Shown here one piece after another: positions 1-64,000 of a DNA stretch of 64,000 bases. The stretch covers positions 1,110,152 to 1,174,151 of the forward strand of contig CANNEK010000001.1 in NCBI GenBank assembly GCA_947503625.1, given 5' to 3'. Position numbers and translations under genes: made by a program. Below the pieces are notes generated by a model, which did no database searches, was not told the origin of the DNA, and saw only the letters and a list, made by a program, of their open reading frames with translations. Source of the stretch: an uncultured Kordiimonas sp. (GTDB taxonomy: Bacteria; Pseudomonadota; Alphaproteobacteria; Sphingomonadales; Kordiimonadaceae). Positions within the stretch are counted from its first letter, which is position 1. The number at the start of each line of letters is the position of its first letter.

Positions 1-23
1 TGCCGCTGGGTTAATCGCATATA

Positions 24-358
24 TCAGATCGAAACATCCGCCCAACAGATATGGATATTGTCTGTAATTTTCGAAACAACATCATGATGGATGATGCGAG
101 CTTCCTCAGGGGCATTGTCGATATAGTCATATGCCTGATCGCATTTAGCTTTATCCGCGAAAGTCATCAGGTAGAAAAACTCATGACCTCTCTCGTCGTC
201 TGTACCCATTTCTGTGTTGCTGTCTCGTTTCCCGACCGGGCTGGCAGATTCCGCTAAACCAGCCTGGATCATGTGCTCGCAAAACACCGAAAGCGCACCG
301 CTGAGTTCGTTGAAGCTGGCCCCGACTGCAAATTAAAACAACTCAACATATGAAACAT
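24..358 (-). pseudogene. Small conserved-looking protein, apparently frameshifted near its N-terminus
   Basis: An open frame runs from a GTG at 287 to the TGA at 24 (87 aa, ending ICWADVSI). It stays protein-like upstream of that GTG (codons reading GASFNELSGALS) as far as an in-frame TAA at 333-335, with no start codon in between. One base out of frame, an ATG at 358 (a second at 349) starts MFHMLSCFNLQ. Joining the two frames near 328-330 by a single-base insertion would give one protein of about 110 aa. I infer a recent one-base deletion or a sequencing error; otherwise the 87-aa GTG form is expressed. The product resembles small alphaproteobacterial proteins of unknown function, but I cannot name the family. 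It lies 31 bp downstream of the molybdopterin oxidoreductase gene on the same strand and is probably in its operon. Confidence 0.5.
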
Positions 359-389
359 GCCAACACCGCCTTTCGGTTCTCAACCCGAA

Positions 390-2582
390 CTAATGAACAG
401 CAGATTTTTTGACGCTCACGACCGTCGATTTGAAAGATGGGGTTTTGCTCTTTTCGTCAACATCAGTAGCTGTCAGGATATTGGCTTCTGGATAGTAAGC
501 CATCATAGATCCTTTAGGGAGATCAAATTCATATACCGTCACGCCCTCCATCACACCCTGCCCTGAACGGACATCAACCGTATCTCCGGTCTGCACACCA
601 GCCACCGACATATCCGAACGGTTCATCAGAACCGACCAGCGCGTTTCAGTGCCGCGGTAGGTGTCATGGTTTTCATAGATTATCGAATTGAACTGACCTT
701 CGCTGCGAATTGTGGTTAGAATGTAGGTGCCTGTTTCGGCGCAGGCCTTCTTTTCTTCTGGTAAGGGTCGTGTGACGAACTGCGCTTTACCCTGAGGCCG
801 ATCAAAGCGCGGCTTATGCATAAGCCGATTCTGGATATGAAATTCTTTTTTTGCGACGTCGATATCCGTAAGGGCCTCCATACCGGGGATAATTTCGGAT
901 ATTGCCTTGCGTATTTCCTTATGTTTACCGAACTCACTGAAATCAATTGGTGAATCTGGCAGTATCAGCTTGGCAAGTTCAGCTAATATGACGCTCTCAG
1001 GACGCACGTTTTCCAGGCGGCGAATACCTCCATCTGATAGTCGCACATAGTTGAACATGGATTCCTGAGTTGTTGGCTCCCATTCTTCATCTCGAGCTGT
1101 TACAGGCAAAACAAGGCTGTCGCCGCTATCAACTCCCTCCAGGTGACCCTTGTTCAAGGTTGTTGTCAGGAACAACTTAAAGCCAATTTTGTCCAGAGCG
1201 CCAGCAGCCCATACCGAATTCGGGTTCGCCGCAAAAAGATTGCCACCCATAATCACTGCGGCATCAATTTCACCTTCCGCCGCAGCCTTCATCGAGGCCA
1301 TGGTATCCAGGCCCTTTTTTTCAGGAAACTTCATGCCAAAACGCTTTTCTGTAAGGGCAATTATATCCTCAGGCAGAACAGGTTTAACGCCGATGGTGCC
1401 AATACCTTGCACATTGGAATGGCCGCGCAACGGCAACAAGCCTTTGAATCTGTGCCCCACCATACCGCGCAGCAATGCCAAGTTTGCGATATATTCAATA
1501 TTGCCTACGCCGTGCAAGTGATGGGTCATACCCATTCCCCATGCAAAAACGGCAGAGGACGAACGTCCGTATATCGCAGCGGCTTGCTCAATATTGACTT
1601 TTTCGACACCGGACCGCTCTACGATAGTGTCCCAGCTGAGAGCCGCGACATCACTCTTGAAATCATCAAAACCCGTTACATGTTCGTTGATAAAAGGGCT
1701 GTCCTCATCAGCGTTTTCAAGAACTGCCTTGGCAATACCTTTAAAAAGCGCGATGTCTTCACCAATTTTTGGCTGCAGGTATAGAGATGCAATTTCGTCG
1801 CCGCCAAGCAACAATGATTTCGGACTTTTTGGTAAGGCAAACTTTACCAGACCCGGCTCACGCGCTGGATTAATCATGATCACATGGCCGCCGCGCGCGC
1901 GGCAAGCCTGCAACTTGTGAATGAACCGGGGATGATTGGAGGATGGGTTGGCACCTATCACAAAAACAAGATCACACCCGGACAGGTCATCCAGCTCAAT
2001 TGTCGCTGTTCCTGTTCCTATTGTCTCACCAAGAGCAACGCTTGTAGCCTGATGACAGTAGAAGGAGCAGTTGGTGACATTGTTTGTGCCATACATTCTG
2101 GCCACGAGCTGGAAAAGAAAGCCTGCCTCGTTTGATGAACGCCCGGAAGAATAGAAGAAGGACCTGTCAGGATCTGTTGTACGAAGCCGTTCAGCAGCAA
2201 TCTCAAGAGCCCTTTTCCAAGAAATCGGCGAGTATTTATCTTCATCTTTCGACTTAAAAATCGGTGTATCCAAGCGGCCCAGTTTTTCGGTTTGCCTGGC
2301 ATCCAGTTCTCTCAGCTCGCACAATGAGTGTGTAAATATCTCATGAGGAATCGCGGGCTGGATATCCGTTGATTGAGCCTGAACACTTTTGTTACAAACT
2401 GAAGGAAATTCGCCAGCCTCATTGGTCATTCCCCCTTGCTGGCCACCCATACCCAACGCGCAGGCTTTGCAAACATTCTTGCTGTTGAGCGCTTTTGCAG
2501 CCTTTCCCGGCCCTATTTTCCGCAGCGTATTCAAGGTATAAAGAACCTTCTTGGCGCCGCCGCCGATTACCTCTTTAGCCAT
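390..2582 (-). CDS. FdhF/YdeP-family molybdopterin oxidoreductase (formate dehydrogenase alpha-like)
   Basis: About 730 aa, the usual length of the FdhF/YdeP group, which binds bis-molybdopterin guanine dinucleotide. The N-terminus has VCKACALGMGG (about residues 37-47): the first two cysteines of the usual [4Fe-4S] motif are there, but the third is replaced, as is typical of this group. The likely metal-ligand region is NCSFYCHQ, with Cys at about 176 followed by His. The C-terminal MopB-binding domain is present (TTIRSEGQFNSI, then SGQGVMEGVTVYEF). I start at the ATG at 2582, which overlaps the end of mobA; a TTG lies two codons earlier. Pairing with mobA supports a Mo-bis-MGD enzyme. YdeP relatives have been linked to acid resistance, and real formate dehydrogenase activity is not established. 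No twin-arginine signal is visible, so it is probably cytoplasmic. Confidence 0.85.
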   Translation of the reverse strand: MAKEVIGGGAKKVLYTLNTLRKIGPGKAAKALNSKNVCKACALGMGGQQGGMTNEAGEFPSVCNKSVQAQSTDIQPAIPHEIFTHSLCELRELDARQTEKLGRLDTPIFKSKDEDKYSPISWKRALEIAAERLRTTDPDRSFFYSSGRSSNEAGFLFQLVARMYGTNNVTNCSFYCHQATSVALGETIGTGTATIELDDLSGCDLVFVIGANPSSNHPRFIHKLQACRARGGHVIMINPAREPGLVKFALPKSPKSLLLGGDEIASLYLQPKIGEDIALFKGIAKAVLENADEDSPFINEHVTGFDDFKSDVAALSWDTIVERSGVEKVNIEQAAAIYGRSSSAVFAWGMGMTHHLHGVGNIEYIANLALLRGMVGHRFKGLLPLRGHSNVQGIGTIGVKPVLPEDIIALTEKRFGMKFPEKKGLDTMASMKAAAEGEIDAAVIMGGNLFAANPNSVWAAGALDKIGFKLFLTTTLNKGHLEGVDSGDSLVLPVTARDEEWEPTTQESMFNYVRLSDGGIRRLENVRPESVILAELAKLILPDSPIDFSEFGKHKEIRKAISEIIPGMEALTDIDVAKKEFHIQNRLMHKPRFDRPQGKAQFVTRPLPEEKKACAETGTYILTTIRSEGQFNSIIYENHDTYRGTETRWSVLMNRSDMSVAGVQTGDTVDVRSGQGVMEGVTVYEFDLPKGSMMAYYPEANILTATDVDEKSKTPSFKSTVVSVKKSAVH

Positions 2583-3189
2583 AGTCAACCGTCAACTTCC
2601 TCTCCGCAACACGAAGGTCTGCGCGAGTATTTATATTCATGAAGGCGTCTTCATCATCAAACATGCAGGGGGAATAATTGCACAACTCCGCCAATCGATA
2701 AAGAGAAGGGCTTTTGGTTATGCCGTGCGCTGCAAACCCTGCCAACAATACTTCTGTTGACCACAGCCCACACGTTGGGTGCAATTGATTTCCGGTTTTC
2801 GCTACAGCAGTTGGCCCAAGCGATGTCATTCGTTCAACATAATTCAAGGGAATAAATGGCATATCAACTGCTACGGTCAGAAAAGCACCAGTATGCTTAA
2901 ACCGCTGTGCTAACGCATACAATCCTGCAGCCGGGCCTTTTACAAAACCATCACAATCAGCAACCGTCTCCATATTCAATCCAAAACTATCGGGCGCCGA
3001 AATTACGATATTTTCGGTTTGATCCGCTAGCCGATCCAGAACCCGGTCAATAAGGCGAACACCTCCCAAAAGCGCCGTCGTCTTTTCCCCGCTCAGAAAA
3101 CGGCGATTACGACCGCCAGCCAAAACACCAACTGGAACTGTTTTCGGTATAGAACAGGGCATATCACTACCGGTTTTTTTGCGAGTCAC
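2575..3189 (-). CDS. mobA: Molybdenum cofactor guanylyltransferase MobA
   Basis: A 204-aa protein, normal for MobA. It attaches GMP from GTP to molybdopterin to make the MGD cofactor needed by the oxidoreductase encoded immediately downstream. The nucleotide-binding signature is seen as VLAGGRNRRFLSGEKTTALLGG near residues 23-44, a variant of GGxSxRMGxDK with a 2-residue insertion. Further on are VAVDMPFIPL (the metal-binding Asp loop) and HPTCGLW, both typical of MobA. The start is a GTG at 3189; an internal ATG at 3162 (MPCSIPKTVPVG) is possible. Its end overlaps the next gene by 8 bp (TATGGCTAA), so the two are translationally coupled. Confidence 0.85.
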   Translation of the reverse strand: MTRKKTGSDMPCSIPKTVPVGVLAGGRNRRFLSGEKTTALLGGVRLIDRVLDRLADQTENIVISAPDSFGLNMETVADCDGFVKGPAAGLYALAQRFKHTGAFLTVAVDMPFIPLNYVERMTSLGPTAVAKTGNQLHPTCGLWSTEVLLAGFAAHGITKSPSLYRLAELCNYSPCMFDDEDAFMNINTRADLRVAERKLTVDYG

Positions 3190-3451
3190 CCGACAAGATC
3201 AGAAGAAAGTCAGTTTGCTCGGAATATCTCCGCGTTAAAGCTAGCTGAGGTGAATAACTTTTGCCATGTCGAAATACCTCACTATTTCATACTGCCGACA
3301 TAATGTCCGCCACCGGTTAAAGCGCAGATGGGAGCCATGCTCTCGTTCGGTCAGCCATTCTGTTTCTCGGTAATCGATACGTTGCAATTTGATTGAGGTG
3401 GCATTAGTGTAGTTATACACATTGGGGGCCATCCAAAGGGGAGGTGGCTAA

Positions 3452-3679
3452 TTGTCGTATTCAAATCGCGATATTTTGACTTTGTCACAACTTGTTGCTG
3501 CAGAACGGGGTACGAGCGCAGTTGATCATGTCAGCGGATATGTGGACATACTTCGCAACAATGGTGACCAACAAAGCGCCAAATTATGGTCCATGGTTTT
3601 GGCAGATCTGTACCATCAGTCCATCGCTACCGGTTGCGCAGACCTTCACCCTAGAGCGGCAAATGGTGTCTTGCTTTAA
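3452..3679 (+). CDS. Small hypothetical protein, TTG start
   Basis: A 75-aa protein. The start is a TTG preceded by a strong Shine-Dalgarno (AAAGGGGAGGT at 3435-3445, spacing about 6), which is the main reason to accept this frame. The segment YVDILRNNGDQQSAKLWSMVLADLYHQ looks like small helical alphaproteobacterial proteins of unknown function with an A-x-x-W-x-x-V pattern. The gene stands alone, converges on the REC-GGDEF-EAL gene and stops 6 bp before it. The opposite-strand frame at 3241-3432 and the overlapping frame at 3492-3770 lack such a site. Function unknown. Confidence 0.5.
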   Translation: MSYSNRDILTLSQLVAAERGTSAVDHVSGYVDILRNNGDQQSAKLWSMVLADLYHQSIATGCADLHPRAANGVLL

Positions 3680-3685
3680 GGCGGC

Positions 3686-5398
3686 TCAAACGCTTGCTGG
3701 CAGGTACTGTATTTCGGCCTCAGACAATAGTGATGTGAATTCACGGTTTGGCAGCGGCTTGCTGAAATAAAACCCCTGCATTTCATCTTTGGCAAGGAGC
3801 ATCAGAGTCTCAAATTGGGATTTCTTCTCCACACCTTCAGCAACCAGTACCAAATCCAATTCATTAGCAAGCAGAGATACGACATTGCATATCTTGCGGC
3901 TTGCTGCGGAGGTTTCGATTTGCTGCACAAATGACCGATCAAGTTTGATCTTGGAAACAGGAATATCCTTCAATCGACTGAGCGAAGAGTAACCCACGCC
4001 AAAGTCGTCAATCGCCCACTTGCAACCGATGTCCGCCAGCGCCTTCAGCTGTTTTTCCAAGTGATTGAATTGTTGAACGAGTGCCGTCTCTGTAATCTCA
4101 AATTCAATCATTTTTGGGTCGATACGGTATGCTCGGAGCGTGCGCTTCACATGTTTAACAAAACCTTCGGTCTGGATCTGGATCGGTGAAACATTAACCG
4201 AGATCGGCACAATCGCTATCCCGGCGTCCATCCATGCTCGCATATGGCGGCAAGTTTCTTCAAATACCCACTGCCCTATCTCGCGGATACACAAGGAACG
4301 CTCCGCAATCGGAATAAAGTCTGAAGGGCCAATTGGTTCTGCATTCTTGCGATTCCAGCGCAACAGGGCTTCAGCGCCGCAAATCTGCTGGTTGTAGGCC
4401 CGAACCTTGGGCTGAAAAAAAAGTTCCAGCTCCTCGTTGGTAATTGCGTTGGCCAAAGCGTTTTCCGTTTCTGCTGCCTTGGTAAGCAACACTCCGATTT
4501 CTTCGTCAAAAAACGCGAAAGAGTTTTTACCGTTGCTTTTGGCTTTATATAGCGCACCATCAGCGGCTCTTGTTAGCCCGGATGCGCTGCGGTCAGGATG
4601 CTCCGGATTCAAAATTGCAATACCAAGACTGCATTTGCAATGAAAGGACTGATCCCCGAACTGAATAGGGTCTTCAAACACTCGCAGCATCTTGCGTGTC
4701 AGCAACTTGATATCCTGCTCATGTTTGTAGCCGTTAAGCACAACGCCAAACTCGTCGCCTCCGAGGCGCGCCACAATATCGGTTTTGCGCACCATGGAGG
4801 ACATCCGACTCGCAACTGTTTGTAGAACGTGGTCGCCAGCCGGGTGGCCATACGTATCATTGATTATCTTGAAGTCGTCCAGATCGATCAGAAACAGCGC
4901 CAGATAGGTAGCCGCGCGTTCCGATGTACCAATCGCAAGTTCGAGTGTCTGATCAAATCTGATACGATTTGCCAGCCCGGTGAGCCCGTCAGTATAGGCA
5001 TACTCGGAGAGCTTTTTCTGGTTCTGCATTTGAGCAAGGCTGAAGCGAATTGAACGGTTTAGCAGCGTAGCCGTCAACTCGTTTTTCACCAGATAATCGG
5101 TTGCTCCAATTTCAGCAGCCTGCCTGTCCACCTCATGGTTATCTTCACCGGTCAAAAGAATGATTGGTGTGAAACTGCCATGTCCATTGGAATTCCGGAT
5201 AATATCAATGCCCGAAAATGCACCCATATTCTGATCTACAAGACAGATATCATGCCCGTTGATTTCTTTTTGCAGGCTGGCATCGCCGGGATCAGAAATC
5301 CAAGAAACGTCTGGCTTATCGCTGGCGAACGCCCGATTGAGGAAACGTTCGATTAACAGAAAATCAACCTCGTCGTCGTCTACAACAAGTATACGCAT
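3686..5398 (-). CDS. Response regulator with GGDEF and EAL domains (c-di-GMP synthesis/breakdown)
   Basis: A 570-aa cytoplasmic protein in three parts. The receiver domain (1-120) has acidic DDD at 7-9, phospho-acceptor D55 and the conserved K in LVKNE near 105. The diguanylate cyclase domain (about 130-300) has an intact GGDEF at 213-217. The phosphodiesterase domain (about 310-565) has intact EALLRW at 343-348, IDDFGVGYSSL and VAEGVE. Both enzyme sites look complete, so the sequence does not tell which activity dominates; phosphorylation presumably sets it. It is the last gene of the signalling operon, 138 bp after the single-domain regulator, and is the probable output of the kinase upstream. 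Confidence 0.92.
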   Translation of the reverse strand: MRILVVDDDEVDFLLIERFLNRAFASDKPDVSWISDPGDASLQKEINGHDICLVDQNMGAFSGIDIIRNSNGHGSFTPIILLTGEDNHEVDRQAAEIGATDYLVKNELTATLLNRSIRFSLAQMQNQKKLSEYAYTDGLTGLANRIRFDQTLELAIGTSERAATYLALFLIDLDDFKIINDTYGHPAGDHVLQTVASRMSSMVRKTDIVARLGGDEFGVVLNGYKHEQDIKLLTRKMLRVFEDPIQFGDQSFHCKCSLGIAILNPEHPDRSASGLTRAADGALYKAKSNGKNSFAFFDEEIGVLLTKAAETENALANAITNEELELFFQPKVRAYNQQICGAEALLRWNRKNAEPIGPSDFIPIAERSLCIREIGQWVFEETCRHMRAWMDAGIAIVPISVNVSPIQIQTEGFVKHVKRTLRAYRIDPKMIEFEITETALVQQFNHLEKQLKALADIGCKWAIDDFGVGYSSLSRLKDIPVSKIKLDRSFVQQIETSAASRKICNVVSLLANELDLVLVAEGVEKKSQFETLMLLAKDEMQGFYFSKPLPNREFTSLLSEAEIQYLPASV

Positions 5399-5536
5399 GT
5401 GGGCCTTAGCTCCATGATGCGCTTATCCCCAAATTCACGCCTCGTTTGCATCCAAACTGTATGATGAGAAAAACAGGTTAAGATAAATTAAACACCATGG
5501 TTGTTTTTGATACAATATTTCGATTATTACGAGCAT

Positions 5537-5962
5537 TTACGGCAATTCAACAATTTTCCAATAGTGGTCAAGCATTGAAAGCGCTTGATTGAAGGTGTTT
5601 TCCGCATCTGATTTCACAACGTAACCTGCAATATTCTTTTCATAAGCCGCACAAACATCGCGTTCATCTGATGATGTGGTCATGACGAAAATAACGGACT
5701 TGTGCAACTCGGGGTCTTGGCGAACTTCTTCAAGAAACTCCAGACCACCCATGCGCGGCATATTCAGGTCCAATAGAATAAGATACGGCGGTTCGAGTTT
5801 TGCTTTGCCATTAGTTCCTTTGAGGTATTCAAGACCCTCGACACCATCACAGGCATGTATCAGCGGATTGGCAATTTTGAGGCGCTGCAAAGCCCTTTTG
5901 ACACCGATAACGTCAACCTCGTCGTCCTCAACCAGCAACAATCCAACTTCTTTTCGCATCAT
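5537..5962 (-). CDS. Single-domain response regulator (Rcp1/CheY-like)
   Basis: A 141-aa receiver domain with no output domain. Acidic residues VEDDE at 11-15, phospho-acceptor D65 in LILLDLNMPRMGG, T in VMTTSSDE and K in GYVVKSD are all present. The long alpha4 region and the YWKIVELP C-terminus are typical of Rcp1-like regulators, which partner PAS/phytochrome-type kinases. It overlaps the end of the PAS histidine kinase gene by 4 bp (ATGA), so it is almost certainly that kinase's phosphorylation partner. It may relay phosphate to, or compete with, the REC-GGDEF-EAL protein. Confidence 0.92.
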   Translation of the reverse strand: MMRKEVGLLLVEDDEVDVIGVKRALQRLKIANPLIHACDGVEGLEYLKGTNGKAKLEPPYLILLDLNMPRMGGLEFLEEVRQDPELHKSVIFVMTTSSDERDVCAAYEKNIAGYVVKSDAENTFNQALSMLDHYWKIVELP

Positions 5963-8712
5963 TTTTTCTCAACTTTAGGAAAGGAAAAACAGAAAGCAAC
6001 ACCGCTTCCGTCGACAGGCTCTTCAATCCAGATGCGGCCGCCACGCCGTGTGACAATCTTCTTTACAATTGCCAATCCCATGCCGCTTCCCTCCACCTGA
6101 TCGCGGGGTTTCAGCGTCTGAAACATCTTGAACACTTTATCCCACATATCCTCTGGTATGCCGATACCACGATCTTCAAACCGGAAGACATACTCCCCGT
6201 CACCAAGAGAGCAGCCTATCTCTACGCGGCACGGTGCGGCCTCATTATGTTTGACCGTATTGCTTATCAGATTCTGGAATATCTGGTTCATTTCGGAACT
6301 CGAGCAAACGATTGCAGGAAGTTCGCAGTTGATTTCAAAACCCTTGTTTTGGGCCTCCAGCAAGTCAGCAGCAACCTCGACAAGCATGTTGAGGTCGGTT
6401 TTCGCCAACTTGTCACTGCCCTCACCAACGCGAGAGTATTCCAACAATCCGGCGAGCAGGCTTTCCAAGCGGGAAATACGGTTTTTCAGCAAAGACAAAT
6501 AAGAATTTGTTTCTTCATCTGCCGTTTCCTGAATGTTTTCCTGAATCCAGTCGGCCAGATTCATAATACCGCGTAGTGGTGCCTTAAGGTCATGGGAGGC
6601 AATATAGGCGAATTGCTCAAGGTCTGCGTTTGAACGGGCAAGGTCTTTCACATGACCCTGAAGGATCTGCTCGGCTTTAACGCGGGCAGAAATATCACGG
6701 ATAATACCGACAAAACCAGCTGTTGCCGAATTTTCTGAAATCTCTCCGACACTTAACTCCATGGGGAATTTATCACCGTGCTTGCGCCTGCCTGTGACCT
6801 CGCGGCCCATCCCAATAATCTTGGGTTTTTTTGTCGAGAGATAGTTGGTCAAATACCCATCATGTTGGCCTTTATCGGGGTCAGGCATAAGAATGCGCAC
6901 ATTCTTTCCCGTCACCTCTGCTTCCGAATAGCCGAACAGTTTTTGTGCAGACTTGTTGAAAGTCTGTATTGCCCCCTTGGGGTCTATGATTATGATTGCA
7001 TCAGCTGCGGTATCAATGATCGTCGAAAGCCGGTTTGTCAGTTCGCTTTGTTCCGCCAACGCTGCGGTCAAGTTTTTTTCAGCTGATTTTAGTGTGTGAA
7101 TATCCTGAACGGACCCAACCATTCGAACGGCTCTGCCCTCTTCATCCCATGAGGCTTGTCCAGAGCCCCGAAACCAGCGATAACTTCCCTGCTTGGTCTT
7201 CAGACGATATTCAGCATCAAAAGGCTCTTTTCTCGTAAAGTGCGCATCGAGCGCAGCAAATGTATGTTCGTGATCGTCCGGATGTAAGAGGTCTCTGAAA
7301 ACCGATAGGTTAGCCTCAATCTCCTCGTTCTCATATCCAAGCAACTTGAAGAACTGCGGTGACCAGTATTCCTTATCATCATTTACATCTATCCAGTCCC
7401 AAATACCGACCGAGGCCCCTTGCGCCGCAAGAGCAAAGCGCTCTTCACTGTCTCGCAGATCTTCCTGAGCTGCAATCACATCTGTGATGTCTTGCGAGAC
7501 AACAAAAACCCCGCGCTCGCCGTTTTCCTCATCAACAAATGGAACCTTGTCAGTACGCACCCAGCCACGCTCACCGTCAACTGGGGTATATTCTTCAACG
7601 ATGCCCAGCATGGCCTTCCCTGAGTTAATGACGGCGAGGTCATCGTCATGATACTTTTTGGCCATCTCGGGAAAAAGATCGTACGTATCCTGACCCTCCG
7701 TGTTTTCAACCTTGCGCCCCATGGAATTGGCTGCCTCCCGGTTCAAACGCAGAATGCGGTTTTTGTCATCCTTGTACCAGATACGTACCGGCACATTATC
7801 AAAGATCAGTTGCAAATCGCGGCGTTGCCGACTGAGTTCCGCGTCTGTCGCAAGCAGTTGCTGAAAAGGGGCAATAATGAGCCTGAAACCTACCAGCGTT
7901 ATGAAGGCAAATGCTACAAGCGCAGCAATGGCAAGGCTGACACTGTAGCTTTTTATCAGTTCAGCTTCCTGGTTTTTAAAAGGTGTTATGTCGTTGATCA
8001 GGGTTAAAGTGATGCCATACGGTTCAATTTGCGAATTTTGAGAGAAAGGGTCGACGATCCGCTCCGTCCCCCATGAAAGTGTAGTTCTTTCCGTGCTCAA
8101 CTTTACCGCCGCTGCACCTTCTCTCAAACCCGTCGCAACGATATCCGCAACCTTGAACGGCAATACCGTACCAAGAATGCCTTCTGTGCCGGCGCCATAT
8201 AGCACCGGAACAGCAATCAGCAGGTACGTGCCGCTTGAATTTTCCACCAACTCTACAGTCTGCGGTATCTGATCCGAAAGAATGGAGCGTGCCATTTGAT
8301 GCACTGCGGCTTCTGCTTCACTGTCCGTCGCCTCAGTGGAATACAGCACCAAACCGTCGATATCGAATAGTATCAACGGAGCGGAAGTGCCCAGAATTTT
8401 CGAGCTATTTAACAGACTTGAAGCTTCCAAACTCTGGCCGTCGGCAAGCATTGCTGCGGTAATGACTGGCTGCTGCGAGGCGATATCGCGCAGCACCGTC
8501 ACCCTGTCATCAACAAAAATCTTTACATCCTGCACCTCCAGGTCTAACGCCAACGTGTTGGTACTCAGCAAAAAATCGGCGTAGGTGGATTGCACTTTGG
8601 GGATAATGATGGAGCTCACAACCACAAGAAAAACCGCGAATGAGACTGCCGTGAATAGCAAATACTGTTGCAGAACAGAATGACGGTCACTGGTGGAGGT
8701 TCGATTGATCAA
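5959..8712 (-). CDS. Membrane-bound multi-PAS sensor histidine kinase
   Basis: A 917-aa protein. One membrane helix near 17-36 and a second near 258-282 enclose a periplasmic sensor region of about 220 aa. Several PAS/PAC domains follow (IFDNVPVRIWYKDD; GIWDWIDVNDDKEYW; TIIDTAADAIIIIDP). The HisKA domain has the phospho-acceptor His in YIASHDLKAPLRG, and the ATPase domain has N-box NLISNTVKHN, G1 DRGIGIP and G2 GSGMGLAIV, all intact. The gene overlaps the binding-protein gene upstream and the response regulator downstream by 4 bp each. This suggests that the binding protein presents a ligand to the periplasmic domain, as in LuxP-LuxQ or TorT-TorS. The ligand cannot be read from the sequence. 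Confidence 0.92.
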   Translation of the reverse strand: MINRTSTSDRHSVLQQYLLFTAVSFAVFLVVVSSIIIPKVQSTYADFLLSTNTLALDLEVQDVKIFVDDRVTVLRDIASQQPVITAAMLADGQSLEASSLLNSSKILGTSAPLILFDIDGLVLYSTEATDSEAEAAVHQMARSILSDQIPQTVELVENSSGTYLLIAVPVLYGAGTEGILGTVLPFKVADIVATGLREGAAAVKLSTERTTLSWGTERIVDPFSQNSQIEPYGITLTLINDITPFKNQEAELIKSYSVSLAIAALVAFAFITLVGFRLIIAPFQQLLATDAELSRQRRDLQLIFDNVPVRIWYKDDKNRILRLNREAANSMGRKVENTEGQDTYDLFPEMAKKYHDDDLAVINSGKAMLGIVEEYTPVDGERGWVRTDKVPFVDEENGERGVFVVSQDITDVIAAQEDLRDSEERFALAAQGASVGIWDWIDVNDDKEYWSPQFFKLLGYENEEIEANLSVFRDLLHPDDHEHTFAALDAHFTRKEPFDAEYRLKTKQGSYRWFRGSGQASWDEEGRAVRMVGSVQDIHTLKSAEKNLTAALAEQSELTNRLSTIIDTAADAIIIIDPKGAIQTFNKSAQKLFGYSEAEVTGKNVRILMPDPDKGQHDGYLTNYLSTKKPKIIGMGREVTGRRKHGDKFPMELSVGEISENSATAGFVGIIRDISARVKAEQILQGHVKDLARSNADLEQFAYIASHDLKAPLRGIMNLADWIQENIQETADEETNSYLSLLKNRISRLESLLAGLLEYSRVGEGSDKLAKTDLNMLVEVAADLLEAQNKGFEINCELPAIVCSSSEMNQIFQNLISNTVKHNEAAPCRVEIGCSLGDGEYVFRFEDRGIGIPEDMWDKVFKMFQTLKPRDQVEGSGMGLAIVKKIVTRRGGRIWIEEPVDGSGVAFCFSFPKVEKK

Positions 8713-9944
8713 CGGTCTGCACCTCGCTGATCCAGAACTATATCACCCGCCAAGTTGTATTCCGCCATGCAATAGTCTTCCGGTCCAAGCGCTTCATGGG
8801 CATTTGGCCTCAGGTTTTCTTCATAGACGCCAAAGGGTTTATTGTAGGTTTTAACCAATCCTTTCACGGGCTGCGCCAGACTTTCAAGAGCCTTTCGAAC
8901 AGCGTTCCTGTCCTCCATCATATTGCCAGAAAGGCCCGCCTGCCCAATGGCTGCCAACAGAATTCTGGTCGCGTCATAAGCATGTATGAACCCGACCGGT
9001 GATGAAACGTCACTGGCACCTTCTATATCGGGAAACAGTTTGACCGCTCTTTTAAGTACTTTCTCTCCCAGCGAAGTCATCAACTCCGTGTTGAAGGAAA
9101 AACAAGACTGAACAAATGAAAGATCAACCCTCGAAAAGCGGTCGGCACCGACCATATCAAAAAAGCCGCCACCTGTAATGCCCCAGTGGCTGATGATCGG
9201 CATTTTAGTCTCTGGACTTGCATCAGCCATGGCGGAAACAATGGCCCCTCCTTCGATTGCATTGCCAACCAGCAGAATGCAGTCGTTGCCCTCACGGGCG
9301 ATCTTCTGCAAGAGGATATCGGCCCCGCTATCTTTAAGGTTCATCCCGAAGCGGGTTACGGAAAGCGGGCGGATGTCTCTTTCTTCCAATCGATCGCTCA
9401 TGGCAACCAGATTAGAAGCACCCCACGGGGTGTTTTCAAGCAAGAGGTGTGGGGCCGCGCATCGCACTGTGTCCAGTGCGTAATCAACGAGTTGCCTTCC
9501 AGCTCGAGAATCGTCAAGCGACACCCTGAAAATCCAGTTTTCCGAAGAAGGGTAGCGAGTGATCGGTGCGCCCGCAGCCCAGGGCACCATCGTCAGCGCT
9601 TTATTTTCATTGATGAATTTACGGTTTCTAATAAGAGGCGGTGAATGAATGCCTGAAAAAATGATAAGAGCATCATCGTCAGCCAGAAAGGCGTCATAAT
9701 TGCGTTTGCTACGTAAAACGTTACCCCGATGGTCCAGCGGCACAAACTCTATTGCGTACCCGGCAACCTGATATTCAACCTCATCAAGCGCCGTCAGGAT
9801 ACCGCGCTCAATAGCGACGGCAGATCCAATATGATTGGACCTGTCGGCATCCTGATAAATACGGATAACCTTGTCTTGGGCTCCAATCGAGCAAGAAGAC
9901 AAAAACAAAACACCAAGAAATGTGAGTGACTTTATGAACGCCAT
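8709..9944 (-). CDS. Periplasmic binding lipoprotein, type I fold (ABC-type/branched-chain amino acid-like)
   Basis: A 411-aa protein with a lipoprotein signal, lipobox LSSC with Cys18. The rest resembles type I periplasmic binding proteins (Peripla_BP_6): VIRIYQDADRSNHIG, an N-terminal lobe with IIFSGIHSPPL, a hinge region and LLVGNAIEGGAIVSAM. No ABC permease or ATPase gene is nearby, so it probably does not serve transport. It is coupled to the histidine kinase by a 4-bp overlap and most likely works as its ligand-sensing partner in the periplasm. Its Shine-Dalgarno AGGGAAG overlaps the stop codon of the Tsx-like gene. The ligand is unknown; a nucleoside is possible given the neighbouring channel. 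Confidence 0.8.
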   Translation of the reverse strand: MAFIKSLTFLGVLFLSSCSIGAQDKVIRIYQDADRSNHIGSAVAIERGILTALDEVEYQVAGYAIEFVPLDHRGNVLRSKRNYDAFLADDDALIIFSGIHSPPLIRNRKFINENKALTMVPWAAGAPITRYPSSENWIFRVSLDDSRAGRQLVDYALDTVRCAAPHLLLENTPWGASNLVAMSDRLEERDIRPLSVTRFGMNLKDSGADILLQKIAREGNDCILLVGNAIEGGAIVSAMADASPETKMPIISHWGITGGGFFDMVGADRFSRVDLSFVQSCFSFNTELMTSLGEKVLKRAVKLFPDIEGASDVSSPVGFIHAYDATRILLAAIGQAGLSGNMMEDRNAVRKALESLAQPVKGLVKTYNKPFGVYEENLRPNAHEALGPEDYCMAEYNLAGDIVLDQRGADR

Positions 9945-9953
9945 AGAACTTCC

Positions 9954-10679
9954 CTAGAAAACATATCTTAGCTGAACCTGGAAGACAGACTCGTCAACAC
10001 CAGCCAAACCAAACTTGTTGTTCCAATAGATGTATTCGCTACCGAGCATGATATGCCCGGGCTTCCCCCAATTATTGCCAATATCGACAAGTGCACTGGC
10101 CTGAACGAGCTCGTTCGCCACCCGGCTACCTTCTCCGCCGGTCATATCCGCAAAACCGTCAAGCCACAGTTTCTGGGTCCCAAGCTCCAGCGGCAATCCC
10201 CAGGAAATGGTCATCTGTTCAGTTGTACCGGGGAGGCTTGGGTTGTTGCGTCTGTAAACGTTTGTTTTCAGATACGAGAAGCCCGGAACTTGCCAATCCA
10301 TGCCGAAACCGAACAAATATCGGTTTGCACCGGAAGCAAATTCGAACGTCGAGGCAATCAGGATATCTTTAATCGGGCCAACAGCGAGCGAACGCCCTGA
10401 TATCTTGCCCAAGCTAAGGCGGGGGTGTAGCTCAGCGTAACTGTTCCCAGTGCTGTCGAAATCTGCAAAAGCAAAGGTGTCGCCGTAGCGCCACCTGTTG
10501 CCATGCATGAATGTGACTGTTGTGCGTGACCGGTCACCCAGCTCAAATGCCCACCCCCGCAACAATTGTACATTGGTGGATTGCCATTCCAGAATGTCCG
10601 CATTGGCGGTTTCAGTTGTCCAGAGCAATAACACCAACCCCAGCGCCGCAGTCCGAAAAATATCCCGGCGCATACTCAT
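9954..10679 (-). CDS. Tsx/OmpK-like outer membrane channel
   Basis: A 241-aa protein with a signal peptide (about 1-27). The mature part has Tsx-family features: WQSTNVQLLRGWAFELG, TVTFMHGNRWRYGDTFAFADF, alternating aromatic beta strands, and a C-terminal phenylalanine (LRYVF) as needed for beta-barrel insertion. Tsx proteins let nucleosides through the outer membrane. It sits between a kinase gene (4-bp overlap upstream) and the binding-protein gene (9-bp gap). This is an unusual place for a porin and suggests it feeds the sensed ligand into the periplasm. Substrate specificity is inferred from the family only. Confidence 0.75.
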   Translation of the reverse strand: MSMRRDIFRTAALGLVLLLWTTETANADILEWQSTNVQLLRGWAFELGDRSRTTVTFMHGNRWRYGDTFAFADFDSTGNSYAELHPRLSLGKISGRSLAVGPIKDILIASTFEFASGANRYLFGFGMDWQVPGFSYLKTNVYRRNNPSLPGTTEQMTISWGLPLELGTQKLWLDGFADMTGGEGSRVANELVQASALVDIGNNWGKPGHIMLGSEYIYWNNKFGLAGVDESVFQVQLRYVF

Positions 10680-11833
10680 TTCGCGTGTATCACCTTCACA
10701 TTACTGGAAGCGCAGGGAAACACTATTTGAAAGTCGGTATTGCCATTCTTGAGTGTGTTTATGTTAAGGGCCGCGCCGTGCAATTGAGCTATCCTGTAAG
10801 CTATGGCAAGGCTAAGCCCGACACGGTACACTGAATCTGCCGCATAGTTCCTGGAAGGCAACCGAAAGGGCTGTGTCATTTGCATTAAAGGGATGGAGCT
10901 TAGCTTTTCGCACAAACCTTCAATCTTGATACAAACTCCACCAGCATCCTCGGATAGTGTTAGCGTTAGAATTTCACCCGAGCGGGTCAAGTCGCAGGCG
11001 CTTGCCAGAATATTGAGCAGCATGCGGTGCACCGCACGTTCATCCGCGTCAATCAATACCACCTGATCCTGCAGTTTTGCCCTAACATCAACTCTACGGG
11101 CTGTTGCTGCATAGTGTGCGGCACTTACGACGTTCGGCAAAAGCGATGTGAGATCACATCTCGCCTTGGTTATATCCACGTTGCTGGTTTCAAATTGTGT
11201 AAGCAGCATGATGTCATCGATCATGGAAGTAAGATGGTTGCCGCTGGAATGAATCAACTTCAGATACTCAGCCACATCAGTGCTAAAACCTTTTTCCCCC
11301 ATGAGCAGTTCAGAGAACCCAACAATAGCATTCAGCGGCGTACGCAGGTCATGGCTCATGTTTGAAAGGAATGTGGCTTTTGCCTCGTCTGCCGCCCGGG
11401 CTTCGTCACGGGCCAATCTCAGATCGAGTTCCAACCTGCGGGTTTCACCTACGTATCTGAGTGTTCTCTCAAGTTGCTGCTCGTCGAGCTTGCTTTTATC
11501 CAGATAGTCATAGGCACCGGCCCTCATCGCTGCGATATCTGCATCGTACTGGCTGTTGCCAGTCAGCATAACCAAGGGAGTCCCGGCTTCCCGTCCCCCA
11601 ACAGCAGCGAGAAAATCGATGCCAGAGTGCGGCCCGATCGCGTAATCTACAAGTGCCAGGTCGAACTTCTGAGCTGCCAGGAAAGATATACCTTCGGCAT
11701 ATGTCTGTGCCCAGATCAGTTCGAAATTGAAATTGGGGATACGACCAAGCAGTGCCTTGACCCATTGTTGGTCAAGCACATCATCTTCTATCAATAAAAG
11801 ACGATAACTGGCAGCCACGCTAGGATCATGCAC
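10676..11833 (-). CDS. Receiver-histidine kinase hybrid with degenerate ATPase domain
   Basis: A 385-aa soluble protein. The N-terminal receiver (about 10-130) has EDDVLD, phospho-acceptor D in LALVDYAIG and K in YLDKSK. The HisKA domain (about 165-230) has His in FLSNMSHDLRTPLNAIVGFSE. The C-terminal ATPase-like domain (about 250-375) is degenerate. The N-box reads LLNILASACDLT, without the essential second Asn. No DxGxG box is present (the region reads IKIEGLCEK). G2 survives only as VGLSLAI. It may be a phosphotransfer or dimerisation partner rather than an active kinase. Start GTG at 11833 with AGGGG upstream. It is the first gene of the signalling operon, and its stop overlaps the Tsx-like start by 4 bp. 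Confidence 0.82.
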   Translation of the reverse strand: MHDPSVAASYRLLLIEDDVLDQQWVKALLGRIPNFNFELIWAQTYAEGISFLAAQKFDLALVDYAIGPHSGIDFLAAVGGREAGTPLVMLTGNSQYDADIAAMRAGAYDYLDKSKLDEQQLERTLRYVGETRRLELDLRLARDEARAADEAKATFLSNMSHDLRTPLNAIVGFSELLMGEKGFSTDVAEYLKLIHSSGNHLTSMIDDIMLLTQFETSNVDITKARCDLTSLLPNVVSAAHYAATARRVDVRAKLQDQVVLIDADERAVHRMLLNILASACDLTRSGEILTLTLSEDAGGVCIKIEGLCEKLSSIPLMQMTQPFRLPSRNYAADSVYRVGLSLAIAYRIAQLHGAALNINTLKNGNTDFQIVFPCASSNVKVIHAK

Positions 11834-12265
11834 GAAGTTAAACCCCTAAAATCGACCCCCTATAGTCGGCTTAGGCTGCAGAAATAGAATCAAAGGATAT
11901 ATTTATGCAGTTAGTTCGCTAACCAAACTAAGTGCACATAGTTAAATTTCCATAAAGAACAGTTGCATCACGCAGCGGAAACCCGGACACAAATCCATTG
12001 AAACATTGGCATCAAACGAAAACAAATTTATCCCGGTATGCCGAGATGATCAGCGTCGTCGCACCAGATCCGCCGGCTTCATGCCGAGCCTCATACCGAC
12101 AGGGTCTGAAGCCGACATATATTTGGGAAGTTTTAGATACTATATCACCATGGCGTCATAGAGATTAAGCAGACAAATCATATGCTGCTCAAACCTGTGC
12201 AAAGTCCCCAAACAGGCGTGCGAAGCATGCAGCAGTGCACCACTGCTGCATACCGCAGCCAGCGA
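11834..12265. other. Intergenic region between the signalling operon and the chemoreceptor gene
   Basis: About 430 bp with no supported gene. It should hold the promoter of the minus-strand signalling operon (near 11840-11960, AT-rich) and the end of the chemoreceptor transcript (hairpin at 12227-12251). The middle part (about 12040-12130) is GC-richer, with partial internal repeats (ATGCCGAG twice). I could not assign it to a known RNA class. Confidence 0.5.
12227..12251 (-). terminator. Strong hairpin after the chemoreceptor gene
   Basis: A perfect inverted repeat with 11-bp arms (ATGCAGCAGTG / CACTGCTGCAT) and a 3-nt loop, 14 bp downstream of the chemoreceptor stop. No clear U-tract follows on the minus strand, so it may be a Rho-dependent or mRNA-stabilising hairpin rather than a classical terminator. 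Confidence 0.5.
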
Positions 12266-14452
12266 TTAAGCCGTTCTAATATTGTTCAGGAAGTCATCAA
12301 CAGCAACTGACATACTCTGTGCATGTTCGGAAAGAGCACCAGCAACGTTGAGCACCTCTTTGGCACCACTTCCTGTATCGTTCGCCGAAGAACTAACGCT
12401 GGCAATATTCGATGTCACTTCCTGCGTGCCAGCTGCCGCTTCCTGAACACTGCGAGATATCTCACCGGTTGCAGACGCTTGTTGATCGACTGATACGGAA
12501 ATTGTTGTTGCAATTTCGTTCATCTCGTCAATAACCCTGCGTATACTGTCAATTGCAGTAACCGTGCTTTCGCTTTCCTGTTGAATGCTACCGATCTGGG
12601 CCGAAATATCCTCTGTGGCTTTTGCTGTTTGACTGGCTAGTGATTTCACCTCGGAAGCAACCACCGCAAAACCTTTTCCGCTCTCACCCGCTCTGGCAGC
12701 TTCAATAGTGGCATTGAGGGCCAGCAAATTGGTTTGCTCTGCAATATCACTGATCAAATTCACCACGTCTCCAATTTTTTGAGCAGCAGAAGCCAGGCTT
12801 TGCACAGTTGATGTACTCTTCTCTACTTCCTTTACCGCGGTGGATGCGATCTCACTGGACTGGTTAACTTGTCTCCCGATTTCTTCGATCGAAGCCGCAA
12901 GTTCTTCTGCTGCCGAAGCAACAGTCTGAACATTCACAGTTGCTTCTTCGGATGCTGCTGCAACAGCATTTGAACGTTCGCCGGTTTCCTGGGCATTGGA
13001 GGCCATACCGTTGGCAGTTGTCTGCATCTGTTCTGCAGAGGTTGCCACATTCCCGACAACGCCTTTCACACTATGCTCGAATTTGTCGGCAAGTTCGATC
13101 ATCGCTGCGCGCTTTTCTTCCTCTGCCAAAGCCTCAGCTTCGGCCTTTTCGTCTGCAAGCCGCTTCTCTTCTATCTGCTTCCTCTCCAGCGCTTCCTTTT
13201 CTGCTTCAACTTTTTCCGACTGAATTCTATCGATCTCAATGGCATTTTGCCTGAAGACTTCTACCGCGCGCGCCATTTCGCCCATTTCATCTTGGCGATC
13301 CGTTGCCGGAATAGTTGATTGTTTGTCGCCATCGGCAAGTTTTCCCATGGCGGTTGTTAACAAAAGCACCGAAGAAGTAATAAGGCGCCCGATTTGAACC
13401 GCAAAAAAGCCACCAACAATGATAGCGATGATGGAAAATACCACCGCGAAGATTTCAGAGCTTTGGATACTGCTGGTCGCGCGTGGCCCCAGTTCATCTT
13501 GCCGCGATTTGTTGCCCAGTTTAATCTGTTCTACGCTATCGGCGATCCGCGGCCCTATAACATCCAATTGACCTTTAATGACGCCGTTGCGTTCAAAAAT
13601 AACGCTGGTTACATCGCTGAACGCGCGCGAGTATTCCTGCGCATTGTTCACGAGTTCCTGCGCAAGAGCGCGACGTGTGGGGTTTTGAAGAGCCTCAAAC
13701 ATCTCCTGCGCATTGTTGCCAAATGCCTCCAGCTCTGCAGCCGCACGGTCCGCACTGGGTTGCTGGTTATCGACGAGAAAACGATTTGCATACAAGCGAG
13801 CGAGTAACAGATTTCTAAGCGTTTTGCCTGCCATAAAACTTGCTTCCGGATCGCCATCTTCGTACGCGCTCTCCATTATTTGTGTCAGGTTCCTTTCAGC
13901 AGCCGGACCGAGTGTATTCATCTGGTCTACCAGATTGTTTCGCTGGGAACGGAACCCAACGATTTGCTCGAAACCCGCGAGATAGGAGGCAAGTTCTGAA
14001 GACGCGTTTTCCAGCGCGCGAACGTCTTCGCCTACATCATAGTATTGAGCTGCCTGCTGAAACAGTTCGTTGCTTGACTTTACAAGATTTTGGGTGGCGG
14101 CCAGTCTTTCATGAACCATGTTCTTTGCGACATCGCTACCGCTGAGAATGTATTCCTTCGCCCCGAGCCGTACCAAAAGCAAATTTGCCTGCACGCGCCC
14201 AAGTTCATTTGTTTGTCGGGCTGTCGCTCTGTACTCCGTAAAGTTACCAAGAGCACCATACAGACCAAAAAAGGCTACGGAGCTTACCGCAACCAGGAAA
14301 ACCAGGACAACACCAAACCCTATGCCAACTTTCTTTCCAATCCTGTAATTGTCAAACTTGGCCTTCCACCTTGAAAACCAACCGGTTGCAGCCTCAGAAT
14401 AGATATCACCCTGTCTGGTATGAGAAGGTCTGGTGTTTATTGAATCTGCCAC
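12266..14452 (-). CDS. Methyl-accepting chemotaxis protein
   Basis: A 728-aa membrane chemoreceptor. One helix is near 45-65 ([20 protein letters not shown]) and another near 335-355, around a long helical periplasmic sensor of about 270 aa of the helical bimodular type. Then come HAMP (about 358-410) and a long Glu/Lys/Ala-rich coiled coil ([20 protein letters not shown]). The C-terminal signalling domain has the hairpin tip [21 protein letters not shown], the CheA/CheW-binding core. Start GTG at 14452 with AGGGA about 9 nt upstream. It is monocistronic, with no che genes in the window. The ligand is unknown. Confidence 0.93.
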
Positions 14453-14750
14453 GGCGAATGTCCCTGTTTTTAAGCAATTGGCACCCCCATGGCATGGCCC
14501 ACAGTTTGCTCATTTATTTAAGGAATCATTAAAAAGAGCCGTCGCGTCAGAAGAATGAAAAAAATACAATTTATTGGGTCATTCAATCAATTGATATAGG
14601 TAAACACACGCATTTAAATGAGGGTGAGATACAAATATCAGTGTTGTTCAAAACACGTGATTCACGTTTTCTGTGCATCGGGCGTGGTCACAATAAGACT
14701 TTCAACCGGACTGGCCGGGCATACGAAATGCCAGGCCAACGGATAGCGGA
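14453..14750. other. Intergenic region upstream of the chemoreceptor
   Basis: About 300 bp with no gene. It holds the minus-strand chemoreceptor promoter (AT-rich, around 14510-14600), a short palindrome ACGTGA-T-TCACGT at 14655-14667 that may bind a regulator, and a hairpin at 14712-14738 (TGGCCGGGCAT / ATGCCAGGCCA, one mismatch), which probably marks the 3' end of the hydrolase transcript. Confidence 0.4.
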
Positions 14751-15530
14751 CTACTGAGCATCAACCCAGTTCGCAACCACTTCCACATATGCCTCCGGCA
14801 GAACATGGCGGCTATTGAATGAAACACTGGTAGGTGTCCGCTTCGCCGCAGCGATCAGCTCCAGATTCTGTTTTTTGGTTGAATATTCATCCTTCTCCGC
14901 CGTGAGAAGCAACCAGGGAATATTGATCTCAGGTGCATATTTTATTGGTGCCACTTCAGGCACATTCCGGACCGCCGGAGGCACCATGGTTACCAAATGA
15001 GTAACACGCTTGTCTTCAGCCGCAAGCAGTGTCCCTATTTGCGCGCCCATACTGTAGCCCACGACCAAAACCCGACCGGTTTCTTCGTATTTCTTCATCA
15101 TCCTGTTGAGGAGAAACTGATAGTCTTTCACCGTGTTTTTTATCATGGTCTGATAGGCAACACTGTCACCTTTGCGCGCAGCCTTGACAAGCTCAATCGG
15201 TTTTTCCTGACCACCACGAGCGCCATGCGCCCGGGCGTCAAGCGCCAGTACACGATAGCCACGCTTGAGAAGTTCTGCCGTTACATCGTCGCCGTACATC
15301 AGGTTATCAGCCGCTAGCCAGTAAAGGCTCGATCCCATCAATCCATGCATCAGAACGGCTATTGGCGCATCCTTTTTGGTCCCTGAAGACTGATAGACAA
15401 AGCCGGTGATACGGTCGCCGTCGGGCGCATCATAACCAAGCTGTTGAACATATGTCTGTGCCTGGACCTGGATACTCGCTGTCGTGATCGCAAAGATAAT
15501 CGCGATCATTTTTATAATAGTTGCATTCAT
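14751..15530 (-). CDS. Secreted alpha/beta hydrolase (serine esterase/thioesterase-like)
   Basis: A 259-aa protein with a signal peptide cleaved after about residue 24 (VQAQ), so periplasmic. The alpha/beta-hydrolase triad is visible: oxyanion region MHGLMGSS, nucleophile Ser in VVGYSMGAQ, Asp in LLTAEKDEYS and His in NSRHVLPEAY. The start ATG has a good Shine-Dalgarno (GGAAAGGAG). It is read from its own promoter, which carries the same GTCAAA direct repeat (15571-15587) as the two-component and ABC-transporter promoters next door. It probably works with that transporter, as the TesA thioesterase does with YbbAP in E. coli. The substrate is unknown; a lipid or acyl ester is my inference. Confidence 0.82.
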   Translation of the reverse strand: MNATIIKMIAIIFAITTASIQVQAQTYVQQLGYDAPDGDRITGFVYQSSGTKKDAPIAVLMHGLMGSSLYWLAADNLMYGDDVTAELLKRGYRVLALDARAHGARGGQEKPIELVKAARKGDSVAYQTMIKNTVKDYQFLLNRMMKKYEETGRVLVVGYSMGAQIGTLLAAEDKRVTHLVTMVPPAVRNVPEVAPIKYAPEINIPWLLLTAEKDEYSTKKQNLELIAAAKRTPTSVSFNSRHVLPEAYVEVVANWVDAQ

Positions 15531-15570
15531 GAATTAGTCTCCTTTCCGGAGACCTTTTAGCGGCATCAAA

Positions 15571-15587
15571 GTCAAACAGGCGTCAAA
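15571..15587 (+). promoter_or_regulatory. Putative OmpR-type operator of the hydrolase gene
   Basis: Direct repeat GTCAAACAGGCGTCAAA: two GTCAAA half-sites 11 bp apart, as expected for an OmpR/PhoB-type dimer. It ends the histidine kinase reading frame (the stop codon at 15583-15585 lies inside it) and its near edge is 41 bp upstream of the hydrolase start. The divergent promoter region at 17.5 kb has copies with the same orientation and distance to their genes. Confidence 0.65.
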
Positions 15588-16827
15588 TGGCTTCAGCTTT
15601 CTTGCTCCAACCAAGGCTCGCTTTGGTACCACCTTGAACGCGACCCGCCACACTGAAGTCCACGCCAAAATGAGCACAAAGCCGCTCCACGAGAGCAAGG
15701 CCCACACCAAACCCTTCGCGGCCCGGCGCAAGCTTGCCAAATCCGACACCTGCATCTTGAATTTCAACCCCGTTGGCGCCCACGCTCACTGACACTTCGC
15801 CGCTATCGGTATAGGAAAGGGCATTCCTCAGGATATTTCCAACCATCACATGGGCCACTGGCTCTGGTACTGGCATAAGTATGTCATCGCCGCCTTTAAA
15901 ACTGATCACCACGTCACGCCCATCCACCAGGTGTCGATAGGCTTTGATGCTGTCACAGCAAACAGACGAGATATTGCAGTGCTGTGCCCTGCCCGGGTCG
16001 CGCCCGAGCCACAATATGCCTTCAGTTAGCTGCTGCATGTCCCTGATCGCGGCCTTCAGTCTTTTGAAAGCAGGCGTGCTGTCGTACGTTCCTTCAAGAA
16101 CCTCCGCAGCACCTACAGCAACGGCAAGCGGCGTTCGCAGTTCGTGACTGGCATCGCGGTTGAACTGACGTTCCCGCTCCATCAAATCCTGGATGCGCTT
16201 GTCCCGCTCCCCAATAGCCGCCGCAAGAGCATGCAATTCGACTGGTGCCTGTTCGGGCAGTTGAAATTCCGGCGAAACCTTGTCTTTCGCCGCCAGTTCA
16301 GACGCCATTATTTCCAAGGGGGCTGATACCTTCCGGGTCATCTTGTAGACAAAAAAGAGCGACACCAGAAACACTACACCGGCCAAAACGCCAATAATCA
16401 CCAGATAGGACTTTATGCTCTCGGTCGAGCGTATGTACGCACGCGCGTTAAACAACATATAGAACCTCTGCCCATCCGGGAGAGACCGAATCGATACATG
16501 GAAATGCCCCTTTTCCTCGGCAAAGATTTCTGCATTTCGATCAACCCAGCCAGGATCAATTTGCTCCGCCATCCAGTCGGGCATGCCTTCGGTACCAATA
16601 AAATATTGCATCTCGAGAAACCGCGCGGTTCCGCTGGCTTCGGATAAGGGGTGTTCATTGTCGATAAACTGCTCCGCAGCATGTCTAACCTGATAATCAA
16701 AAATTTCATCCTCGAGATCAAAACCGAACATGACGATCATCACAGCAAACAGTAGGAAGCTGACAATGGTCGAACCGATATAGTTCCGCATGACAAGCCC
16801 GCGCACCTTGAACCTTTTATTCGTCAT
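15583..16827 (-). CDS. Sensor histidine kinase (two-component system)
   Basis: A 414-aa kinase. Two membrane helices (about 15-35 and 137-160) flank a short periplasmic sensor of about 100 aa. A HAMP-like linker and HisKA with His in FNRDASHELRTPLAV follow. The ATPase domain has N-box GNILRNALSYTD, G1 DAGVGF and G2 FGVGLALV. Its start overlaps the response regulator gene by 11 bp, so the two form an operon. It probably senses envelope stress or a substrate of the divergent ABC transporter. The small sensor domain is typical of kinases that detect membrane-active compounds, but this is inference. Confidence 0.9.
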   Translation of the reverse strand: MTNKRFKVRGLVMRNYIGSTIVSFLLFAVMIVMFGFDLEDEIFDYQVRHAAEQFIDNEHPLSEASGTARFLEMQYFIGTEGMPDWMAEQIDPGWVDRNAEIFAEEKGHFHVSIRSLPDGQRFYMLFNARAYIRSTESIKSYLVIIGVLAGVVFLVSLFFVYKMTRKVSAPLEIMASELAAKDKVSPEFQLPEQAPVELHALAAAIGERDKRIQDLMERERQFNRDASHELRTPLAVAVGAAEVLEGTYDSTPAFKRLKAAIRDMQQLTEGILWLGRDPGRAQHCNISSVCCDSIKAYRHLVDGRDVVISFKGGDDILMPVPEPVAHVMVGNILRNALSYTDSGEVSVSVGANGVEIQDAGVGFGKLAPGREGFGVGLALVERLCAHFGVDFSVAGRVQGGTKASLGWSKKAEAI

Positions 16828-17500
16828 GAAACCCTCTGTCCTGCAAAGCGTAACCCTTGCCTCGAAACGTTTTAAGAAAATGATGATATCCCATGTCTGC
16901 CAACACCTTTCGCAGATTATAAATATGGGTTCTGAGGGCTCCGGATTCGGGGGGATCTTCTCCCCACAACGTATAACTGATGTTCACTGAAGAGACGATA
17001 TCGGGGGCACCCTCGATTAACAGAGCAAGGATGGTACATTCTTTGTCGAGAAGTACAGCTGTCTTACCGTTCGCGGTTACCACTGACTTCTCTTTATCAA
17101 GAACCAAACCGGCATAGGAAAGCCGGAGACACTGTCGGGCTTTGGGGCGTCGAGCCAACGCCTCAACGCGCATTCTCAGTTCTCTCAAGGAGAAGGGCTT
17201 TACAAGATAATCGTCTGCGCCAACAGCAAAGCCCGCCTCCTTGTCGTCAATCGTATCACGGGCTGTCAGCATAATGATGGGGGCCTGAAGCCCGGCAGCT
17301 TTCCGATAAGCTTTGCATACTTCAAGCCCGTTTTTACCCGGCAACATCAGATCAAGCACGATCACATCATACTCGTTGGCAAGGGCCAGCTCCAGCCCCT
17401 GGTCACCGCTATAGGCAAAATCGAGCGTAAAGTCTTTTTCAAGATAATCAGCAATGTTCGCCTGGATATCCAGGTTGTCTTCCACAACCAAAATGCGCAT
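16817..17500 (-). CDS. OmpR-family response regulator
   Basis: A 227-aa protein. The receiver domain has EDN at 7-9, phospho-acceptor D in VIVLDLMLPGKNG, T in LTARD and K in YLVKPFSLREL. The winged-helix DNA-binding domain is about 125-225, with the short recognition region GALRTHIYNLRKVLAD. I start at ATG 17500, which has AGGAAGAG directly upstream; an upstream in-frame extension to 17611 would run into the operator and looks non-coding. It most likely binds the GTCAAA-N5-GTSAAA repeats in front of itself, the ABC transporter and the hydrolase. Confidence 0.92.
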   Translation of the reverse strand: MRILVVEDNLDIQANIADYLEKDFTLDFAYSGDQGLELALANEYDVIVLDLMLPGKNGLEVCKAYRKAAGLQAPIIMLTARDTIDDKEAGFAVGADDYLVKPFSLRELRMRVEALARRPKARQCLRLSYAGLVLDKEKSVVTANGKTAVLLDKECTILALLIEGAPDIVSSVNISYTLWGEDPPESGALRTHIYNLRKVLADMGYHHFLKTFRGKGYALQDRGFHDE

Positions 17501-17543
17501 GAGCTCTTCCTGTCTGATGATCAAAGAGCATAGGCCCACCAAT

Positions 17544-17560
17544 GTCAAACAGACGTCAAA
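17544..17560 (+). promoter_or_regulatory. Putative operator of the two-component genes
   Basis: GTCAAACAGACGTCAAA: a direct repeat of GTCAAA with 11-bp spacing, differing by one spacer base from the copy before the hydrolase. It lies 44 bp upstream of the response regulator start codon, in the same relative orientation as the other copies. This implies autoregulation. Confidence 0.65.
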
Positions 17561-17587
17561 AAAGAGGAAAAGGCCTGCGCTTTCCCA

Positions 17588-17604
17588 TTTCACCTTCATT
17601 TGAC
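17588..17604 (-). promoter_or_regulatory. Putative operator of the ABC transporter genes
   Basis: On the minus strand it reads GTCAAATGAAGGTGAAA, a GTCAAA-N5-GTGAAA direct repeat facing the other way from the copy at 17544. Its near edge is 44 bp from the transporter start codon, so geometry to its gene matches the other two sites. Confidence 0.6.
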
Positions 17605-17647
17605 ACAACACTGGTTAATCTTGCCATCCTCATGACAGGAGGAACTA

Positions 17648-18307
17648 TTGCAAAATAAAATAGAACTGACCCGGATCAGGCATTATTTCGACACCACAAC
17701 AGAGCGGATAGAGTTGTTTCGCAACCTCTCGCAAACCATTATATCGGGAGAAAGCCTGGCCATTGTTGGGCCATCGGGAGCTGGAAAATCAAGCCTGCTT
17801 TCCATTGCTGCCGGGCTCGAGATCCCTTCGGAAGGCGACATCCGCTTCACCATTGGCGGAAAGCAGGTGGACGCGCTGGCAATGCGTGCAAACTCGGGCT
17901 TTATTTTTCAGCAGTTTCATTTGATGCCGGAATTGGATGCAATCGGAAACCTGGCCCTTCCTTTAAGGCTCAAGGGCGACCCTAACGCATTCGACAAAGC
18001 CGCAGACTGGCTTTCAAAAGTAGACTTGAAAGACCGTGCCCGGCATCACCCGCATCAACTGAGCGGCGGCGAACAGCAACGCATCGCTGTCGCACGGGCA
18101 TTTGTCTCCACTCCCCGATTCATCTTCGCCGACGAGCCAACAGGCAACCTGGACGCCCGCACATCTGAAGGGGTAACAGACCTGATGTTCGACTGTGCCC
18201 GGGAAACTTCCTGCGGCCTTGTGATCGTAACCCATAGCAAACGGCTGGCACTGAAGGCTGACAAAAGCTTGCGGCTTGAATCTGGTTTGCTGGAGCTGGT
18301 CGCATGA
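17648..18307 (+). CDS. ABC transporter ATP-binding protein (YbbA/LolD/MacB type)
   Basis: A 219-aa ATPase. Walker A GPSGAGKSS, Q-loop IFQQFHLM, signature LSGGEQQR, Walker B FIFADEPTGNLDAR and H-loop VTHSK are all intact. The start is a TTG at 17648 with a strong Shine-Dalgarno (AGGAGGAAC). It overlaps the permease gene by 4 bp. Transporters of this type do not move small nutrients; they extract or eject lipids, peptides or toxins at the inner membrane using mechanotransmission. Expression is probably controlled by the divergent two-component system. Confidence 0.92.
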   Translation: MQNKIELTRIRHYFDTTTERIELFRNLSQTIISGESLAIVGPSGAGKSSLLSIAAGLEIPSEGDIRFTIGGKQVDALAMRANSGFIFQQFHLMPELDAIGNLALPLRLKGDPNAFDKAADWLSKVDLKDRARHHPHQLSGGEQQRIAVARAFVSTPRFIFADEPTGNLDARTSEGVTDLMFDCARETSCGLVIVTHSKRLALKADKSLRLESGLLELVA

Positions 18308-20781
18308 TGAAACTGTCGCTTGTTTTTGAAAACATCGCGCTTAATTTGCGGGGCGGTGATGGCAGGGTCAGTATGTTGACCCAAACGACTTTACTTTTTT
18401 TTCTGCTGACCCTGACTCTGACGAGCACATCAATCCAGCGTTATTTAACAGAAAATCTGGACCAGATGCTGGGTTCGGACATGGTCCTTGAAAGCCACTC
18501 TCCGCTTGATGACGTGACACAAAAATCGCTCTCCGAGCTCGTAGACAACGTATCCCGAACCAGATTGATGGGTATTACACTAACCTTCAAGGACCGCTGG
18601 GAACGGGTGCAATTGAAACTGGTGGACAGTGCCTATCCGCTGCAAGGCGAACTAACGGTGGGAGAGACCCAGGCGTCACCTCCCCTACCTGCAGAAAAAG
18701 GCCCTATCATAGGCGAAATCTGGCTGGGCCCTCGTCTTGCGACCAAGCTGGGAGCACGCGTGGGAGACACTCTCACCCTTGGCGGTCGTCCACTTCAGGT
18801 GAGCCGAATTATCTTTCATGAACCGGACCGCATTTTGGAAGGGCACAGCGTGGCAATGCGGGCCATGGTGCATGAAGACACCGCTAGCAATTTGCCTCTT
18901 GGCAGCAGCAACGAGCGGTTCCGCTATCTGCTGTCCGCCGACCAACAACAGCAACAGAAGATCGAGGCCTGGGCGAAAGAAGCGCTGCCGGGTGCAACAC
19001 TGATCAAAAAATATGGTGGCCAACACCCGCTCGCCGGGTTTTGGAAACGTACGGAAAACTTCCTCGGCCTCGCGTCCGTCATTCTATTCTTCATGGCGGC
19101 GGTAGCTCTGGACATGACCAACCGTAGATGGCTCGCCAATATGCGCTATCGATTGGCGATTTACACGAGTTTTGGCACACCGCTGCGCACTGGTATCACA
19201 ATGGCCGGTGCAGAATGGTTGATCACTTTCCTGATTTCATTGTTCTTCGCCGTCTTTATAGCGGGTTTTTCCCATTCGCTGATAATTGCCGAGCTACAAT
19301 CATATTTCCCGGGGCTGGAAGGGGAGTGGCAGTTGACCCGGGCTCTGAAAACCGTTGGCCTCGTTTTTTTGCTGCTATTGGCACTGCAGGTACCCAGTTT
19401 TATTCAACTGCGCCACGCTTCTCTGCTGTCGTTGATTCGAAGCGGGTCGGAAAGCAGCTATGTCTGGCAAAGGCTTTTGTGGGGTGTATCGGCGGTAACG
19501 CTACTGGCGGCAGCTTATTCGGACAATCTCTTGCTGACGGCCATGACCTTGGCAGCAATCATCGCCGCGCTTGCGTTCATGATAGCGCTGACCTGGCTCG
19601 TACTATGGCTTGGCGACCACTGGGGGCGCAGGCGTACAGGACTGCTTCCTTTCGCCTTCTTCATCATGCGCCAGCGGTTGTTCGCCAAATCCGCCCAGAT
19701 AATGGGACTGGGGCTGTGTGGCCTGCTTCTGTTGTTCACACTGATGCTGATGAAGGACCTGGGAGGAATGATGGAAAGCTATGGTCGCACACACGATGGC
19801 AATCTCCTTGTTTCAGAAGCGCAGGCAGACCAAATTGACGCCATTCATGACTGGGCCAATGATACAGGCAGCCAAGTACGCCAATTGCGTCCGTTTGTCA
19901 GCGCCCAACTCGTTATGATCAACGGTGTGTCCCTGGCTGATTATCTCCAGACGCCCAGCGATACCATGACGACACTCCAGAAACCAATCCGGCTAAGCTG
20001 GACCGACGACATGCCTGCCAACAACAGGCTCATGGGCGGCACATGGTGGCAAAACCATACCGATAACTGGCAACAGATTTCCACCGAACCCGAGGTTATG
20101 ACCGACATGCGTCTTTCGTACGGCGACCAGCTCACCTACCTGATAGATGGACGCAGTTATGAGTTCACTCTTGTGGCCAGCCATGCCTACCAACCGGGTG
20201 GTGGCTCGATCACCTTTTGGTTTCAGGTGCCCGGGTCCGCTCGCAGTCAAATAGTAGCGCCAACGCGCTATATGGGTAGCATGGAGCTACCGGAAACCGC
20301 TTGGGACAAACTCGCCGGGCTTTGGCAACGCTATCCAACTCTTTCGCTTGTGCCTATGAAGGAATTGACCGAAAGATTTGATCGTACCCTCGGCGTCGTA
20401 ACTAAGGTGACAAACGGCTATGCCGGGATGGTGCTTTTGCTCTCGCTGTTTGTGCTCGCTGCTTCGGTCAGTGGTTACCGTGCCGATGACAGGCAAAAAA
20501 ACGGCTTACTGATGAGCATGGGGCTAAAGCCTGCGGATTGCTTGTGGCTCAATTTCTATGATTGGGGCATTTCAGCACTTATTGCCGCTACTGGCGCCGT
20601 TGTCGGCACCTGGATCGCGGGCGTTTTGATCTACGACGCTCAATTCGGCCTGAACTATAACCCCGACATGCTGTGGATTTTAGGAACGCTGACAGCCATG
20701 GTTACGGTAGTTTGCCTGGTTGGTTACATCGCGTGTCGCGGAAGTCTGAGGGTATCGGTGCGAGATTTACTCGCATCGTGA
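18304..20781 (+). CDS. FtsX-like ABC permease (YbbP-like, duplicated)
   Basis: An 825-aa membrane protein, close in length to YbbP and about twice a single FtsX module. One helix is near 22-40, then there is a periplasmic domain of about 200 aa. A set of helices lies in the middle (about 255-450: FLGLASVILFFMAAVALDM, WLITFLISLFFAVFIAGF, VGLVFLLLLALQV), then a second helix near 480, another large periplasmic domain and four C-terminal helices (about 700-815). This arrangement fits the ten-helix YbbP/DUF214 type. Together with the ATPase it should form a lipid- or toxin-handling exporter. The substrate is unknown. Confidence 0.88.
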   Translation: MMKLSLVFENIALNLRGGDGRVSMLTQTTLLFFLLTLTLTSTSIQRYLTENLDQMLGSDMVLESHSPLDDVTQKSLSELVDNVSRTRLMGITLTFKDRWERVQLKLVDSAYPLQGELTVGETQASPPLPAEKGPIIGEIWLGPRLATKLGARVGDTLTLGGRPLQVSRIIFHEPDRILEGHSVAMRAMVHEDTASNLPLGSSNERFRYLLSADQQQQQKIEAWAKEALPGATLIKKYGGQHPLAGFWKRTENFLGLASVILFFMAAVALDMTNRRWLANMRYRLAIYTSFGTPLRTGITMAGAEWLITFLISLFFAVFIAGFSHSLIIAELQSYFPGLEGEWQLTRALKTVGLVFLLLLALQVPSFIQLRHASLLSLIRSGSESSYVWQRLLWGVSAVTLLAAAYSDNLLLTAMTLAAIIAALAFMIALTWLVLWLGDHWGRRRTGLLPFAFFIMRQRLFAKSAQIMGLGLCGLLLLFTLMLMKDLGGMMESYGRTHDGNLLVSEAQADQIDAIHDWANDTGSQVRQLRPFVSAQLVMINGVSLADYLQTPSDTMTTLQKPIRLSWTDDMPANNRLMGGTWWQNHTDNWQQISTEPEVMTDMRLSYGDQLTYLIDGRSYEFTLVASHAYQPGGGSITFWFQVPGSARSQIVAPTRYMGSMELPETAWDKLAGLWQRYPTLSLVPMKELTERFDRTLGVVTKVTNGYAGMVLLLSLFVLAASVSGYRADDRQKNGLLMSMGLKPADCLWLNFYDWGISALIAATGAVVGTWIAGVLIYDAQFGLNYNPDMLWILGTLTAMVTVVCLVGYIACRGSLRVSVRDLLAS

Positions 20782-21099
20782 CTCAAACTTCTCCAACTGG
20801 AACCAAGCACTCTGGTAGCCCAAATGCCCTGAGCGACACCAACAAAAACGCTCTTTTGCCCACCAACCCCATATTCTTTACCGCAACCTTGCGCCACGCT
20901 AAAGGGTCAAAAAGAATGTTGGATAGCTGCTGGAACAGGTATTATGCGGGCTGAAAGCCATTCAGCTGATGGCAAAGCTTTCAGAGGAAGCGTGGAGAGG
21001 AATTCTCTCGAAAAAAACGACGGTCCCAAGAGGCGAAAGCAAACGTATCTTTCAGGTGTCATTCTACCGGCGAGGCTCCCTGCGGCGGCAAGATGCACG
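20782..21099. other. Gap between convergent ABC permease and GH3 genes
   Basis: About 320 bp with no supported gene; open frames here lack start sites and family features. A small hairpin GAGAG-GAATT-CTCTC is at 20996-21010, next to a run of seven A (21011-21017), which would be a U-run on the minus strand but lies on the wrong side for a standard terminator. No other feature seen. Confidence 0.4.
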
Positions 21100-23589
21100 T
21101 CAGGGACAGGTCTCCAACCCGTCCTCATCTTCAACCAGACGCGCATCAGACAGCGACATCTGAAAAGCCCTATCTGACGCCAGAGCAAAAGGTGCTCTCA
21201 CCCCGTCCATACTCATGCCGCTGCGCACCAGACAAGAGAGGCTGACACGGCCAGTTTGCCAGACGCCAATTTCCGCAGACTTGAAGAAGGCCGTCATATC
21301 CACACCGCCAGAGCAATTAGCGCCCGCCTGACAACTGCCGCCCAAATATACTTTGCCTTCAGGGGCCTGATCAATTCGATAGTCGAACTGAAGCTCCATG
21401 GCGCCGTTCATTTCGCGCACCAGCGAGATCGGTTCAGTGGACTGAAAAGCAAAATAGCCCGGCGTTTCGGACGCCCAGGTCAGGCGGATTGCATCTTCCT
21501 GTGCATCCCTGTCCACAGCCCTGAAAGACGCACCCGCAGCCACGATTGACCAGGGGTCTTCAGCCCGGCCTTTGGTGAAATACAGATATTTGTTTTCAGA
21601 TTGAAGGCCTGCTCCTGCATCTTCCGGCAAAACGGCCATATTGACGCTGTCCGCATAGCTCAGGCCATACCCGTAGGCGAATAGCGGGTCATATGGCTCA
21701 ACGCCGTGGTTGAGCGACACCTGGTCGGGGCGTCTGGGCCAAGAGAAGGTGAGGCGACCTTTGAAATCATGATCAATGTCACCGGTTTCACCCGAAAACA
21801 GAACGTCCGCGATGCCGGCACCTTCGCTGCCCGGCCACCAGGCGGCAACAAATGCATCAGACGCATTGAGCAAAGGGTTGACCCACATCGGCCGACCGGA
21901 CGTGAAAATTGAAACCGTCGGAATGCCGTCCCGCTGCAGTTGACGCAACTGGGCAAGCGCGACTTCATCATGGAATACTAACGATTGCACATCGCCCTGA
22001 AACTCGGCATAGGGCTGCTCACCAAACACAACGATTGCAACGTCAGGCGTGCCTCCGTAGGAACCGTCAGCGGAAAACTCGGTAGCGCCGCCCGCCTGCT
22101 CAACCGCCGCCTCGATGCCATCAAGGATTGTGTCCGCATTCGGGAACAGGCTGTTGTCGAGCCCGCCGCCCTGCCACGTCAGGGTCCAGCCACCTGCCTG
22201 GGAAGAAACGCTGTCCGCTCTGTCGCCTACCACCAGCACCTTCTGGCGCGGTGAAAGCGGCAAAACATTGTCATTGTTCTTGAGCAGAACCAGTGACTCG
22301 CGCACTGCCTGGCGCGCAACTCGCCTGTGTTCGGGCATGCCGAGGACTGCTTCATCACCCGCCCAGCGTCGCGCTGAGGGTTTTTGAGCTTCAAATACGC
22401 CGGCGCGCACCTTGACCCTCAGGATACGGCGGACTGCATCGTCAAGCCGCGCCATCGGTATCTCGCCGTTCCTGGCTTGCTGCAGTGTATTTTCGTACAG
22501 CCCTTTCCAGCTGTCAGGTGCCATGAACATATCAACGCCCGCATTAATCGCACGCGGGCAACTGACGTTGGTGCAGCCTTCAACCTGGCCGTGGGCGTTC
22601 CAGTCACCAACCACAAAGCCCTCGAACCCGATCTGGCCCTTAAGCACATCGGTGAGCAAGCCCTTGTGACCATGCAGTTTCTCGCCGTTCCAGCCTGAAA
22701 AAGACGCCATTACTGACTGAACCCCGGCGTCAATGGCGTTGATGTAGGGCAGGCCATGAATGTCGCGCAGCTCTGTGGCCGACATCTGGGCGTCCCCCTG
22801 GTCCACCCCATCCTTGGTGCCGCCATCGGCAACAAAGTGTTTGGCAGATGCAATGACCTTGCTGTCGCCGAGAAAGCCGTCTTCACCAAACACACCCTGT
22901 ACTCCCTCGACGATCGCAGCGGCATATTTTGACGGCATTTCAGGTGTCTCGCCAAAACCCTCGTAGGACCGGCCCCAGCGGTTGTCCCGCGGCACGGCCA
23001 GCGTCGGCGCAAATGTCCAGTCATGACCCGTGACCCGAAGCTCCCGGGCTGTAACAGTCATGATATCCCGCATCAGATCCGGATTGTTCATGGCACCAAG
23101 CCCGACATTGTGCGGGAATATGGTACCGCCAATGACATTATTGTGGCCATGAACAGCATCGATGCCCCAGATAAGCGGGATCGCGACACCGCCATCGCTA
23201 TCGTCAATCGAGGCCAAAAAGTACCCGTCGGCGGCTTCAACCCATGCATCAACCGCTGCATAAGGCAAGTCACCCGGCGCGGAGTTTCCTCCACTCAGTA
23301 CAGAACCCAGATTGTAGGTTTTGACCTCTTCCGGCGTTACAGACGCGGTGTCCGCCTGGATGACCTGTCCCACTTTTTCCTCAAGTGTCATGCGGGCAAG
23401 CAGTGCGTCCACTCTTTGCTCAACTGCCTCATTCCGAAACCGGGCTGTATCAACAGACGGCCAAACAACCTGACTGGCTGTTGCTTCTTGCTGATGGTCG
23501 TTTGAAGGACGGTCCGCATCGCTGCACGCCACCAATGTGAGCGCCGTGCCAGTCATCAACGCTATAAGGCGCAATCTCAGCATTTTCAT
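21100..23589 (-). CDS. Glycoside hydrolase family 3 beta-glucosidase (lipoprotein)
   Basis: About 829 aa. It has a lipoprotein signal (MKMLRLRLIALMTGTALTLVAC), so it is anchored in the envelope. The GH3 (alpha/beta)8 barrel starts with the family motif LLARMTLEEKVGQ. The catalytic nucleophile Asp is in FEGFVVGDWNAHGQ (about residue 328). The second GH3 domain has ESLVLLKNNDNVLPL and ends near GYGLSY. A C-terminal beta-sandwich of about 170 aa follows (QFDYRIDQAPEGKVYLGG), like the carbohydrate-binding modules of exo-1,3/1,4-beta-glucan glucohydrolases. I start at ATG 23589 (AGGGGA 8 nt upstream); ATG 23616 is the alternative. It follows the sugar transporter gene by about 40 bp, in one operon under a LacI-type operator at 25198-25211. 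Confidence 0.92.
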   Translation of the reverse strand: MKMLRLRLIALMTGTALTLVACSDADRPSNDHQQEATASQVVWPSVDTARFRNEAVEQRVDALLARMTLEEKVGQVIQADTASVTPEEVKTYNLGSVLSGGNSAPGDLPYAAVDAWVEAADGYFLASIDDSDGGVAIPLIWGIDAVHGHNNVIGGTIFPHNVGLGAMNNPDLMRDIMTVTARELRVTGHDWTFAPTLAVPRDNRWGRSYEGFGETPEMPSKYAAAIVEGVQGVFGEDGFLGDSKVIASAKHFVADGGTKDGVDQGDAQMSATELRDIHGLPYINAIDAGVQSVMASFSGWNGEKLHGHKGLLTDVLKGQIGFEGFVVGDWNAHGQVEGCTNVSCPRAINAGVDMFMAPDSWKGLYENTLQQARNGEIPMARLDDAVRRILRVKVRAGVFEAQKPSARRWAGDEAVLGMPEHRRVARQAVRESLVLLKNNDNVLPLSPRQKVLVVGDRADSVSSQAGGWTLTWQGGGLDNSLFPNADTILDGIEAAVEQAGGATEFSADGSYGGTPDVAIVVFGEQPYAEFQGDVQSLVFHDEVALAQLRQLQRDGIPTVSIFTSGRPMWVNPLLNASDAFVAAWWPGSEGAGIADVLFSGETGDIDHDFKGRLTFSWPRRPDQVSLNHGVEPYDPLFAYGYGLSYADSVNMAVLPEDAGAGLQSENKYLYFTKGRAEDPWSIVAAGASFRAVDRDAQEDAIRLTWASETPGYFAFQSTEPISLVREMNGAMELQFDYRIDQAPEGKVYLGGSCQAGANCSGGVDMTAFFKSAEIGVWQTGRVSLSCLVRSGMSMDGVRAPFALASDRAFQMSLSDARLVEDEDGLETCP

Positions 23590-23628
23590 TCCCTGGTTCC
23601 CCTTATTGCTCGGCATACGGCCACCAAC

Positions 23629-25041
23629 CTAACCGGTCATTTCCTCAAGTTCCTTGCCACGGGTCTCCGTGACCTTTTTCCAGATAAAGACCGCGGAGAG
23701 GCCAGCAAAAATCATGTAAATGCTGTAGGTAAAGCCAAGCCCGATTGCCGCCAGGAAGATCGGGAAAGTCATGGTGATGATGAAATTGGCGCCCCACTGC
23801 GCCAGGCCACTTACCGCAAGGCCTGACCCCCGGATCTGGTTCGGGAACATTTCACCCAGCATGACCCACATCACCGGCCCCCAGGAACCATTGAACATGA
23901 AGACATAAACATTTGCCGCGATCAGCGCCACGATCCCCATCTCGTCAGACAATTGAAGCCTGCCGTCCGCGCCCAAACTCCCCGTCGCAAACGCGAAGAC
24001 CACCGTGGCAAGGGAAATGGTCATGCCGATCGAACCAATAAGCAGAAAGGGTTTTCTGCCGACTTTGTCGATAAGGGCCAGCGTGGTCAGCACGGCTGCA
24101 ACACTGACAGCCCCGGAAATGATATTGATCAGCAAGGCATCGGCTTCGGTAAAGCCAACCGACTGCCACAAAACAGCGCCGTAATAGAAGACGACATTGA
24201 TACCAACAAGCTGCTGGAAAACTGCCAGACCAACGCCAACCCAAACGATGGGGCGGATCTTGCCCGTGTCAGTCACCTTAAGATCGCGAAAGGATGGCTT
24301 GTGGTCGGCAGCCAGTGATTCGTATATTTCCTTAAGCTTTGCCGAAGCCGCAGCCGCACCAAACAGCTTATTCAGCACGCTTTCGGCTCTGTCCTTCCTG
24401 TCAGCAGCCACCAGATAACGCGGGCTTTCCGGAATGAGGAACAATGCAAGGAAAAAGACAGCTGCCGGAATGATCTCCATCCAGAACATCCACCGCCATG
24501 TGGCAAACCCGAGCCACAGTTCGGCCATGGACGAACTGGAGATACTGGCGAGCAAATAGTTGCTTATGAAGGCAGCAAAAAGCCCGACAATAATGGCGAT
24601 CTGCTGAACGGTAGCCAGTGACCCCCGTATGTGAGCTGGCGCGATTTCACTGATGTAGGCTGGTGTCATGACACTTGCCGCCCCCACGGCAAGCCCTCCC
24701 AGGACACGATACAGGACAAATTCCAGCGAACCATTGGCGGCGCCAGACCCCCAGGCGCTGATCAGGAACATAACAGCTGCAGAGATCAAAAGGGCTTTTC
24801 GACCATAAAGATCGGCAAGCCGACCGGCTGCAAACGCACCAGCAGCGCTGCCAAGCAACATGGACGCAACGTTAAAACCCGTGCCCGCACTGTCTGTGTT
24901 AAAGGCAGCCTGCAGGCCGTCAACGGTACCGTTGATGACGCCGCTGTCGAAGCCAAACAAAAAGCCGCCAAGTGTCGCGATACAACTGATGAATATGATA
25001 AAAACGAGATTGTCTTGCCGATTGGACATCGTCGAGGTCAT
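23629..25041 (-). CDS. MFS sugar porter
   Basis: A 470-aa inner-membrane transporter with 12 predicted helices. Sugar-porter signatures are clear: GFLFGFDSGVINGT in helix 1, RLADLYGRK after helix 2, R-V-L-GG-LAVGAASVMTPAYISEIAP, PESPRYLV at the end of the first half and FQQLVGINVVFYYG in helix 7. The C-terminal motif ETRGKELEEM is also typical. The glucose/xylose/fucose class cannot be told apart here. It is the first gene of the operon with the GH3 enzyme, which suggests uptake of glucose released from beta-glucans. Start ATG 25041 with GGAG about 7 nt upstream. Confidence 0.92.
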   Translation of the reverse strand: MTSTMSNRQDNLVFIIFISCIATLGGFLFGFDSGVINGTVDGLQAAFNTDSAGTGFNVASMLLGSAAGAFAAGRLADLYGRKALLISAAVMFLISAWGSGAANGSLEFVLYRVLGGLAVGAASVMTPAYISEIAPAHIRGSLATVQQIAIIVGLFAAFISNYLLASISSSSMAELWLGFATWRWMFWMEIIPAAVFFLALFLIPESPRYLVAADRKDRAESVLNKLFGAAAASAKLKEIYESLAADHKPSFRDLKVTDTGKIRPIVWVGVGLAVFQQLVGINVVFYYGAVLWQSVGFTEADALLINIISGAVSVAAVLTTLALIDKVGRKPFLLIGSIGMTISLATVVFAFATGSLGADGRLQLSDEMGIVALIAANVYVFMFNGSWGPVMWVMLGEMFPNQIRGSGLAVSGLAQWGANFIITMTFPIFLAAIGLGFTYSIYMIFAGLSAVFIWKKVTETRGKELEEMTG

Positions 25042-25197
25042 GCACAGGCTCCATATGTCAAAGTAGCTTCCCCCAAGCCTGACCGCATACCGCGCGCCGC
25101 ACTCCAGGAATGCGGCTTCATCTCCCCAACGCGATATGGTTAAAGGCCTGTTCAGGCATCCTTGCTATTACAAATAGGTGTCCTTGTCCAGAAATTA

Positions 25198-25211
25198 TGG
25201 AAGCGCTTTCA
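25198..25211. promoter_or_regulatory. LacI-type operator before the sugar porter-GH3 operon
   Basis: TGGAAGCGCTTTCA, a near-palindrome with the CG centre typical of LacI-family operators, 157 bp upstream of the transporter start. It matches the sites at 26332 and 36035, so it is probably bound by the LacI regulator at 25267-26301. Confidence 0.65.
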
Positions 25212-25266
25212 TATTGAATTAATGCTTGAACTGTCATTAACAAACAGAGTTGCGCGTGATTAGAAT

Positions 25267-26301
25267 TCAGACCTGCGGCGGTGATGCGGTTGAACTACGC
25301 AGAACAAACTCCACATCAAGGACGACGGGCGTTTCAGACGCTACTTTTTTGCCTTTTTGCATATCAATCAATAGACCGGCTGCAATCTTCGCCATTTCCT
25401 CAACGGGCTGACGCATTGTCGTGAGAGCCGGAGACAAAACCGATGCCATTGGAGTGTCATCAAACCCAACGACAGAAAGTTCATCAGGCACTTTGATCTT
25501 CAATCGGTCTGCCACGACGATAACCGCCGCCGCCATGTCATCGTTGGCCGCGAAAATGGCCGTTGGTCGACGAGATTGGCTGAGAATTTTCATAGCAGCA
25601 TCAAGCCCGCCTTCGAAAAGATACCCCCCTGTCTGAATCCAGTCTTCAGGAACACTAAGCTTTCTGGCAGCGATGGTTTCTCGAAAGGCCTTCAGACGCT
25701 CCCGAGAGTCCGCGTGCTCCGGGTCACCGGCAATGAAACCGATGCGCTTGTGTCCCAGAGCAATCAGATGTTCTGTCATCTCTTGTGCGGCTTCAAAATC
25801 ATTGATTTTGACAGAAGGCATCCCTGGGTAGGGAGCACTGGGAGAAATGCGCGCGGTAGGCACATTCTTGCGTTCAAGGGCGGCAAGCAGAACTTTGTTG
25901 TCACAGGCAGGAGGTGTGAGGATGGCCCCGGAGAGCTTTAGCTTTGTCAGAAAAGATTCGATTTCGTCCAGAGCCGTAGACCGACCAAAATGCTCCACAA
26001 CCAGATGAAGGCCTGCCTCTTTACACTGGCGCATGGCGCCCCGCTGCATACCGGATAAATACTCCCCGCCCGGCGCTTCGTCAAACAATAGCCCCAGCAA
26101 ATAGGACCGGTCACCCGCCAGACTTCTCGCATAAACATTGGGCTGATAGTCCAGTTTCGCGGACGCCTCAAGAACCGCTCTCTTCTTGTCTTCCCGGACA
26201 TAGCGCTCACCGTTGAGAACACGGGAGACCGTGGTCACAGACACACCGGCTACCCGCGCCACGTCAGAGATAGTGATCTTTGAAACTTTTTTACTGGTCA
26301 T
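25267..26301 (-). CDS. LacI-family transcriptional regulator
   Basis: A 344-aa repressor. The N-terminal helix-turn-helix and hinge helix are clear (ITISDVARVAGVSVTTVSRVLNGERYV), followed by a ligand-binding domain of the periplasmic-binding fold (LLGLLFDEAPGGEYL; KRIGFIAGDPEHADS; AIFAANDDMAAAV; VVGFDDTPMASVLSPALTTM). I start at ATG 26301; the longer frame to 26346 would read through the operator. It is divergent from an MFS gene with a LacI-type operator between them. It probably controls the surrounding glucoside genes, including the TonB receptor. The inducer is likely a sugar. Confidence 0.93.
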   Translation of the reverse strand: MTSKKVSKITISDVARVAGVSVTTVSRVLNGERYVREDKKRAVLEASAKLDYQPNVYARSLAGDRSYLLGLLFDEAPGGEYLSGMQRGAMRQCKEAGLHLVVEHFGRSTALDEIESFLTKLKLSGAILTPPACDNKVLLAALERKNVPTARISPSAPYPGMPSVKINDFEAAQEMTEHLIALGHKRIGFIAGDPEHADSRERLKAFRETIAARKLSVPEDWIQTGGYLFEGGLDAAMKILSQSRRPTAIFAANDDMAAAVIVVADRLKIKVPDELSVVGFDDTPMASVLSPALTTMRQPVEEMAKIAAGLLIDMQKGKKVASETPVVLDVEFVLRSSTASPPQV

Positions 26302-26331
26302 ACCTTTGCATATCCGATTTAGTGTGATCAG

Positions 26332-26345
26332 TGAAAGCGTTTTCA
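26332..26345. promoter_or_regulatory. LacI-type operator in the divergent lacI/GPH-transporter promoter
   Basis: TGAAAGCGTTTTCA (TGAAAACGCTTTCA on the other strand), a near-palindrome 30 bp upstream of the regulator start and 68 bp from the transporter start. It could control both directions. Confidence 0.7.
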
Positions 26346-26412
26346 TAGGTTTATGTTGCAGGATGTATCAATCCGTTCTGAATACAGGTTATAGGCTCAT
26401 GGCGCAGCCCAA

Positions 26413-27780
26413 ATGACCAGTGTGCCCGAACCACAAAAAAACCTGCCATGGCCATCCCGTCTTGGTTACGGCGTGGGAGACTTTGCGCTCAATATGTTCT
26501 GGCAGGGAACAGGGTTCTATCTCTTGTTTTTTTACACAGATGTTGTCGGCCTGCCGAATGCAGTAGCCGGGCTGGTTTTTGCCATTGGCGGGTTGTGGGA
26601 CGCCTTTACTGATCCGGTCATGGGTGTCGTGGCAGAGCGCACCCGCAGCCGCTGGGGTGCCTATCGTCCCTACCTTCTGCTCGGCGGACTCCCTTTGGCA
26701 GGGTCTTTCGTCCTGCTGTTTGTGTCGCCAACCCCCATTGCCGGACTGCCTGTGGCGGTGACGGCGGCAGCAGCCCTGATTTTGTTCAAAACCTGTTACA
26801 CCGTCGTCTCAATACCCTACTCTACGCTCGGCGCCCGCATGACCGATGACAGTGATGAGAGAACGCGGGTCGCAGGTATCAGAATGTATTTTGGTTTTCT
26901 GGGAGGTTTGAGTGTGATCTCTCTCGCCAGCTATTTTCGCGAAAGCCTTCCGGACGAACAGGCCTTTCCTATCATGGCCATGGTGTGCGGGCTGGTGAGC
27001 CTCGGCATTTTCACCTTATGTTTCTGGGGCACAGAGTCCGCCGCTCGACGCCCGCCAAATGCCCCGGTAGCTGCCGATTTTACGCAGATCGTCAAAACGC
27101 TTGCGCTCAACAAAGCGTTTCTTCTTATTCTTGGCGGCATCGTGATGGTGACGGTTGCGGTCACCATCATCAGCTCGACCATTCTCTATGTATTCGAATA
27201 TGGCTACGGTGACCAGGCTGCCGGAGGGACCGCGCTGATGATCATGGCAGGCGCACCGCTTGTCACCATTCCCATCTGGTCTTTCATTGCCTTGTGGCTC
27301 GGCAAAAAACCAGCGTGGCTGCTGGGTAGCGCCGTGACACTGATGGGACTGATAAGCTTGTATCTGAGTTCTTCGGGCACTGCCCTTGCTGCTCTTCTGG
27401 CGTTCGGCCTGATAGCGCTCGGCATGAGCTCTTTTGCGGTTCTTTTCTGGAGCATGCTGCCCGACACCATCGAATACGGCGAGCATGAAACAAACGTCAG
27501 AAACGAATCCAGCATTATCGGCGTTGTTTCTTCCGGTCAAAAAATTGCCCTCGCAGCAACGGCCTACGGCGTAGGGCTGTCACTGGATGCGATCGATTAC
27601 AGCGCTGGTGTCGTGCAAAGCCAGGCAACGATCGATAACCTCATCCTGTTTGTAACCGCCGTACCAGCACTTGCTATTGTCGGGTCTGCGCTCCTGATGG
27701 CGTCTTACCCCATCTCTTCCTCGCTGCACCGCAAATTCACAGACGAACTGCATACGCGTCACGAACACCCTCGTCAGTGA
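26413..27780 (+). CDS. GPH-family sugar:cation symporter (MelB-like)
   Basis: A 455-aa membrane protein with 12 predicted helices. Family motifs of the glycoside-pentoside-hexuronide symporters are visible: GYGVGDFALNMFWQG at the start, WDAFTDPVMGVVAERTRSRWGAYRPYLL (the Asp pair that binds the cation in MelB), PYSTLGARMTDDSDERTRVAGIRM, and PDTIEYGEHETNVRNE in the C-terminal half. It probably takes up a di- or oligosaccharide glycoside. It is divergent from the LacI gene, with the operator between them. No strong Shine-Dalgarno is seen before ATG 26413. Confidence 0.92.
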   Translation: MTSVPEPQKNLPWPSRLGYGVGDFALNMFWQGTGFYLLFFYTDVVGLPNAVAGLVFAIGGLWDAFTDPVMGVVAERTRSRWGAYRPYLLLGGLPLAGSFVLLFVSPTPIAGLPVAVTAAAALILFKTCYTVVSIPYSTLGARMTDDSDERTRVAGIRMYFGFLGGLSVISLASYFRESLPDEQAFPIMAMVCGLVSLGIFTLCFWGTESAARRPPNAPVAADFTQIVKTLALNKAFLLILGGIVMVTVAVTIISSTILYVFEYGYGDQAAGGTALMIMAGAPLVTIPIWSFIALWLGKKPAWLLGSAVTLMGLISLYLSSSGTALAALLAFGLIALGMSSFAVLFWSMLPDTIEYGEHETNVRNESSIIGVVSSGQKIALAATAYGVGLSLDAIDYSAGVVQSQATIDNLILFVTAVPALAIVGSALLMASYPISSSLHRKFTDELHTRHEHPRQ

Positions 27781-27799
27781 GCTAACTCGTTTGCAGGAC

Positions 27800-27818
27800 G
27801 CGCCTGAGCGCTTTTTTT
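27800..27818 (+). terminator. Weak Rho-independent terminator after the GPH transporter
   Basis: A short hairpin GCGC-CTGA-GCGC followed by seven T, 20 bp after the transporter stop. It overlaps the stop of the convergent cupin gene. The 4-bp stem is short, but the U-run is good. Confidence 0.45.
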
Positions 27819-28845
27819 ACCGGTTTAATTTCCGAAGCAACTGTGCCCGCAATCGCCGGGAGACCATTTCGTCCATGGGGCCAAGAGCGCCACGGGCGGC
27901 TTCTGGCAGGTGTTCAGCAGGGCGTTCTGACGGCCCGAACACATAATAGTCGAAGAGGTCACGCCATGCTTCTTTCTCCTGCATGGAGCGATCTCTCAGG
28001 CTGAGCAAGCCATGCAGCAAGGCATCCATCGGGTCGTCGATATGGCGTGGTACATCGTTCCACCAATAGTTTATCATGATGCTGAAATCATCGAGCGCCT
28101 CAACCTGATGCCACCACAGGGCCGGGAAGAAAACCACGTCACCTGGTTCAAGTTCTGCGACCTGCGCGGATGCAAGCGCATCGCGAAACCGAGGATACTG
28201 GTCGAAATCCGGCTCCCGTATATCCACCATGCTCACTACCTGCCCCGCTGGTGTTGGCTCCAGTGGACCCGGATACAGGTTTTGAACCTGCTCTGGCGGA
28301 AACAGGGTAAACCGTCTGCGCCCCACCATGCAGCAGGCAAGATTGTGGGACATATCAAAATGTGCTGCGGCTACCGTTTGGTTGCCAATCCAGATGCTTG
28401 CAAGCAGGTTTTCGTGCTGGAACATGGCGTGGTTCAGCGGCAGGTCATTTTCCCGCCGCAAACCCGGCAGGTACAAATCCAGATCTGTAGAACCGATGTA
28501 CTTGTAGCCTGACTTGGGATTGCCCCGGGCCTCGATAATTGAGTCCAGAAAGGCGTCGAATTCCACCGTCATGGCTTGAAAGTTCGGCCGGGTAACGGTG
28601 TCATCGTAAAAAAAGCGGCCATCAATGTCTGGCGGCCCCATAAAAGCTGTAACCGGTTTTCCGCTATGAAACTGCTTGAGATAGGTAGCCGCTTCTGTTG
28701 CGGATTCCAGCCCTTTTTGAACGAGGGGCCAGTCCAGAGCTACACCCTTCAGTACTACAGGCTCTGCCTCAGATACGAGATCATCATAAGGAATAGCGTC
28801 AGGCTTGATACCCGTCAGTTCCTTTACCTTATTAGTAGCGCGCAA
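27817..28845 (-). CDS. Cupin-like/JmjC-fold iron oxygenase-like protein
   Basis: A 342-aa protein of the cupin_8 (FIH/JmjC-like) family. The Fe(II) facial triad is visible as H162-x-D164 (AAHFDMSHN) and H246 (FPALWWHQVEAL), with the family pattern ELEPGDVVFFPALWWH. Relatives use 2-oxoglutarate and O2 to hydroxylate proteins or small molecules. The start is a TTG at 28845 with GGGAGGG upstream. It is the last gene of the SapC-halogenase-halogenase-cupin run, a set found repeatedly beside Xanthomonas/Caulobacter-type TonB receptors. Its role there is not known. Confidence 0.85.
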   Translation of the reverse strand: MRATNKVKELTGIKPDAIPYDDLVSEAEPVVLKGVALDWPLVQKGLESATEAATYLKQFHSGKPVTAFMGPPDIDGRFFYDDTVTRPNFQAMTVEFDAFLDSIIEARGNPKSGYKYIGSTDLDLYLPGLRRENDLPLNHAMFQHENLLASIWIGNQTVAAAHFDMSHNLACCMVGRRRFTLFPPEQVQNLYPGPLEPTPAGQVVSMVDIREPDFDQYPRFRDALASAQVAELEPGDVVFFPALWWHQVEALDDFSIMINYWWNDVPRHIDDPMDALLHGLLSLRDRSMQEKEAWRDLFDYYVFGPSERPAEHLPEAARGALGPMDEMVSRRLRAQLLRKLNR

Positions 28846-28867
28846 CCCGGACCCTCCCGTTACTCAG

Positions 28868-30394
28868 TTAAGCATTAATCTGATCTAACAGCTCACGATT
28901 GGTCGGCAGCATTGTCGTCAGACGGGAAGCACTGCGCTCAACCGTGTCGAACTTCTTTTGTGCAAGTGCCTTGAGGCTTTCTGGGACGCCGCCTGACTTC
29001 GTATGAGCGCCGTAACCCATGCCATACAATACATACTGATAGCTCGCGGGCGGGAAAACCGCATAACTGGCTGCATTGTCGCGCCAGGGGACACGTTGTG
29101 TCCATAGCGAAAGGTCATTGCGCAGGCTTTCCGGAATACTGGAAGCCGCGCGGTTATCTTGCCAGAATGCTTCCTCGCGGTCGCTCAGACAGTAATGCAG
29201 TTTCAGGAAATGGATAATATGATCCCATATCTTTTGGAGACTGCTGTTGAATATGTCTGAGGCGTCTTCCATCTGGTCCCGGTTAGCTGGCATGTGGTCT
29301 GCAACCATGTTTGCCGCCGTTTCTATTAACATAAGGGCCGACGCTTCCAGCGGTTCAAGGAATCCTGCGGAAAGGCCAATGCCAATACAATTTTTCTTCC
29401 AGAAAGTTTCCCGGTATCCCGACCCGATCCCGAGTTTGCGGACCGGTAGTTTGGCGAACTCGCGTTCGTCAAGGCCAAGATAGTCCCGGATACAGTTCAC
29501 GGCGCTCTCTTCATCCATATGAGAACTGCTGTAAACATGCCCGACACCTCGCCGTGTTGACAAGCTCACGTCCCAAATCCAGCCAGCTGCCTGCGCGGTT
29601 GCAACCGTCGAGGACTGGACAGGATCACCTTCACGGTAAGGTGCCTGAACGGCGAGCGCCGTGTCCTGAAACAGGATGTCGCTTTTGGGTTTGAGCGGTA
29701 CGCCAAAATGCTCACCGAGCAGCAGTGAGCGAAAGCCTGTGCAGTCAATGAACAGGTCACCTGTGATGACACCACTGTTTTTTGTTTCGATTGCTTCTAT
29801 GTCGCCGTTTTCAAGAGCCTTGAGCCCCACCATGGTATCCGCAATATGCTGAACGCCCAAATGCTCGACGCAATGTTGCCGCAAAAAGCCAGAGAATGCA
29901 CCCGCGTCAAGGTGGTACCCATAGTTGGAAAAACCACCAAAATCCGGACTCGTGATCTGCTTGGGGGCAAGATGCCGCTCACAGATATGCTCCTGCGGAC
30001 AAACAGATGCTGAGAAAGACAGGTTGCCGCCGTTTTCAAGCCAATACTCAGCAACATTTTGCTCATCGAAGCCTTCCGGCAGGTCAAACGGGTGATAATA
30101 GAATTCAGATTGGTCCCCGCGGCGCCAATGCCGGAATTTGGAACCCTGCTTGAAAGAGGCATGACAGTTCCGGACAAAGTCTGCCTCGCTTATACCCAGT
30201 GTTCGCAGGGTTGTGCGCATGGTTGGCCAGGTGCCTTCGCCGACACCAATGATCGGGATATCCGGTGACTCGATCACGCAGACACGTATACCGCCGCCAT
30301 CGACAGGCCGGTTTTTTGCCGCAAGAAGTCCCGCTGTTATCCAGCCGGCGGAACCACCGCCTACGATAACAATTTTTCTGATCGGTGCTGGCAT
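28868..30394 (-). CDS. Tryptophan halogenase-family flavoprotein (copy A, divergent motif)
   Basis: About 508 aa. It has an N-terminal FAD-binding GGGSAGW and the conserved Lys of flavin-dependent halogenases in CHASFKQGSKF. The loop SAGFLEPLEASAL holds the conserved Glu. The second fingerprint WxWxIP is altered to WIWDVSL (about 260-266). Substrate recognition in this subgroup is unknown, because genes beside SapC and TonB receptors are not in antibiotic clusters. I start at ATG 30394, with GGAACAG upstream; a TTG lies four codons earlier. It follows copy B by about 25 bp in one operon. No dedicated flavin reductase is in the window. Confidence 0.88.
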   Translation of the reverse strand: MPAPIRKIVIVGGGSAGWITAGLLAAKNRPVDGGGIRVCVIESPDIPIIGVGEGTWPTMRTTLRTLGISEADFVRNCHASFKQGSKFRHWRRGDQSEFYYHPFDLPEGFDEQNVAEYWLENGGNLSFSASVCPQEHICERHLAPKQITSPDFGGFSNYGYHLDAGAFSGFLRQHCVEHLGVQHIADTMVGLKALENGDIEAIETKNSGVITGDLFIDCTGFRSLLLGEHFGVPLKPKSDILFQDTALAVQAPYREGDPVQSSTVATAQAAGWIWDVSLSTRRGVGHVYSSSHMDEESAVNCIRDYLGLDEREFAKLPVRKLGIGSGYRETFWKKNCIGIGLSAGFLEPLEASALMLIETAANMVADHMPANRDQMEDASDIFNSSLQKIWDHIIHFLKLHYCLSDREEAFWQDNRAASSIPESLRNDLSLWTQRVPWRDNAASYAVFPPASYQYVLYGMGYGAHTKSGGVPESLKALAQKKFDTVERSASRLTTMLPTNRELLDQINA

Positions 30395-30419
30395 ATGCTG
30401 TTCCAATCAACCCGTTGCG

Positions 30420-31913
30420 TCAATCACTCTCGACCGCACAGTAGCGAGAGATAAATTCCTCATGTGTGGGCATCTGCGCCACAGCGGCCTTGATGCGGCC
30501 ACTCAGCCCCTCAAGCGACGCCTTGAGCTTGGATGTTTCCATCAACTGCCCTGCCCTGTGATAGCCTTCACTTTCAAGCCGCTGGCCCCGCATCACCTGC
30601 AGCCATGATTCGACACGGAACAGGTCGGCTTCCCCCTGATATACGAAGGCATTTTCGCGGTAGAGCGCAATGCGTTCCTTGAGTGTATCGGGAATGTCGA
30701 GCGTTTGCCTGTCTCGCCAGAAGGGCGTGTCATCACGTTCTGTCAGCACATAATGCAGGATAATGAAATCCCGGATGCTCTCAAATTCCTCATCTGCCAT
30801 CTGGTTGAACCGATCGACCAGAGACTGGTTGAAACCTGAAAACGGAAACATCTGAACCAGGCGCGTGGCTGCAATCTGGAAAAGATGGATACTTGTCGAC
30901 TCAAGCGGTTCCAGAAATCCGCTGGACAGCCCGAGCGCAATACAGTTCTTTTCCCACATTTTTTTGCGGCGTCCGGTGAGAAAACGGATCACACGAGGCT
31001 CGAACAGGGGCTCACCGTCCAGCGATTTCATGAGCGTGTCGCGCGCCTCATCGTCGCTGATGTAATCACTGCAAAAAACATGGCCATTGCCCACCCGGTG
31101 CTGCAGCGGGATGCGCCACTGCCAACCCGCTTGCCTTGCGATCGAGCGCGTATAGGGCGGCATGTCTCCCGAGAGTTTGGTCTGTACGGCGAACGCGCTG
31201 TTCATCGGTAGCCAATGCGACCAGTCATCGTAGCCGACACCAAGTGTTTTTTCGATCAACGCTGCACGAAAACCTGTGCAGTCGACAAACAGGTCACCTT
31301 CGACAAGGTTGCCTGATTCCATCTTCAGGCCTTCGATAAAACCTGTCTCGGAGTTTTGAAGCACATCAACAAATTTGCCTTCGATGCGCTTCACCCCTCG
31401 CCGCTCGCTCAACCCCCGCAGGTAGCCAGCATAGAGGCTGGCGTCCAGATGGTAGGCATAATTGATATTCAACTGATCCGACTTGGCAAACCTGCCTGCC
31501 TCCGCAGCACGGAGTTCGAGGCAATAGTCGTTCAAGTCGCCACCGAAACCTTCTGACCGCGCCTGCAGCCACAGGTGATGAAAATCGGCCATCCAGGTCG
31601 GCTTGCCACAGGTACCAAACGAATGGATATATTTGTCACCCAAACCACCCCAGTTTTCGAACGAAATACCCAGCTTGAAGGTGGCCCGTGCCGCACGCAT
31701 GAAATCCACTTCATCAGCGCCGATCAACTCGTGAAATCTGCGATGCGTCGGGATGGTTGCTTCACCAACACCGACAGTGCCAATCTGGTCAGACTCGACA
31801 AGCGTGATATCAACGAGTTTGTTTAACTGCGCAGACAGCATGGCAGCTGTCACCCAGCCTGCGGTACCGCCACCCGCGATTACCACCCGTGTTTTTTGCC
31901 TACCGTTATTCAT
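30420..31913 (-). CDS. Tryptophan halogenase-family flavoprotein (copy B, canonical motif)
   Basis: About 497 aa. GGGTAGW (FAD), the catalytic Lys of the family in ATFKLGISFENW, canonical WQWRIPLQ (WxWxIP) and SSGFLEPLESTSIHL with the conserved Glu are all intact. By sequence it could be an active FADH2-dependent halogenase, making hypochlorous acid or a Lys-chloramine; the substrate is unknown. I start at the ATG at 31913, directly after an in-frame GTG. It lies 48 bp downstream of sapC and upstream of copy A. The two copies are clearly different in sequence, so they are not a recent duplication. Confidence 0.9.
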   Translation of the reverse strand: MNNGRQKTRVVIAGGGTAGWVTAAMLSAQLNKLVDITLVESDQIGTVGVGEATIPTHRRFHELIGADEVDFMRAARATFKLGISFENWGGLGDKYIHSFGTCGKPTWMADFHHLWLQARSEGFGGDLNDYCLELRAAEAGRFAKSDQLNINYAYHLDASLYAGYLRGLSERRGVKRIEGKFVDVLQNSETGFIEGLKMESGNLVEGDLFVDCTGFRAALIEKTLGVGYDDWSHWLPMNSAFAVQTKLSGDMPPYTRSIARQAGWQWRIPLQHRVGNGHVFCSDYISDDEARDTLMKSLDGEPLFEPRVIRFLTGRRKKMWEKNCIALGLSSGFLEPLESTSIHLFQIAATRLVQMFPFSGFNQSLVDRFNQMADEEFESIRDFIILHYVLTERDDTPFWRDRQTLDIPDTLKERIALYRENAFVYQGEADLFRVESWLQVMRGQRLESEGYHRAGQLMETSKLKASLEGLSGRIKAAVAQMPTHEEFISRYCAVESD

Positions 31914-31961
31914 CACCGCTGTTCCCTGGCCTGATCGTCGCCACTTCCAAAGCTGCCGCGA

Positions 31962-32687
31962 TCATGCATCGTCCGCCTGCAACTTCCTCTCGACCAGCGA
32001 CCTTATGTTGTCGAGCGACGACATAACCCAAACACAGGGCGCGAGAAGCCCTGCAAGATGTAGTTTCTCAAGATCGTTCCCGTGCAAATTCTGAAATCGT
32101 TGCTCGTTGATCGAGAAAACGTCAGGCACGCTGTATTGCTGACTGTCGCTGATCTTGATCTCCAATGTTGCGGGTTCAATCAAATCCAACTCTTCGAGGG
32201 CTATAAAAAACGCCTTGCTGAAGGCAACGCCCGTGTGCAGCGTTTTCAGCACTTCCATAATGCCCTCAAGATAAGGGGAATATCCCCCTTGTGGCAGAAA
32301 GAGCGGGTGTCCTTCTTCCGTACCCACCGCAGGGTTGTCCAGATCAATACGAATAACAGGGGAAGCTTCTTCCTGGGCTCCAGCCACTGGCTTTTTCAAC
32401 CCAATGGAAAAAGGCCCGCGCGCCTGAACCGCAGGCATATAGCCTGCATGCCAAACGCCATTAGAAAGAAAGAGGTTTTCATCCCGTTCCAGACCAAGGA
32501 GCGCCACAGACTGAAAATCGCCCGACGCATCCCGGCGAAACACAATGGGGTACTCGCGCTGCAGCGCACGAAACTCGTTTGGAAAAACCAGAACCTGATT
32601 AACGTGGTCGTCAAAGGCTTCGCCTCTTTCGCCCCCAACCTTCAGGTTTCCGTGCTCAATATTGTCCAGTAGCACGACGTTCGTCAT
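31962..32687 (-). CDS. SapC family protein
   Basis: A 241-aa protein of the SapC family (named after a Campylobacter S-layer gene). The family core is seen in FPNEFRALQREYPIVFRRD, LGLERDENLFL, YMPAVQARGPFSIG and GHPLFLPQGGYSPYL. No signal peptide, so probably cytoplasmic. In alphaproteobacteria and xanthomonads it sits next to TonB receptors and halogenase-family genes; the biochemical role is unknown. It starts at ATG 32687 with AGGGGAA 6 nt upstream and leads the SapC-halogenase-halogenase-cupin run. Confidence 0.88.
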   Translation of the reverse strand: MTNVVLLDNIEHGNLKVGGERGEAFDDHVNQVLVFPNEFRALQREYPIVFRRDASGDFQSVALLGLERDENLFLSNGVWHAGYMPAVQARGPFSIGLKKPVAGAQEEASPVIRIDLDNPAVGTEEGHPLFLPQGGYSPYLEGIMEVLKTLHTGVAFSKAFFIALEELDLIEPATLEIKISDSQQYSVPDVFSINEQRFQNLHGNDLEKLHLAGLLAPCVWVMSSLDNIRSLVERKLQADDA

Positions 32688-32776
32688 GATGTTCCCCTGC
32701 AGACCAACTCCGAAAACTATCCTATTGCAATCGCGCGGAATTACCAGTTCTTGAACAACTTATCGCGCAACAAGCC

Positions 32777-32810
32777 ATAAAAAAACAAGGACCGCTCCGA
32801 AGAGCGGCCC
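32777..32810 (-). terminator. Rho-independent terminator of the TonB receptor gene
   Basis: On the minus strand, GGGCCGCTC-TTCG-GAGCGGTCC forms a 9-bp stem (one G-U) with a stable UUCG tetraloop, followed by TTGTTTTTTT. It lies 38 bp after the receptor stop and before sapC, so the SapC operon must be read through or have its own promoter (around 32690-32760). Confidence 0.85.
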
Positions 32811-32847
32811 CCAGTTTTAGCGATTGCCGCATGCCCGTGGCATAGCG

Positions 32848-35800
32848 TCAGAACTTGTAACGTGCACCCAGGAAGAAACGTGGTTTGTTTTCACGGGCAA
32901 ACCACAGGTTGGTTTCATCGCGACCATAAGTCCTGCTGCTCTCACCAGTGAGGTTAATCCCTTCAAAGGTAACCGCTATATTTTCGGTCACTGCATAACT
33001 GACGTTCACATCAATTGTTGCGAATGATTCGACAAATACCGGATTGCGGAAACCACCACCGCGGTTTGCGGAGGCAAGGAAGTCGTCACGCCAGTTGTAG
33101 GCTATGCGTGCCGACAGGCCATAGTTTTCGTAGATCAAGGTCAGGTTGGCGGTATCGGACAAACCGGTGAGCGCAAACTGGTCCTCACTGGGGTCGGCTC
33201 CGACATCAAAGCCCACGTCACCGTCGACCAGCGTATAGCTACCAGCCACACCGATACCCGTGTCACCAAAGAAATGCTGGAATGCCATCTCGAGGCCGCG
33301 AATTTCTGCTTCCTCATTGTTGACAGGCGACGTCAATTCAAACGCATACAACGGGTCGTCACCGTTGGGTTCAACGTCCAGGTCTGTTTCGAGCTGGATG
33401 TAGAAAGCGTCATCAAGCGCACCAGACGCGGTTTGATTGGCCTGGAATACCGCTTGCGCAGCCGCCAGCGAACCTTCCCTGTCGATAAGGGCGGTCATGG
33501 CAAAAAGGTTACGGTCGGATACATCAGCGCCGATTGTGCCCAGCAGCGCCAGGGCGTCACCAGACCGTGTGCCTGCAGCACCCGAAGTGGCGTCGCGCAA
33601 TCCAAATAGACTGCCTGTCACCTGACCCACGCCCACGAAGTTTCTCACACGCTTCACAAAACCGCCAAGGGCGACGAAGCTATCCGCACCGTAGTACCAC
33701 TCGAAAGATACGTCGAAGTTATCGGATTCAAGCGGCAGGAGGCCAGGGTTACCCCGTGTTCCCGTTGCCACGTTGCCAAGGGCCGATGGGCCGGATGGCG
33801 TATTGACCGAGTCGCTGGCGAAGAGATTGTTGTAGCCTGGGCGCGCAATTGTCTTGCTGTAAGAGAAGCGGGAAACCACGTCCTCAGTCAAGTCAATCGC
33901 CAGATCGACATTAGGCAGGAAGTTGTCATAGGAAGACTCCAGCGTAATGCCGCCAGTTGCAGCACCTGCAATCGTGTTGAAGTCATTGTCACCCTGCCAG
34001 ATGATCGCACCGGTTGGCACCGACTCCGTGAAGGAGGTTACATCCGTTTTCTCGTATCTCAGACCAACACTGAAACGCACGCCCATGCCTGCCAGCTCGG
34101 TATTGACATCAAACTGACCATAGAAAGAGAGCACGTCCTCTTCTATCTCGTCAAACGAGCTCGCCAGCGTATTGAGCGGATTGCCCTGTCCATCGTAGAA
34201 TGGCGACACTGCAGCAAAAATATCCGCCGCATTACCCCTGAACGCCTGAGCATCAGCAATTGTGAAGTCATCAAACTGGCACGAGAGACAGTATTCCTCC
34301 AACTCACCCGGCAGAAGCGACTCTACGTCACCCGGGTTTGTAGCGCCCCAGTTCCCAAGGATCTGTCGGAAAGTCTGGTTTCGCGTCGAGTTTTTCTGCG
34401 TGCGATAGTTGGCACCTGCAGTGAAAGTGATTTCGTCATCAATGTCCCAATCAGCATGCAAATCGAACTGATCTATCTGGTTCTCTTGAGTCACCGTACG
34501 CAAGTTCGCCACCTGGGTACTGATGTCACGAGCATCGAAAACGCCGTCGCCGTTGCTGCTGATCGAATCGTCGCGCGTTATATTAACAATCGGCACATCA
34601 CCGGAATAGTCTACGGAGTGAGCCACCACAACAGGCATCGCCATGCCAACGTTGATGGCGCTATACCCCATCGGCGCATTCGGTGTTACCTTCGCCTCCG
34701 ACGTATGAGCATCAAAAGAGATTGTTACGCGGTCGGTCGCATCCCATTCAGCATTGAAGCCAAAGGAGGTCAGCTCGTCTTTTGTCGAGCGCAGCGTCTG
34801 CTCCATCGCCAGGTCTTTTGGCGAGGTCAGTTCTTCGGCTAGAAAAACTGTCGTTGCAACCACAGGATTGTCGTCAAACGCAACCTGCGTGAACGGGCGG
34901 TTAAACCAGTTCGAGTAGGCGCCGCGCTGTTCCTCGGCTTCGTTTGAGAAGTAAGTGGCGTCCGCCGTCATCCGAAATGTTTCTGTCGGATTGAACTGCA
35001 GCACAACCTGGCCATTGATCCGTTCCCGCTCAAATTCCGAGAAGTTCTGCCGGCTGTCTCTTGGTAACGAAATCAGGGCGTTCGGGTCACTCGGCGCTCC
35101 GGTAACCTCTGTATCCGCTGTCACGCGGCCATTGGCAGGGTCAAGGAATGTACCCGCCGTTTCAATGTTCCATGCAGCCGAGTTAACACTGGCAGCACCA
35201 TTGTCACGGCGTGAATAACCGCCAAACAGCGCAATACCAAACTTCTCGTCGTCGTCTGACCAACTCAGAAAGCCGGCAATCTCTGGCGTGACATCGTTTC
35301 CGCGATCAACACTGCTGTCATGGAGTGCTTTGGCACTGATCGACCCGCGCAGGCCCGGCTGATCGAGGGGCTTGCGGGTTTCAACATTAATTGTTGCACC
35401 GATACCGCCAGAAGCAATATCTGCCCGGCCAGTTTTGTAAATCTGAATGGCCCGGACACCCTCAGGGGCGATATTGGAGAAATCGAATGCCCGCGAATCC
35501 GCGCCTGTGCCGCTACCATCGCCGCCAACCAAAGGTATATCCGCTGTCGGCATGGACCGGCCATTAATTGTCACATGGTTAAAGCCGGGGCCAAAACCAC
35601 GAACCGTTACCTGCGATCCTTCATTGTTTTGCCGGTTAATGGATACACCGGTAATACGCTGTAAAGACTCAGCAAGGTTGGAATCAGGAAACTTACCCAT
35701 ATCCTCCGCGACGATGCCATCAACAACGCCCGATGACCTGCGCTTGATATCAGCGCTGGCACGTAAGGAATTCCTAATACCTGTTACAACGATTTCCTCA

Positions 35801-35958
35801 AGCTCTTCGCCATCAACGGAAGAGTCCTGAGCCGACACTGCTGCGGTCAAACCAACGGTCATCATCGCCGCAATAGACACACCGCCCAGCAAAAAAGGTT
35901 TCGAGCGCGATGAAAAACGCTGCTTCGATAGATAGTCGCGCACTAAAATTTTCGTCAT
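32848..35958 (-). CDS. TonB-dependent receptor, Xanthomonas/Caulobacter carbohydrate type
   Basis: A 1036-aa outer-membrane receptor. A signal peptide (about 20-45) ends at VSAQDSS. The TonB box region is EIVVTGIRNSLRASADIKR. The plug domain has FPDSNLAESLQRITGVSINR and PEGVRAIQIYKTGRADIASGGIGATINVETRKP, a pattern of the TonB-Xanth-Caul family (TIGR01782). The 22-strand barrel ends with GARYKF. It probably imports an oligosaccharide degraded by the GH3 enzyme and taken on by the MFS symporters. A perfect LacI-type operator (TGAAAGCGCTTTCA, 36035-36048) lies 77 bp upstream of the start. Confidence 0.93.
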   Translation of the reverse strand: MTKILVRDYLSKQRFSSRSKPFLLGGVSIAAMMTVGLTAAVSAQDSSVDGEELEEIVVTGIRNSLRASADIKRRSSGVVDGIVAEDMGKFPDSNLAESLQRITGVSINRQNNEGSQVTVRGFGPGFNHVTINGRSMPTADIPLVGGDGSGTGADSRAFDFSNIAPEGVRAIQIYKTGRADIASGGIGATINVETRKPLDQPGLRGSISAKALHDSSVDRGNDVTPEIAGFLSWSDDDEKFGIALFGGYSRRDNGAASVNSAAWNIETAGTFLDPANGRVTADTEVTGAPSDPNALISLPRDSRQNFSEFERERINGQVVLQFNPTETFRMTADATYFSNEAEEQRGAYSNWFNRPFTQVAFDDNPVVATTVFLAEELTSPKDLAMEQTLRSTKDELTSFGFNAEWDATDRVTISFDAHTSEAKVTPNAPMGYSAINVGMAMPVVVAHSVDYSGDVPIVNITRDDSISSNGDGVFDARDISTQVANLRTVTQENQIDQFDLHADWDIDDEITFTAGANYRTQKNSTRNQTFRQILGNWGATNPGDVESLLPGELEEYCLSCQFDDFTIADAQAFRGNAADIFAAVSPFYDGQGNPLNTLASSFDEIEEDVLSFYGQFDVNTELAGMGVRFSVGLRYEKTDVTSFTESVPTGAIIWQGDNDFNTIAGAATGGITLESSYDNFLPNVDLAIDLTEDVVSRFSYSKTIARPGYNNLFASDSVNTPSGPSALGNVATGTRGNPGLLPLESDNFDVSFEWYYGADSFVALGGFVKRVRNFVGVGQVTGSLFGLRDATSGAAGTRSGDALALLGTIGADVSDRNLFAMTALIDREGSLAAAQAVFQANQTASGALDDAFYIQLETDLDVEPNGDDPLYAFELTSPVNNEEAEIRGLEMAFQHFFGDTGIGVAGSYTLVDGDVGFDVGADPSEDQFALTGLSDTANLTLIYENYGLSARIAYNWRDDFLASANRGGGFRNPVFVESFATIDVNVSYAVTENIAVTFEGINLTGESSRTYGRDETNLWFARENKPRFFLGARYKF

Positions 35959-36034
35959 TAATTTTCTCCCCAGGCATCTATTGCAGATGCTATCCCATTC
36001 TTACCAGCAGATTGAATATCTTTACCTAGCTTTA

Positions 36035-36048
36035 TGAAAGCGCTTTCA
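36035..36048. promoter_or_regulatory. LacI-type operator of the TonB receptor gene
   Basis: TGAAAGCGCTTTCA, a perfect 14-bp palindrome with CG centre, 77 bp upstream of the receptor start. Same motif as the sites at 25198 and 26332. Confidence 0.75.
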
Positions 36049-36134
36049 GTTTTCATCAAAAAACGAACCTGCTGCGCCATCACTAGATAAGAGAATACTC
36101 GACAATCCTCCCGTGCTGGTAGTTAATAACCATA

Positions 36135-36150
36135 ATGTAACCGGTTACAT
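36135..36150. promoter_or_regulatory. Second-type LacI operator upstream of the TonB receptor
   Basis: ATGTAACCGGTTACAT, a perfect 16-bp palindrome with CCGG centre. The same core recurs at 38882 and 41562 in front of the sugar-oxidation genes, so it is most likely bound by the LacI regulator at 36484-37491. Confidence 0.75.
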
Positions 36151-36345
36151 AATGCAACGAATTTTGACGAATAAGTTTAACACAACTGAAAATCCACTAA
36201 CTACATGCTTAAAATGGGCTTTTAACGACGTCGATGAACGCCTGGACCCGATTGGTTGAAAGTAGAAAACCATACCAAACTCGTCCTTACAGCAAAAAGT
36301 GCGCTTTTCAGACACTTAATCCAACATGATTCTTGCTGCAAAAAA

Positions 36346-36359
36346 TGGAAACACTTTCA
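36346..36359. promoter_or_regulatory. Weak LacI-type operator
   Basis: TGGAAACACTTTCA, an imperfect match to TGAAAGCGCTTTCA, about 300 bp further upstream of the main receptor operator. It could support repression by looping, but may be chance. Confidence 0.35.
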
Positions 36360-36483
36360 GAAACAATCCATACACCACTGCCATGCAGGGTCATGCATAC
36401 GAAAGGCCGTCATGTCATCAGCAGCATGTTTTGCCAAAACCTGCCACTCGGGAACCTGCAATAGGAAGGCGGATAACAACTGT

Positions 36484-37491
36484 CTAAGCCAAGTTTACGG
36501 GACCTGTGCTTGAGCGCGTTGCAAGCTCAAATGGTAGCTGCTGATGGCGGTCTGATGTCAGGGAACCGGCGATCATCTCGAAAAGCATATGAACCGCGAC
36601 GGGGCCGAACTCAGCGGATGGCTGACAAACACTTGTCAATGCCGGCTCCATATATTTTGAGTATGGCAGGTCATCAAAACCAGCGACGGAAATGTCTTCG
36701 GGAACTCTCAGTCCCATTTGCTTTACCCTGCGCATAGCGCCGTAGGCCATCTCGTCATTGAAGCAAAAAATCGCTGTCGGTGGCTGATCGGCGGCCAAAA
36801 GAGCAGAGGCCCGATCTTCACCAGCAGAAAGGGAGTAGTCCCCCTCTGTAACGAGGCTTGGGTCAAAAACCTGACCGGCCTCTTCCAGAGCAGCTTTATA
36901 ACCAGCCATTCGCCCGGATGTCAGCGGACTTTCAGGAGGCCCGGTAATGACACCGATGCGGTTGTGACCAAGACCCATAAGGTAACGCACCATGGCTTGT
37001 GCCGCAGCGCGATTGTCCAACTGAACTGTAGGCATGCTGTCGTCTGTCACGCATTCGCAGCAGTTAACAATCGGCAATGGGTTGGCAACATCGTTGTCAG
37101 CGATATCCAACGGATAGCTAGCGCTCAACTGGACAATTCCGTCAGTTTGACTGGTTTGCAACAGACGGGCAAAGTCGCGTTCTGTTTCCTTATTACCGAG
37201 TGTATTCCCAAGAGTGACATTGTAACCACGTTCTTTTGCAGCCTTTTGAATACCGCTGATTACGCGAGCAAAAAACGGGTTCGACATGTCAGGCACCAAC
37301 ACAAGAATCGAATGTGTTTTCTTGGAGCGAAAGACCTTCGCCATCATATTTGGCCGATAGCCAACGTCCTTAGCCGCCTTCTGTACTCTTTTTCTGGTTT
37401 TGTCAGAGACAACCTCGGGTTTTTGCAGTGCCCTTGAGACCGTCGCCACAGACACCCCAGCTTTTTTTGCGACTGCCCGGATATTGGTCAT
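36484..37491 (-). CDS. LacI-family transcriptional regulator (gluconate/sugar-acid regulon)
   Basis: A 335-aa repressor with helix-turn-helix and hinge NIRAVAKKAGVSVATVSRALQKPEVVSD, then a sugar-binding domain (ILVLVPDMSNPFFARVISGIQ; HNRIGVITGPPESPLTSGRMAGY; AIFCFNDEMAYGAMR; SVAGFDDLPYSKYMEPALTSV). It is followed upstream by an MFS permease gene on the same strand (60-bp gap). The CCGG-centred palindromes at 36135, 38882 and 41562 lie around its neighbours, so I assign it to them by proximity. The GntR/IdnR regulators of E. coli use similar CCGG-centred sites, which fits the gluconate genes nearby. Confidence 0.92.
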   Translation of the reverse strand: MTNIRAVAKKAGVSVATVSRALQKPEVVSDKTRKRVQKAAKDVGYRPNMMAKVFRSKKTHSILVLVPDMSNPFFARVISGIQKAAKERGYNVTLGNTLGNKETERDFARLLQTSQTDGIVQLSASYPLDIADNDVANPLPIVNCCECVTDDSMPTVQLDNRAAAQAMVRYLMGLGHNRIGVITGPPESPLTSGRMAGYKAALEEAGQVFDPSLVTEGDYSLSAGEDRASALLAADQPPTAIFCFNDEMAYGAMRRVKQMGLRVPEDISVAGFDDLPYSKYMEPALTSVCQPSAEFGPVAVHMLFEMIAGSLTSDRHQQLPFELATRSSTGPVNLA

Positions 37492-37551
37492 ACGTCTTCC
37501 CTGTTACGCTCAACGATCATGCAAGCTCGCCTGCGAGACCAAAGGCTGGCT

Positions 37552-38811
37552 TCAAACGGCCACCTTTGATTTTTGTTCATCAGGCTCTCCAACATCGTCT
37601 TTGAATGCCACCTGAAATAACAAAGCCACGAAGGCCGCGAAAAGGCAAGGCACCCACCATATACTCGACCAATCTTTCACACCGTCAACAGTGAAATGGT
37701 CAACCAGTACACCGGCAAGAATTGACCCGATCGCCAGTCCGAAACCATATGTCAGCAGGGCTATAAAACCTTGTGCACTTGCCCTTACTTTTTTGTCCGC
37801 CTTGCGATCCACATAAATCTGCCCGGTCACAAAGAAAAAATCGTAACAGATGCCGTGCAGAACAATGCCTGCGTACAACATCCAGGACATCGCACCCCAA
37901 TCACCCATTGCGAACAAGGCATAACGTAAAACCCAAGCCAGCATACCAAACAACAGCATCCATTTGACGCCCAGCCGGACAAACAAAAATGGCATTATCA
38001 GCATGAACAACACCTCAGACGCCTGCCCCAGGCTCATTGTGGCAGCCACAGCCGGCATGCCGAGCTCATTCAGAAACAGGTTGGTGAACGCGTAGTAAAA
38101 CGCTAGCGGGATGGAAATCAGCAGAGAGCACAGTGCGAACATCGCAAAAGCGCGATCTTTCAGCAACGCAAGAGCATCAAGACCCAGCATATCCCTGACT
38201 GAGACAGCACCTCCGGCGTTTTGCGGCGGCGTGTTGGGCAGGGTAAAGCTATACAGTCCCAAAATAAGCGAAAAGACTGCCGCGAGCTTCATCGGCACAG
38301 ACGTACCTTCAACATCATCAACATACCCTGACAGGCCAAAACTAATCACCAGCCCGGCGGTAATCCACCCCAGCGTTCCCCAGACCCGGACTTTTGGAAA
38401 CTGTCTGTCGGGAGCCTCCATGGCATTGAAAGCGATTGCGTTCACAAGCGCCAACGTCGGCATATACGTAATATTATAAAGGATCAGGCCGAGTATAATC
38501 GCAGACTGGGCACTCAAATCGGACACGCTGTACAAAACAAAAGCGCCAGCAACATGCATGGCTCCCATGATTTTTTCGGAAGAGAAGAAACGGTCTGCAA
38601 CAATGCCGACAAACAAGGGCGCCACTATGGCACCTATGTTATTGGTAAGATAAGCAAAGCCAATGTCGGCGCCCGTGAAACCGATAGATCCCAAATATGT
38701 GCCCAGCGTAACAAACCATGCGCCCCAGACAAAAAACTGCAGGAACATCATTGCGCTTAGGCGCGCGTATATCGAGCCTGACAAAACCGCCTCCCTCATC
38801 GACGTATGCAC
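37552..38811 (-). CDS. MFS permease of the nucleoside:H+ symporter (NHS) type
   Basis: A 419-aa membrane protein with 12 predicted helices. The N-terminus FLQFFVWGAWFVTLGTYLG and the motif PKVRVWGTLGWITAGL are typical of the NHS (NupG/XapB) family; homologues in sugar clusters are often just called MFS transporters and may move sugars. The start is a GTG at 38811 or the ATG at 38799; neither has a strong Shine-Dalgarno. The CCGG palindrome at 38882-38895 is shared with the divergent oxidoreductase gene, which places this permease in the sugar-oxidation regulon. I suspect a sugar or a sugar derivative as substrate rather than a nucleoside. Confidence 0.85.
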   Translation of the reverse strand: MHTSMREAVLSGSIYARLSAMMFLQFFVWGAWFVTLGTYLGSIGFTGADIGFAYLTNNIGAIVAPLFVGIVADRFFSSEKIMGAMHVAGAFVLYSVSDLSAQSAIILGLILYNITYMPTLALVNAIAFNAMEAPDRQFPKVRVWGTLGWITAGLVISFGLSGYVDDVEGTSVPMKLAAVFSLILGLYSFTLPNTPPQNAGGAVSVRDMLGLDALALLKDRAFAMFALCSLLISIPLAFYYAFTNLFLNELGMPAVAATMSLGQASEVLFMLIMPFLFVRLGVKWMLLFGMLAWVLRYALFAMGDWGAMSWMLYAGIVLHGICYDFFFVTGQIYVDRKADKKVRASAQGFIALLTYGFGLAIGSILAGVLVDHFTVDGVKDWSSIWWVPCLFAAFVALLFQVAFKDDVGEPDEQKSKVAV

Positions 38812-38881
38812 TTTCGGCGTAAGCTTCCCGCCGCCCCGACATACAGCCTACGCATGTTTGGCCATGCTTGACAAGCCGAAA

Positions 38882-38895
38882 TGTAACCGGTTACA
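38882..38895. promoter_or_regulatory. LacI-type operator between permease and oxidoreductase genes
   Basis: TGTAACCGGTTACA, a perfect palindrome in the divergent promoter region, 53 bp before the oxidoreductase start and 71 bp before the permease start. It could control both genes. Confidence 0.75.
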
Positions 38896-38947
38896 AGAAG
38901 CAACATTCGTCATGAACAAATCATGTCAGTCATCTAGGGGGAGAGAC

Positions 38948-40057
38948 ATGTTCCAGTACACCGCTGCCATTGCAGGCTCCGGGTTTATGGGCGCAACTCA
39001 CCTCGAGGCATTGCGACGCCTGGGCGTAGAAGTCTCCGGCATCGCATCAAGCTCCGCCGAAAAATCAACATTGGCTGCAAAGCGCCTGAACCTTGCAAAG
39101 GCCTATACAAGTTATGAAGAGCTTTTGGCTGACGACACGGTAGATGTAGTACACATATGCACCCCCAACAGGTTCCATTATGACATGGCCATGCGCGCCC
39201 TCAATGTGGGAAAGCACGTGATGTGCGAAAAACCGCTGGCAATGAATTCGGAAGAATCAGAAAAACTGACCGAACTGGCAAAAGCAAGCGGGCTGGTTGC
39301 CGGTGTTTGTTACAACCTGCGATACTACCCTCTGAACTTTCATGCTCGTGACCTTCTCGCTGCAAATTCACTGGGGCGGCTTTTTCATATTAATGGTTGT
39401 TACGTTCAGGACTGGCTTCAGTTTGACACGGATTTTAACTGGCGTGTGGACAGCAAACAGGGCGGTATGCTGCGTTCGGTTGCAGACATTGGAACACACT
39501 GGATGGACATGGTACAAATGATTACAGGACGCAAAATAGCCCGCGTATTTGCTGATCTTTCAACCGTTTATCAGACGCGTGTGGCTGGCGCCGATACACG
39601 TGTGCCGGTCGACACCGAGGACTGCGCGAGCGTCCTGTTCAGAATGGAAGACGGGGTCGCCGGCAGTTTCTTTGTATCGCAGGTTGCCTCCGGCCGAAAA
39701 AATACGATCCGCTACGAGGTATCCGGTGAAAAAGGTGCTGTGGCCTGGAACAGTGAAACACCAAACGACCTCTGGTTAGGGCACCGTGATCGAGCAAACG
39801 AAAACCTGAACAAAGACCCGGCCCTGATGAGCGAAAATGCCGCCACCCTGGCGGGGTATCCGGGTGGGCACAACGAAGGCTATCCTGACACTTTTAAACA
39901 GTGCTTTTCGTCTTTTTATAACGCGATCGGATCAGGCCATGACGCAGCACCTGCAGCCTTTCCGACATTCGAGGACGGCCACCGCGAAATTCTTTTGTGC
40001 GAGGCTATTCTGCAAAGTCATCAGCAGGAACGCTGGATAACGGTGGAGCAAGGTTGA
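38948..40057 (+). CDS. Gfo/Idh/MocA-family oxidoreductase
   Basis: A 369-aa NAD(P)-dependent sugar oxidoreductase. The Rossmann fold shows AIAGSGFMGATHLEAL, then VVHICTPNRFHYD and the family signature KHVMCEKPLAMN, with catalytic Lys in EKP. The C-terminal domain has the usual SVADIGTHWMDMV and NEGYPDTFKQCF. I start at ATG 38948, which has a strong Shine-Dalgarno (GGGGGAGAG). The frame extends further upstream but crosses the operator. Its stop overlaps the isomerase gene (TGATG). In related loci such enzymes reduce or oxidise 3-keto sugars or inositols; the substrate here is unknown. Confidence 0.92.
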   Translation: MFQYTAAIAGSGFMGATHLEALRRLGVEVSGIASSSAEKSTLAAKRLNLAKAYTSYEELLADDTVDVVHICTPNRFHYDMAMRALNVGKHVMCEKPLAMNSEESEKLTELAKASGLVAGVCYNLRYYPLNFHARDLLAANSLGRLFHINGCYVQDWLQFDTDFNWRVDSKQGGMLRSVADIGTHWMDMVQMITGRKIARVFADLSTVYQTRVAGADTRVPVDTEDCASVLFRMEDGVAGSFFVSQVASGRKNTIRYEVSGEKGAVAWNSETPNDLWLGHRDRANENLNKDPALMSENAATLAGYPGGHNEGYPDTFKQCFSSFYNAIGSGHDAAPAAFPTFEDGHREILLCEAILQSHQQERWITVEQG

Positions 40058-40968
40058 TGCAGTTTGGTTTTCAGAGCGCTATTCTGGCCGACCTTTCGTT
40101 TGAACAGGTTATTGATTTCGCAGCAGATAATGGTTTCGACTGTGTAGAAATTATGTGCTGGCCACCGGGTGTTGCAGACCGAAAGTATGCTGGTGTTACT
40201 CATCTGGACGTAAGCAATTTCACCGAAGCTGACGCTCGCAAAGCACTCGATTACTGCGATCAAAAAGGCGTATCCATTAGTGCTCTGGGTTACTATCCCA
40301 ACCTATTGTCGCCAGACCCGGAGGAAGCATCTCTGAGCCTCGAACACCTGAAAAAGGTTATCGAGGCCTCGAAGCTGATGGGGCTGAACCTTGTTACGAC
40401 ATTCATCGGCAACAATTGGAACAAGTCAGTTGAAGACAACTGGCCGCACTTTCTGGAAATCTGGCAACCACTTATGACTTTTGCTGAATCGCACGATGTT
40501 CGCATTGCCATAGAAAACTGCGCCATGTACTTCACCGAGGACGAATGGCCGGGCGGCAAAAATCTGGCCCGCAGCCCTGCCATCTGGCGCAAGATGTTCG
40601 CTGACCTTGGCAGTGACTATATCGGCTTGAACTACGATCCCTCGCATCTGGTGTGGATGCATATGAATCATCTCAAACCACTGAAAGAGTTTGCTGACCG
40701 TATATTTCATGCCCACGCGAAAGACGTCAAAGTGGATCAGGAACGACTGGATGATGTTGGCACGATGGCGGTGCCGCTGTCATATCATGATCCACGAATA
40801 CCGGGCCGCGGTGACATAGACTGGAGAGAATTTGTAAGGTGTCTGAAAGAAAGTGGTTTTGATGGCGCTTTTTGTATCGAGGTAGAAGACAGCGATTACG
40901 AGGACTCTCTTGAAAGTCGCATGCAGGCCCTTAGGGAAAGCGGCACGCATCTTCGATCATTTCTGTAG
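40057..40968 (+). CDS. Sugar phosphate isomerase/epimerase family (TIM barrel)
   Basis: A 303-aa TIM-barrel protein of the AP-endonuclease-2/xylose isomerase-like superfamily. Metal-binding strand motifs are visible: FDCVEIMCWPPG, IAIENCAMYF, LNYDPSHLVW, HAHAKDVK, IPGRGDIDW and FCIEVEDSDYED. No signal peptide, so cytoplasmic. It overlaps the Gfo/Idh gene by one base and must act in the same pathway. Members work on sugars, inosose or 3-keto sugars; the substrate is not determined. Its last 12 bp overlap the convergent gluconokinase gene. Confidence 0.9.
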   Translation: MQFGFQSAILADLSFEQVIDFAADNGFDCVEIMCWPPGVADRKYAGVTHLDVSNFTEADARKALDYCDQKGVSISALGYYPNLLSPDPEEASLSLEHLKKVIEASKLMGLNLVTTFIGNNWNKSVEDNWPHFLEIWQPLMTFAESHDVRIAIENCAMYFTEDEWPGGKNLARSPAIWRKMFADLGSDYIGLNYDPSHLVWMHMNHLKPLKEFADRIFHAHAKDVKVDQERLDDVGTMAVPLSYHDPRIPGRGDIDWREFVRCLKESGFDGAFCIEVEDSDYEDSLESRMQALRESGTHLRSFL

Positions 40969-41472
40969 GCCGGTCGGCCAAAGTGTATCGCTGATTTCAC
41001 CGACGATTGCATTCACGGGCCGGTCAATGGAAATACATATCGCGCCAACCGGAATCTCCAGTGTATCGAACTGGCTTTTCAACAGCTTCGCTGGCATGAA
41101 GTGTCCGGACCTTTGGCGAAGTCGCGCCTCAATCAACTCCATTGAACCTTCCAGAAAAACGAACTGCGGCACGGCCCTGCCAGAGCACAGAATGTTTCTG
41201 TATTCACACCTTAAGGCGGAACAGGCCAGAACGATATTTTCTCCGCGCATCATTTTCTGATCCATAAGGTGAACAAGCTTTTCAAGCCAGGGCCGCCTGT
41301 CGTTATCCGTAAGCGGCAGCCCTTGTTTCATTTTCACAATATTCGCCTCCGGGTGAAAGTCATCAGCGTCAAGAAAAGTAAAACCGATAGTCTTTGCGAG
41401 TGCACAGCCAACCGTAGATTTACCGGAGCCGCTTACCCCCATAATAATGATAACTTCCCCTCTAGCTGGCAT
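40957..41472 (-). CDS. gntK: Gluconokinase, GntK type
   Basis: A 171-aa kinase, the size of GntK/IdnK. It phosphorylates gluconate to 6-phosphogluconate with ATP, feeding the Entner-Doudoroff or pentose phosphate pathway. Walker A is GVSGSGKSTVG near residue 13. DADDFHPEANIVKMKQGLPLTDNDRRPWL, the substrate-binding hallmark of the family, follows, then ACSALRCEYR and SGHFMP. I start at ATG 41472 with AAAGGG 7 nt upstream. It stands opposite the rest of the cluster, with an operator at 41562-41575 between it and the dehydrogenase genes. It is the firmest clue that gluconate is an intermediate here. Confidence 0.92.
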   Translation of the reverse strand: MPARGEVIIIMGVSGSGKSTVGCALAKTIGFTFLDADDFHPEANIVKMKQGLPLTDNDRRPWLEKLVHLMDQKMMRGENIVLACSALRCEYRNILCSGRAVPQFVFLEGSMELIEARLRQRSGHFMPAKLLKSQFDTLEIPVGAICISIDRPVNAIVGEISDTLWPTGLQK

Positions 41473-41561
41473 TGGGTGCCCTTTCTGCGACTGCCCGTTG
41501 TTGTGTATTACAGATTCATATTGCAAAATTCGCAGACCACATTAAGGTGAAAATCGGGAAA

Positions 41562-41575
41562 TGTAACCGGTTTCA
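41562..41575. promoter_or_regulatory. LacI-type operator between gntK and the dehydrogenase operon
   Basis: TGTAACCGGTTTCA, one mismatch from the perfect palindrome at 38882. It lies 90 bp before gntK and 17 bp before the plus-strand operon. Confidence 0.65.
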
Positions 41576-41591
41576 TTTCGGTTATGGAAAA

Positions 41592-42158
41592 ATGGGGAGA
41601 GCAACCATCAATCAAGAGGTTGATAGACGGCGTATTCTGCTTGGCATAGCAGCGCTGATGGGCGGCAGCTTGATGCCAGGCTCTGTTGCTGCGCTGACTG
41701 CAAACAATTCAGATATGCAGGAACCTTCTTCCTCGCCGCTGACAAACGACCAGTTCAAAACTGTCTCGGTGATCGCTGATATAATTATTCCTGAAACAGA
41801 TACGCCCGGCGCGACAGGCGCAGGCGTCCCGGAGTACGTTAATCGCGCCCTCGGACATTGGCTGACGCCGGATGAAACAACTCACTTTCTGGCCAGTTTT
41901 CATCAGTTTTCTGCAAATAATCCTACTTTTTTGACTGTTACGGCACGCGAACAGAAGGCCATTATCGAAAAAATTGATGGGCAATTGGATAACCTTCCCG
42001 CCCCGCTTGCATTTTACCGTCAACTCAAGGAACTGGTGCTCATAGGCTACTATACCTCTGAAGTGGGCGCGACGATTGAACTGGCTTATGACCCAATCCC
42101 TGGTGGCTATGTTCCTTTCACAACTGAAGACTCTGTTAAAGCGTGGGCAACATCATGA
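41592..42158 (+). CDS. Gluconate 2-dehydrogenase subunit 3-like protein (GMC dehydrogenase small subunit)
   Basis: A 188-aa protein with a Tat-type signal (DRRRILLGIAALMGGSLMPGSVAA), so it carries its partner across the membrane. The mature part matches the subunit 3 family: FKTVSVIADIIIPETDTPGATGAGVPEYVN, then FYRQLKELVLIGYYTSEVGATIELAYDPIPGGY. It ends in an ATGA overlap with the GMC gene, its expected catalytic partner, as in gluconate 2-dehydrogenase and the LacC component of lactose/glucose 3-dehydrogenase. The start is uncertain: ATG 41592 has only a weak GGAAAA before it. Confidence 0.88.
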   Translation: MGRATINQEVDRRRILLGIAALMGGSLMPGSVAALTANNSDMQEPSSSPLTNDQFKTVSVIADIIIPETDTPGATGAGVPEYVNRALGHWLTPDETTHFLASFHQFSANNPTFLTVTAREQKAIIEKIDGQLDNLPAPLAFYRQLKELVLIGYYTSEVGATIELAYDPIPGGYVPFTTEDSVKAWATS

Positions 42159-43873
42159 CTGGCCTGCAACCCCGAAACCAACATGACTTTGATGTTCTTG
42201 TCATCGGCTCTGGCATGTCAGGCGGTTGGGTCGCCAAGGAAATGTGTGAAAGGGGCTACAAAACTGCGGTCCTGGATCGCGGCGATCCCCTTGAGCACGG
42301 CGCTGGTTATGAAAACGAGGGGAAAGCACCCTGGGACCTTCCAGGCCGGGGCAGTGTTAGCAAACAGGAAGCCCTGCAAGACTATGAGCATGTGCGCCAT
42401 TGTTATGCTTTCGACGAATACACGAAACGCAACTTTATAAAAGACGCGGACCATCCCTTCACCGTCAAGCAAGGTAAACGGTTTGACTGGATACGCAGTA
42501 GCAGCATAGGTGGCAAGTCACTACTGTGGCACCGGCATTCCTACCGTTTGAGCGACATGGATTTCACTGCCAACAAGCTTGATGGCCACGGCTGTGACTG
42601 GCCGATCCGATATGATGACCTCAAGGACTGGTATGCTTATGTCGAACGCTTCGCCGGCATCAGCGGTACCGCAGAAGGCCTGCCGCAATTGCCCGATAGC
42701 GTTTTTCAAAAACCATTTGAGATGAATCAAGTCGAAAAGGATGCCAAAGCTCGCATTGAGGCCACCTACCCGGGCAGGAAAGTTATCATGGGACGATGTG
42801 CCCACCTGACCGAACCGACAGAAGAGCAGATGGAGCTGGGCCGGGGGCCATGTCAGGCTCGCAACGAATGTCAACGGGGCTGTTCATGGGGCGGTTATTT
42901 CTCGAGCCTGTCCGCAACGCTGCCTGCAGCTGAACGTACCGGCAACATGACACTCATCCCGCAGGCTCAGGTTCAGGAAGTCGTATATGATCCAGCGACC
43001 AAACGGGCAACTGGCGTGCGGATGGTCGATACGGCATCCGGCGACCGCGTCTTCATTTCGGCGCGGGTCGTTTTTGTGTGCGCATCAACACTTGGCACAG
43101 CTCACATTCTGTTGAATTCCAAAAGTGTGACGTTCCCGAAAGGTATCGGCAACACTGGTCATGCGCTGGGTCACTATTTGATGGATCACATTTCCGGGGC
43201 GGGCGCGACCGCCAAGGTCGATGGTTACGAAAACCATTATTACACAGGGCGGCGACCAACATCGCTCTATATCCCGCGCTTCAAGAATGTCACCGAGCAA
43301 ACAGACCAGTTCATCCGGGGGTATGGCTTTCAGGGGCAGGCAACCCGGTCAAACTGGAAGTCTGCGATCGATGCGAAGGGTGTTGGCAAGGATTTCAAGA
43401 ATAAAATCCAACTACAGGGCCCATGGCAATTCTGGTTAACAGGTTTTGGCGAGATGTTACCTCGGCATGAAAACCATGTATCTTTAAGTGAAAGTGAAAC
43501 CGACGCGTGGGGCATGCCGTTGCTTCAGATCAGCTGTGAATACGGCGACAACGAAAACCGTATCAAAGATGATATGGAACGGACAGCAATTGAAGTCCTT
43601 CAAGCAGCTGGTTTTAAAGATGTGAACGGCTACAAGCGCGTTTCATACCCCGGCATCGCCATTCACGAGATGGGGACCGCGCGCATGGGGCACTCACCTG
43701 AAAACAGCTACCTCAATGGCAAAAACCAGTGTCATCTGGTTGACAACCTGTTTGTGACTGATGGTGCATCCATGACGTCTTCAGCCTGCCAAAATCCATC
43801 ACTAACATTTATGGCCCTCTCGGCACGGGCCGCTGCCTTTGCCGACGAGCAACTCAAGTCCGGAGTTTTGTAA
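42155..43873 (+). CDS. GMC-family FAD sugar dehydrogenase (large subunit)
   Basis: A 572-aa flavoprotein. FAD-binding VLVIGSGMSGGWVAKEM lies at the N-terminus; a cysteine-rich stretch CQARNECQRGCSWGGY and the C-terminal GMC active-site region (IAIHEMGTARMG; SSACQNPSLTFMALSARAA) follow. It has no own signal and is probably exported with the Tat-bearing small subunit. Candidates are gluconate 2-dehydrogenase or a glucoside 3-dehydrogenase. I start at ATG 42155 (overlapping TGA); a GTG at 42143 is possible. The cytochrome c subunit usual in these complexes is absent from the window. Confidence 0.9.
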   Translation: MTGLQPRNQHDFDVLVIGSGMSGGWVAKEMCERGYKTAVLDRGDPLEHGAGYENEGKAPWDLPGRGSVSKQEALQDYEHVRHCYAFDEYTKRNFIKDADHPFTVKQGKRFDWIRSSSIGGKSLLWHRHSYRLSDMDFTANKLDGHGCDWPIRYDDLKDWYAYVERFAGISGTAEGLPQLPDSVFQKPFEMNQVEKDAKARIEATYPGRKVIMGRCAHLTEPTEEQMELGRGPCQARNECQRGCSWGGYFSSLSATLPAAERTGNMTLIPQAQVQEVVYDPATKRATGVRMVDTASGDRVFISARVVFVCASTLGTAHILLNSKSVTFPKGIGNTGHALGHYLMDHISGAGATAKVDGYENHYYTGRRPTSLYIPRFKNVTEQTDQFIRGYGFQGQATRSNWKSAIDAKGVGKDFKNKIQLQGPWQFWLTGFGEMLPRHENHVSLSESETDAWGMPLLQISCEYGDNENRIKDDMERTAIEVLQAAGFKDVNGYKRVSYPGIAIHEMGTARMGHSPENSYLNGKNQCHLVDNLFVTDGASMTSSACQNPSLTFMALSARAAAFADEQLKSGVL

Positions 43874-44718
43874 TGAAAAACCACCTGGTTTCACGGCGCA
43901 CCCTGCTAAAGCTGGCAGCCGCATCCGCCGCTGCCACATGTTTCCCGGCAGTAGCCTCAGCAGCGCTGAAAAAGGTAGCAGGGCAGCCTATCGGCCTGCA
44001 ACTCTATACGCTGCGAACTCTCATGGAGACAGACGTTGCAGCAACACTTGCGAAAGTGGGAGAAATTGGATACCGGGAGGTCGAATTTGCTGGCTATTTT
44101 GATCAGCCCCTTGAGAATATTCGCCGGTGGCTTGGCGACAACGGCCTGACCGCACCGTCCGCTCATATCCGACATTCCGATTTCAAAGACCGGTTTGACG
44201 AGATGCTGGAAATAGCTGTGACACTGGGCCATGAAAACCTTGTCCTGTCCTGGTTGCCACCTGAAGACAGAACGGCTGACCGTTACCGTTCAATCGCAGA
44301 ACTTATGAACAGGAACGGTGAAAAAGCAACCGCCGCAGGTGTGCAGCTCGGGTATCATAATCACGAGTTTGAGTTTGATCGCATTGGCGGCACAACCGGG
44401 TATGATATTCTCTCCGGCGAGACCGACCCCGGGCTCGTTAAGTTTGAACTGGACCTCTATTGGCTCAAGGTTGCCGGCGTTGACCCGTTTTCACTGATCA
44501 ATGCTCACCCGGGCAGGTTTCCATGCGTTCATGTCAAAGACTATGGAACAGACGGAAGTATCGCAGACGTCGGTGATGGCACGATCGATTTTGGCGCGAT
44601 TTTCGACGCCCGTCAAAAGGCCGGGATCAAACATTTCTTTGTCGAACACGACAATGCCGAGAACCCGGTCAGGTCAATCACAAGAAGCTTTACGGCACTA
44701 TCCGACGTAGTCGGGTGA
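43873..44718 (+). CDS. Tat-exported sugar isomerase/epimerase-like TIM barrel protein
   Basis: A 281-aa protein with a twin-arginine signal (SRRTLLKLAAASAAATCFPAVASA), so periplasmic. The TIM-barrel metal-site motifs are REVEFAGYF, LGYHNHEFEF, ELDLYWLKVAG, VHVKDYG, GDGTIDFG and FVEHDNAENP. It overlaps the GMC gene by one base and the lactonase gene by 4 bp. Being in the periplasm with a GMC dehydrogenase, it may act on the oxidised sugar there, for instance as a 3-keto-glycoside lyase or epimerase; this is inference from locus types with the same makeup. Confidence 0.88.
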   Translation: MKNHLVSRRTLLKLAAASAAATCFPAVASAALKKVAGQPIGLQLYTLRTLMETDVAATLAKVGEIGYREVEFAGYFDQPLENIRRWLGDNGLTAPSAHIRHSDFKDRFDEMLEIAVTLGHENLVLSWLPPEDRTADRYRSIAELMNRNGEKATAAGVQLGYHNHEFEFDRIGGTTGYDILSGETDPGLVKFELDLYWLKVAGVDPFSLINAHPGRFPCVHVKDYGTDGSIADVGDGTIDFGAIFDARQKAGIKHFFVEHDNAENPVRSITRSFTALSDVVG

Positions 44719-45737
44719 GAACCTCAATGGTTATGCGGACGTTCCTGGCCAGCCTGATCGTATACCTTGCGCCAACCATTTACAGTGTGCACGCGAGCGA
44801 CAATGTACGAGCTTTTCATGAAGATCTCTGGACCGTTCTGCCGCGAACGGCAGAGATAACAGAGCTGGCTCACGGTTTCACCTGGTCCGAGGGACCAACC
44901 TGGGATCGGGAACGGCAACAGCTCTACTTCTCGGACGTGCCAAAGAACATAGCATATGCCTGGTCACCTGAGCTGGGACTGAACGTGTTCATGTCGCCTT
45001 CAGGGCTACAGTCAGACAGTACAGCAGGCTTCCGTGAACCTGGCTCCAACGGATTACTCATGTCACCCGATGGCCGACTGCTTATAGCAAACCACGGAAC
45101 AAGATCTGTCGAGCGAATGGACATTAAAACGCGCCAAAGACAAACCATTGCCAGCCACTATGAAGGAAAGCGACTGAACAGCCCCAACGATGTTGCAATA
45201 ACTGCCGATGGAACGCTTTATTTTACCGATCCACCATACGGACTTGAGGGGCTCAATGCCTCGCCCCTGAAAGAGCTAGGACATAACGGCGTATACCAGG
45301 TTGAAAAAGACGGGACTATAGCCCTGATTGACGGGTCCCTGTCCTATCCGAACGGAATTGCGCTTTCACCTGATGAACAAACTCTTTATGTCGCTGTATC
45401 GGACCCTGTGTCACCGAAAATCTACAAATACTCGCGTGACGGCACGGTTTTTACCGACAGGTCAGTCTTTTTCAATGCAGAACCCTACCTGAAACACTCC
45501 TGGCCGGGATTGCCAGATGGCATGGCTGTAGCAGAAACCGGGCACTTGTTTGCAACAGGGCCGGGCGGCGTATTTGTACTTTCCAAAGAAGGTATTGCAC
45601 TTGGTTTAATCAAGCTTGAAAGCGCGACAGCCAATTGTACGTTTGGCCAGGACGGCTCAACTTTATTTATCACATCCGGCAGCCGTGTACTTGCAATGGG
45701 TACGCTGGTCGTGGGCGCGGGGTGGCGGAATGACTGA
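44715..45737 (+). CDS. SMP-30/gluconolactonase family lactonase, secreted
   Basis: A 340-aa six-bladed propeller with an N-terminal signal (about 1-28, ending VHAS). The metal-site motifs of the family are present: FTWSEGPTWD, LNSPNDVAITADGTLYFTDPPYGL, LSYPNGIALSPDEQTLYVAVSD and PGLPDGMAV. It should open a sugar lactone such as glucono-1,5-lactone to the free acid in the periplasm. The GTG at 44715 overlaps the previous stop (GTGA); ATGs at 44727 and 44733 are alternatives. The permease gene starts 8 bp before its end. Confidence 0.92.
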   Translation: MRTSMVMRTFLASLIVYLAPTIYSVHASDNVRAFHEDLWTVLPRTAEITELAHGFTWSEGPTWDRERQQLYFSDVPKNIAYAWSPELGLNVFMSPSGLQSDSTAGFREPGSNGLLMSPDGRLLIANHGTRSVERMDIKTRQRQTIASHYEGKRLNSPNDVAITADGTLYFTDPPYGLEGLNASPLKELGHNGVYQVEKDGTIALIDGSLSYPNGIALSPDEQTLYVAVSDPVSPKIYKYSRDGTVFTDRSVFFNAEPYLKHSWPGLPDGMAVAETGHLFATGPGGVFVLSKEGIALGLIKLESATANCTFGQDGSTLFITSGSRVLAMGTLVVGAGWRND

Positions 45738-47079
45738 AGGTTTTGACCCCCTCCTGGTTGCGTCAGGCTCGGTGGCAATGCTGCTGACGCTTGTTCTCTA
45801 TTTCAGAATGTCAGCCTTTCTTGCTCTCTTGCTCACAAGCCTGGTTGCCGCAATAGCAGCCGGCATGCCAGCCACGCAGGCCATTGAAACGATCAGGAAT
45901 GGTATGGGTGGCACGCTCGGTTTCATCGCCATTGTCGTGGGGCTTGGCTCAATATTCGGCGCCCTGCTTCAGGCAGGCGGTGGCGTCGAAGCGATGGCCG
46001 ACCTGTTTGTAAGCCGAGCACGTACCGGTCTTGTCCCCTGGATTTTGGGACTGTTGGGATTGATAGTTGCCATTCCGGTTTTTTTCGACGTTGCGCTGAT
46101 CATCCTCGCGCCTATTGTTTTTGGATTGGCAAAAAGGCTCGGCGTCGCTGCGGTGACACTTGCAATACCCCTGCTTGCCGGTCTGGCGACGGCACATGCC
46201 TTTGTGCCACCAACGCCCGGCCCGATCGCCGTTGCGGATTTGCTCGGCGCGGATATTGGTTTGGTCGCCCTATACGGCGCACTGGCGGGAGCACCAGCCA
46301 TGCTGGTCGCTGGGCCGCTTTGGGCCAAGTTCTTGCATAAGATGGATTTAAAAGCGGGAACAATGCGCTCGGCGCAAGAAACCAACGCTCAACAAAACGC
46401 GGTTGGCTTCCTGCCGAACCCTGCTCTTATTCTGCTTGTTATCGCCTTGCCGCTGATCCTCATAATTGGCAGTACCATATCGCCCTACTTTTTGAGTGAC
46501 GGCCCCGCGACGGATTTCCTGCAATTTATTGGACACCCCTTCTCCGCTCTATTGCTATCGTGTGGGGCAGCCTATCTGCTGTTCCGCAGCGACGATCCGG
46601 AGTTAAAACTCAGGCTTCGAAACGCTTGCGAGCGCGCACTTGAACCCGCTGGTGCGATTATTCTGGTCACTGGTGCTGGCGGTGCCTTCAAACAGGTTCT
46701 GATCGATACCGGTGCCGGGAATACTCTCGCAGAAAACATACTTGGATTTGGCTTTACGCCACTGGTGGCAGGTTTTCTTCTCGCGTTACTGGTCAGGGTG
46801 GCGCAGGGGTCTGCAACCGTTGCCATGATTACAGCAGCCGGATTGACCGCACCAATCGTTGGTGCTGCCAATGTCTCGCAAGGGTCAATCGCGTTAACTG
46901 TGATAGCCATCGCTGCCGGTGCAACCGCCGCTTCTCATGTTAATGACAGCGGGTTCTGGCTTGTCAGCCGGTATTTTCATCTGGATACAGCAAGCACCCT
47001 GAAAAGCTGGACGGTTGCGTCAACGCTCGTAGGCTTCGCGGGTTTTGCTGTCATACTTCTCTTGTCTGCCATCATATAG
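45730..47079 (+). CDS. GntP-family gluconate/sugar-acid permease
   Basis: A 449-aa permease with about 12 helices. GntP features are FIAIVVGLGSIFGALLQAGGGVEAMA, IPVFFDVALIILAPIVFGLAKR, HAFVPPTPGPIAVADLLGADIG and GSATVAMITAAGLTAP. Such permeases import gluconate and related aldonates with protons. It is the last gene of the operon, overlapping the lactonase by 8 bp, and gives the link to GntK in the cytoplasm. The frame runs further upstream, but the ATG at 45730, after GGGTGGCGGA, fits the operon. Confidence 0.92.
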   Translation: MTEGFDPLLVASGSVAMLLTLVLYFRMSAFLALLLTSLVAAIAAGMPATQAIETIRNGMGGTLGFIAIVVGLGSIFGALLQAGGGVEAMADLFVSRARTGLVPWILGLLGLIVAIPVFFDVALIILAPIVFGLAKRLGVAAVTLAIPLLAGLATAHAFVPPTPGPIAVADLLGADIGLVALYGALAGAPAMLVAGPLWAKFLHKMDLKAGTMRSAQETNAQQNAVGFLPNPALILLVIALPLILIIGSTISPYFLSDGPATDFLQFIGHPFSALLLSCGAAYLLFRSDDPELKLRLRNACERALEPAGAIILVTGAGGAFKQVLIDTGAGNTLAENILGFGFTPLVAGFLLALLVRVAQGSATVAMITAAGLTAPIVGAANVSQGSIALTVIAIAAGATAASHVNDSGFWLVSRYFHLDTASTLKSWTVASTLVGFAGFAVILLLSAII

Positions 47080-47238
47080 CAGCACTGGATAAGTGACAGA
47101 ATGTTGTCTGAAACCGAATCAGACCAGTTGGCTCATCAGCGGCGTGTGAGGGTATATTTACAGATAACGGCTTTAGCACTATACTGACTTTGGGGTCGGT
47201 AGAAGCGAAAACCGAACAAGGAACGGTAGGTACTCCCC

Positions 47239-48039
47239 ATGTTCTGTCAATCATTGCGCATCAAGACGCTAGTTGGCTTTGCCCTGTCAATTCTGATGAC
47301 TGTGGCTATACCTTCGCACGCACAATCGGTTGGCATTGATGTCACATCCGACATTGGTACCTTCCAGCCTGTTGCCCTGGGTGAAGATATCACGCTTTCT
47401 CCGTGCGGCAGCAATGTGGTGAAGGGCAATGGACAATTCATAAGCAGCCTGTGTGATACTGGCAGCCCAGATTTTTTCAGCATCAACTACCTTATCTCTT
47501 TTGGTGGCACCACCTCAGCCTTGTCATTTGGCATTGGTGCAAGCGGTGTTTCGGCGGACGTCAGCAGCCTGGTCACAGCGACAGGCGGCACCGTTCAGGC
47601 CATGGGGAATGCGGCGGCGAGCTTTAACCCTCTGACAATTACCACTGGTGCAGGTTCATTGTTCTCTACAGCGGGTACATATGTGATCAGTTTGATCACG
47701 TCTGTGGCCAATCGAGTAACAATCCCTGTATCCGGCGGACCAAACCAGCGATCATCCCGGGATGGTGGACTTGAATTCGCAAACACGGGCTTCACCATTA
47801 ATGGTGCTGTTGTGGGCAATTTTGATGGTCTATCTGTGGGCACTTTTGGTGGAAACACCAACGTAAGCCGTACAGCCAATGGCCGCAGAAATGTTGCCTT
47901 CTCGCAAGCGACAATAGTCGTTGAAACGGCGAGTGTGCCTGAACCATCCAGCCTGTTGATGTTGTTGATGGCGCTTGTTTTTATGGTTCGCTATCATCAA
48001 GGAAAGCGAAAAATGGCAGGCCGTCTCAGAAGCAGTTGA
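47239..48039 (+). CDS. PEP-CTERM sorted extracellular protein
   Basis: A 266-aa protein with a signal peptide (cleaved near SHAQ, about residue 29). The middle is low in charged residues and rich in Gly, Ser and Thr. The C-terminus is a sorting signal: VPEPSSLLMLLMALVFMV, then a basic tail RYHQGKRK. Exosortase removes and anchors such tails in exopolysaccharide-producing bacteria. Neither an exosortase nor polysaccharide genes are in the window. Function of the mature domain is unknown. A single-gene unit with its own promoter region (47080-47238). Confidence 0.85.
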   Translation: MFCQSLRIKTLVGFALSILMTVAIPSHAQSVGIDVTSDIGTFQPVALGEDITLSPCGSNVVKGNGQFISSLCDTGSPDFFSINYLISFGGTTSALSFGIGASGVSADVSSLVTATGGTVQAMGNAAASFNPLTITTGAGSLFSTAGTYVISLITSVANRVTIPVSGGPNQRSSRDGGLEFANTGFTINGAVVGNFDGLSVGTFGGNTNVSRTANGRRNVAFSQATIVVETASVPEPSSLLMLLMALVFMVRYHQGKRKMAGRLRSS

Positions 48040-48187
48040 TGGCGGCGCACCTTTCAAACTGACATATTAAGCGAATACCCAAGCTTGCCATCTCAGGCCA
48101 GGCAGCATTCCTCAACGTCTTTACTGGCAAGACCAGCGTATGCACTTCATCATGAACCAAGTGTAAAAAGGCTTTCACAGCCGATAA

Positions 48188-48210
48188 ATTTCCTGTTTCA
48201 TACAGGAAAT
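48188..48210. promoter_or_regulatory. Perfect inverted repeat upstream of the GH13 gene
   Basis: ATTTCCTGT-TTCAT-ACAGGAAAT: 9-bp arms and a 5-nt loop, 61 bp upstream of the phosphorylase start. It may be a repressor operator or an mRNA hairpin. No U-run follows, so it is not an obvious terminator. Confidence 0.5.
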
Positions 48211-48270
48211 AAGTAGCCTCCGGTTGCTATAACGGGTCAAATCGCTTTTCAAGAAGTCCGGACATAAACC

Positions 48271-50034
48271 ATGCATGATCAAACAACCATCGATCACCTA
48301 CACAAACGTGTCACCGCGCACTTGCACATCCTTTATCCGGATCGCGACCTTGAACAGTTGGCCGAACAAATCATTGAACTGTTTTGGCCAGACAAGGCTC
48401 AAATGATCAGGCGCGAGCAAATTCGTAAAAAAGTGCTTTGGGATGAAAACGATGTTGCGTTGATCACCTACGGCGGCACAATCCGCAAGGACGGCACGCC
48501 GTCACTTCAAACGCTCCACCAATTTCTGAAAAAACACATCGGACAGACGATTGGCATGGTTCATATTCTGCCGTTTTTTCCATACAGTTCCGATGATGGC
48601 TTTTCGGTTATCGACTATTTCGCGGTTGACGAGACCTTGGGTGACTGGGCGGATATTGAAGAAATCGCCAGTGAATATCGCCTGATGGCAGACCTGGTTA
48701 TCAATCACGGCTCCAGCAAGTCCAAATGGTTCCAACAGTTCCTGTCAAACGAAAGCCCCGGGAAAGACTATTATTACACGGCAGACCCGTCCGCAGATTT
48801 CGGTTCGGTGGTGCGCCCCCGCGCACATCCGCTGCTGACCCCGTTTGAAACCAGTGCCGGCAAACAACATGTTTGGAGCACATTCAGCCCGGATCAACTC
48901 GATTTCGACTTTACCAATCCGGATGTGCTGCTGGAGTTTGTAAAAATAATCGCAGCCTATATTGACCACGGTGTGAGGGTTTTCCGTCTGGATGCTGTTG
49001 CGTTTTTATGGAAAAAAATTGGCACGCCATCCATTAACCTGGACGAAACGCACGAAGTCATCCGGCTACTTCGAACCCTGATGGATCATCATGTGGAAAC
49101 ACTGGTGATCATCACGGAAACCAACATTCCCAATCATGAAAACCTGACCTATTTCGGCAACCAGAACGAGGCCCATGTCATCTATAATTTTTCGCTGCCT
49201 CCATTGTTGGTGCATGCCCTTTTGACCGGCAACGCGCTCTACCTAAAGCGGTTGACGCGCAGCAACCCGCCAGCACTTGCAGGATGCACCTACCTTAATT
49301 TCACGGCGAGCCATGATGGCATCGGCCTGCGCCCCACCGAAGGTGTGTTACCCCAGGGAGAGGTGGATCACATGCTTGCCGCCATGCAACGCTTTGGCGG
49401 CCGGGTTTCCATGCGACGCGGACCAGGCGGCACTGAAAAACCCTATGAAATGAACATCTCCTATTTTGAGGCAATGCAGGGTACCGTCGAAGGACCTGAC
49501 GCGTTTCAGATTGACCGCTTTATGACCGCAATGGCCATAATGCTGGCCCTTGAAGGGATACCAGCCATTTACATCCACAGTCTGCTTGCGACACCAAACG
49601 GCTATGAAGAAGTTAACCGAACGGGGCTCAACCGCTCCATTAACCGCCGCCAGCTGAATTACGACGATATAAGCTCGAAACTCGCTGACCCGGCAACGGT
49701 GGAGGCGCAGGTTTTTGACAAATTCATGACTTTGATCGAGCTGCGCAAGCGACAACCGGCGCTTCACCCCAACGCCGTTCAGTTCACGCTTGCATTACCG
49801 GAAGGGCTGTTCGGTATATGGCGACAAAGCATTGATCGCACCCAAAGCATATTCGCGGTTTCAAATGTGACCAATAAACACAGGGTCTTATCACTGGCGG
49901 ATATTAACCTGATTGCTGGAGATCCCTGGTGGGACCTGATCTCCAACACACTGGTGGAGGACATTGAAGGCGATTTCCCACTCGCCCCCTACCAGACTGT
50001 ATGGATCAGTAATAGCAAGTCGACCAGTGACTAG
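48271..50034 (+). CDS. GH13_18 sucrose phosphorylase-family enzyme, probably glucosylglycerate phosphorylase
   Basis: A 587-aa alpha-amylase-fold enzyme of the sucrose phosphorylase subfamily. Catalytic residues are visible: nucleophile Asp in VFRLDAVAFLW, acid/base Glu in VIITETNIPN and transition-state Asp in TASHDGIGLRP. Members cleave sucrose, sucrose 6-phosphate, glucosylglycerol or glucosylglycerate with phosphate to give glucose 1-phosphate. The convergent neighbours look like a glucosyl-3-phosphoglycerate synthase and phosphatase, so I favour glucosylglycerate as the substrate. No strong Shine-Dalgarno is seen. The 3' end overlaps the synthase gene by 4 bp. Confidence 0.88.
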   Translation: MHDQTTIDHLHKRVTAHLHILYPDRDLEQLAEQIIELFWPDKAQMIRREQIRKKVLWDENDVALITYGGTIRKDGTPSLQTLHQFLKKHIGQTIGMVHILPFFPYSSDDGFSVIDYFAVDETLGDWADIEEIASEYRLMADLVINHGSSKSKWFQQFLSNESPGKDYYYTADPSADFGSVVRPRAHPLLTPFETSAGKQHVWSTFSPDQLDFDFTNPDVLLEFVKIIAAYIDHGVRVFRLDAVAFLWKKIGTPSINLDETHEVIRLLRTLMDHHVETLVIITETNIPNHENLTYFGNQNEAHVIYNFSLPPLLVHALLTGNALYLKRLTRSNPPALAGCTYLNFTASHDGIGLRPTEGVLPQGEVDHMLAAMQRFGGRVSMRRGPGGTEKPYEMNISYFEAMQGTVEGPDAFQIDRFMTAMAIMLALEGIPAIYIHSLLATPNGYEEVNRTGLNRSINRRQLNYDDISSKLADPATVEAQVFDKFMTLIELRKRQPALHPNAVQFTLALPEGLFGIWRQSIDRTQSIFAVSNVTNKHRVLSLADINLIAGDPWWDLISNTLVEDIEGDFPLAPYQTVWISNSKSTSD

Positions 50035-51245
50035 TCGGCATTGTCCAGATGAACGGCTTCCACGAACCGTTTGGTGAAATCGGGTATTGCGCTGTTGATA
50101 CGGTTCCAATTCGCCATAAACGGCGTTTCATTGGGGGCTTCAAGGAAAGTTTCTCCGGCCTGCATAATATTCTGTGCAAACAGCTCTACCGTGGTCTCTT
50201 CTTCATGCCGATCAAGGCTCAGACCATTCATCACGGCGTCATTGTGATATGTTTCGATACGATCAAGCGCAACACGGAAATATGTGGCCTTAATAGTCCG
50301 GAACGTGCCTTGTGAAAAAATCTGCCCATCTGTTGCCAGCTTGCGGAACATCGATTTGGTAATATCGATGCTCATCTTGGACAGACCTTTTTCCGGATTG
50401 TCGTGAGAAACAGACTGATGCTTGTGATCGTAATTGTCGGCTATCTCTACCTGACATATCGCCTGTGTCGAATGATTGCGCCAAACCTCCGAGAGCACAC
50501 CTACCTCCAGGCCCCAATCAGAGGGGATTCTGATATTTTTGACAACCTGGCGTCCCATGGCAAATTCACCAGCAAGCGGGTAACGGAAGCTGTTCAGGTA
50601 CGTAAGATAGTCGTTCGGCTCACACACTTTTTGCAAAGCCGCCAGCAGAGGACCAATCAATAAACGCACAACACGCCCGTTCAACTTTTCCTCCGTCAAG
50701 CGGGCATAATAGCCTTTCGAAAAAACGTAAGGGAAAACAGGATTGGCTACAGGGTACATAAGCCGCGCCAGCATATCACGGCTATAAGTCAGGATATCAC
50801 AGTCGTGCAGCCCCACCACCTGCGCTTCAGTTGCAGCGAGAAAATAGCCAAAGCAGAACCATACATTACGCCCTTTCCCGGGCTCAGCCGGCGATAGCCC
50901 GTGTGCGTTCAACTCCTCATCAAGCGCGGTAAGGCGCGGGCCACTGTTCCATAAAATGTGGTGGCGTTGCGGCAAGCGGGCAAAATACTTTCTCGCGTAC
51001 TCGAACTGGTCTTTGTCCGCCCGGTCCAGGCCAATAATAATATCGTCGAGGTAAGGCACCTGGCACAGCACATCAATAATATATTCGAGTGCCGGGCCTT
51101 CAAGTTCAGAGAATAGCGACGGCAAGACAAGTGCCATTGGATTAGCAGATCGAAACTGCATCAGATCCGCTTCCAAAGACTCAGTCGAGCGATTGGAAAG
51201 ATTATGGAGTGTCGAAATTATGCCGTTTTGATGAAAATCGGTCAT
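50031..51245 (-). CDS. GpgS/MpgS-like glycosyltransferase (glycosyl-3-phosphoglycerate synthase)
   Basis: About 404 aa. A GT-A fold with the metal-binding DxD seen in VVGLHDCDILTYSRDML, and the pattern KGYYARL...LNGRVVRLLIGPLL..YLNSFRYPLAGEFAMG typical of synthases that join NDP-glucose (or GDP-mannose) to 3-phosphoglycerate. The product, after dephosphorylation, is the compatible solute glucosylglycerate or mannosylglycerate. I start at ATG 51245 with GGAG 5 nt upstream. The HAD phosphatase gene ends 45 bp before it, on the same strand. Which sugar donor is used cannot be told here. Confidence 0.82.
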   Translation of the reverse strand: MTDFHQNGIISTLHNLSNRSTESLEADLMQFRSANPMALVLPSLFSELEGPALEYIIDVLCQVPYLDDIIIGLDRADKDQFEYARKYFARLPQRHHILWNSGPRLTALDEELNAHGLSPAEPGKGRNVWFCFGYFLAATEAQVVGLHDCDILTYSRDMLARLMYPVANPVFPYVFSKGYYARLTEEKLNGRVVRLLIGPLLAALQKVCEPNDYLTYLNSFRYPLAGEFAMGRQVVKNIRIPSDWGLEVGVLSEVWRNHSTQAICQVEIADNYDHKHQSVSHDNPEKGLSKMSIDITKSMFRKLATDGQIFSQGTFRTIKATYFRVALDRIETYHNDAVMNGLSLDRHEEETTVELFAQNIMQAGETFLEAPNETPFMANWNRINSAIPDFTKRFVEAVHLDNAD

Positions 51246-51289
51246 GGTCACTCCGCATTGTTATACTTCCAGACTAAATGCCCTGATTG

Positions 51290-52105
51290 TTAAAGCAAGT
51301 CTAATTCCTGCAAAATATCTGTAACAACGGCAACCCACCCGGCCGGACCTGCTTGTTGTGCTACACGCACGGACGGCTTATCAGACCTTATCGCAGCACC
51401 CCGCTGATTTGGAATAATGACGCCATAATCAGCACCCTCGATCATCTGCAGGTCATTGGGGCCGTCACCCAGTGCAATAACCCGATAGTCGTATTCTGGG
51501 CGTGTCTTTCGAAAAGCTGATGTAACCACCTGAACAGCGTCCCATTTTGTCGCCATGCCGGTAAAGTGAAAAAAACGGCCGCCCTGCTGGATTTGAATGC
51601 CTGCCGGCGCCATTGTTGCCGAAAGCTCGCTCATCGCTTCGTTCGTTCCGGACCACAGAAAAGGCTCGCTTGCCTCACGTGCCTTAGCGCGTTCCGCGCT
51701 GCCAGGGTTGAGGCCCGTGTGATGCATAACCTCGTTTGCATTCATATCACCGAAACCTCTGATCTCCCGCCGCAGTCTTGCTGGTAACGCATCGATTGCT
51801 TCCAGGATTTTGTCATAAGCGACACCCAGAATTTTTGTCTCGGGAATACCAAACCCGCACCCCTTCGGAGAGTATATGGCAGAACCGTTTTCAGAGATTT
51901 TGACAGTCCGCCGGAACGGGAGTTCGCGGTCAAGCCAAACGAGCTCGGTCCAGGTTTTGCTGGTAACGGGAATAACTTCAGCAATTGACGAGACAAACAA
52001 TGTTTCTATGAACGAAGCAGCGGGCTCGGCTGAATAACTGTGATGGTCCAGTAACGTACCATCAAGGTCTGTGAAAATGAGCGGACAGATTTTAGGCTTC
52101 AACAT
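51290..52105 (-). CDS. HAD phosphatase, mannosyl/glucosyl-3-phosphoglycerate phosphatase-like
   Basis: A 271-aa HAD-IIB phosphatase. Motif I is FTDLDGTLLDH, motif II lies in VIPVTSKTW, motif III is the Lys in ATKWDAV and motif IV GDGPNDLQMIE. It resembles the MpgP family that removes phosphate from mannosyl- or glucosyl-3-phosphoglycerate, the last step of compatible-solute synthesis. It precedes the synthase gene in the same operon. I use ATG 52105; a TTG two codons upstream is possible. The Shine-Dalgarno is weak. Confidence 0.85.
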   Translation of the reverse strand: MLKPKICPLIFTDLDGTLLDHHSYSAEPAASFIETLFVSSIAEVIPVTSKTWTELVWLDRELPFRRTVKISENGSAIYSPKGCGFGIPETKILGVAYDKILEAIDALPARLRREIRGFGDMNANEVMHHTGLNPGSAERAKAREASEPFLWSGTNEAMSELSATMAPAGIQIQQGGRFFHFTGMATKWDAVQVVTSAFRKTRPEYDYRVIALGDGPNDLQMIEGADYGVIIPNQRGAAIRSDKPSVRVAQQAGPAGWVAVVTDILQELDLL

Positions 52106-52111
52106 GGGCAA

Positions 52112-52828
52112 CTGTGAGTTGGGTATATAGCTGTCTCTTCGACTGAGTCAGTCACATCATAACTGGTTACCCCCTCGCAACAACCCTTTCATTACTATAC
52201 TCCGGCCGACGATCACGTGCCATCACCGGCAAAGCCCCTGCCCTCGAAAACTGGTTCTGTCTGGCTTCCATGGCATCGAAGGCATTCAGTTGCATAGCGC
52301 TAAAGGCTTTTCCCGGTCGCAACCGGTTTCTTCAACCATCGCTTCCGGGGCAATTTCGTGGCTTGCCCCCAAGAAGGGTTCATTGTTGTTACGCGTGGTC
52401 CATACCAGCACCCGGCCAAACCAGATGGGCTTGGCAGAACATGCGCTCTGATAAAGAGTAGACAGGTTTGCTTTGAAGGCGAAACACTGTTTGATGACAA
52501 CCGGTGCAAAAGAGAAAACGGCCGGATTTAAGGCACCTGAATAAGGCAGGGATTGATTAAACCCGGTCAGCGGCAACGCTTATCCAGGCCGCAAAACACT
52601 GGAATATTTGATATAATTTCCGGAGGAAAATAGGAGAGAATTTCTCTCGAAAGATGAATGGCGGAGACGAAGTCCGTATAATCAGCATACTCAAGAGTTT
52701 GGCAGTGTGCGTCAGTGTCCGATTAATTTGTTATTTTCAAAGGAAATATTTTCGTGCCTGCCCATTGAAGTTCGCTCGTATACGCACCAAGTCAACGTAA
52801 AGCGTGGGAACAAATGTGGGAACTAGTG
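52112..52828. other. Intergenic region at the left edge of the mobile island
   Basis: About 700 bp with no convincing gene. A 96-aa frame on the minus strand (52286-52576) looks partly protein-like (RVLVWTTRNNNEPFLGASHEIAPEAM) but has no start site or known family; it may be a decayed gene. The island boundary probably lies near 52659-52669, where a tRNA-end-like sequence occurs, and the integrase promoter is in the AT-rich stretch at 52715-52750. Confidence 0.4.
52659..52669 (-). other. Putative integration (att) remnant resembling a tRNA-Ser 3' end
   Basis: On the minus strand, CGTCTCCGCCA reads like the acceptor stem, discriminator base and CCA of alphaproteobacterial serine tRNAs. No tRNA body follows inside the island side, as expected for the duplicated core left by a P4-type integrase. 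The integrase gene starts 160 bp away. The match is only 11 bp and no second copy is in the window. Confidence 0.35.
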
Positions 52829-54007
52829 ATGCCTTTGAATGCTCGAAGAGTTGAAACAGCCCCACCCGGGCGGCATGGCGACGGACGGGGGCTTTACCTC
52901 TATGTTAAACCCTCAGGCACTCGCTCTTGGGTGTTGCGCTATCAGGTGCAAGGGCGGCGACGCGATCTCGGTCTGGGGGCTTATCCTGATGTTACGCTAG
53001 CCATGGCAAGGGATCGAGCATCTGATGCAAGACGGCTTCTCGCCGAAGGTGAAGACCCGATTGCTAGGAAACATGATGCGACACCAAAAACATTCGAAGA
53101 TGCCGCGCTCGAACTAGTTGAGAGTAAGCGACCAGGGTGGAAAAGCGCCAAACACGCGGCACAGTGGACCGCAACACTTAAAACCTACGTCTTCCCAAAA
53201 ATTGGGCAAATGCAAGTAGGCAAAGTCGAAACAGCGGACGTGATGGGTGTGCTCCAGCCGATCTGGACGCTAAAGCCCGAAACTGCAAGTCGCGTGCGGC
53301 AGCGAATTGAGGCTGTGATTGACTATGCATCCGCTCTGGGCATTCGCACTGGCGACAACCCCGCTCGCTGGCGTGGGCATCTTGATCATCTACTTCCCAA
53401 ACCGACCAAGGTGCGTGCGGTCAAACACCACCCGGCCCTTCCCCACCCTGAAATCGCCAATTTCATGGCTGACCTTGCGGCTCGCACTGGCGTCGCTGCT
53501 CGGGCGTTGGGTTTCACTATATTGACGGTAGCAAGATCAGGAGAAACGCGCGGCATGACATGGGCCGAAGTTGATCTGGAGGCTCAAGTCTGGTCAATCC
53601 CAGGAGAAAGGATGAAAGCTGGAAAGGAACACCGCATTCCTCTCAGCGATAGAGCAATCGCCCTACTCGGAGACCGCCGTGCCGATGATGCTTTGGTCTT
53701 TGAGAGTGAAGCCAAACCCGGCAAACCGATTTCTGACATGAGCATGACGGCGATCTTACGCCGTATGGGGCGCAACGACATTACAGTGCATGGCTTTCGC
53801 TCCACCTTCCGCGATTGGGCAGGCGAGACAACAGGCTTCCCACGCGAGGTAGTCGAAGCGGCGCTGGCACATGGGATCAAGGACAAGGCGGAAGCGGCCT
53901 ATGCACGCTCTGATCTCTTCGATAAGCGGCGGAAGCTGATGGAAGCCTGGACAACGGTCGCGACAAATGGCGGTGGAGATGCCAGAGTCGTCGCCTTGTC
54001 AAGTTAG
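52829..54007 (+). CDS. Tyrosine-type integrase, P4 family with arm-binding domain
   Basis: A 392-aa recombinase. The N-terminal arm-binding domain (DUF4102 type) is GDGRGLYLYVKPSGTRSWVLRYQ...RRDLGLGAYPDVTLAMAR, then comes a core-binding domain. The catalytic part has Arg in TVARSGETRGMTW, HGFRSTFRDWA (H-x-x-R), His in LAHGIKDKAEAAYARSD and the nucleophile Tyr in the same segment. Such enzymes insert islands at tRNA 3' ends. I start at ATG 52829 (MPLNARRVE); ATG 52814 is also possible. It faces the restriction genes and is the integrase of the defence island. All catalytic residues are there, so the island may still be mobile. Confidence 0.92.
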   Translation: MPLNARRVETAPPGRHGDGRGLYLYVKPSGTRSWVLRYQVQGRRRDLGLGAYPDVTLAMARDRASDARRLLAEGEDPIARKHDATPKTFEDAALELVESKRPGWKSAKHAAQWTATLKTYVFPKIGQMQVGKVETADVMGVLQPIWTLKPETASRVRQRIEAVIDYASALGIRTGDNPARWRGHLDHLLPKPTKVRAVKHHPALPHPEIANFMADLAARTGVAARALGFTILTVARSGETRGMTWAEVDLEAQVWSIPGERMKAGKEHRIPLSDRAIALLGDRRADDALVFESEAKPGKPISDMSMTAILRRMGRNDITVHGFRSTFRDWAGETTGFPREVVEAALAHGIKDKAEAAYARSDLFDKRRKLMEAWTTVATNGGGDARVVALSS

Positions 54008-54023
54008 TCACCCAGCGAACATT

Positions 54024-57000
54024 TCACTGAGCTGCGTTCCAATGCAATAAGGTCTCGGCTTGGCTCAACACAGTATTGATCGCAACGGGTGCCAGGTCAG
54101 GCGGATATCCATATTTCTTAAGGATTCGTCTTACAAGCACTCGAAGCTTGGCGCGCGCGCTTTCCTTGAGGTGCCAGTCTACCGTTACATTTTTCTGTAA
54201 CTGTTCAACTAGTACATGGGCAATTTTCCGAAGCTCTTCACTCCCAAGCACATCAATGGCGCTTTGGTTCTGTGCAAGAGCATCATAGAATGCCAACTCT
54301 TCCTCACCCAAGCCCAAGTCATCACCGCGTTCAACAGACGCCTTCAAGTCCTTGGCCATATCGATCAGCTCTTGGATCATCTCCAGACTGGTGATGGCAT
54401 TGGCGTGATAACGCGCCACAGCCGCCTCAAGACGCTCCGAGAACGCTTTCGCCTCAACGACGTTCCTTTTCTGCCGAGCCTTTATCTCGCCCGATAGAAG
54501 CTTCCTTAGAGCCTCCAGCGCAAGGTTCTTGTGTTCCATCGACTGAATTTCAGAGAGAAAATCCTCAGAGAGAACCGAAATCTCAGGCGACTTCATCCCC
54601 GCCGCTTCCAGCACGTCAATGATGCTTGCGTCCGCTATCGCCTCAGAGATCAATTGTCCTATGGCAAAATCCTTGTCGCGCTTGCTCATGCCTGTCTTCG
54701 GCGAGGATTTTGAGAGGGCTGCTTTAACTGCTTGGAAGAAGCCGACCTCTTCCTTCACGCTTTGCGCGTAATCGCTCGCTGAGGCCAACGCAAAAGCCTT
54801 GGACAGGTTTGCCACCAAGTCGGCGTAACGGTTTAGCTCAGCCTTTTTCGCCTTCTCATCTTTGACTGCATCAGCCCGCTCTTTCTGCTTCTGAAGTGCC
54901 CATTCAATGGCTCCAGCCAACGCCTGCAATCGTTCCTGAGGTGTGCCTGTAATACCAGGTTGATAGTTAAAGCCAGAAAAGAAGTCCTGAGCGCGTTCGA
55001 CTAACTCCTGAAGGGCTGCTACTGCCTCTTCCTCATCAATACCAGTTTTGTCTCTGTCTGTGGCGGTGTAGTTCTGAAGCGCCTTTTTCAGGTTTTGGCC
55101 GATCCCAATGTAATCAACCACCAAGCCACCAGGCTTGTCCTTAAATACCCGATTCACGCGCGCGATAGCCTGCATCAGGCCATGACCCCGCATGGGCTTG
55201 TCGATGTACATCGTATGCATGCTTGGCGCGTCAAAGCCCGTCAACCACATGTCCCGTACAATCACCAGTTTCAGCGGGTCCTCAGGGTCACGCGCCCGCT
55301 TAGCTAACAGATCACGGCGCATCTTGCTGCCAATGTGTTGTTGCCAATCCAACGGGTCTGAGGCTGAACCAGTCATAACGACTTTAACTGTCCCTTGCTT
55401 TTCATCTTCAGAATGCCAGCCCGGACGCAAAGATACAATTTTGTCATAAAGCGAAACGCAAATAGCACGGCTCATACAAACGACCATGCCCTTACCCGCC
55501 ATAGCCTCCAGACGGTCTTCAAAATGTTCGATAATATCCTTCGCCACTTTTTCGAGACGAGGCGGCGCACCCACAAGGCGCTCAACGCTACTCCAATTGG
55601 ATTTAGCTTTCTCTTGTTCGGATAGGGTCTCGTCATCGAACAAGGCATCAACAGCAGCGTCAATCTCAGGTAGTTTCTCGCTTTCCAACTCCACACGGGC
55701 CAGACGGCTTTCATAATAGATCGGCACCGTTGCCTTATCTTCCACCGCACGACTGATGTCATAAACATCCACATATTCACCGAAAACAGCCGGTGTGCTG
55801 ACGTCCGCAGCCTCAATAGGTGTACCGGTAAACCCGGCAAAAGAGGCATTGGGCAGAGCTTGGCGAAGATAATGTGCATAGCCATAACGCCGTGTACCAG
55901 TGTCTCGGTTCAACTTGACATCAAACCCGTACTGGCTGCGGTGGGCTTCATCCGCAATCACAATGATATTCTTGCGATCTGACAGGCACGGGAAACTCTC
56001 TTCGTCGGCTTTGGGGGAGAATTTCTGCAAAGTTGAGAAGATCACCCCACCAGATTGGCGGTCTAGCTTTTCTCTAAGATCATCCCGGTCCTGAATTTGT
56101 TCTGGGGTTTGCCGGATCAGATCACGACAGAGGGAGAAGGTCCCGAATAATTGATCATCCAGATCATTCCTATCTGTCACCACAAGAATGGTCGGGTTTT
56201 TTAGCTCTGGTGATCGGACCAAAAGCCCCGCAAAAAAGGCCATCAAGAAGCTCTTACCTGAACCCTGAGTGTGCCAAACCACACCAACTTTGCGGCTACC
56301 CTCTTCATCCGTGGCACGAATAGCGCTTGCCAGGGCTTTCCGTGCCCCATGGAACTGGTGATACGCGGCAACGATTTTGAACACCCCATCGCCTTTATCC
56401 CCAAACACCGTGAAATCATGGATCAATTGCAGCAGATTGCCAGGCTGGAACAAACCTCGCAGCAGGGTTTCCATCTCCTTTGGGCCTTCAGGCGTAAAGT
56501 CATCCTGAGCGCCTGTCACGGTGCGCCAAGGCATGAAGCGGTCCTCGTCAGCATTCAGGGAGCCTACGCGCGCCAGAAGGCCATCAGAGGTGATCAGGGC
56601 CGCATTCGTGCGGAACAGTGACGGGATTTGCTGTTTGTAGGTCTGAAGCTGATTGAAGGCATCAGTGATCGTGGCATTTTCACTTGCTGCATTTTTCAAC
56701 TCGATAACCACGACTGGTAGGCCATTGATAAAGGCAACAACATCAGGGCGGCGGTTATGGCCATTCTCAACGACCGTGAATTGGTTAGTCACCATCAGGT
56801 CATTGTTGGAAATGTTTGCAAAATCGATCAGGCGGACCTTATCCCCTTTGATGGACCCATCCGGTCGGCGATATTCAACATCGATCCCATCCACTAGCAT
56901 CCGGTGGATTCGCCGGTTTTCTTCCATCAGAGACGGTGTTTCAGTTACTTGAATCTGCTTGAGGGAAGACAAAAGCGTTTCTTCAGGAATGTGGGGGTTG

Positions 57001-57170
57001 AGCCTTTTGGCAGCCTCTTGCAAAAGGCAAGCTAAGACCACCTCCCCATTGGAGGTCCGCAAACGGTTTGGCCCATCAGGTGCGATCGCTAGTGGCTCTT
57101 CATACCGCCAACCGAGTTCCTGAAGGATGGCCAGTGCCGCCTGTTCTACAAGGTCTTCCGTGAAACTCAT
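54024..57170 (-). CDS. hsdR: Type I restriction enzyme endonuclease/translocase subunit HsdR
   Basis: A 1048-aa protein, normal for HsdR. The PD-(D/E)xK nuclease is seen as RRPDVVAF (D143) and VIELK (E157-x-K159). The translocase has Walker [10 protein letters not shown] (301-308), DEAH at 407-410 and later helicase motifs ([26 protein letters not shown]). It translocates DNA in an ATP-dependent way and cuts unmodified DNA as part of the HsdR2M2S complex. It overlaps the DUF4268 gene by 4 bp and is the last gene of the five-gene operon. Confidence 0.95.
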
Positions 57171-58171
57171 TCGCTCTTCGCCTCATATTCAGCGGTCATC
57201 GCATCCCAAACCGTGTCAGGTTCCAGCAATTTGACCCGAGGACGGAATACACGGTTGAAGTCTTCAAGTCTGGCAATCATCCAGTCCTGATATTCGCCCC
57301 ATCGTCCCTTCTCGCTGAGCTGAAAACCTGTCTGATAAAGGGCAACTTTGCAGGTCTGTCGATTGAAAAGGGGCTTCCATTCCACCTCATACCCAAGCTC
57401 GGTTTCTATCTCTTCCTTGCTTTGTGAAAGCTCATAGAAAAAGGCCTGTGCATTCTGCTTGTCGCTTATGTATAACTCGATCCCCATCCACTGTGCTTTC
57501 GAATGCATAAGGGTTGTGACATGCATCCCCGATCGACCAATCGAAAAATTGGTCCAATGTTGCGGGTATGGTTTTTGCGGACGTATCAGGTCATGTGACT
57601 GCAGAGTTTGGTGCAACTTCTCCCAAAACTCGAGTTGCAGTTTTTTCGTGTCTGTCAGAGCCTCTCGCTGGATCCGGCGTGTCGCGGCACCAACTGTTTT
57701 TGACCATTCATTGGGCTTTGAAACTATGTTAAATTTAGGCGCAGCTGGGCTGCCACCAATCTTCCACAGCTCTACCTCTAGTGCGAAGAAACGAAAGTCA
57801 TCGTCAGTAACAGTATTCAACCAATCTAGCGCTGCTCGATGCTCATCAGTGAAGCGTGATGCAATCCATACAATGGTGACCGCTTTCAAGCCTGCTGCAT
57901 AGGTAATCAGCTGTCCAAGGTGGGTGTGATCCGTGCGTTCTAGCTGATTTTCAATCAACACCCAGCTGTCATTCCCCAGGTCTTTACACAGAATGTCAGC
58001 CCGGAACGGTCCAACCTCTTTTTCCTGTGCCTCAATCTCCAGCTCTAAACCCAGCGTATCCGCCAGCAAGGCCACATTGTCTTCACGTGCCAGCCAAGGC
58101 GTAAAATCTTGGTCTTCCGTTTTCCAGATGTCACGTAGTTCGATTTTTTCTAGGCGTCCAAGATTGGTCAT
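57167..58171 (-). CDS. DUF4268 protein with nuclease-like N-terminus, inside the type I R-M operon
   Basis: A 334-aa protein. The N-terminal half has a PD-(D/E)xK-like pattern: FRADILCKD (D59), then [24 protein letters not shown] (E74-N-Q76), where Gln replaces the usual Lys, as in some EndoMS/NucS-like folds. The C-terminal half is DUF4268 ([47 protein letters not shown]). No signal peptide. I start at ATG 58171, which overlaps the SIR2 gene's stop (ATGA). It is coupled by 4 bp at both ends to the SIR2 and hsdR genes, so it is made together with them. Function unknown; nuclease or DNA-binding accessory is an inference. Confidence 0.85.
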
Positions 58172-59202
58172 AAAGGCCCCCCATCCAAGGCTACCAATAA
58201 GTACTCTATCCACATGTCATGATCAGTTTCTGGATCGTCCACGGGGTACCATATCGGGTGAATTTCAGCTCTCTGAAGCTCAGCATGTCTCTCTGTGCGC
58301 GCGCCCTGCCCGGGGTCCGCGAGGAATGCATAATGTCTAAGGCCTGCAACTCCATTCATAGCTTTGATCTCTTGCATTGCGATGATGGTGCGGTCTGTGG
58401 CCAAACTACACCCCATAAACAGCAAACTACGATTGGTAATAAGGTGATTTAGAGTGCCTGGGACTGTTCTTTGATTGCCATAAGCGTTATTGTATTCTAG
58501 CGACGTTAGAACCCGTCCAATCTGATTAGTCGCGGTACCATGAATTTTGAATAGAATATTCTCGCCGCTTGCTGCCTCACGAGGGGCTGCAATAATGTTC
58601 GTTCCAGAGAAAACAGCGTCAAACGACCGTTCATTTTGCTCATAAACTTTTTCGAGAACATGATCGAAATTGGTTGTAATGCAACCCCACTTAAAAAGCT
58701 CTGGAACAAGATGAACAGGACCTGCTGGTGTAAACACGTTTAAACCAAAATAGTTTTCTATCTGTTCAGCCAGCATATTCTCGTCAAGATCATCAGAGAT
58801 AACCTGAGCGGCATCAGAGAAACGCCCTTCTTCAATTGCCTGCTCCACTTTGTCCAAAACTGGTGCGTCATTGTGGGCTAACTCCTTCAAGAAGCCACCC
58901 CACATGGGAAACCCGCTAGGCTTCGACATGCCGGCCCCGACGAAGGGAAGCACCTGCTGCTCTATATGTCTTTCAGTTAGACGGTTGAAACGTTGGAGAC
59001 AACCGCAGTCATTGAGCATTTCACGCACGCGATCGCGAGCTTCAGCCTGTTGGTTCTGCACAAATTCTGTCAGATTTGCTTCATAATCATCCGGTGCGTG
59101 GTCAAGAAACGCTTTTCCACTGGGATAAGGTTGGCCACCCCAAACCACAGGTTCGTTATCATCCAGGTAATCATGAAAGCGTGGCTCAAAATACCTGTTC
59201 AT
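58168..59202 (-). CDS. SIR2-like domain protein embedded in the type I R-M operon
   Basis: A 344-aa protein. Residues 1-80 are an unassigned acidic/helical N-terminal part. The SIR2-like domain (about 83-325) has NAD-binding FVGAGMSKPSGFPMW (GAG at 89-91), ITTNFD (N178, D180), KIHGT (H221) and FMGCSLATD (262-270). These are the active-site features of SIR2 NADases used in anti-phage systems, not of zinc-containing protein deacetylases: no CxxC pair is seen. It probably depletes NAD+ once triggered. It is coupled by 4-bp overlaps to hsdS upstream and the DUF4268 gene downstream, so the trigger may be the R-M complex or its failure. That link is my inference. Confidence 0.88.
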   Translation of the reverse strand: MNRYFEPRFHDYLDDNEPVVWGGQPYPSGKAFLDHAPDDYEANLTEFVQNQQAEARDRVREMLNDCGCLQRFNRLTERHIEQQVLPFVGAGMSKPSGFPMWGGFLKELAHNDAPVLDKVEQAIEEGRFSDAAQVISDDLDENMLAEQIENYFGLNVFTPAGPVHLVPELFKWGCITTNFDHVLEKVYEQNERSFDAVFSGTNIIAAPREAASGENILFKIHGTATNQIGRVLTSLEYNNAYGNQRTVPGTLNHLITNRSLLFMGCSLATDRTIIAMQEIKAMNGVAGLRHYAFLADPGQGARTERHAELQRAEIHPIWYPVDDPETDHDMWIEYLLVALDGGPL

Positions 59203-60535
59203 AGCGCCACCTCTACATCTTTGAGGCGGATTTCACCGGACATGAGTTTGGGCAGAAGGAGGTCGCGCATATTGGCCAGGGTTTGGTTTTCTTGGCCATT
59301 GGCCACAATCTTCGAAGCCATTGGTTCAACAATAGTGGAAAATGCCGAGCAGATGTCATCACCAGCAGCAACGATCTTGAACGTGTCAATATCACCTTTC
59401 CCAAGATGGATAACTGTTGTTGCAATCGCTGTCTCTTCAAAAAACCTGAGCAAGGGTTTAATCGCCAACCAAACTAGGGCACGATTGCTTGAGGCATGCG
59501 GAACGAATGAGCAAATCCGCTGGTTCATTAGGGTGGGTGCGCCATACCAGAGATAGCTGCGAAACTCTCCATCCATTCCAACAACAACATCGCCAGGATG
59601 AATTAGGTATTCCTTCTTGTGTATTTCTTCAGTGAATTGCCCTGCTTCATTCTTCGGCAAATCTCGAATACGCGCAAGCGGCCTTCCTTTACCTTCGGTA
59701 TTGAACTGCTTTGACTTAAAAGGAGCACCATAAACAACCTTAGCAAAATCGTAGATACCACGCTTATCCCAAGCTTCCGGCAAACCATCATCATTAAGCC
59801 TGTTGGGGAACAATGGAGCTAATTTTATGGCTTTTTCAGCAGGGAAGGCGTTGCCCATGATGACGATAGGATCGGTTGCTCCTTCCATCTGACGGCGGGT
59901 GGGGCCAAAATCGACAAACCAGTCCCGAAACAGCGCCCGCGCCATTTCTTCAAGCGTTTCGTTCATCCGTCTGTTTAACTCGATTTTGTCATCGAGATAA
60001 CCCAGAGCGGAAGCAATAGCTTCTTGTTGTTTTAATGGCGGGAGAACAAACGGCAGCGCTGATAGAATTGAGGTGTTCAGGTTTGGCATGGTGGCCCCAA
60101 CAGCATGCTGAACTACCCAAGCTTTCGAAGCAGGGTGACTCAAATAAAAAGCTGCATAGTCGGGGTGCACAATACCCTCGCCAAAGCTGACTTTCAGGCA
60201 ACCAGTTCCACAAAGCCACCCGTCATTCTCTTGTCTTACCAATGCACGCCGCTCAACATCGCCACGACGACTATAAACAATATCTCCCACCCGAACTCGG
60301 TATTTCGAGAGGCGTTTTGCATCTGCCTCGGTGATGCGTGCAATTCCTTCTTCTGAAATTCTATCTGTAGAAATGTTTTGTGGCATGATAGAAGGGATGC
60401 CATTTTCGACGTAATCTGAAGCATGCAATTGGCTGCCAAATGGACCTGTTTGAATTGAGCCGCCTCCACGTTGAGTGACTTCACCCAACGTGGTTACCTC
60501 CCAATCAGATTTTAGCGAAAATAATGGCTCTGTGT

Positions 60536-60539
<4 letters not shown>
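59199..60539 (-). CDS. hsdS: Type I restriction-modification specificity subunit HsdS
   Basis: A 446-aa protein with two target-recognition domains, each followed by a conserved helix. TRD1 starts [32 protein letters not shown] and ends with [46 protein letters not shown]2 starts [13 protein letters not shown] and ends with [20 protein letters not shown]. It sets the DNA recognition sequence for both methylation and cutting; the site cannot be deduced. I start at ATG 60539, whose ATGA overlaps the hsdM stop; a longer frame would overlap hsdM by 28 bp. Confidence 0.93.
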
Positions 60540-62092
<1,553 letters not shown>

Positions 62093-62105
62093 TCAATCTT
62101 TACTT

Positions 62106-62182
62106 TCTAATGCTCTGTGTTGACCCAATCAGTAGCAGAATAATTGTTGCTATAACAATTGATAGTGCTGTCTAGCATTAGA
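62106..62182. promoter_or_regulatory. Divergent promoter region with nested inverted repeats
   Basis: The space between hsdM and the unknown gene at 62260 holds two inverted repeats: AATTGTT-GCTAT-AACAATT at 62142-62160, and outer arms TCTAATGCT (62106-62114) and AGCATTAGA (62174-62182). These could be operators or an mRNA hairpin controlling the R-M operon or both directions. No regulator gene of the classic C-protein type is seen nearby. Confidence 0.5.
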
Positions 62183-62259
62183 GTCTATGAACACATACAA
62201 CTTGCGCGGCACGCCCGTGAACCCCATATTTGATAAGTATTAACTTGTTGGGGCAAGAT

Positions 62260-63480
62260 ATGGCTTCATTCAGCGGTTTCATTCGAAAATCACCTGCTCA
62301 ACGATTACGAGCATTCCTTGAAACTCGGGGAGTTGACGCGCCTGTGGATTTCAATTGGACAAGCGAGGGGCGCGGCACCGCTTTGGTGCTATCCATTGAG
62401 GACATGTTAGGGGCATTGCCGGATCGCCAGCAGGATGCAGTGAAAGCGGAATTGGACTTGCTCGCCAGCCTCTCTGACAATCACGGGTTGATTGGGGCAG
62501 AGCAGATTTGCGCTGGTCAAGGAATCGACATTGAGCGCCTAGTGGGTATCCAAGATATTCTTCTATTTCTCGCGACGAAGCACCCAAAGGCAATTGATCG
62601 GATTTCCGTGCAGGCGTCCCTGGTTCGCCGAAATGGTGGCAGGAACTGGTCAACTTTTCAATTCGATAATGATGGCAGACCTTGGGCGCTTGATAGCCAG
62701 GCAGCGCGCGATGCATTCTTGAGCGAGACTGTCGCAATTCTTGATCTGCCAACCCACCGTAAACGTGTTGCTGATTGGTATGAGGCCGTCCGCTCGCACC
62801 CTATCACGGGAGAAGAAACAACACTGACACAAGCGACAATCTATGTGGAGGAAAGGGCCGAGAGCGAGTTGGGTTTTGGACAATCTAAAACCCTGGAGAG
62901 GCATGTGGTGCCGAAGGTACTGGAAGTCGGGGTTGCCTGCGACGCCAAAGCCCGCATTGTCGAAGTATGCGCAAAGGGCGGCAAGAAGGTGCGTGATCAG
63001 TATGCAGAAGCGTTCTCTCGGCATTTCGCGCCACACTCTGAACCGCCTATCGAGGTGCCGCGCAGGGATGTCGTGCTGGATGTTCTACGAAAAGAACCAG
63101 ATTTCCTAGTCGAACCCGCTGACGGCATCGAACGAATTGAAGTTTCCTCGCTCGATTTTCACGTCGCAGGTGGCGGTATCGCAAGAGTGGAGAGACGCGG
63201 CGAGGACGAAACGATCTACCAATTCCTTAATCGGCGTTTTGGCAGCCACTCCCCTTTGCAGGCGGCAGGGTGGCAAATCTTGGCAGCAACCCTTCGGATA
63301 GTTCTAGCACCAAGAGATGGGCAGCGTCGTCGGACGCTAACCATAACCTTAAGAGCGCCGAACACCACTACCCTGCCGAACAAAACCGAAAAGGACCGCC
63401 AATTCGTATTATCTCTCCTCGAGAGATGGGGAATGGTCGCGTCGCCTCCGAATGATTCGGACGTAGTGGAGCCGTCCTAA
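62260..63480 (+). CDS. Unrecognised protein beside the R-M operon
   Basis: A 406-aa protein I do not recognise. It has no signal peptide or membrane helix. The N-terminal half is acidic and helical (IEDMLGALPDRQQDAVKAELDLLASL); a segment near 200 (ATIYVEERAESELGF) and a later beta-rich part (YQFLNRRFGSHSPLQAAGWQILAATLRI) follow. I start at ATG 62260 with TTGGGGCAAG upstream; a TTG at 62230 is the longer choice. It is divergent from hsdM. The next gene starts directly after its stop codon with no gap, so the two are a coupled pair. Given the island, a defence or mobile-element role is likely but unproven. Confidence 0.8.
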   Translation: MASFSGFIRKSPAQRLRAFLETRGVDAPVDFNWTSEGRGTALVLSIEDMLGALPDRQQDAVKAELDLLASLSDNHGLIGAEQICAGQGIDIERLVGIQDILLFLATKHPKAIDRISVQASLVRRNGGRNWSTFQFDNDGRPWALDSQAARDAFLSETVAILDLPTHRKRVADWYEAVRSHPITGEETTLTQATIYVEERAESELGFGQSKTLERHVVPKVLEVGVACDAKARIVEVCAKGGKKVRDQYAEAFSRHFAPHSEPPIEVPRRDVVLDVLRKEPDFLVEPADGIERIEVSSLDFHVAGGGIARVERRGEDETIYQFLNRRFGSHSPLQAAGWQILAATLRIVLAPRDGQRRRTLTITLRAPNTTTLPNKTEKDRQFVLSLLERWGMVASPPNDSDVVEPS

Positions 63481-64000
63481 ATGTCTGCTGTTGGCCTACT
63501 TTGCGAGATTATTGCGCAATCGGGGAAGGCATCAGCGTCGGCATATGCCGAGCACCCAGATTTTGAAACGCTATCGTGCAGCGGATTTATTCGCAACGCG
63601 GGGGTGATGCAATCCGTTACGTGCCTGGATTGCGATATCGTACATGATGCCGAAATCGTACATGAAAACGGGCGATACGGCTATTTCTGCCCGGAGATTG
63701 GTTTTGTTGCCATACCGCGCGCAATGATCGAAGCGATCAAGCCGGACTTTCCAACCATCGTTGCGGCCCTGGCGGATAGCTTCCATTGCAAGCGCCGCAA
63801 ACCCACCGAGCTGCGAGGCGCAACATGGCGCATCGGATTGGTGGTCTATGAGGCTAGTGATGTATCGCTCTATCTGCAGCCCACGCTGCAAAGTGAGCAG
63901 GACGTTGCGAAACTCATGGCTGCTCTGTCCCAAGAGGTCAGGAGTCAACACCGTTTGATCCTGACGGCGAGTGGCACGTTGACCATACCCGATGCTAAGA
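63481..64000 (+). CDS. Unrecognised protein with zinc-ribbon-like N-terminus (partial, runs off the window)
   Basis: An open frame starts with ATG at 63481, right after the stop codon of the previous gene, and has no stop to the end of the window (173 codons seen). The N-terminal part has C48-x2-C51 (VTCLDCDI) and C70 (YGYFCPEIG), a pattern of a small zinc-binding ribbon. Then comes GATWRIGLVVYEASDVSLYLQPTLQSEQDVAKLMAALSQEV. The sequence keeps coding character throughout. Function and full length cannot be known from here; with the upstream gene it may form one functional unit. Confidence 0.75.
   Translation, partial: MSAVGLLCEIIAQSGKASASAYAEHPDFETLSCSGFIRNAGVMQSVTCLDCDIVHDAEIVHENGRYGYFCPEIGFVAIPRAMIEAIKPDFPTIVAALADSFHCKRRKPTELRGATWRIGLVVYEASDVSLYLQPTLQSEQDVAKLMAALSQEVRSQHRLILTASGTLTIPDAK

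What the first reader, a model, noticed from the sequence alone, without database searches (positions are those of the whole stretch)
3686..11833. Sensing operon combining a porin, a binding lipoprotein, two kinases and a c-di-GMP enzyme
Most junctions are 4-bp overlaps, so a Tsx-like channel, a type I binding protein without ABC transporter, a multi-PAS kinase, a single-domain regulator and a REC-GGDEF-EAL enzyme are made together. The likely flow is channel, binding protein, kinase, c-di-GMP. The ligand is unknown.
Basis: partly seen in the sequence, partly recalled or inferred. Interest (0 to 1): 0.55.

Follow-up and report, generated by a model that had tools for sequence, protein, structure and literature searches.

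The report
Binding-protein kinase cluster ending in c-di-GMP
A bacterium carries a tight gene cluster in which a captured small molecule, probably let in by an outer-membrane channel and held by a binding protein, is likely read by a membrane sensor kinase that in turn sets a common internal signal, and the binding protein belongs to a branch that appears to work in sensing rather than nutrient uptake.

Summary
In detail: six minus-strand genes at 3686-11833 encode a REC-HisKA protein, Tsx-like channel, type I binding protein, three-PAS histidine kinase, single-domain regulator and REC-GGDEF-EAL enzyme. Three of five junctions are 4-bp overlaps; the c-di-GMP gene follows a 138-bp gap holding a promoter-like site. 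The 385-aa "second kinase" lacks the N-box Asn and DxGxG box: more likely a relay or scaffold.

New evidence: in a 50-row tree, 28 receptor-linked and 22 ABC-linked binding proteins lie on opposite sides of one branch (100/100). The window's nine-row clade includes Pseudomonadota and Nitrospinota; in two members the homologous sensor is fused to GGDEF or GGDEF-EAL. This supports binding protein to sensor to c-di-GMP, LuxPQ-like; interaction is untested, and neighbouring pairs are not always linked (PMC11113362).

Ligand guess, weak: a nucleobase or nucleoside. The genome's other Tsx homologue neighbours a guanine deaminase; 7 of 11 nearest ABC-linked sisters stand with a cytosine-deaminase-like amidohydrolase.

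The Tsx gene was seen beside the pair only here (1 of 28). New variant of a known kind.

The parts
10676..11833 (-). REC-HisKA-degenerate HATPase_c protein, 385 aa, GTG start; REC Asp63 and HisKA His161 kept
10712..11044 (-). its degenerate ATP-binding (CA) domain: N-box Asn replaced by Ser, DxGxG box lost, G2 box weakened
   Evidence: alignment with six kinases and one homologue; Pfam HATPase_c 31.6 bits, still over its 26.4 cut-off
9954..10679 (-). Tsx-like outer-membrane channel, 241 aa
   Evidence: Pfam Channel_Tsx 9.4e-8; relatives at E <= 1e-10 in 10 of 29 family genomes, own genome included
8709..9944 (-). type I periplasmic binding protein (Peripla_BP_6), 411 aa, putative lipoprotein (Cys18); receptor-linked clade
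5959..8712 (-). sensor histidine kinase, 917 aa: TM-dCache-like periplasmic domain-TM-PAS-PAS-PAS-HisKA (His707)-HATPase_c
7942..8601 (-). periplasmic dCache-like sensor domain of the kinase (about residues 38-257)
   Evidence: matched in the receptors of 7 of the 8 other close-clade loci; dCache_1 matched at E <= 0.5 by 21 of 28 aligned sensors, not by this one itself; joint profile matches the sensor protein 3by9 at 1.9e-4
5537..5962 (-). single-domain response regulator, 141 aa, phospho-acceptor Asp65
3686..5398 (-). REC (Asp55)-GGDEF-EAL c-di-GMP enzyme, 570 aa, both active sites intact by motif
5399..5536 (-). 138-bp gap between regulator and c-di-GMP gene; promoter-like match (9 of 12) at 5550-5523, no terminator-like match inside

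Best explanation
This is a binding-protein-dependent two-component system with a c-di-GMP output. A small solute, perhaps a nucleobase or nucleoside, enters through the Tsx-like channel and closes the type I binding protein. The loaded protein docks on the dCache-like periplasmic domain of the 917-aa kinase, as LuxP does on LuxQ, and changes autophosphorylation of His707. Phosphate goes to Asp65 of the single-domain regulator and/or Asp55 of the REC-GGDEF-EAL enzyme, changing c-di-GMP synthesis or breakdown. The REC-HisKA protein with the degenerate ATP site works as a phosphotransfer relay, sink or dimer scaffold among these partners (Spo0B/ChpT-like in logic), not as a second kinase. Shown here: gene order, domains, motif state, recurrent pairing of binding protein and receptor, separation from ABC-linked proteins in the tree, fusions of the sensor to GGDEF/EAL in two relatives. 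Inferred: docking, ligand, phosphotransfer route and direction of the c-di-GMP change.
For: Fifty binding proteins were labelled by the first downstream same-strand gene that matched my query set: 26 kinase, 2 c-di-GMP enzyme (offsets -40 to +60 bp from the end of the match) and 22 ABC (offsets 7 to 308 bp); one branch with 100/100 support parts the 28 from the 22. The nine best tblastn matches of the window's protein among the fetched loci of that stage are all receptor-linked, the lower ones ABC-linked. The window's sensor domain is matched in the receptors of L003, L005, L045, L092, L094, L100 and L133, 7 of the 8 other members of its clade, L132 being the miss. Two of the nine have it fused to PAS-GGDEF-EAL (L092) or PAS-GGDEF (L100). 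dCache-like nature. Overlapping genes. Residues frequent on the receptor side (His72, Arg78, Glu231, His321, Glu354) differ from those of the 11 nearest ABC sisters, whereas Trp122, Arg140, Asp145, Trp174 and Ser252-His253-Trp254 are shared with them, as expected if the partner changed and the ligand cleft did not (inference). Kinase ATP boxes intact, those of the 385-aa protein not. In print, 10 of 11 characterised binding protein-kinase couples are gene neighbours (PMC11113362).
Against: Neighbouring binding proteins did not interact with the kinases AgtS and AruS of P. aeruginosa (PMC11113362 abstract). The window's sensor does not match dCache_1 alone and its structure model is poor (mean pLDDT 45); outside the close clade the window's sensor was not matched directly in any of the other receptors. 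The exact six-gene set was seen only in this genome. Of the 26 kinase-linked loci a GGDEF/EAL match within 6 kb was found only in the window and, on the opposite strand, in L099; several loci have short flanks. The c-di-GMP enzyme is offset by 138 bp with a promoter-like match, and its one strong family relative (54%, G009) lies in a genome where the binding protein was not found, although that genome is only 76% complete. On the wider ABC side Glu231 (10 of 22) and Glu354 (8 of 22) also occur, so these two are not receptor-only.
Confidence: 0.58

Rival explanations
1. The sensing half is real but the c-di-GMP enzyme is an independent neighbour with its own promoter; the kinase signals through the single-domain regulator to something else (for example the neighbouring chemoreceptor or the relay protein).
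For: 138-bp gap before the c-di-GMP gene with a 9-of-12 promoter-like match at 5550-5523; G009 holds a relative of the enzyme (54%) near a Tsx homologue while the binding protein was not found there (76% complete genome); in L003 the pair stands near a single-domain regulator on the opposite strand and no c-di-GMP gene was matched.
Against: Its REC domain needs a kinase and this one is next to it; two relatives fuse the same kind of sensor to GGDEF/EAL; no terminator-like match lies in the gap.
Confidence: 0.22
2. The binding protein is a co-opted or leftover transport component: the dCache-like domain binds the ligand itself and the two are only neighbours.
For: dCache domains usually bind ligands directly (recalled); non-interacting neighbours are known (PMC11113362 abstract).
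Against: The pairing recurs in 28 sampled loci from three named phyla with no ABC gene first downstream, and the six close-clade proteins aligned are only 41-51% identical to the window's, so the pairing is not a recent accident.
Confidence: 0.12
3. The binding protein feeds an ABC permease encoded elsewhere in the genome and reports uptake to the kinase (dual role).
For: Dual transport/sensing roles of binding proteins are established (PMC9602780, passages).
Against: It is on the other side of the tree from all 22 ABC-linked proteins sampled and differs from the nearest of them at several conserved positions. The genome was not searched for orphan permeases.
Confidence: 0.08

Closest known systems
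LuxP-LuxQ (Vibrio AI-2 sensing)
   Same: type I binding protein acting with a membrane kinase that has a two-lobed PAS/Cache-like periplasmic domain (recalled)
   Different: kinase has three PAS domains and no fused REC; NCBIfam LuxQ score 83.6 against a 1200 cut-off; binding protein is Peripla_BP_6, LIV-like; no ligand known; output includes a c-di-GMP enzyme
NspS-MbaA (polyamine sensing, V. cholerae; PMC8967002 abstract and outline seen)
   Same: binding protein-receptor complex that sets c-di-GMP, with a bifunctional output; relative L092 shares this one-protein logic
   Different: NspS is a different binding-protein class (recalled); here a kinase and regulators stand between sensor and enzyme
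TorT-TorS (TMAO)
   Same: periplasmic binding protein plus sensor kinase (recalled; TorS work is in the reference list of PMC11113362)
   Different: kinase scores 92.4 bits against a 676.5 cut-off for TorS and has no fused REC in its Pfam scan
LIV/HAAT-type ABC substrate-binding proteins (closest solved: 4q6w, 4mpt, 4gnr)
   Same: fold and family (4q6w 1.8e-29 by profile; VIA-align Z 28.5, rmsd 4.7, 348 aligned)
   Different: no permease in the cluster; other side of the tree with different conserved residues
Spo0B / ChpT phosphotransferases (for the 385-aa protein)
   Same: dimerisation domain with phospho-acceptor His and an ATP domain that by motif should not bind ATP (comparison recalled)
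   Different: carries its own N-terminal REC; homologous relation not tested

Membership tests
binding-protein-dependent sensor kinase systems (LuxPQ-like mechanism) | periplasmic binding protein gene coupled to a membrane kinase gene | tested here: met
   4-bp overlap here; a receptor gene is the first matched gene downstream in the 28 rows on this side of the tree
binding-protein-dependent sensor kinase systems (LuxPQ-like mechanism) | ligand-dependent contact of binding protein and sensor domain | not testable with these tools
   no complex prediction or experiment available
LuxQ family proper | score over the NCBIfam LuxQ cut-off | tested here: not met
   83.6 against 1200 bits, match limited to residues 537-912
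dCache sensor domains | match to dCache_1 or a solved Cache domain | tested here: inconclusive
   at E <= 0.5, 21 of 28 aligned receptor N-termini match dCache_1 (best 2.9e-9), the window's does not on its own; joint profile hits 3by9 at 1.9e-4 (that 3by9 is a DctB Cache sensor is recalled)
Tsx nucleoside channels | Pfam Channel_Tsx over the gathering score | tested here: met
   32.5 against 27.2 bits
Tsx nucleoside channels | NCBIfam Tsx model over its cut-off | tested here: not met
   23.5 against 311 bits: a distant relative, nucleoside specificity not implied
Peripla_BP_6 (type I) binding proteins | Pfam gathering score and type I fold | tested here: met
   51.6 against 31.7 bits; (model mean pLDDT 65.8)
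active histidine kinases (385-aa protein) | N, G1 and G2 boxes of the ATP domain | tested here: not met
   N-box Asn to Ser, DxGxG absent, although Pfam HATPase_c still passes (31.6 against 26.4 bits)
active histidine kinases (917-aa protein) | HisKA His and N, G1, G2 boxes | tested here: met
   SHDLKAP, NLISN, DRGIGI, GSGMGL
GGDEF-EAL c-di-GMP enzymes | active-site motifs of both domains | tested here: met
   activity itself not testable

The most novel reading that the evidence does not exclude
A widespread, previously unnamed family of type I binding proteins has parted from ABC transport and become dedicated co-receptors for dCache-like receptors of several kinds (kinases, diguanylate cyclases, GGDEF-EAL enzymes). 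In this genome it senses extracellular nucleobases or nucleosides, gated by a Tsx channel, to set c-di-GMP, linking released nucleic-acid breakdown products to attachment or dispersal.
Probability: 0.25. Interest if true: 0.62.

Novelty: new variant of a known kind. Interest (0 to 1): 0.45.

Why it matters
Most sensor kinases and c-di-GMP receptors have no known signal. A branch of binding proteins dedicated to receptors, with nearby ABC-linked sisters whose operon enzymes hint at the ligand class, gives a concrete way to look for signals of many such receptors at once. The natural swap of kinase and GGDEF/EAL outputs behind one kind of sensor would be a test bed for how binding-protein docking is turned into different outputs.

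Tried and rejected
Filing as LuxPQ or TorTS was rejected because family scores are far below the cut-offs, and as NspS-MbaA because the binding-protein class differs (recalled). 'Two kinases' was rejected on the ATP boxes, with the caveat that Pfam HATPase_c still passes. A fold search with the sensor model was not made because the model is poor (pLDDT 45). The binding-protein model (pLDDT 65.8) only confirmed the LIV-like type I fold; its matches include leucine, aromatic-acid, amide, urea and GABA receptors, so the fold does not give the ligand. Promoter and terminator scans gave no more sites than expected from shuffles (12 versus 9.7 and 12 versus 10.1). A search for an empty insertion site failed: in G006, G015 and G018 no other gene of the window's surroundings was found beside the chemoreceptor homologue. 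Relatives outside the window's own phylum could be sought only in genome contigs (two loci) and in plasmids, because the genome search could not be centred on L003. The organism was not identified.

Selection behind the tree: rows come. Fetched were 5 of 31 plasmid records and 20 of the 60 non-own matches listed (two more of those, G361 and G377, were already in). Two weak second matches under 100 bits (in L048 and L099) were dropped before labelling. Receptor or ABC labels come from matches to my own query proteins, not from a curated annotation. Counts of channels and other neighbours depend on a few query proteins and are lower bounds. Label shuffles were as low in 0 of 500 for the kinase and ABC groups but in 5 of 500 for the two-row c-di-GMP group.
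Full report
Observation. Searches confirm six minus-strand genes at 3686-11833, read from high to low coordinate: REC-HisKA-HATPase (385 aa), Tsx-like channel (241), Peripla_BP_6 binding protein (411), kinase with three PAS domains (917), single REC (141), REC-GGDEF-EAL (570). Junctions are -4, +9, -4, -4 and +138 bases; 7 of 33 same-strand junctions in the window are -4 and three of these are here. None of the six is an ABC permease or ATPase. The gaps before (11834-12265) and after (3190-3685) set it apart from its neighbours.

The proteins. The kinase has two strong membrane helices (19-37, 258-276) around a periplasmic domain of about 220 residues. A query of this domain matched the receptors of seven of the eight other loci of the window's clade (best about 1e-24, in L003 and L005; the miss is L132) and none of the more distant receptors. 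Of 28 aligned receptor N-termini 21 match dCache_1 at E up to 0.5, best 2.9e-9, the window's own not among them, and the joint profile finds 3by9 at 1.9e-4 (its identity as a DctB Cache sensor is recalled). The AlphaFold model of the domain is poor and was not used. The kinase's ATP boxes are intact; those of the 385-aa protein are not: Asn to Ser in the N box and no DxGxG, although Pfam HATPase_c still passes at 31.6 bits. A homologue in G009 (35%) also lacks the N-box Asn but keeps DGTG, and lies 8 bp upstream of a CHASE-PAS-PAS-PAS sensor cut by the contig end. Phospho-acceptor residues of all three REC domains and both HisKA domains, and the motifs of both c-di-GMP domains, are present.

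Relatives of the binding protein. In 98 genomes of relatives it was found in 2, its own included. The other, G022, has it after a TonB-dependent-receptor-like gene and before a kinase with the matching sensor; the kinase reading runs to the end of one fetched stretch, and the adjoining stretch opens with REC and BLUF domains that I take to be its C-terminus (joining inferred). Named genomes gave a Nitrospinaceae MAG (51% identity) and a Nitrospirae MAG (33-34%, fused behind a DctP-like domain), both followed by a sensor kinase. Searches of 385 (class), 398 (phylum), 48 and 369 genomes and of plasmids gave more.

Tree. Fifty binding proteins were labelled by the first downstream same-strand gene that matched my queries: 26 kinase, 2 c-di-GMP enzyme, 22 ABC. 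One branch with 100/100 support separates the 22 ABC-linked from the 28 receptor-linked rows; kinase and ABC labels shuffled over the tree were as clustered in 0 of 500 trials. The root is not known, so which state came first is inference. The window sits in a nine-row clade (100/100): window, G022, Nitrospinaceae L003, Pseudoalteromonas megaplasmid L045, L094, L132 and L133 with kinases, and L092 and L100 with sensor-PAS-GGDEF-EAL and sensor-PAS-GGDEF. The clade looks rare: 3 of 369 genomes of one class, the seed genome among them, and 2 of 48 of another, both known before (thresholds 1e-90 and 1e-80). Its scatter over phyla suggests transfer between lineages (inference).

What is conserved. 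The receptor-linked proteins share His72 (22 of 28), Arg78 (28), Glu231 (26), His321 (25) and Glu354 (28), where the 11 nearest ABC sisters have Asp (11), Lys (10), Pro (11), Asn (11) and Tyr (8); over all 22 ABC rows, however, Glu231 occurs in 10 and Glu354 in 8. Trp122, Arg140, Asp145, Trp174, Ser252, His253 and Trp254 occur in 26-28 of 28 and in 11 of 11 of the nearest sisters. My reading is that the partner-facing surface changed while the ligand cleft did not; this needs a good structure.

Ligand hints. Seven of 22 ABC-linked loci, all in the nearer 11-row clade, have an amidohydrolase at E below 1e-8, on the same strand 3.3-4.7 kb away; none of the 28 receptor-linked loci does. At the looser threshold an opposite-strand match also appears in one distal ABC locus (L043). 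The five amidohydrolases scanned score best as PRK05985 amidohydrolase, with cytosine deaminase or a second amidohydrolase model next, all below the curated cut-offs. In the window's own genome the only other Tsx match at E up to 1e-10 (37%) lies between two MFS transporters and near a guanine deaminase over its cut-off (573 against 375 bits). Together these favour a nucleobase, nucleoside or related cyclic amide, at perhaps 0.35. Against it: the receptor-linked loci carry no such enzyme, Tsx here is far from Tsx proper, and solved relatives bind leucine, aromatic acids, amides or urea.

The rest of the cluster. Within 6 kb, a Tsx match stands with the binding protein only in the window (1 of 28); a TonB-receptor-like gene (L005) and a 459-aa porin-like protein (L004) stand there in two others (the porin and TonB labels are my reading of the sequences). 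The REC-GGDEF-EAL gene has one strong relative in 29 family genomes besides itself, in G009 (54%), where it lies 1.4 kb from a Tsx homologue (45%) on the other strand; the binding protein was not found in that genome, which is 76% complete. The 385-aa gene survives in G018 as a broken piece. The six-gene set therefore looks assembled from parts that also occur separately (inference).

Literature. Binding proteins that drive kinases or c-di-GMP enzymes are an accepted kind (PMC11113362: abstract, part 1 of 7 and passages; PMC9602780: passages; PMC8967002: abstract and outline). PMC8846402 (passages) says that of the binding-protein clan only SBP_bac_3 had been studied in c-di-GMP networks; that concerns domains inside the enzymes. 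I found no paper on this family or this gene set in searches (listings only), which cover open-licence papers alone. PMC11113362 also warns that neighbouring pairs may not interact.

Verdict. The broader finding is the receptor-linked branch of binding proteins.

Noticed in passing
L003 8238-8669; L006 39-752; L099 (opposite strand, 3.6 kb from the binding protein): BLUF (blue-light) domains occur near the binding protein-receptor pair in 3 of the 28 loci: a divergent single BLUF (L003), BLUF at the apparent C-terminus of the hybrid kinase (G022, adjoining stretch L006), and a query match on a GGDEF-EAL protein (L099). The first two pass Pfam; the L099 match was not checked. The window's genome has four BLUF matches elsewhere.
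   Followed up: partly
L004 3242-5392; L095, L102, L103, L104, L105, L107: In 7 of 28 receptor-linked loci the type I binding protein is fused behind a DctP-like (TRAP) binding domain (label recalled) and followed by a hybrid kinase: two binding domains in one chain feeding one receptor.
   Followed up: partly
window 12266-14452: A HAMP-MCP chemoreceptor gene lies upstream on the same strand; MCP matches also lie within 6 kb of the pair in L092 and L100. Possible shared signal for taxis and c-di-GMP.
   Followed up: partly
L117 5301-10185 (own genome, contig 6): Second Tsx homologue of the genome, between two MFS transporters and near a guanine deaminase: a likely purine uptake and use cluster.
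   Followed up: yes
L127 7268-8112 (G018): Broken remnant of the 385-aa REC-HisKA gene: frame disrupted and cut before the ATP domain; the binding protein was not found in that genome. The kinase was not searched there.
   Followed up: partly
window 2575-3189: MobA-like gene beside a formate-dehydrogenase-like gene (390-2588, name recalled from sequence); at E <= 1e-25 the MobA gene was found in 1 of 19 genus genomes, its own, so the region downstream of the cluster may also be strain-specific.
   Followed up: partly
L003 5614-7770: A hybrid kinase with an N-terminal periplasmic region that looks like a type II binding domain (label recalled, not scanned) lies 1.2 kb from the binding protein in the Nitrospinaceae MAG.
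   Followed up: no
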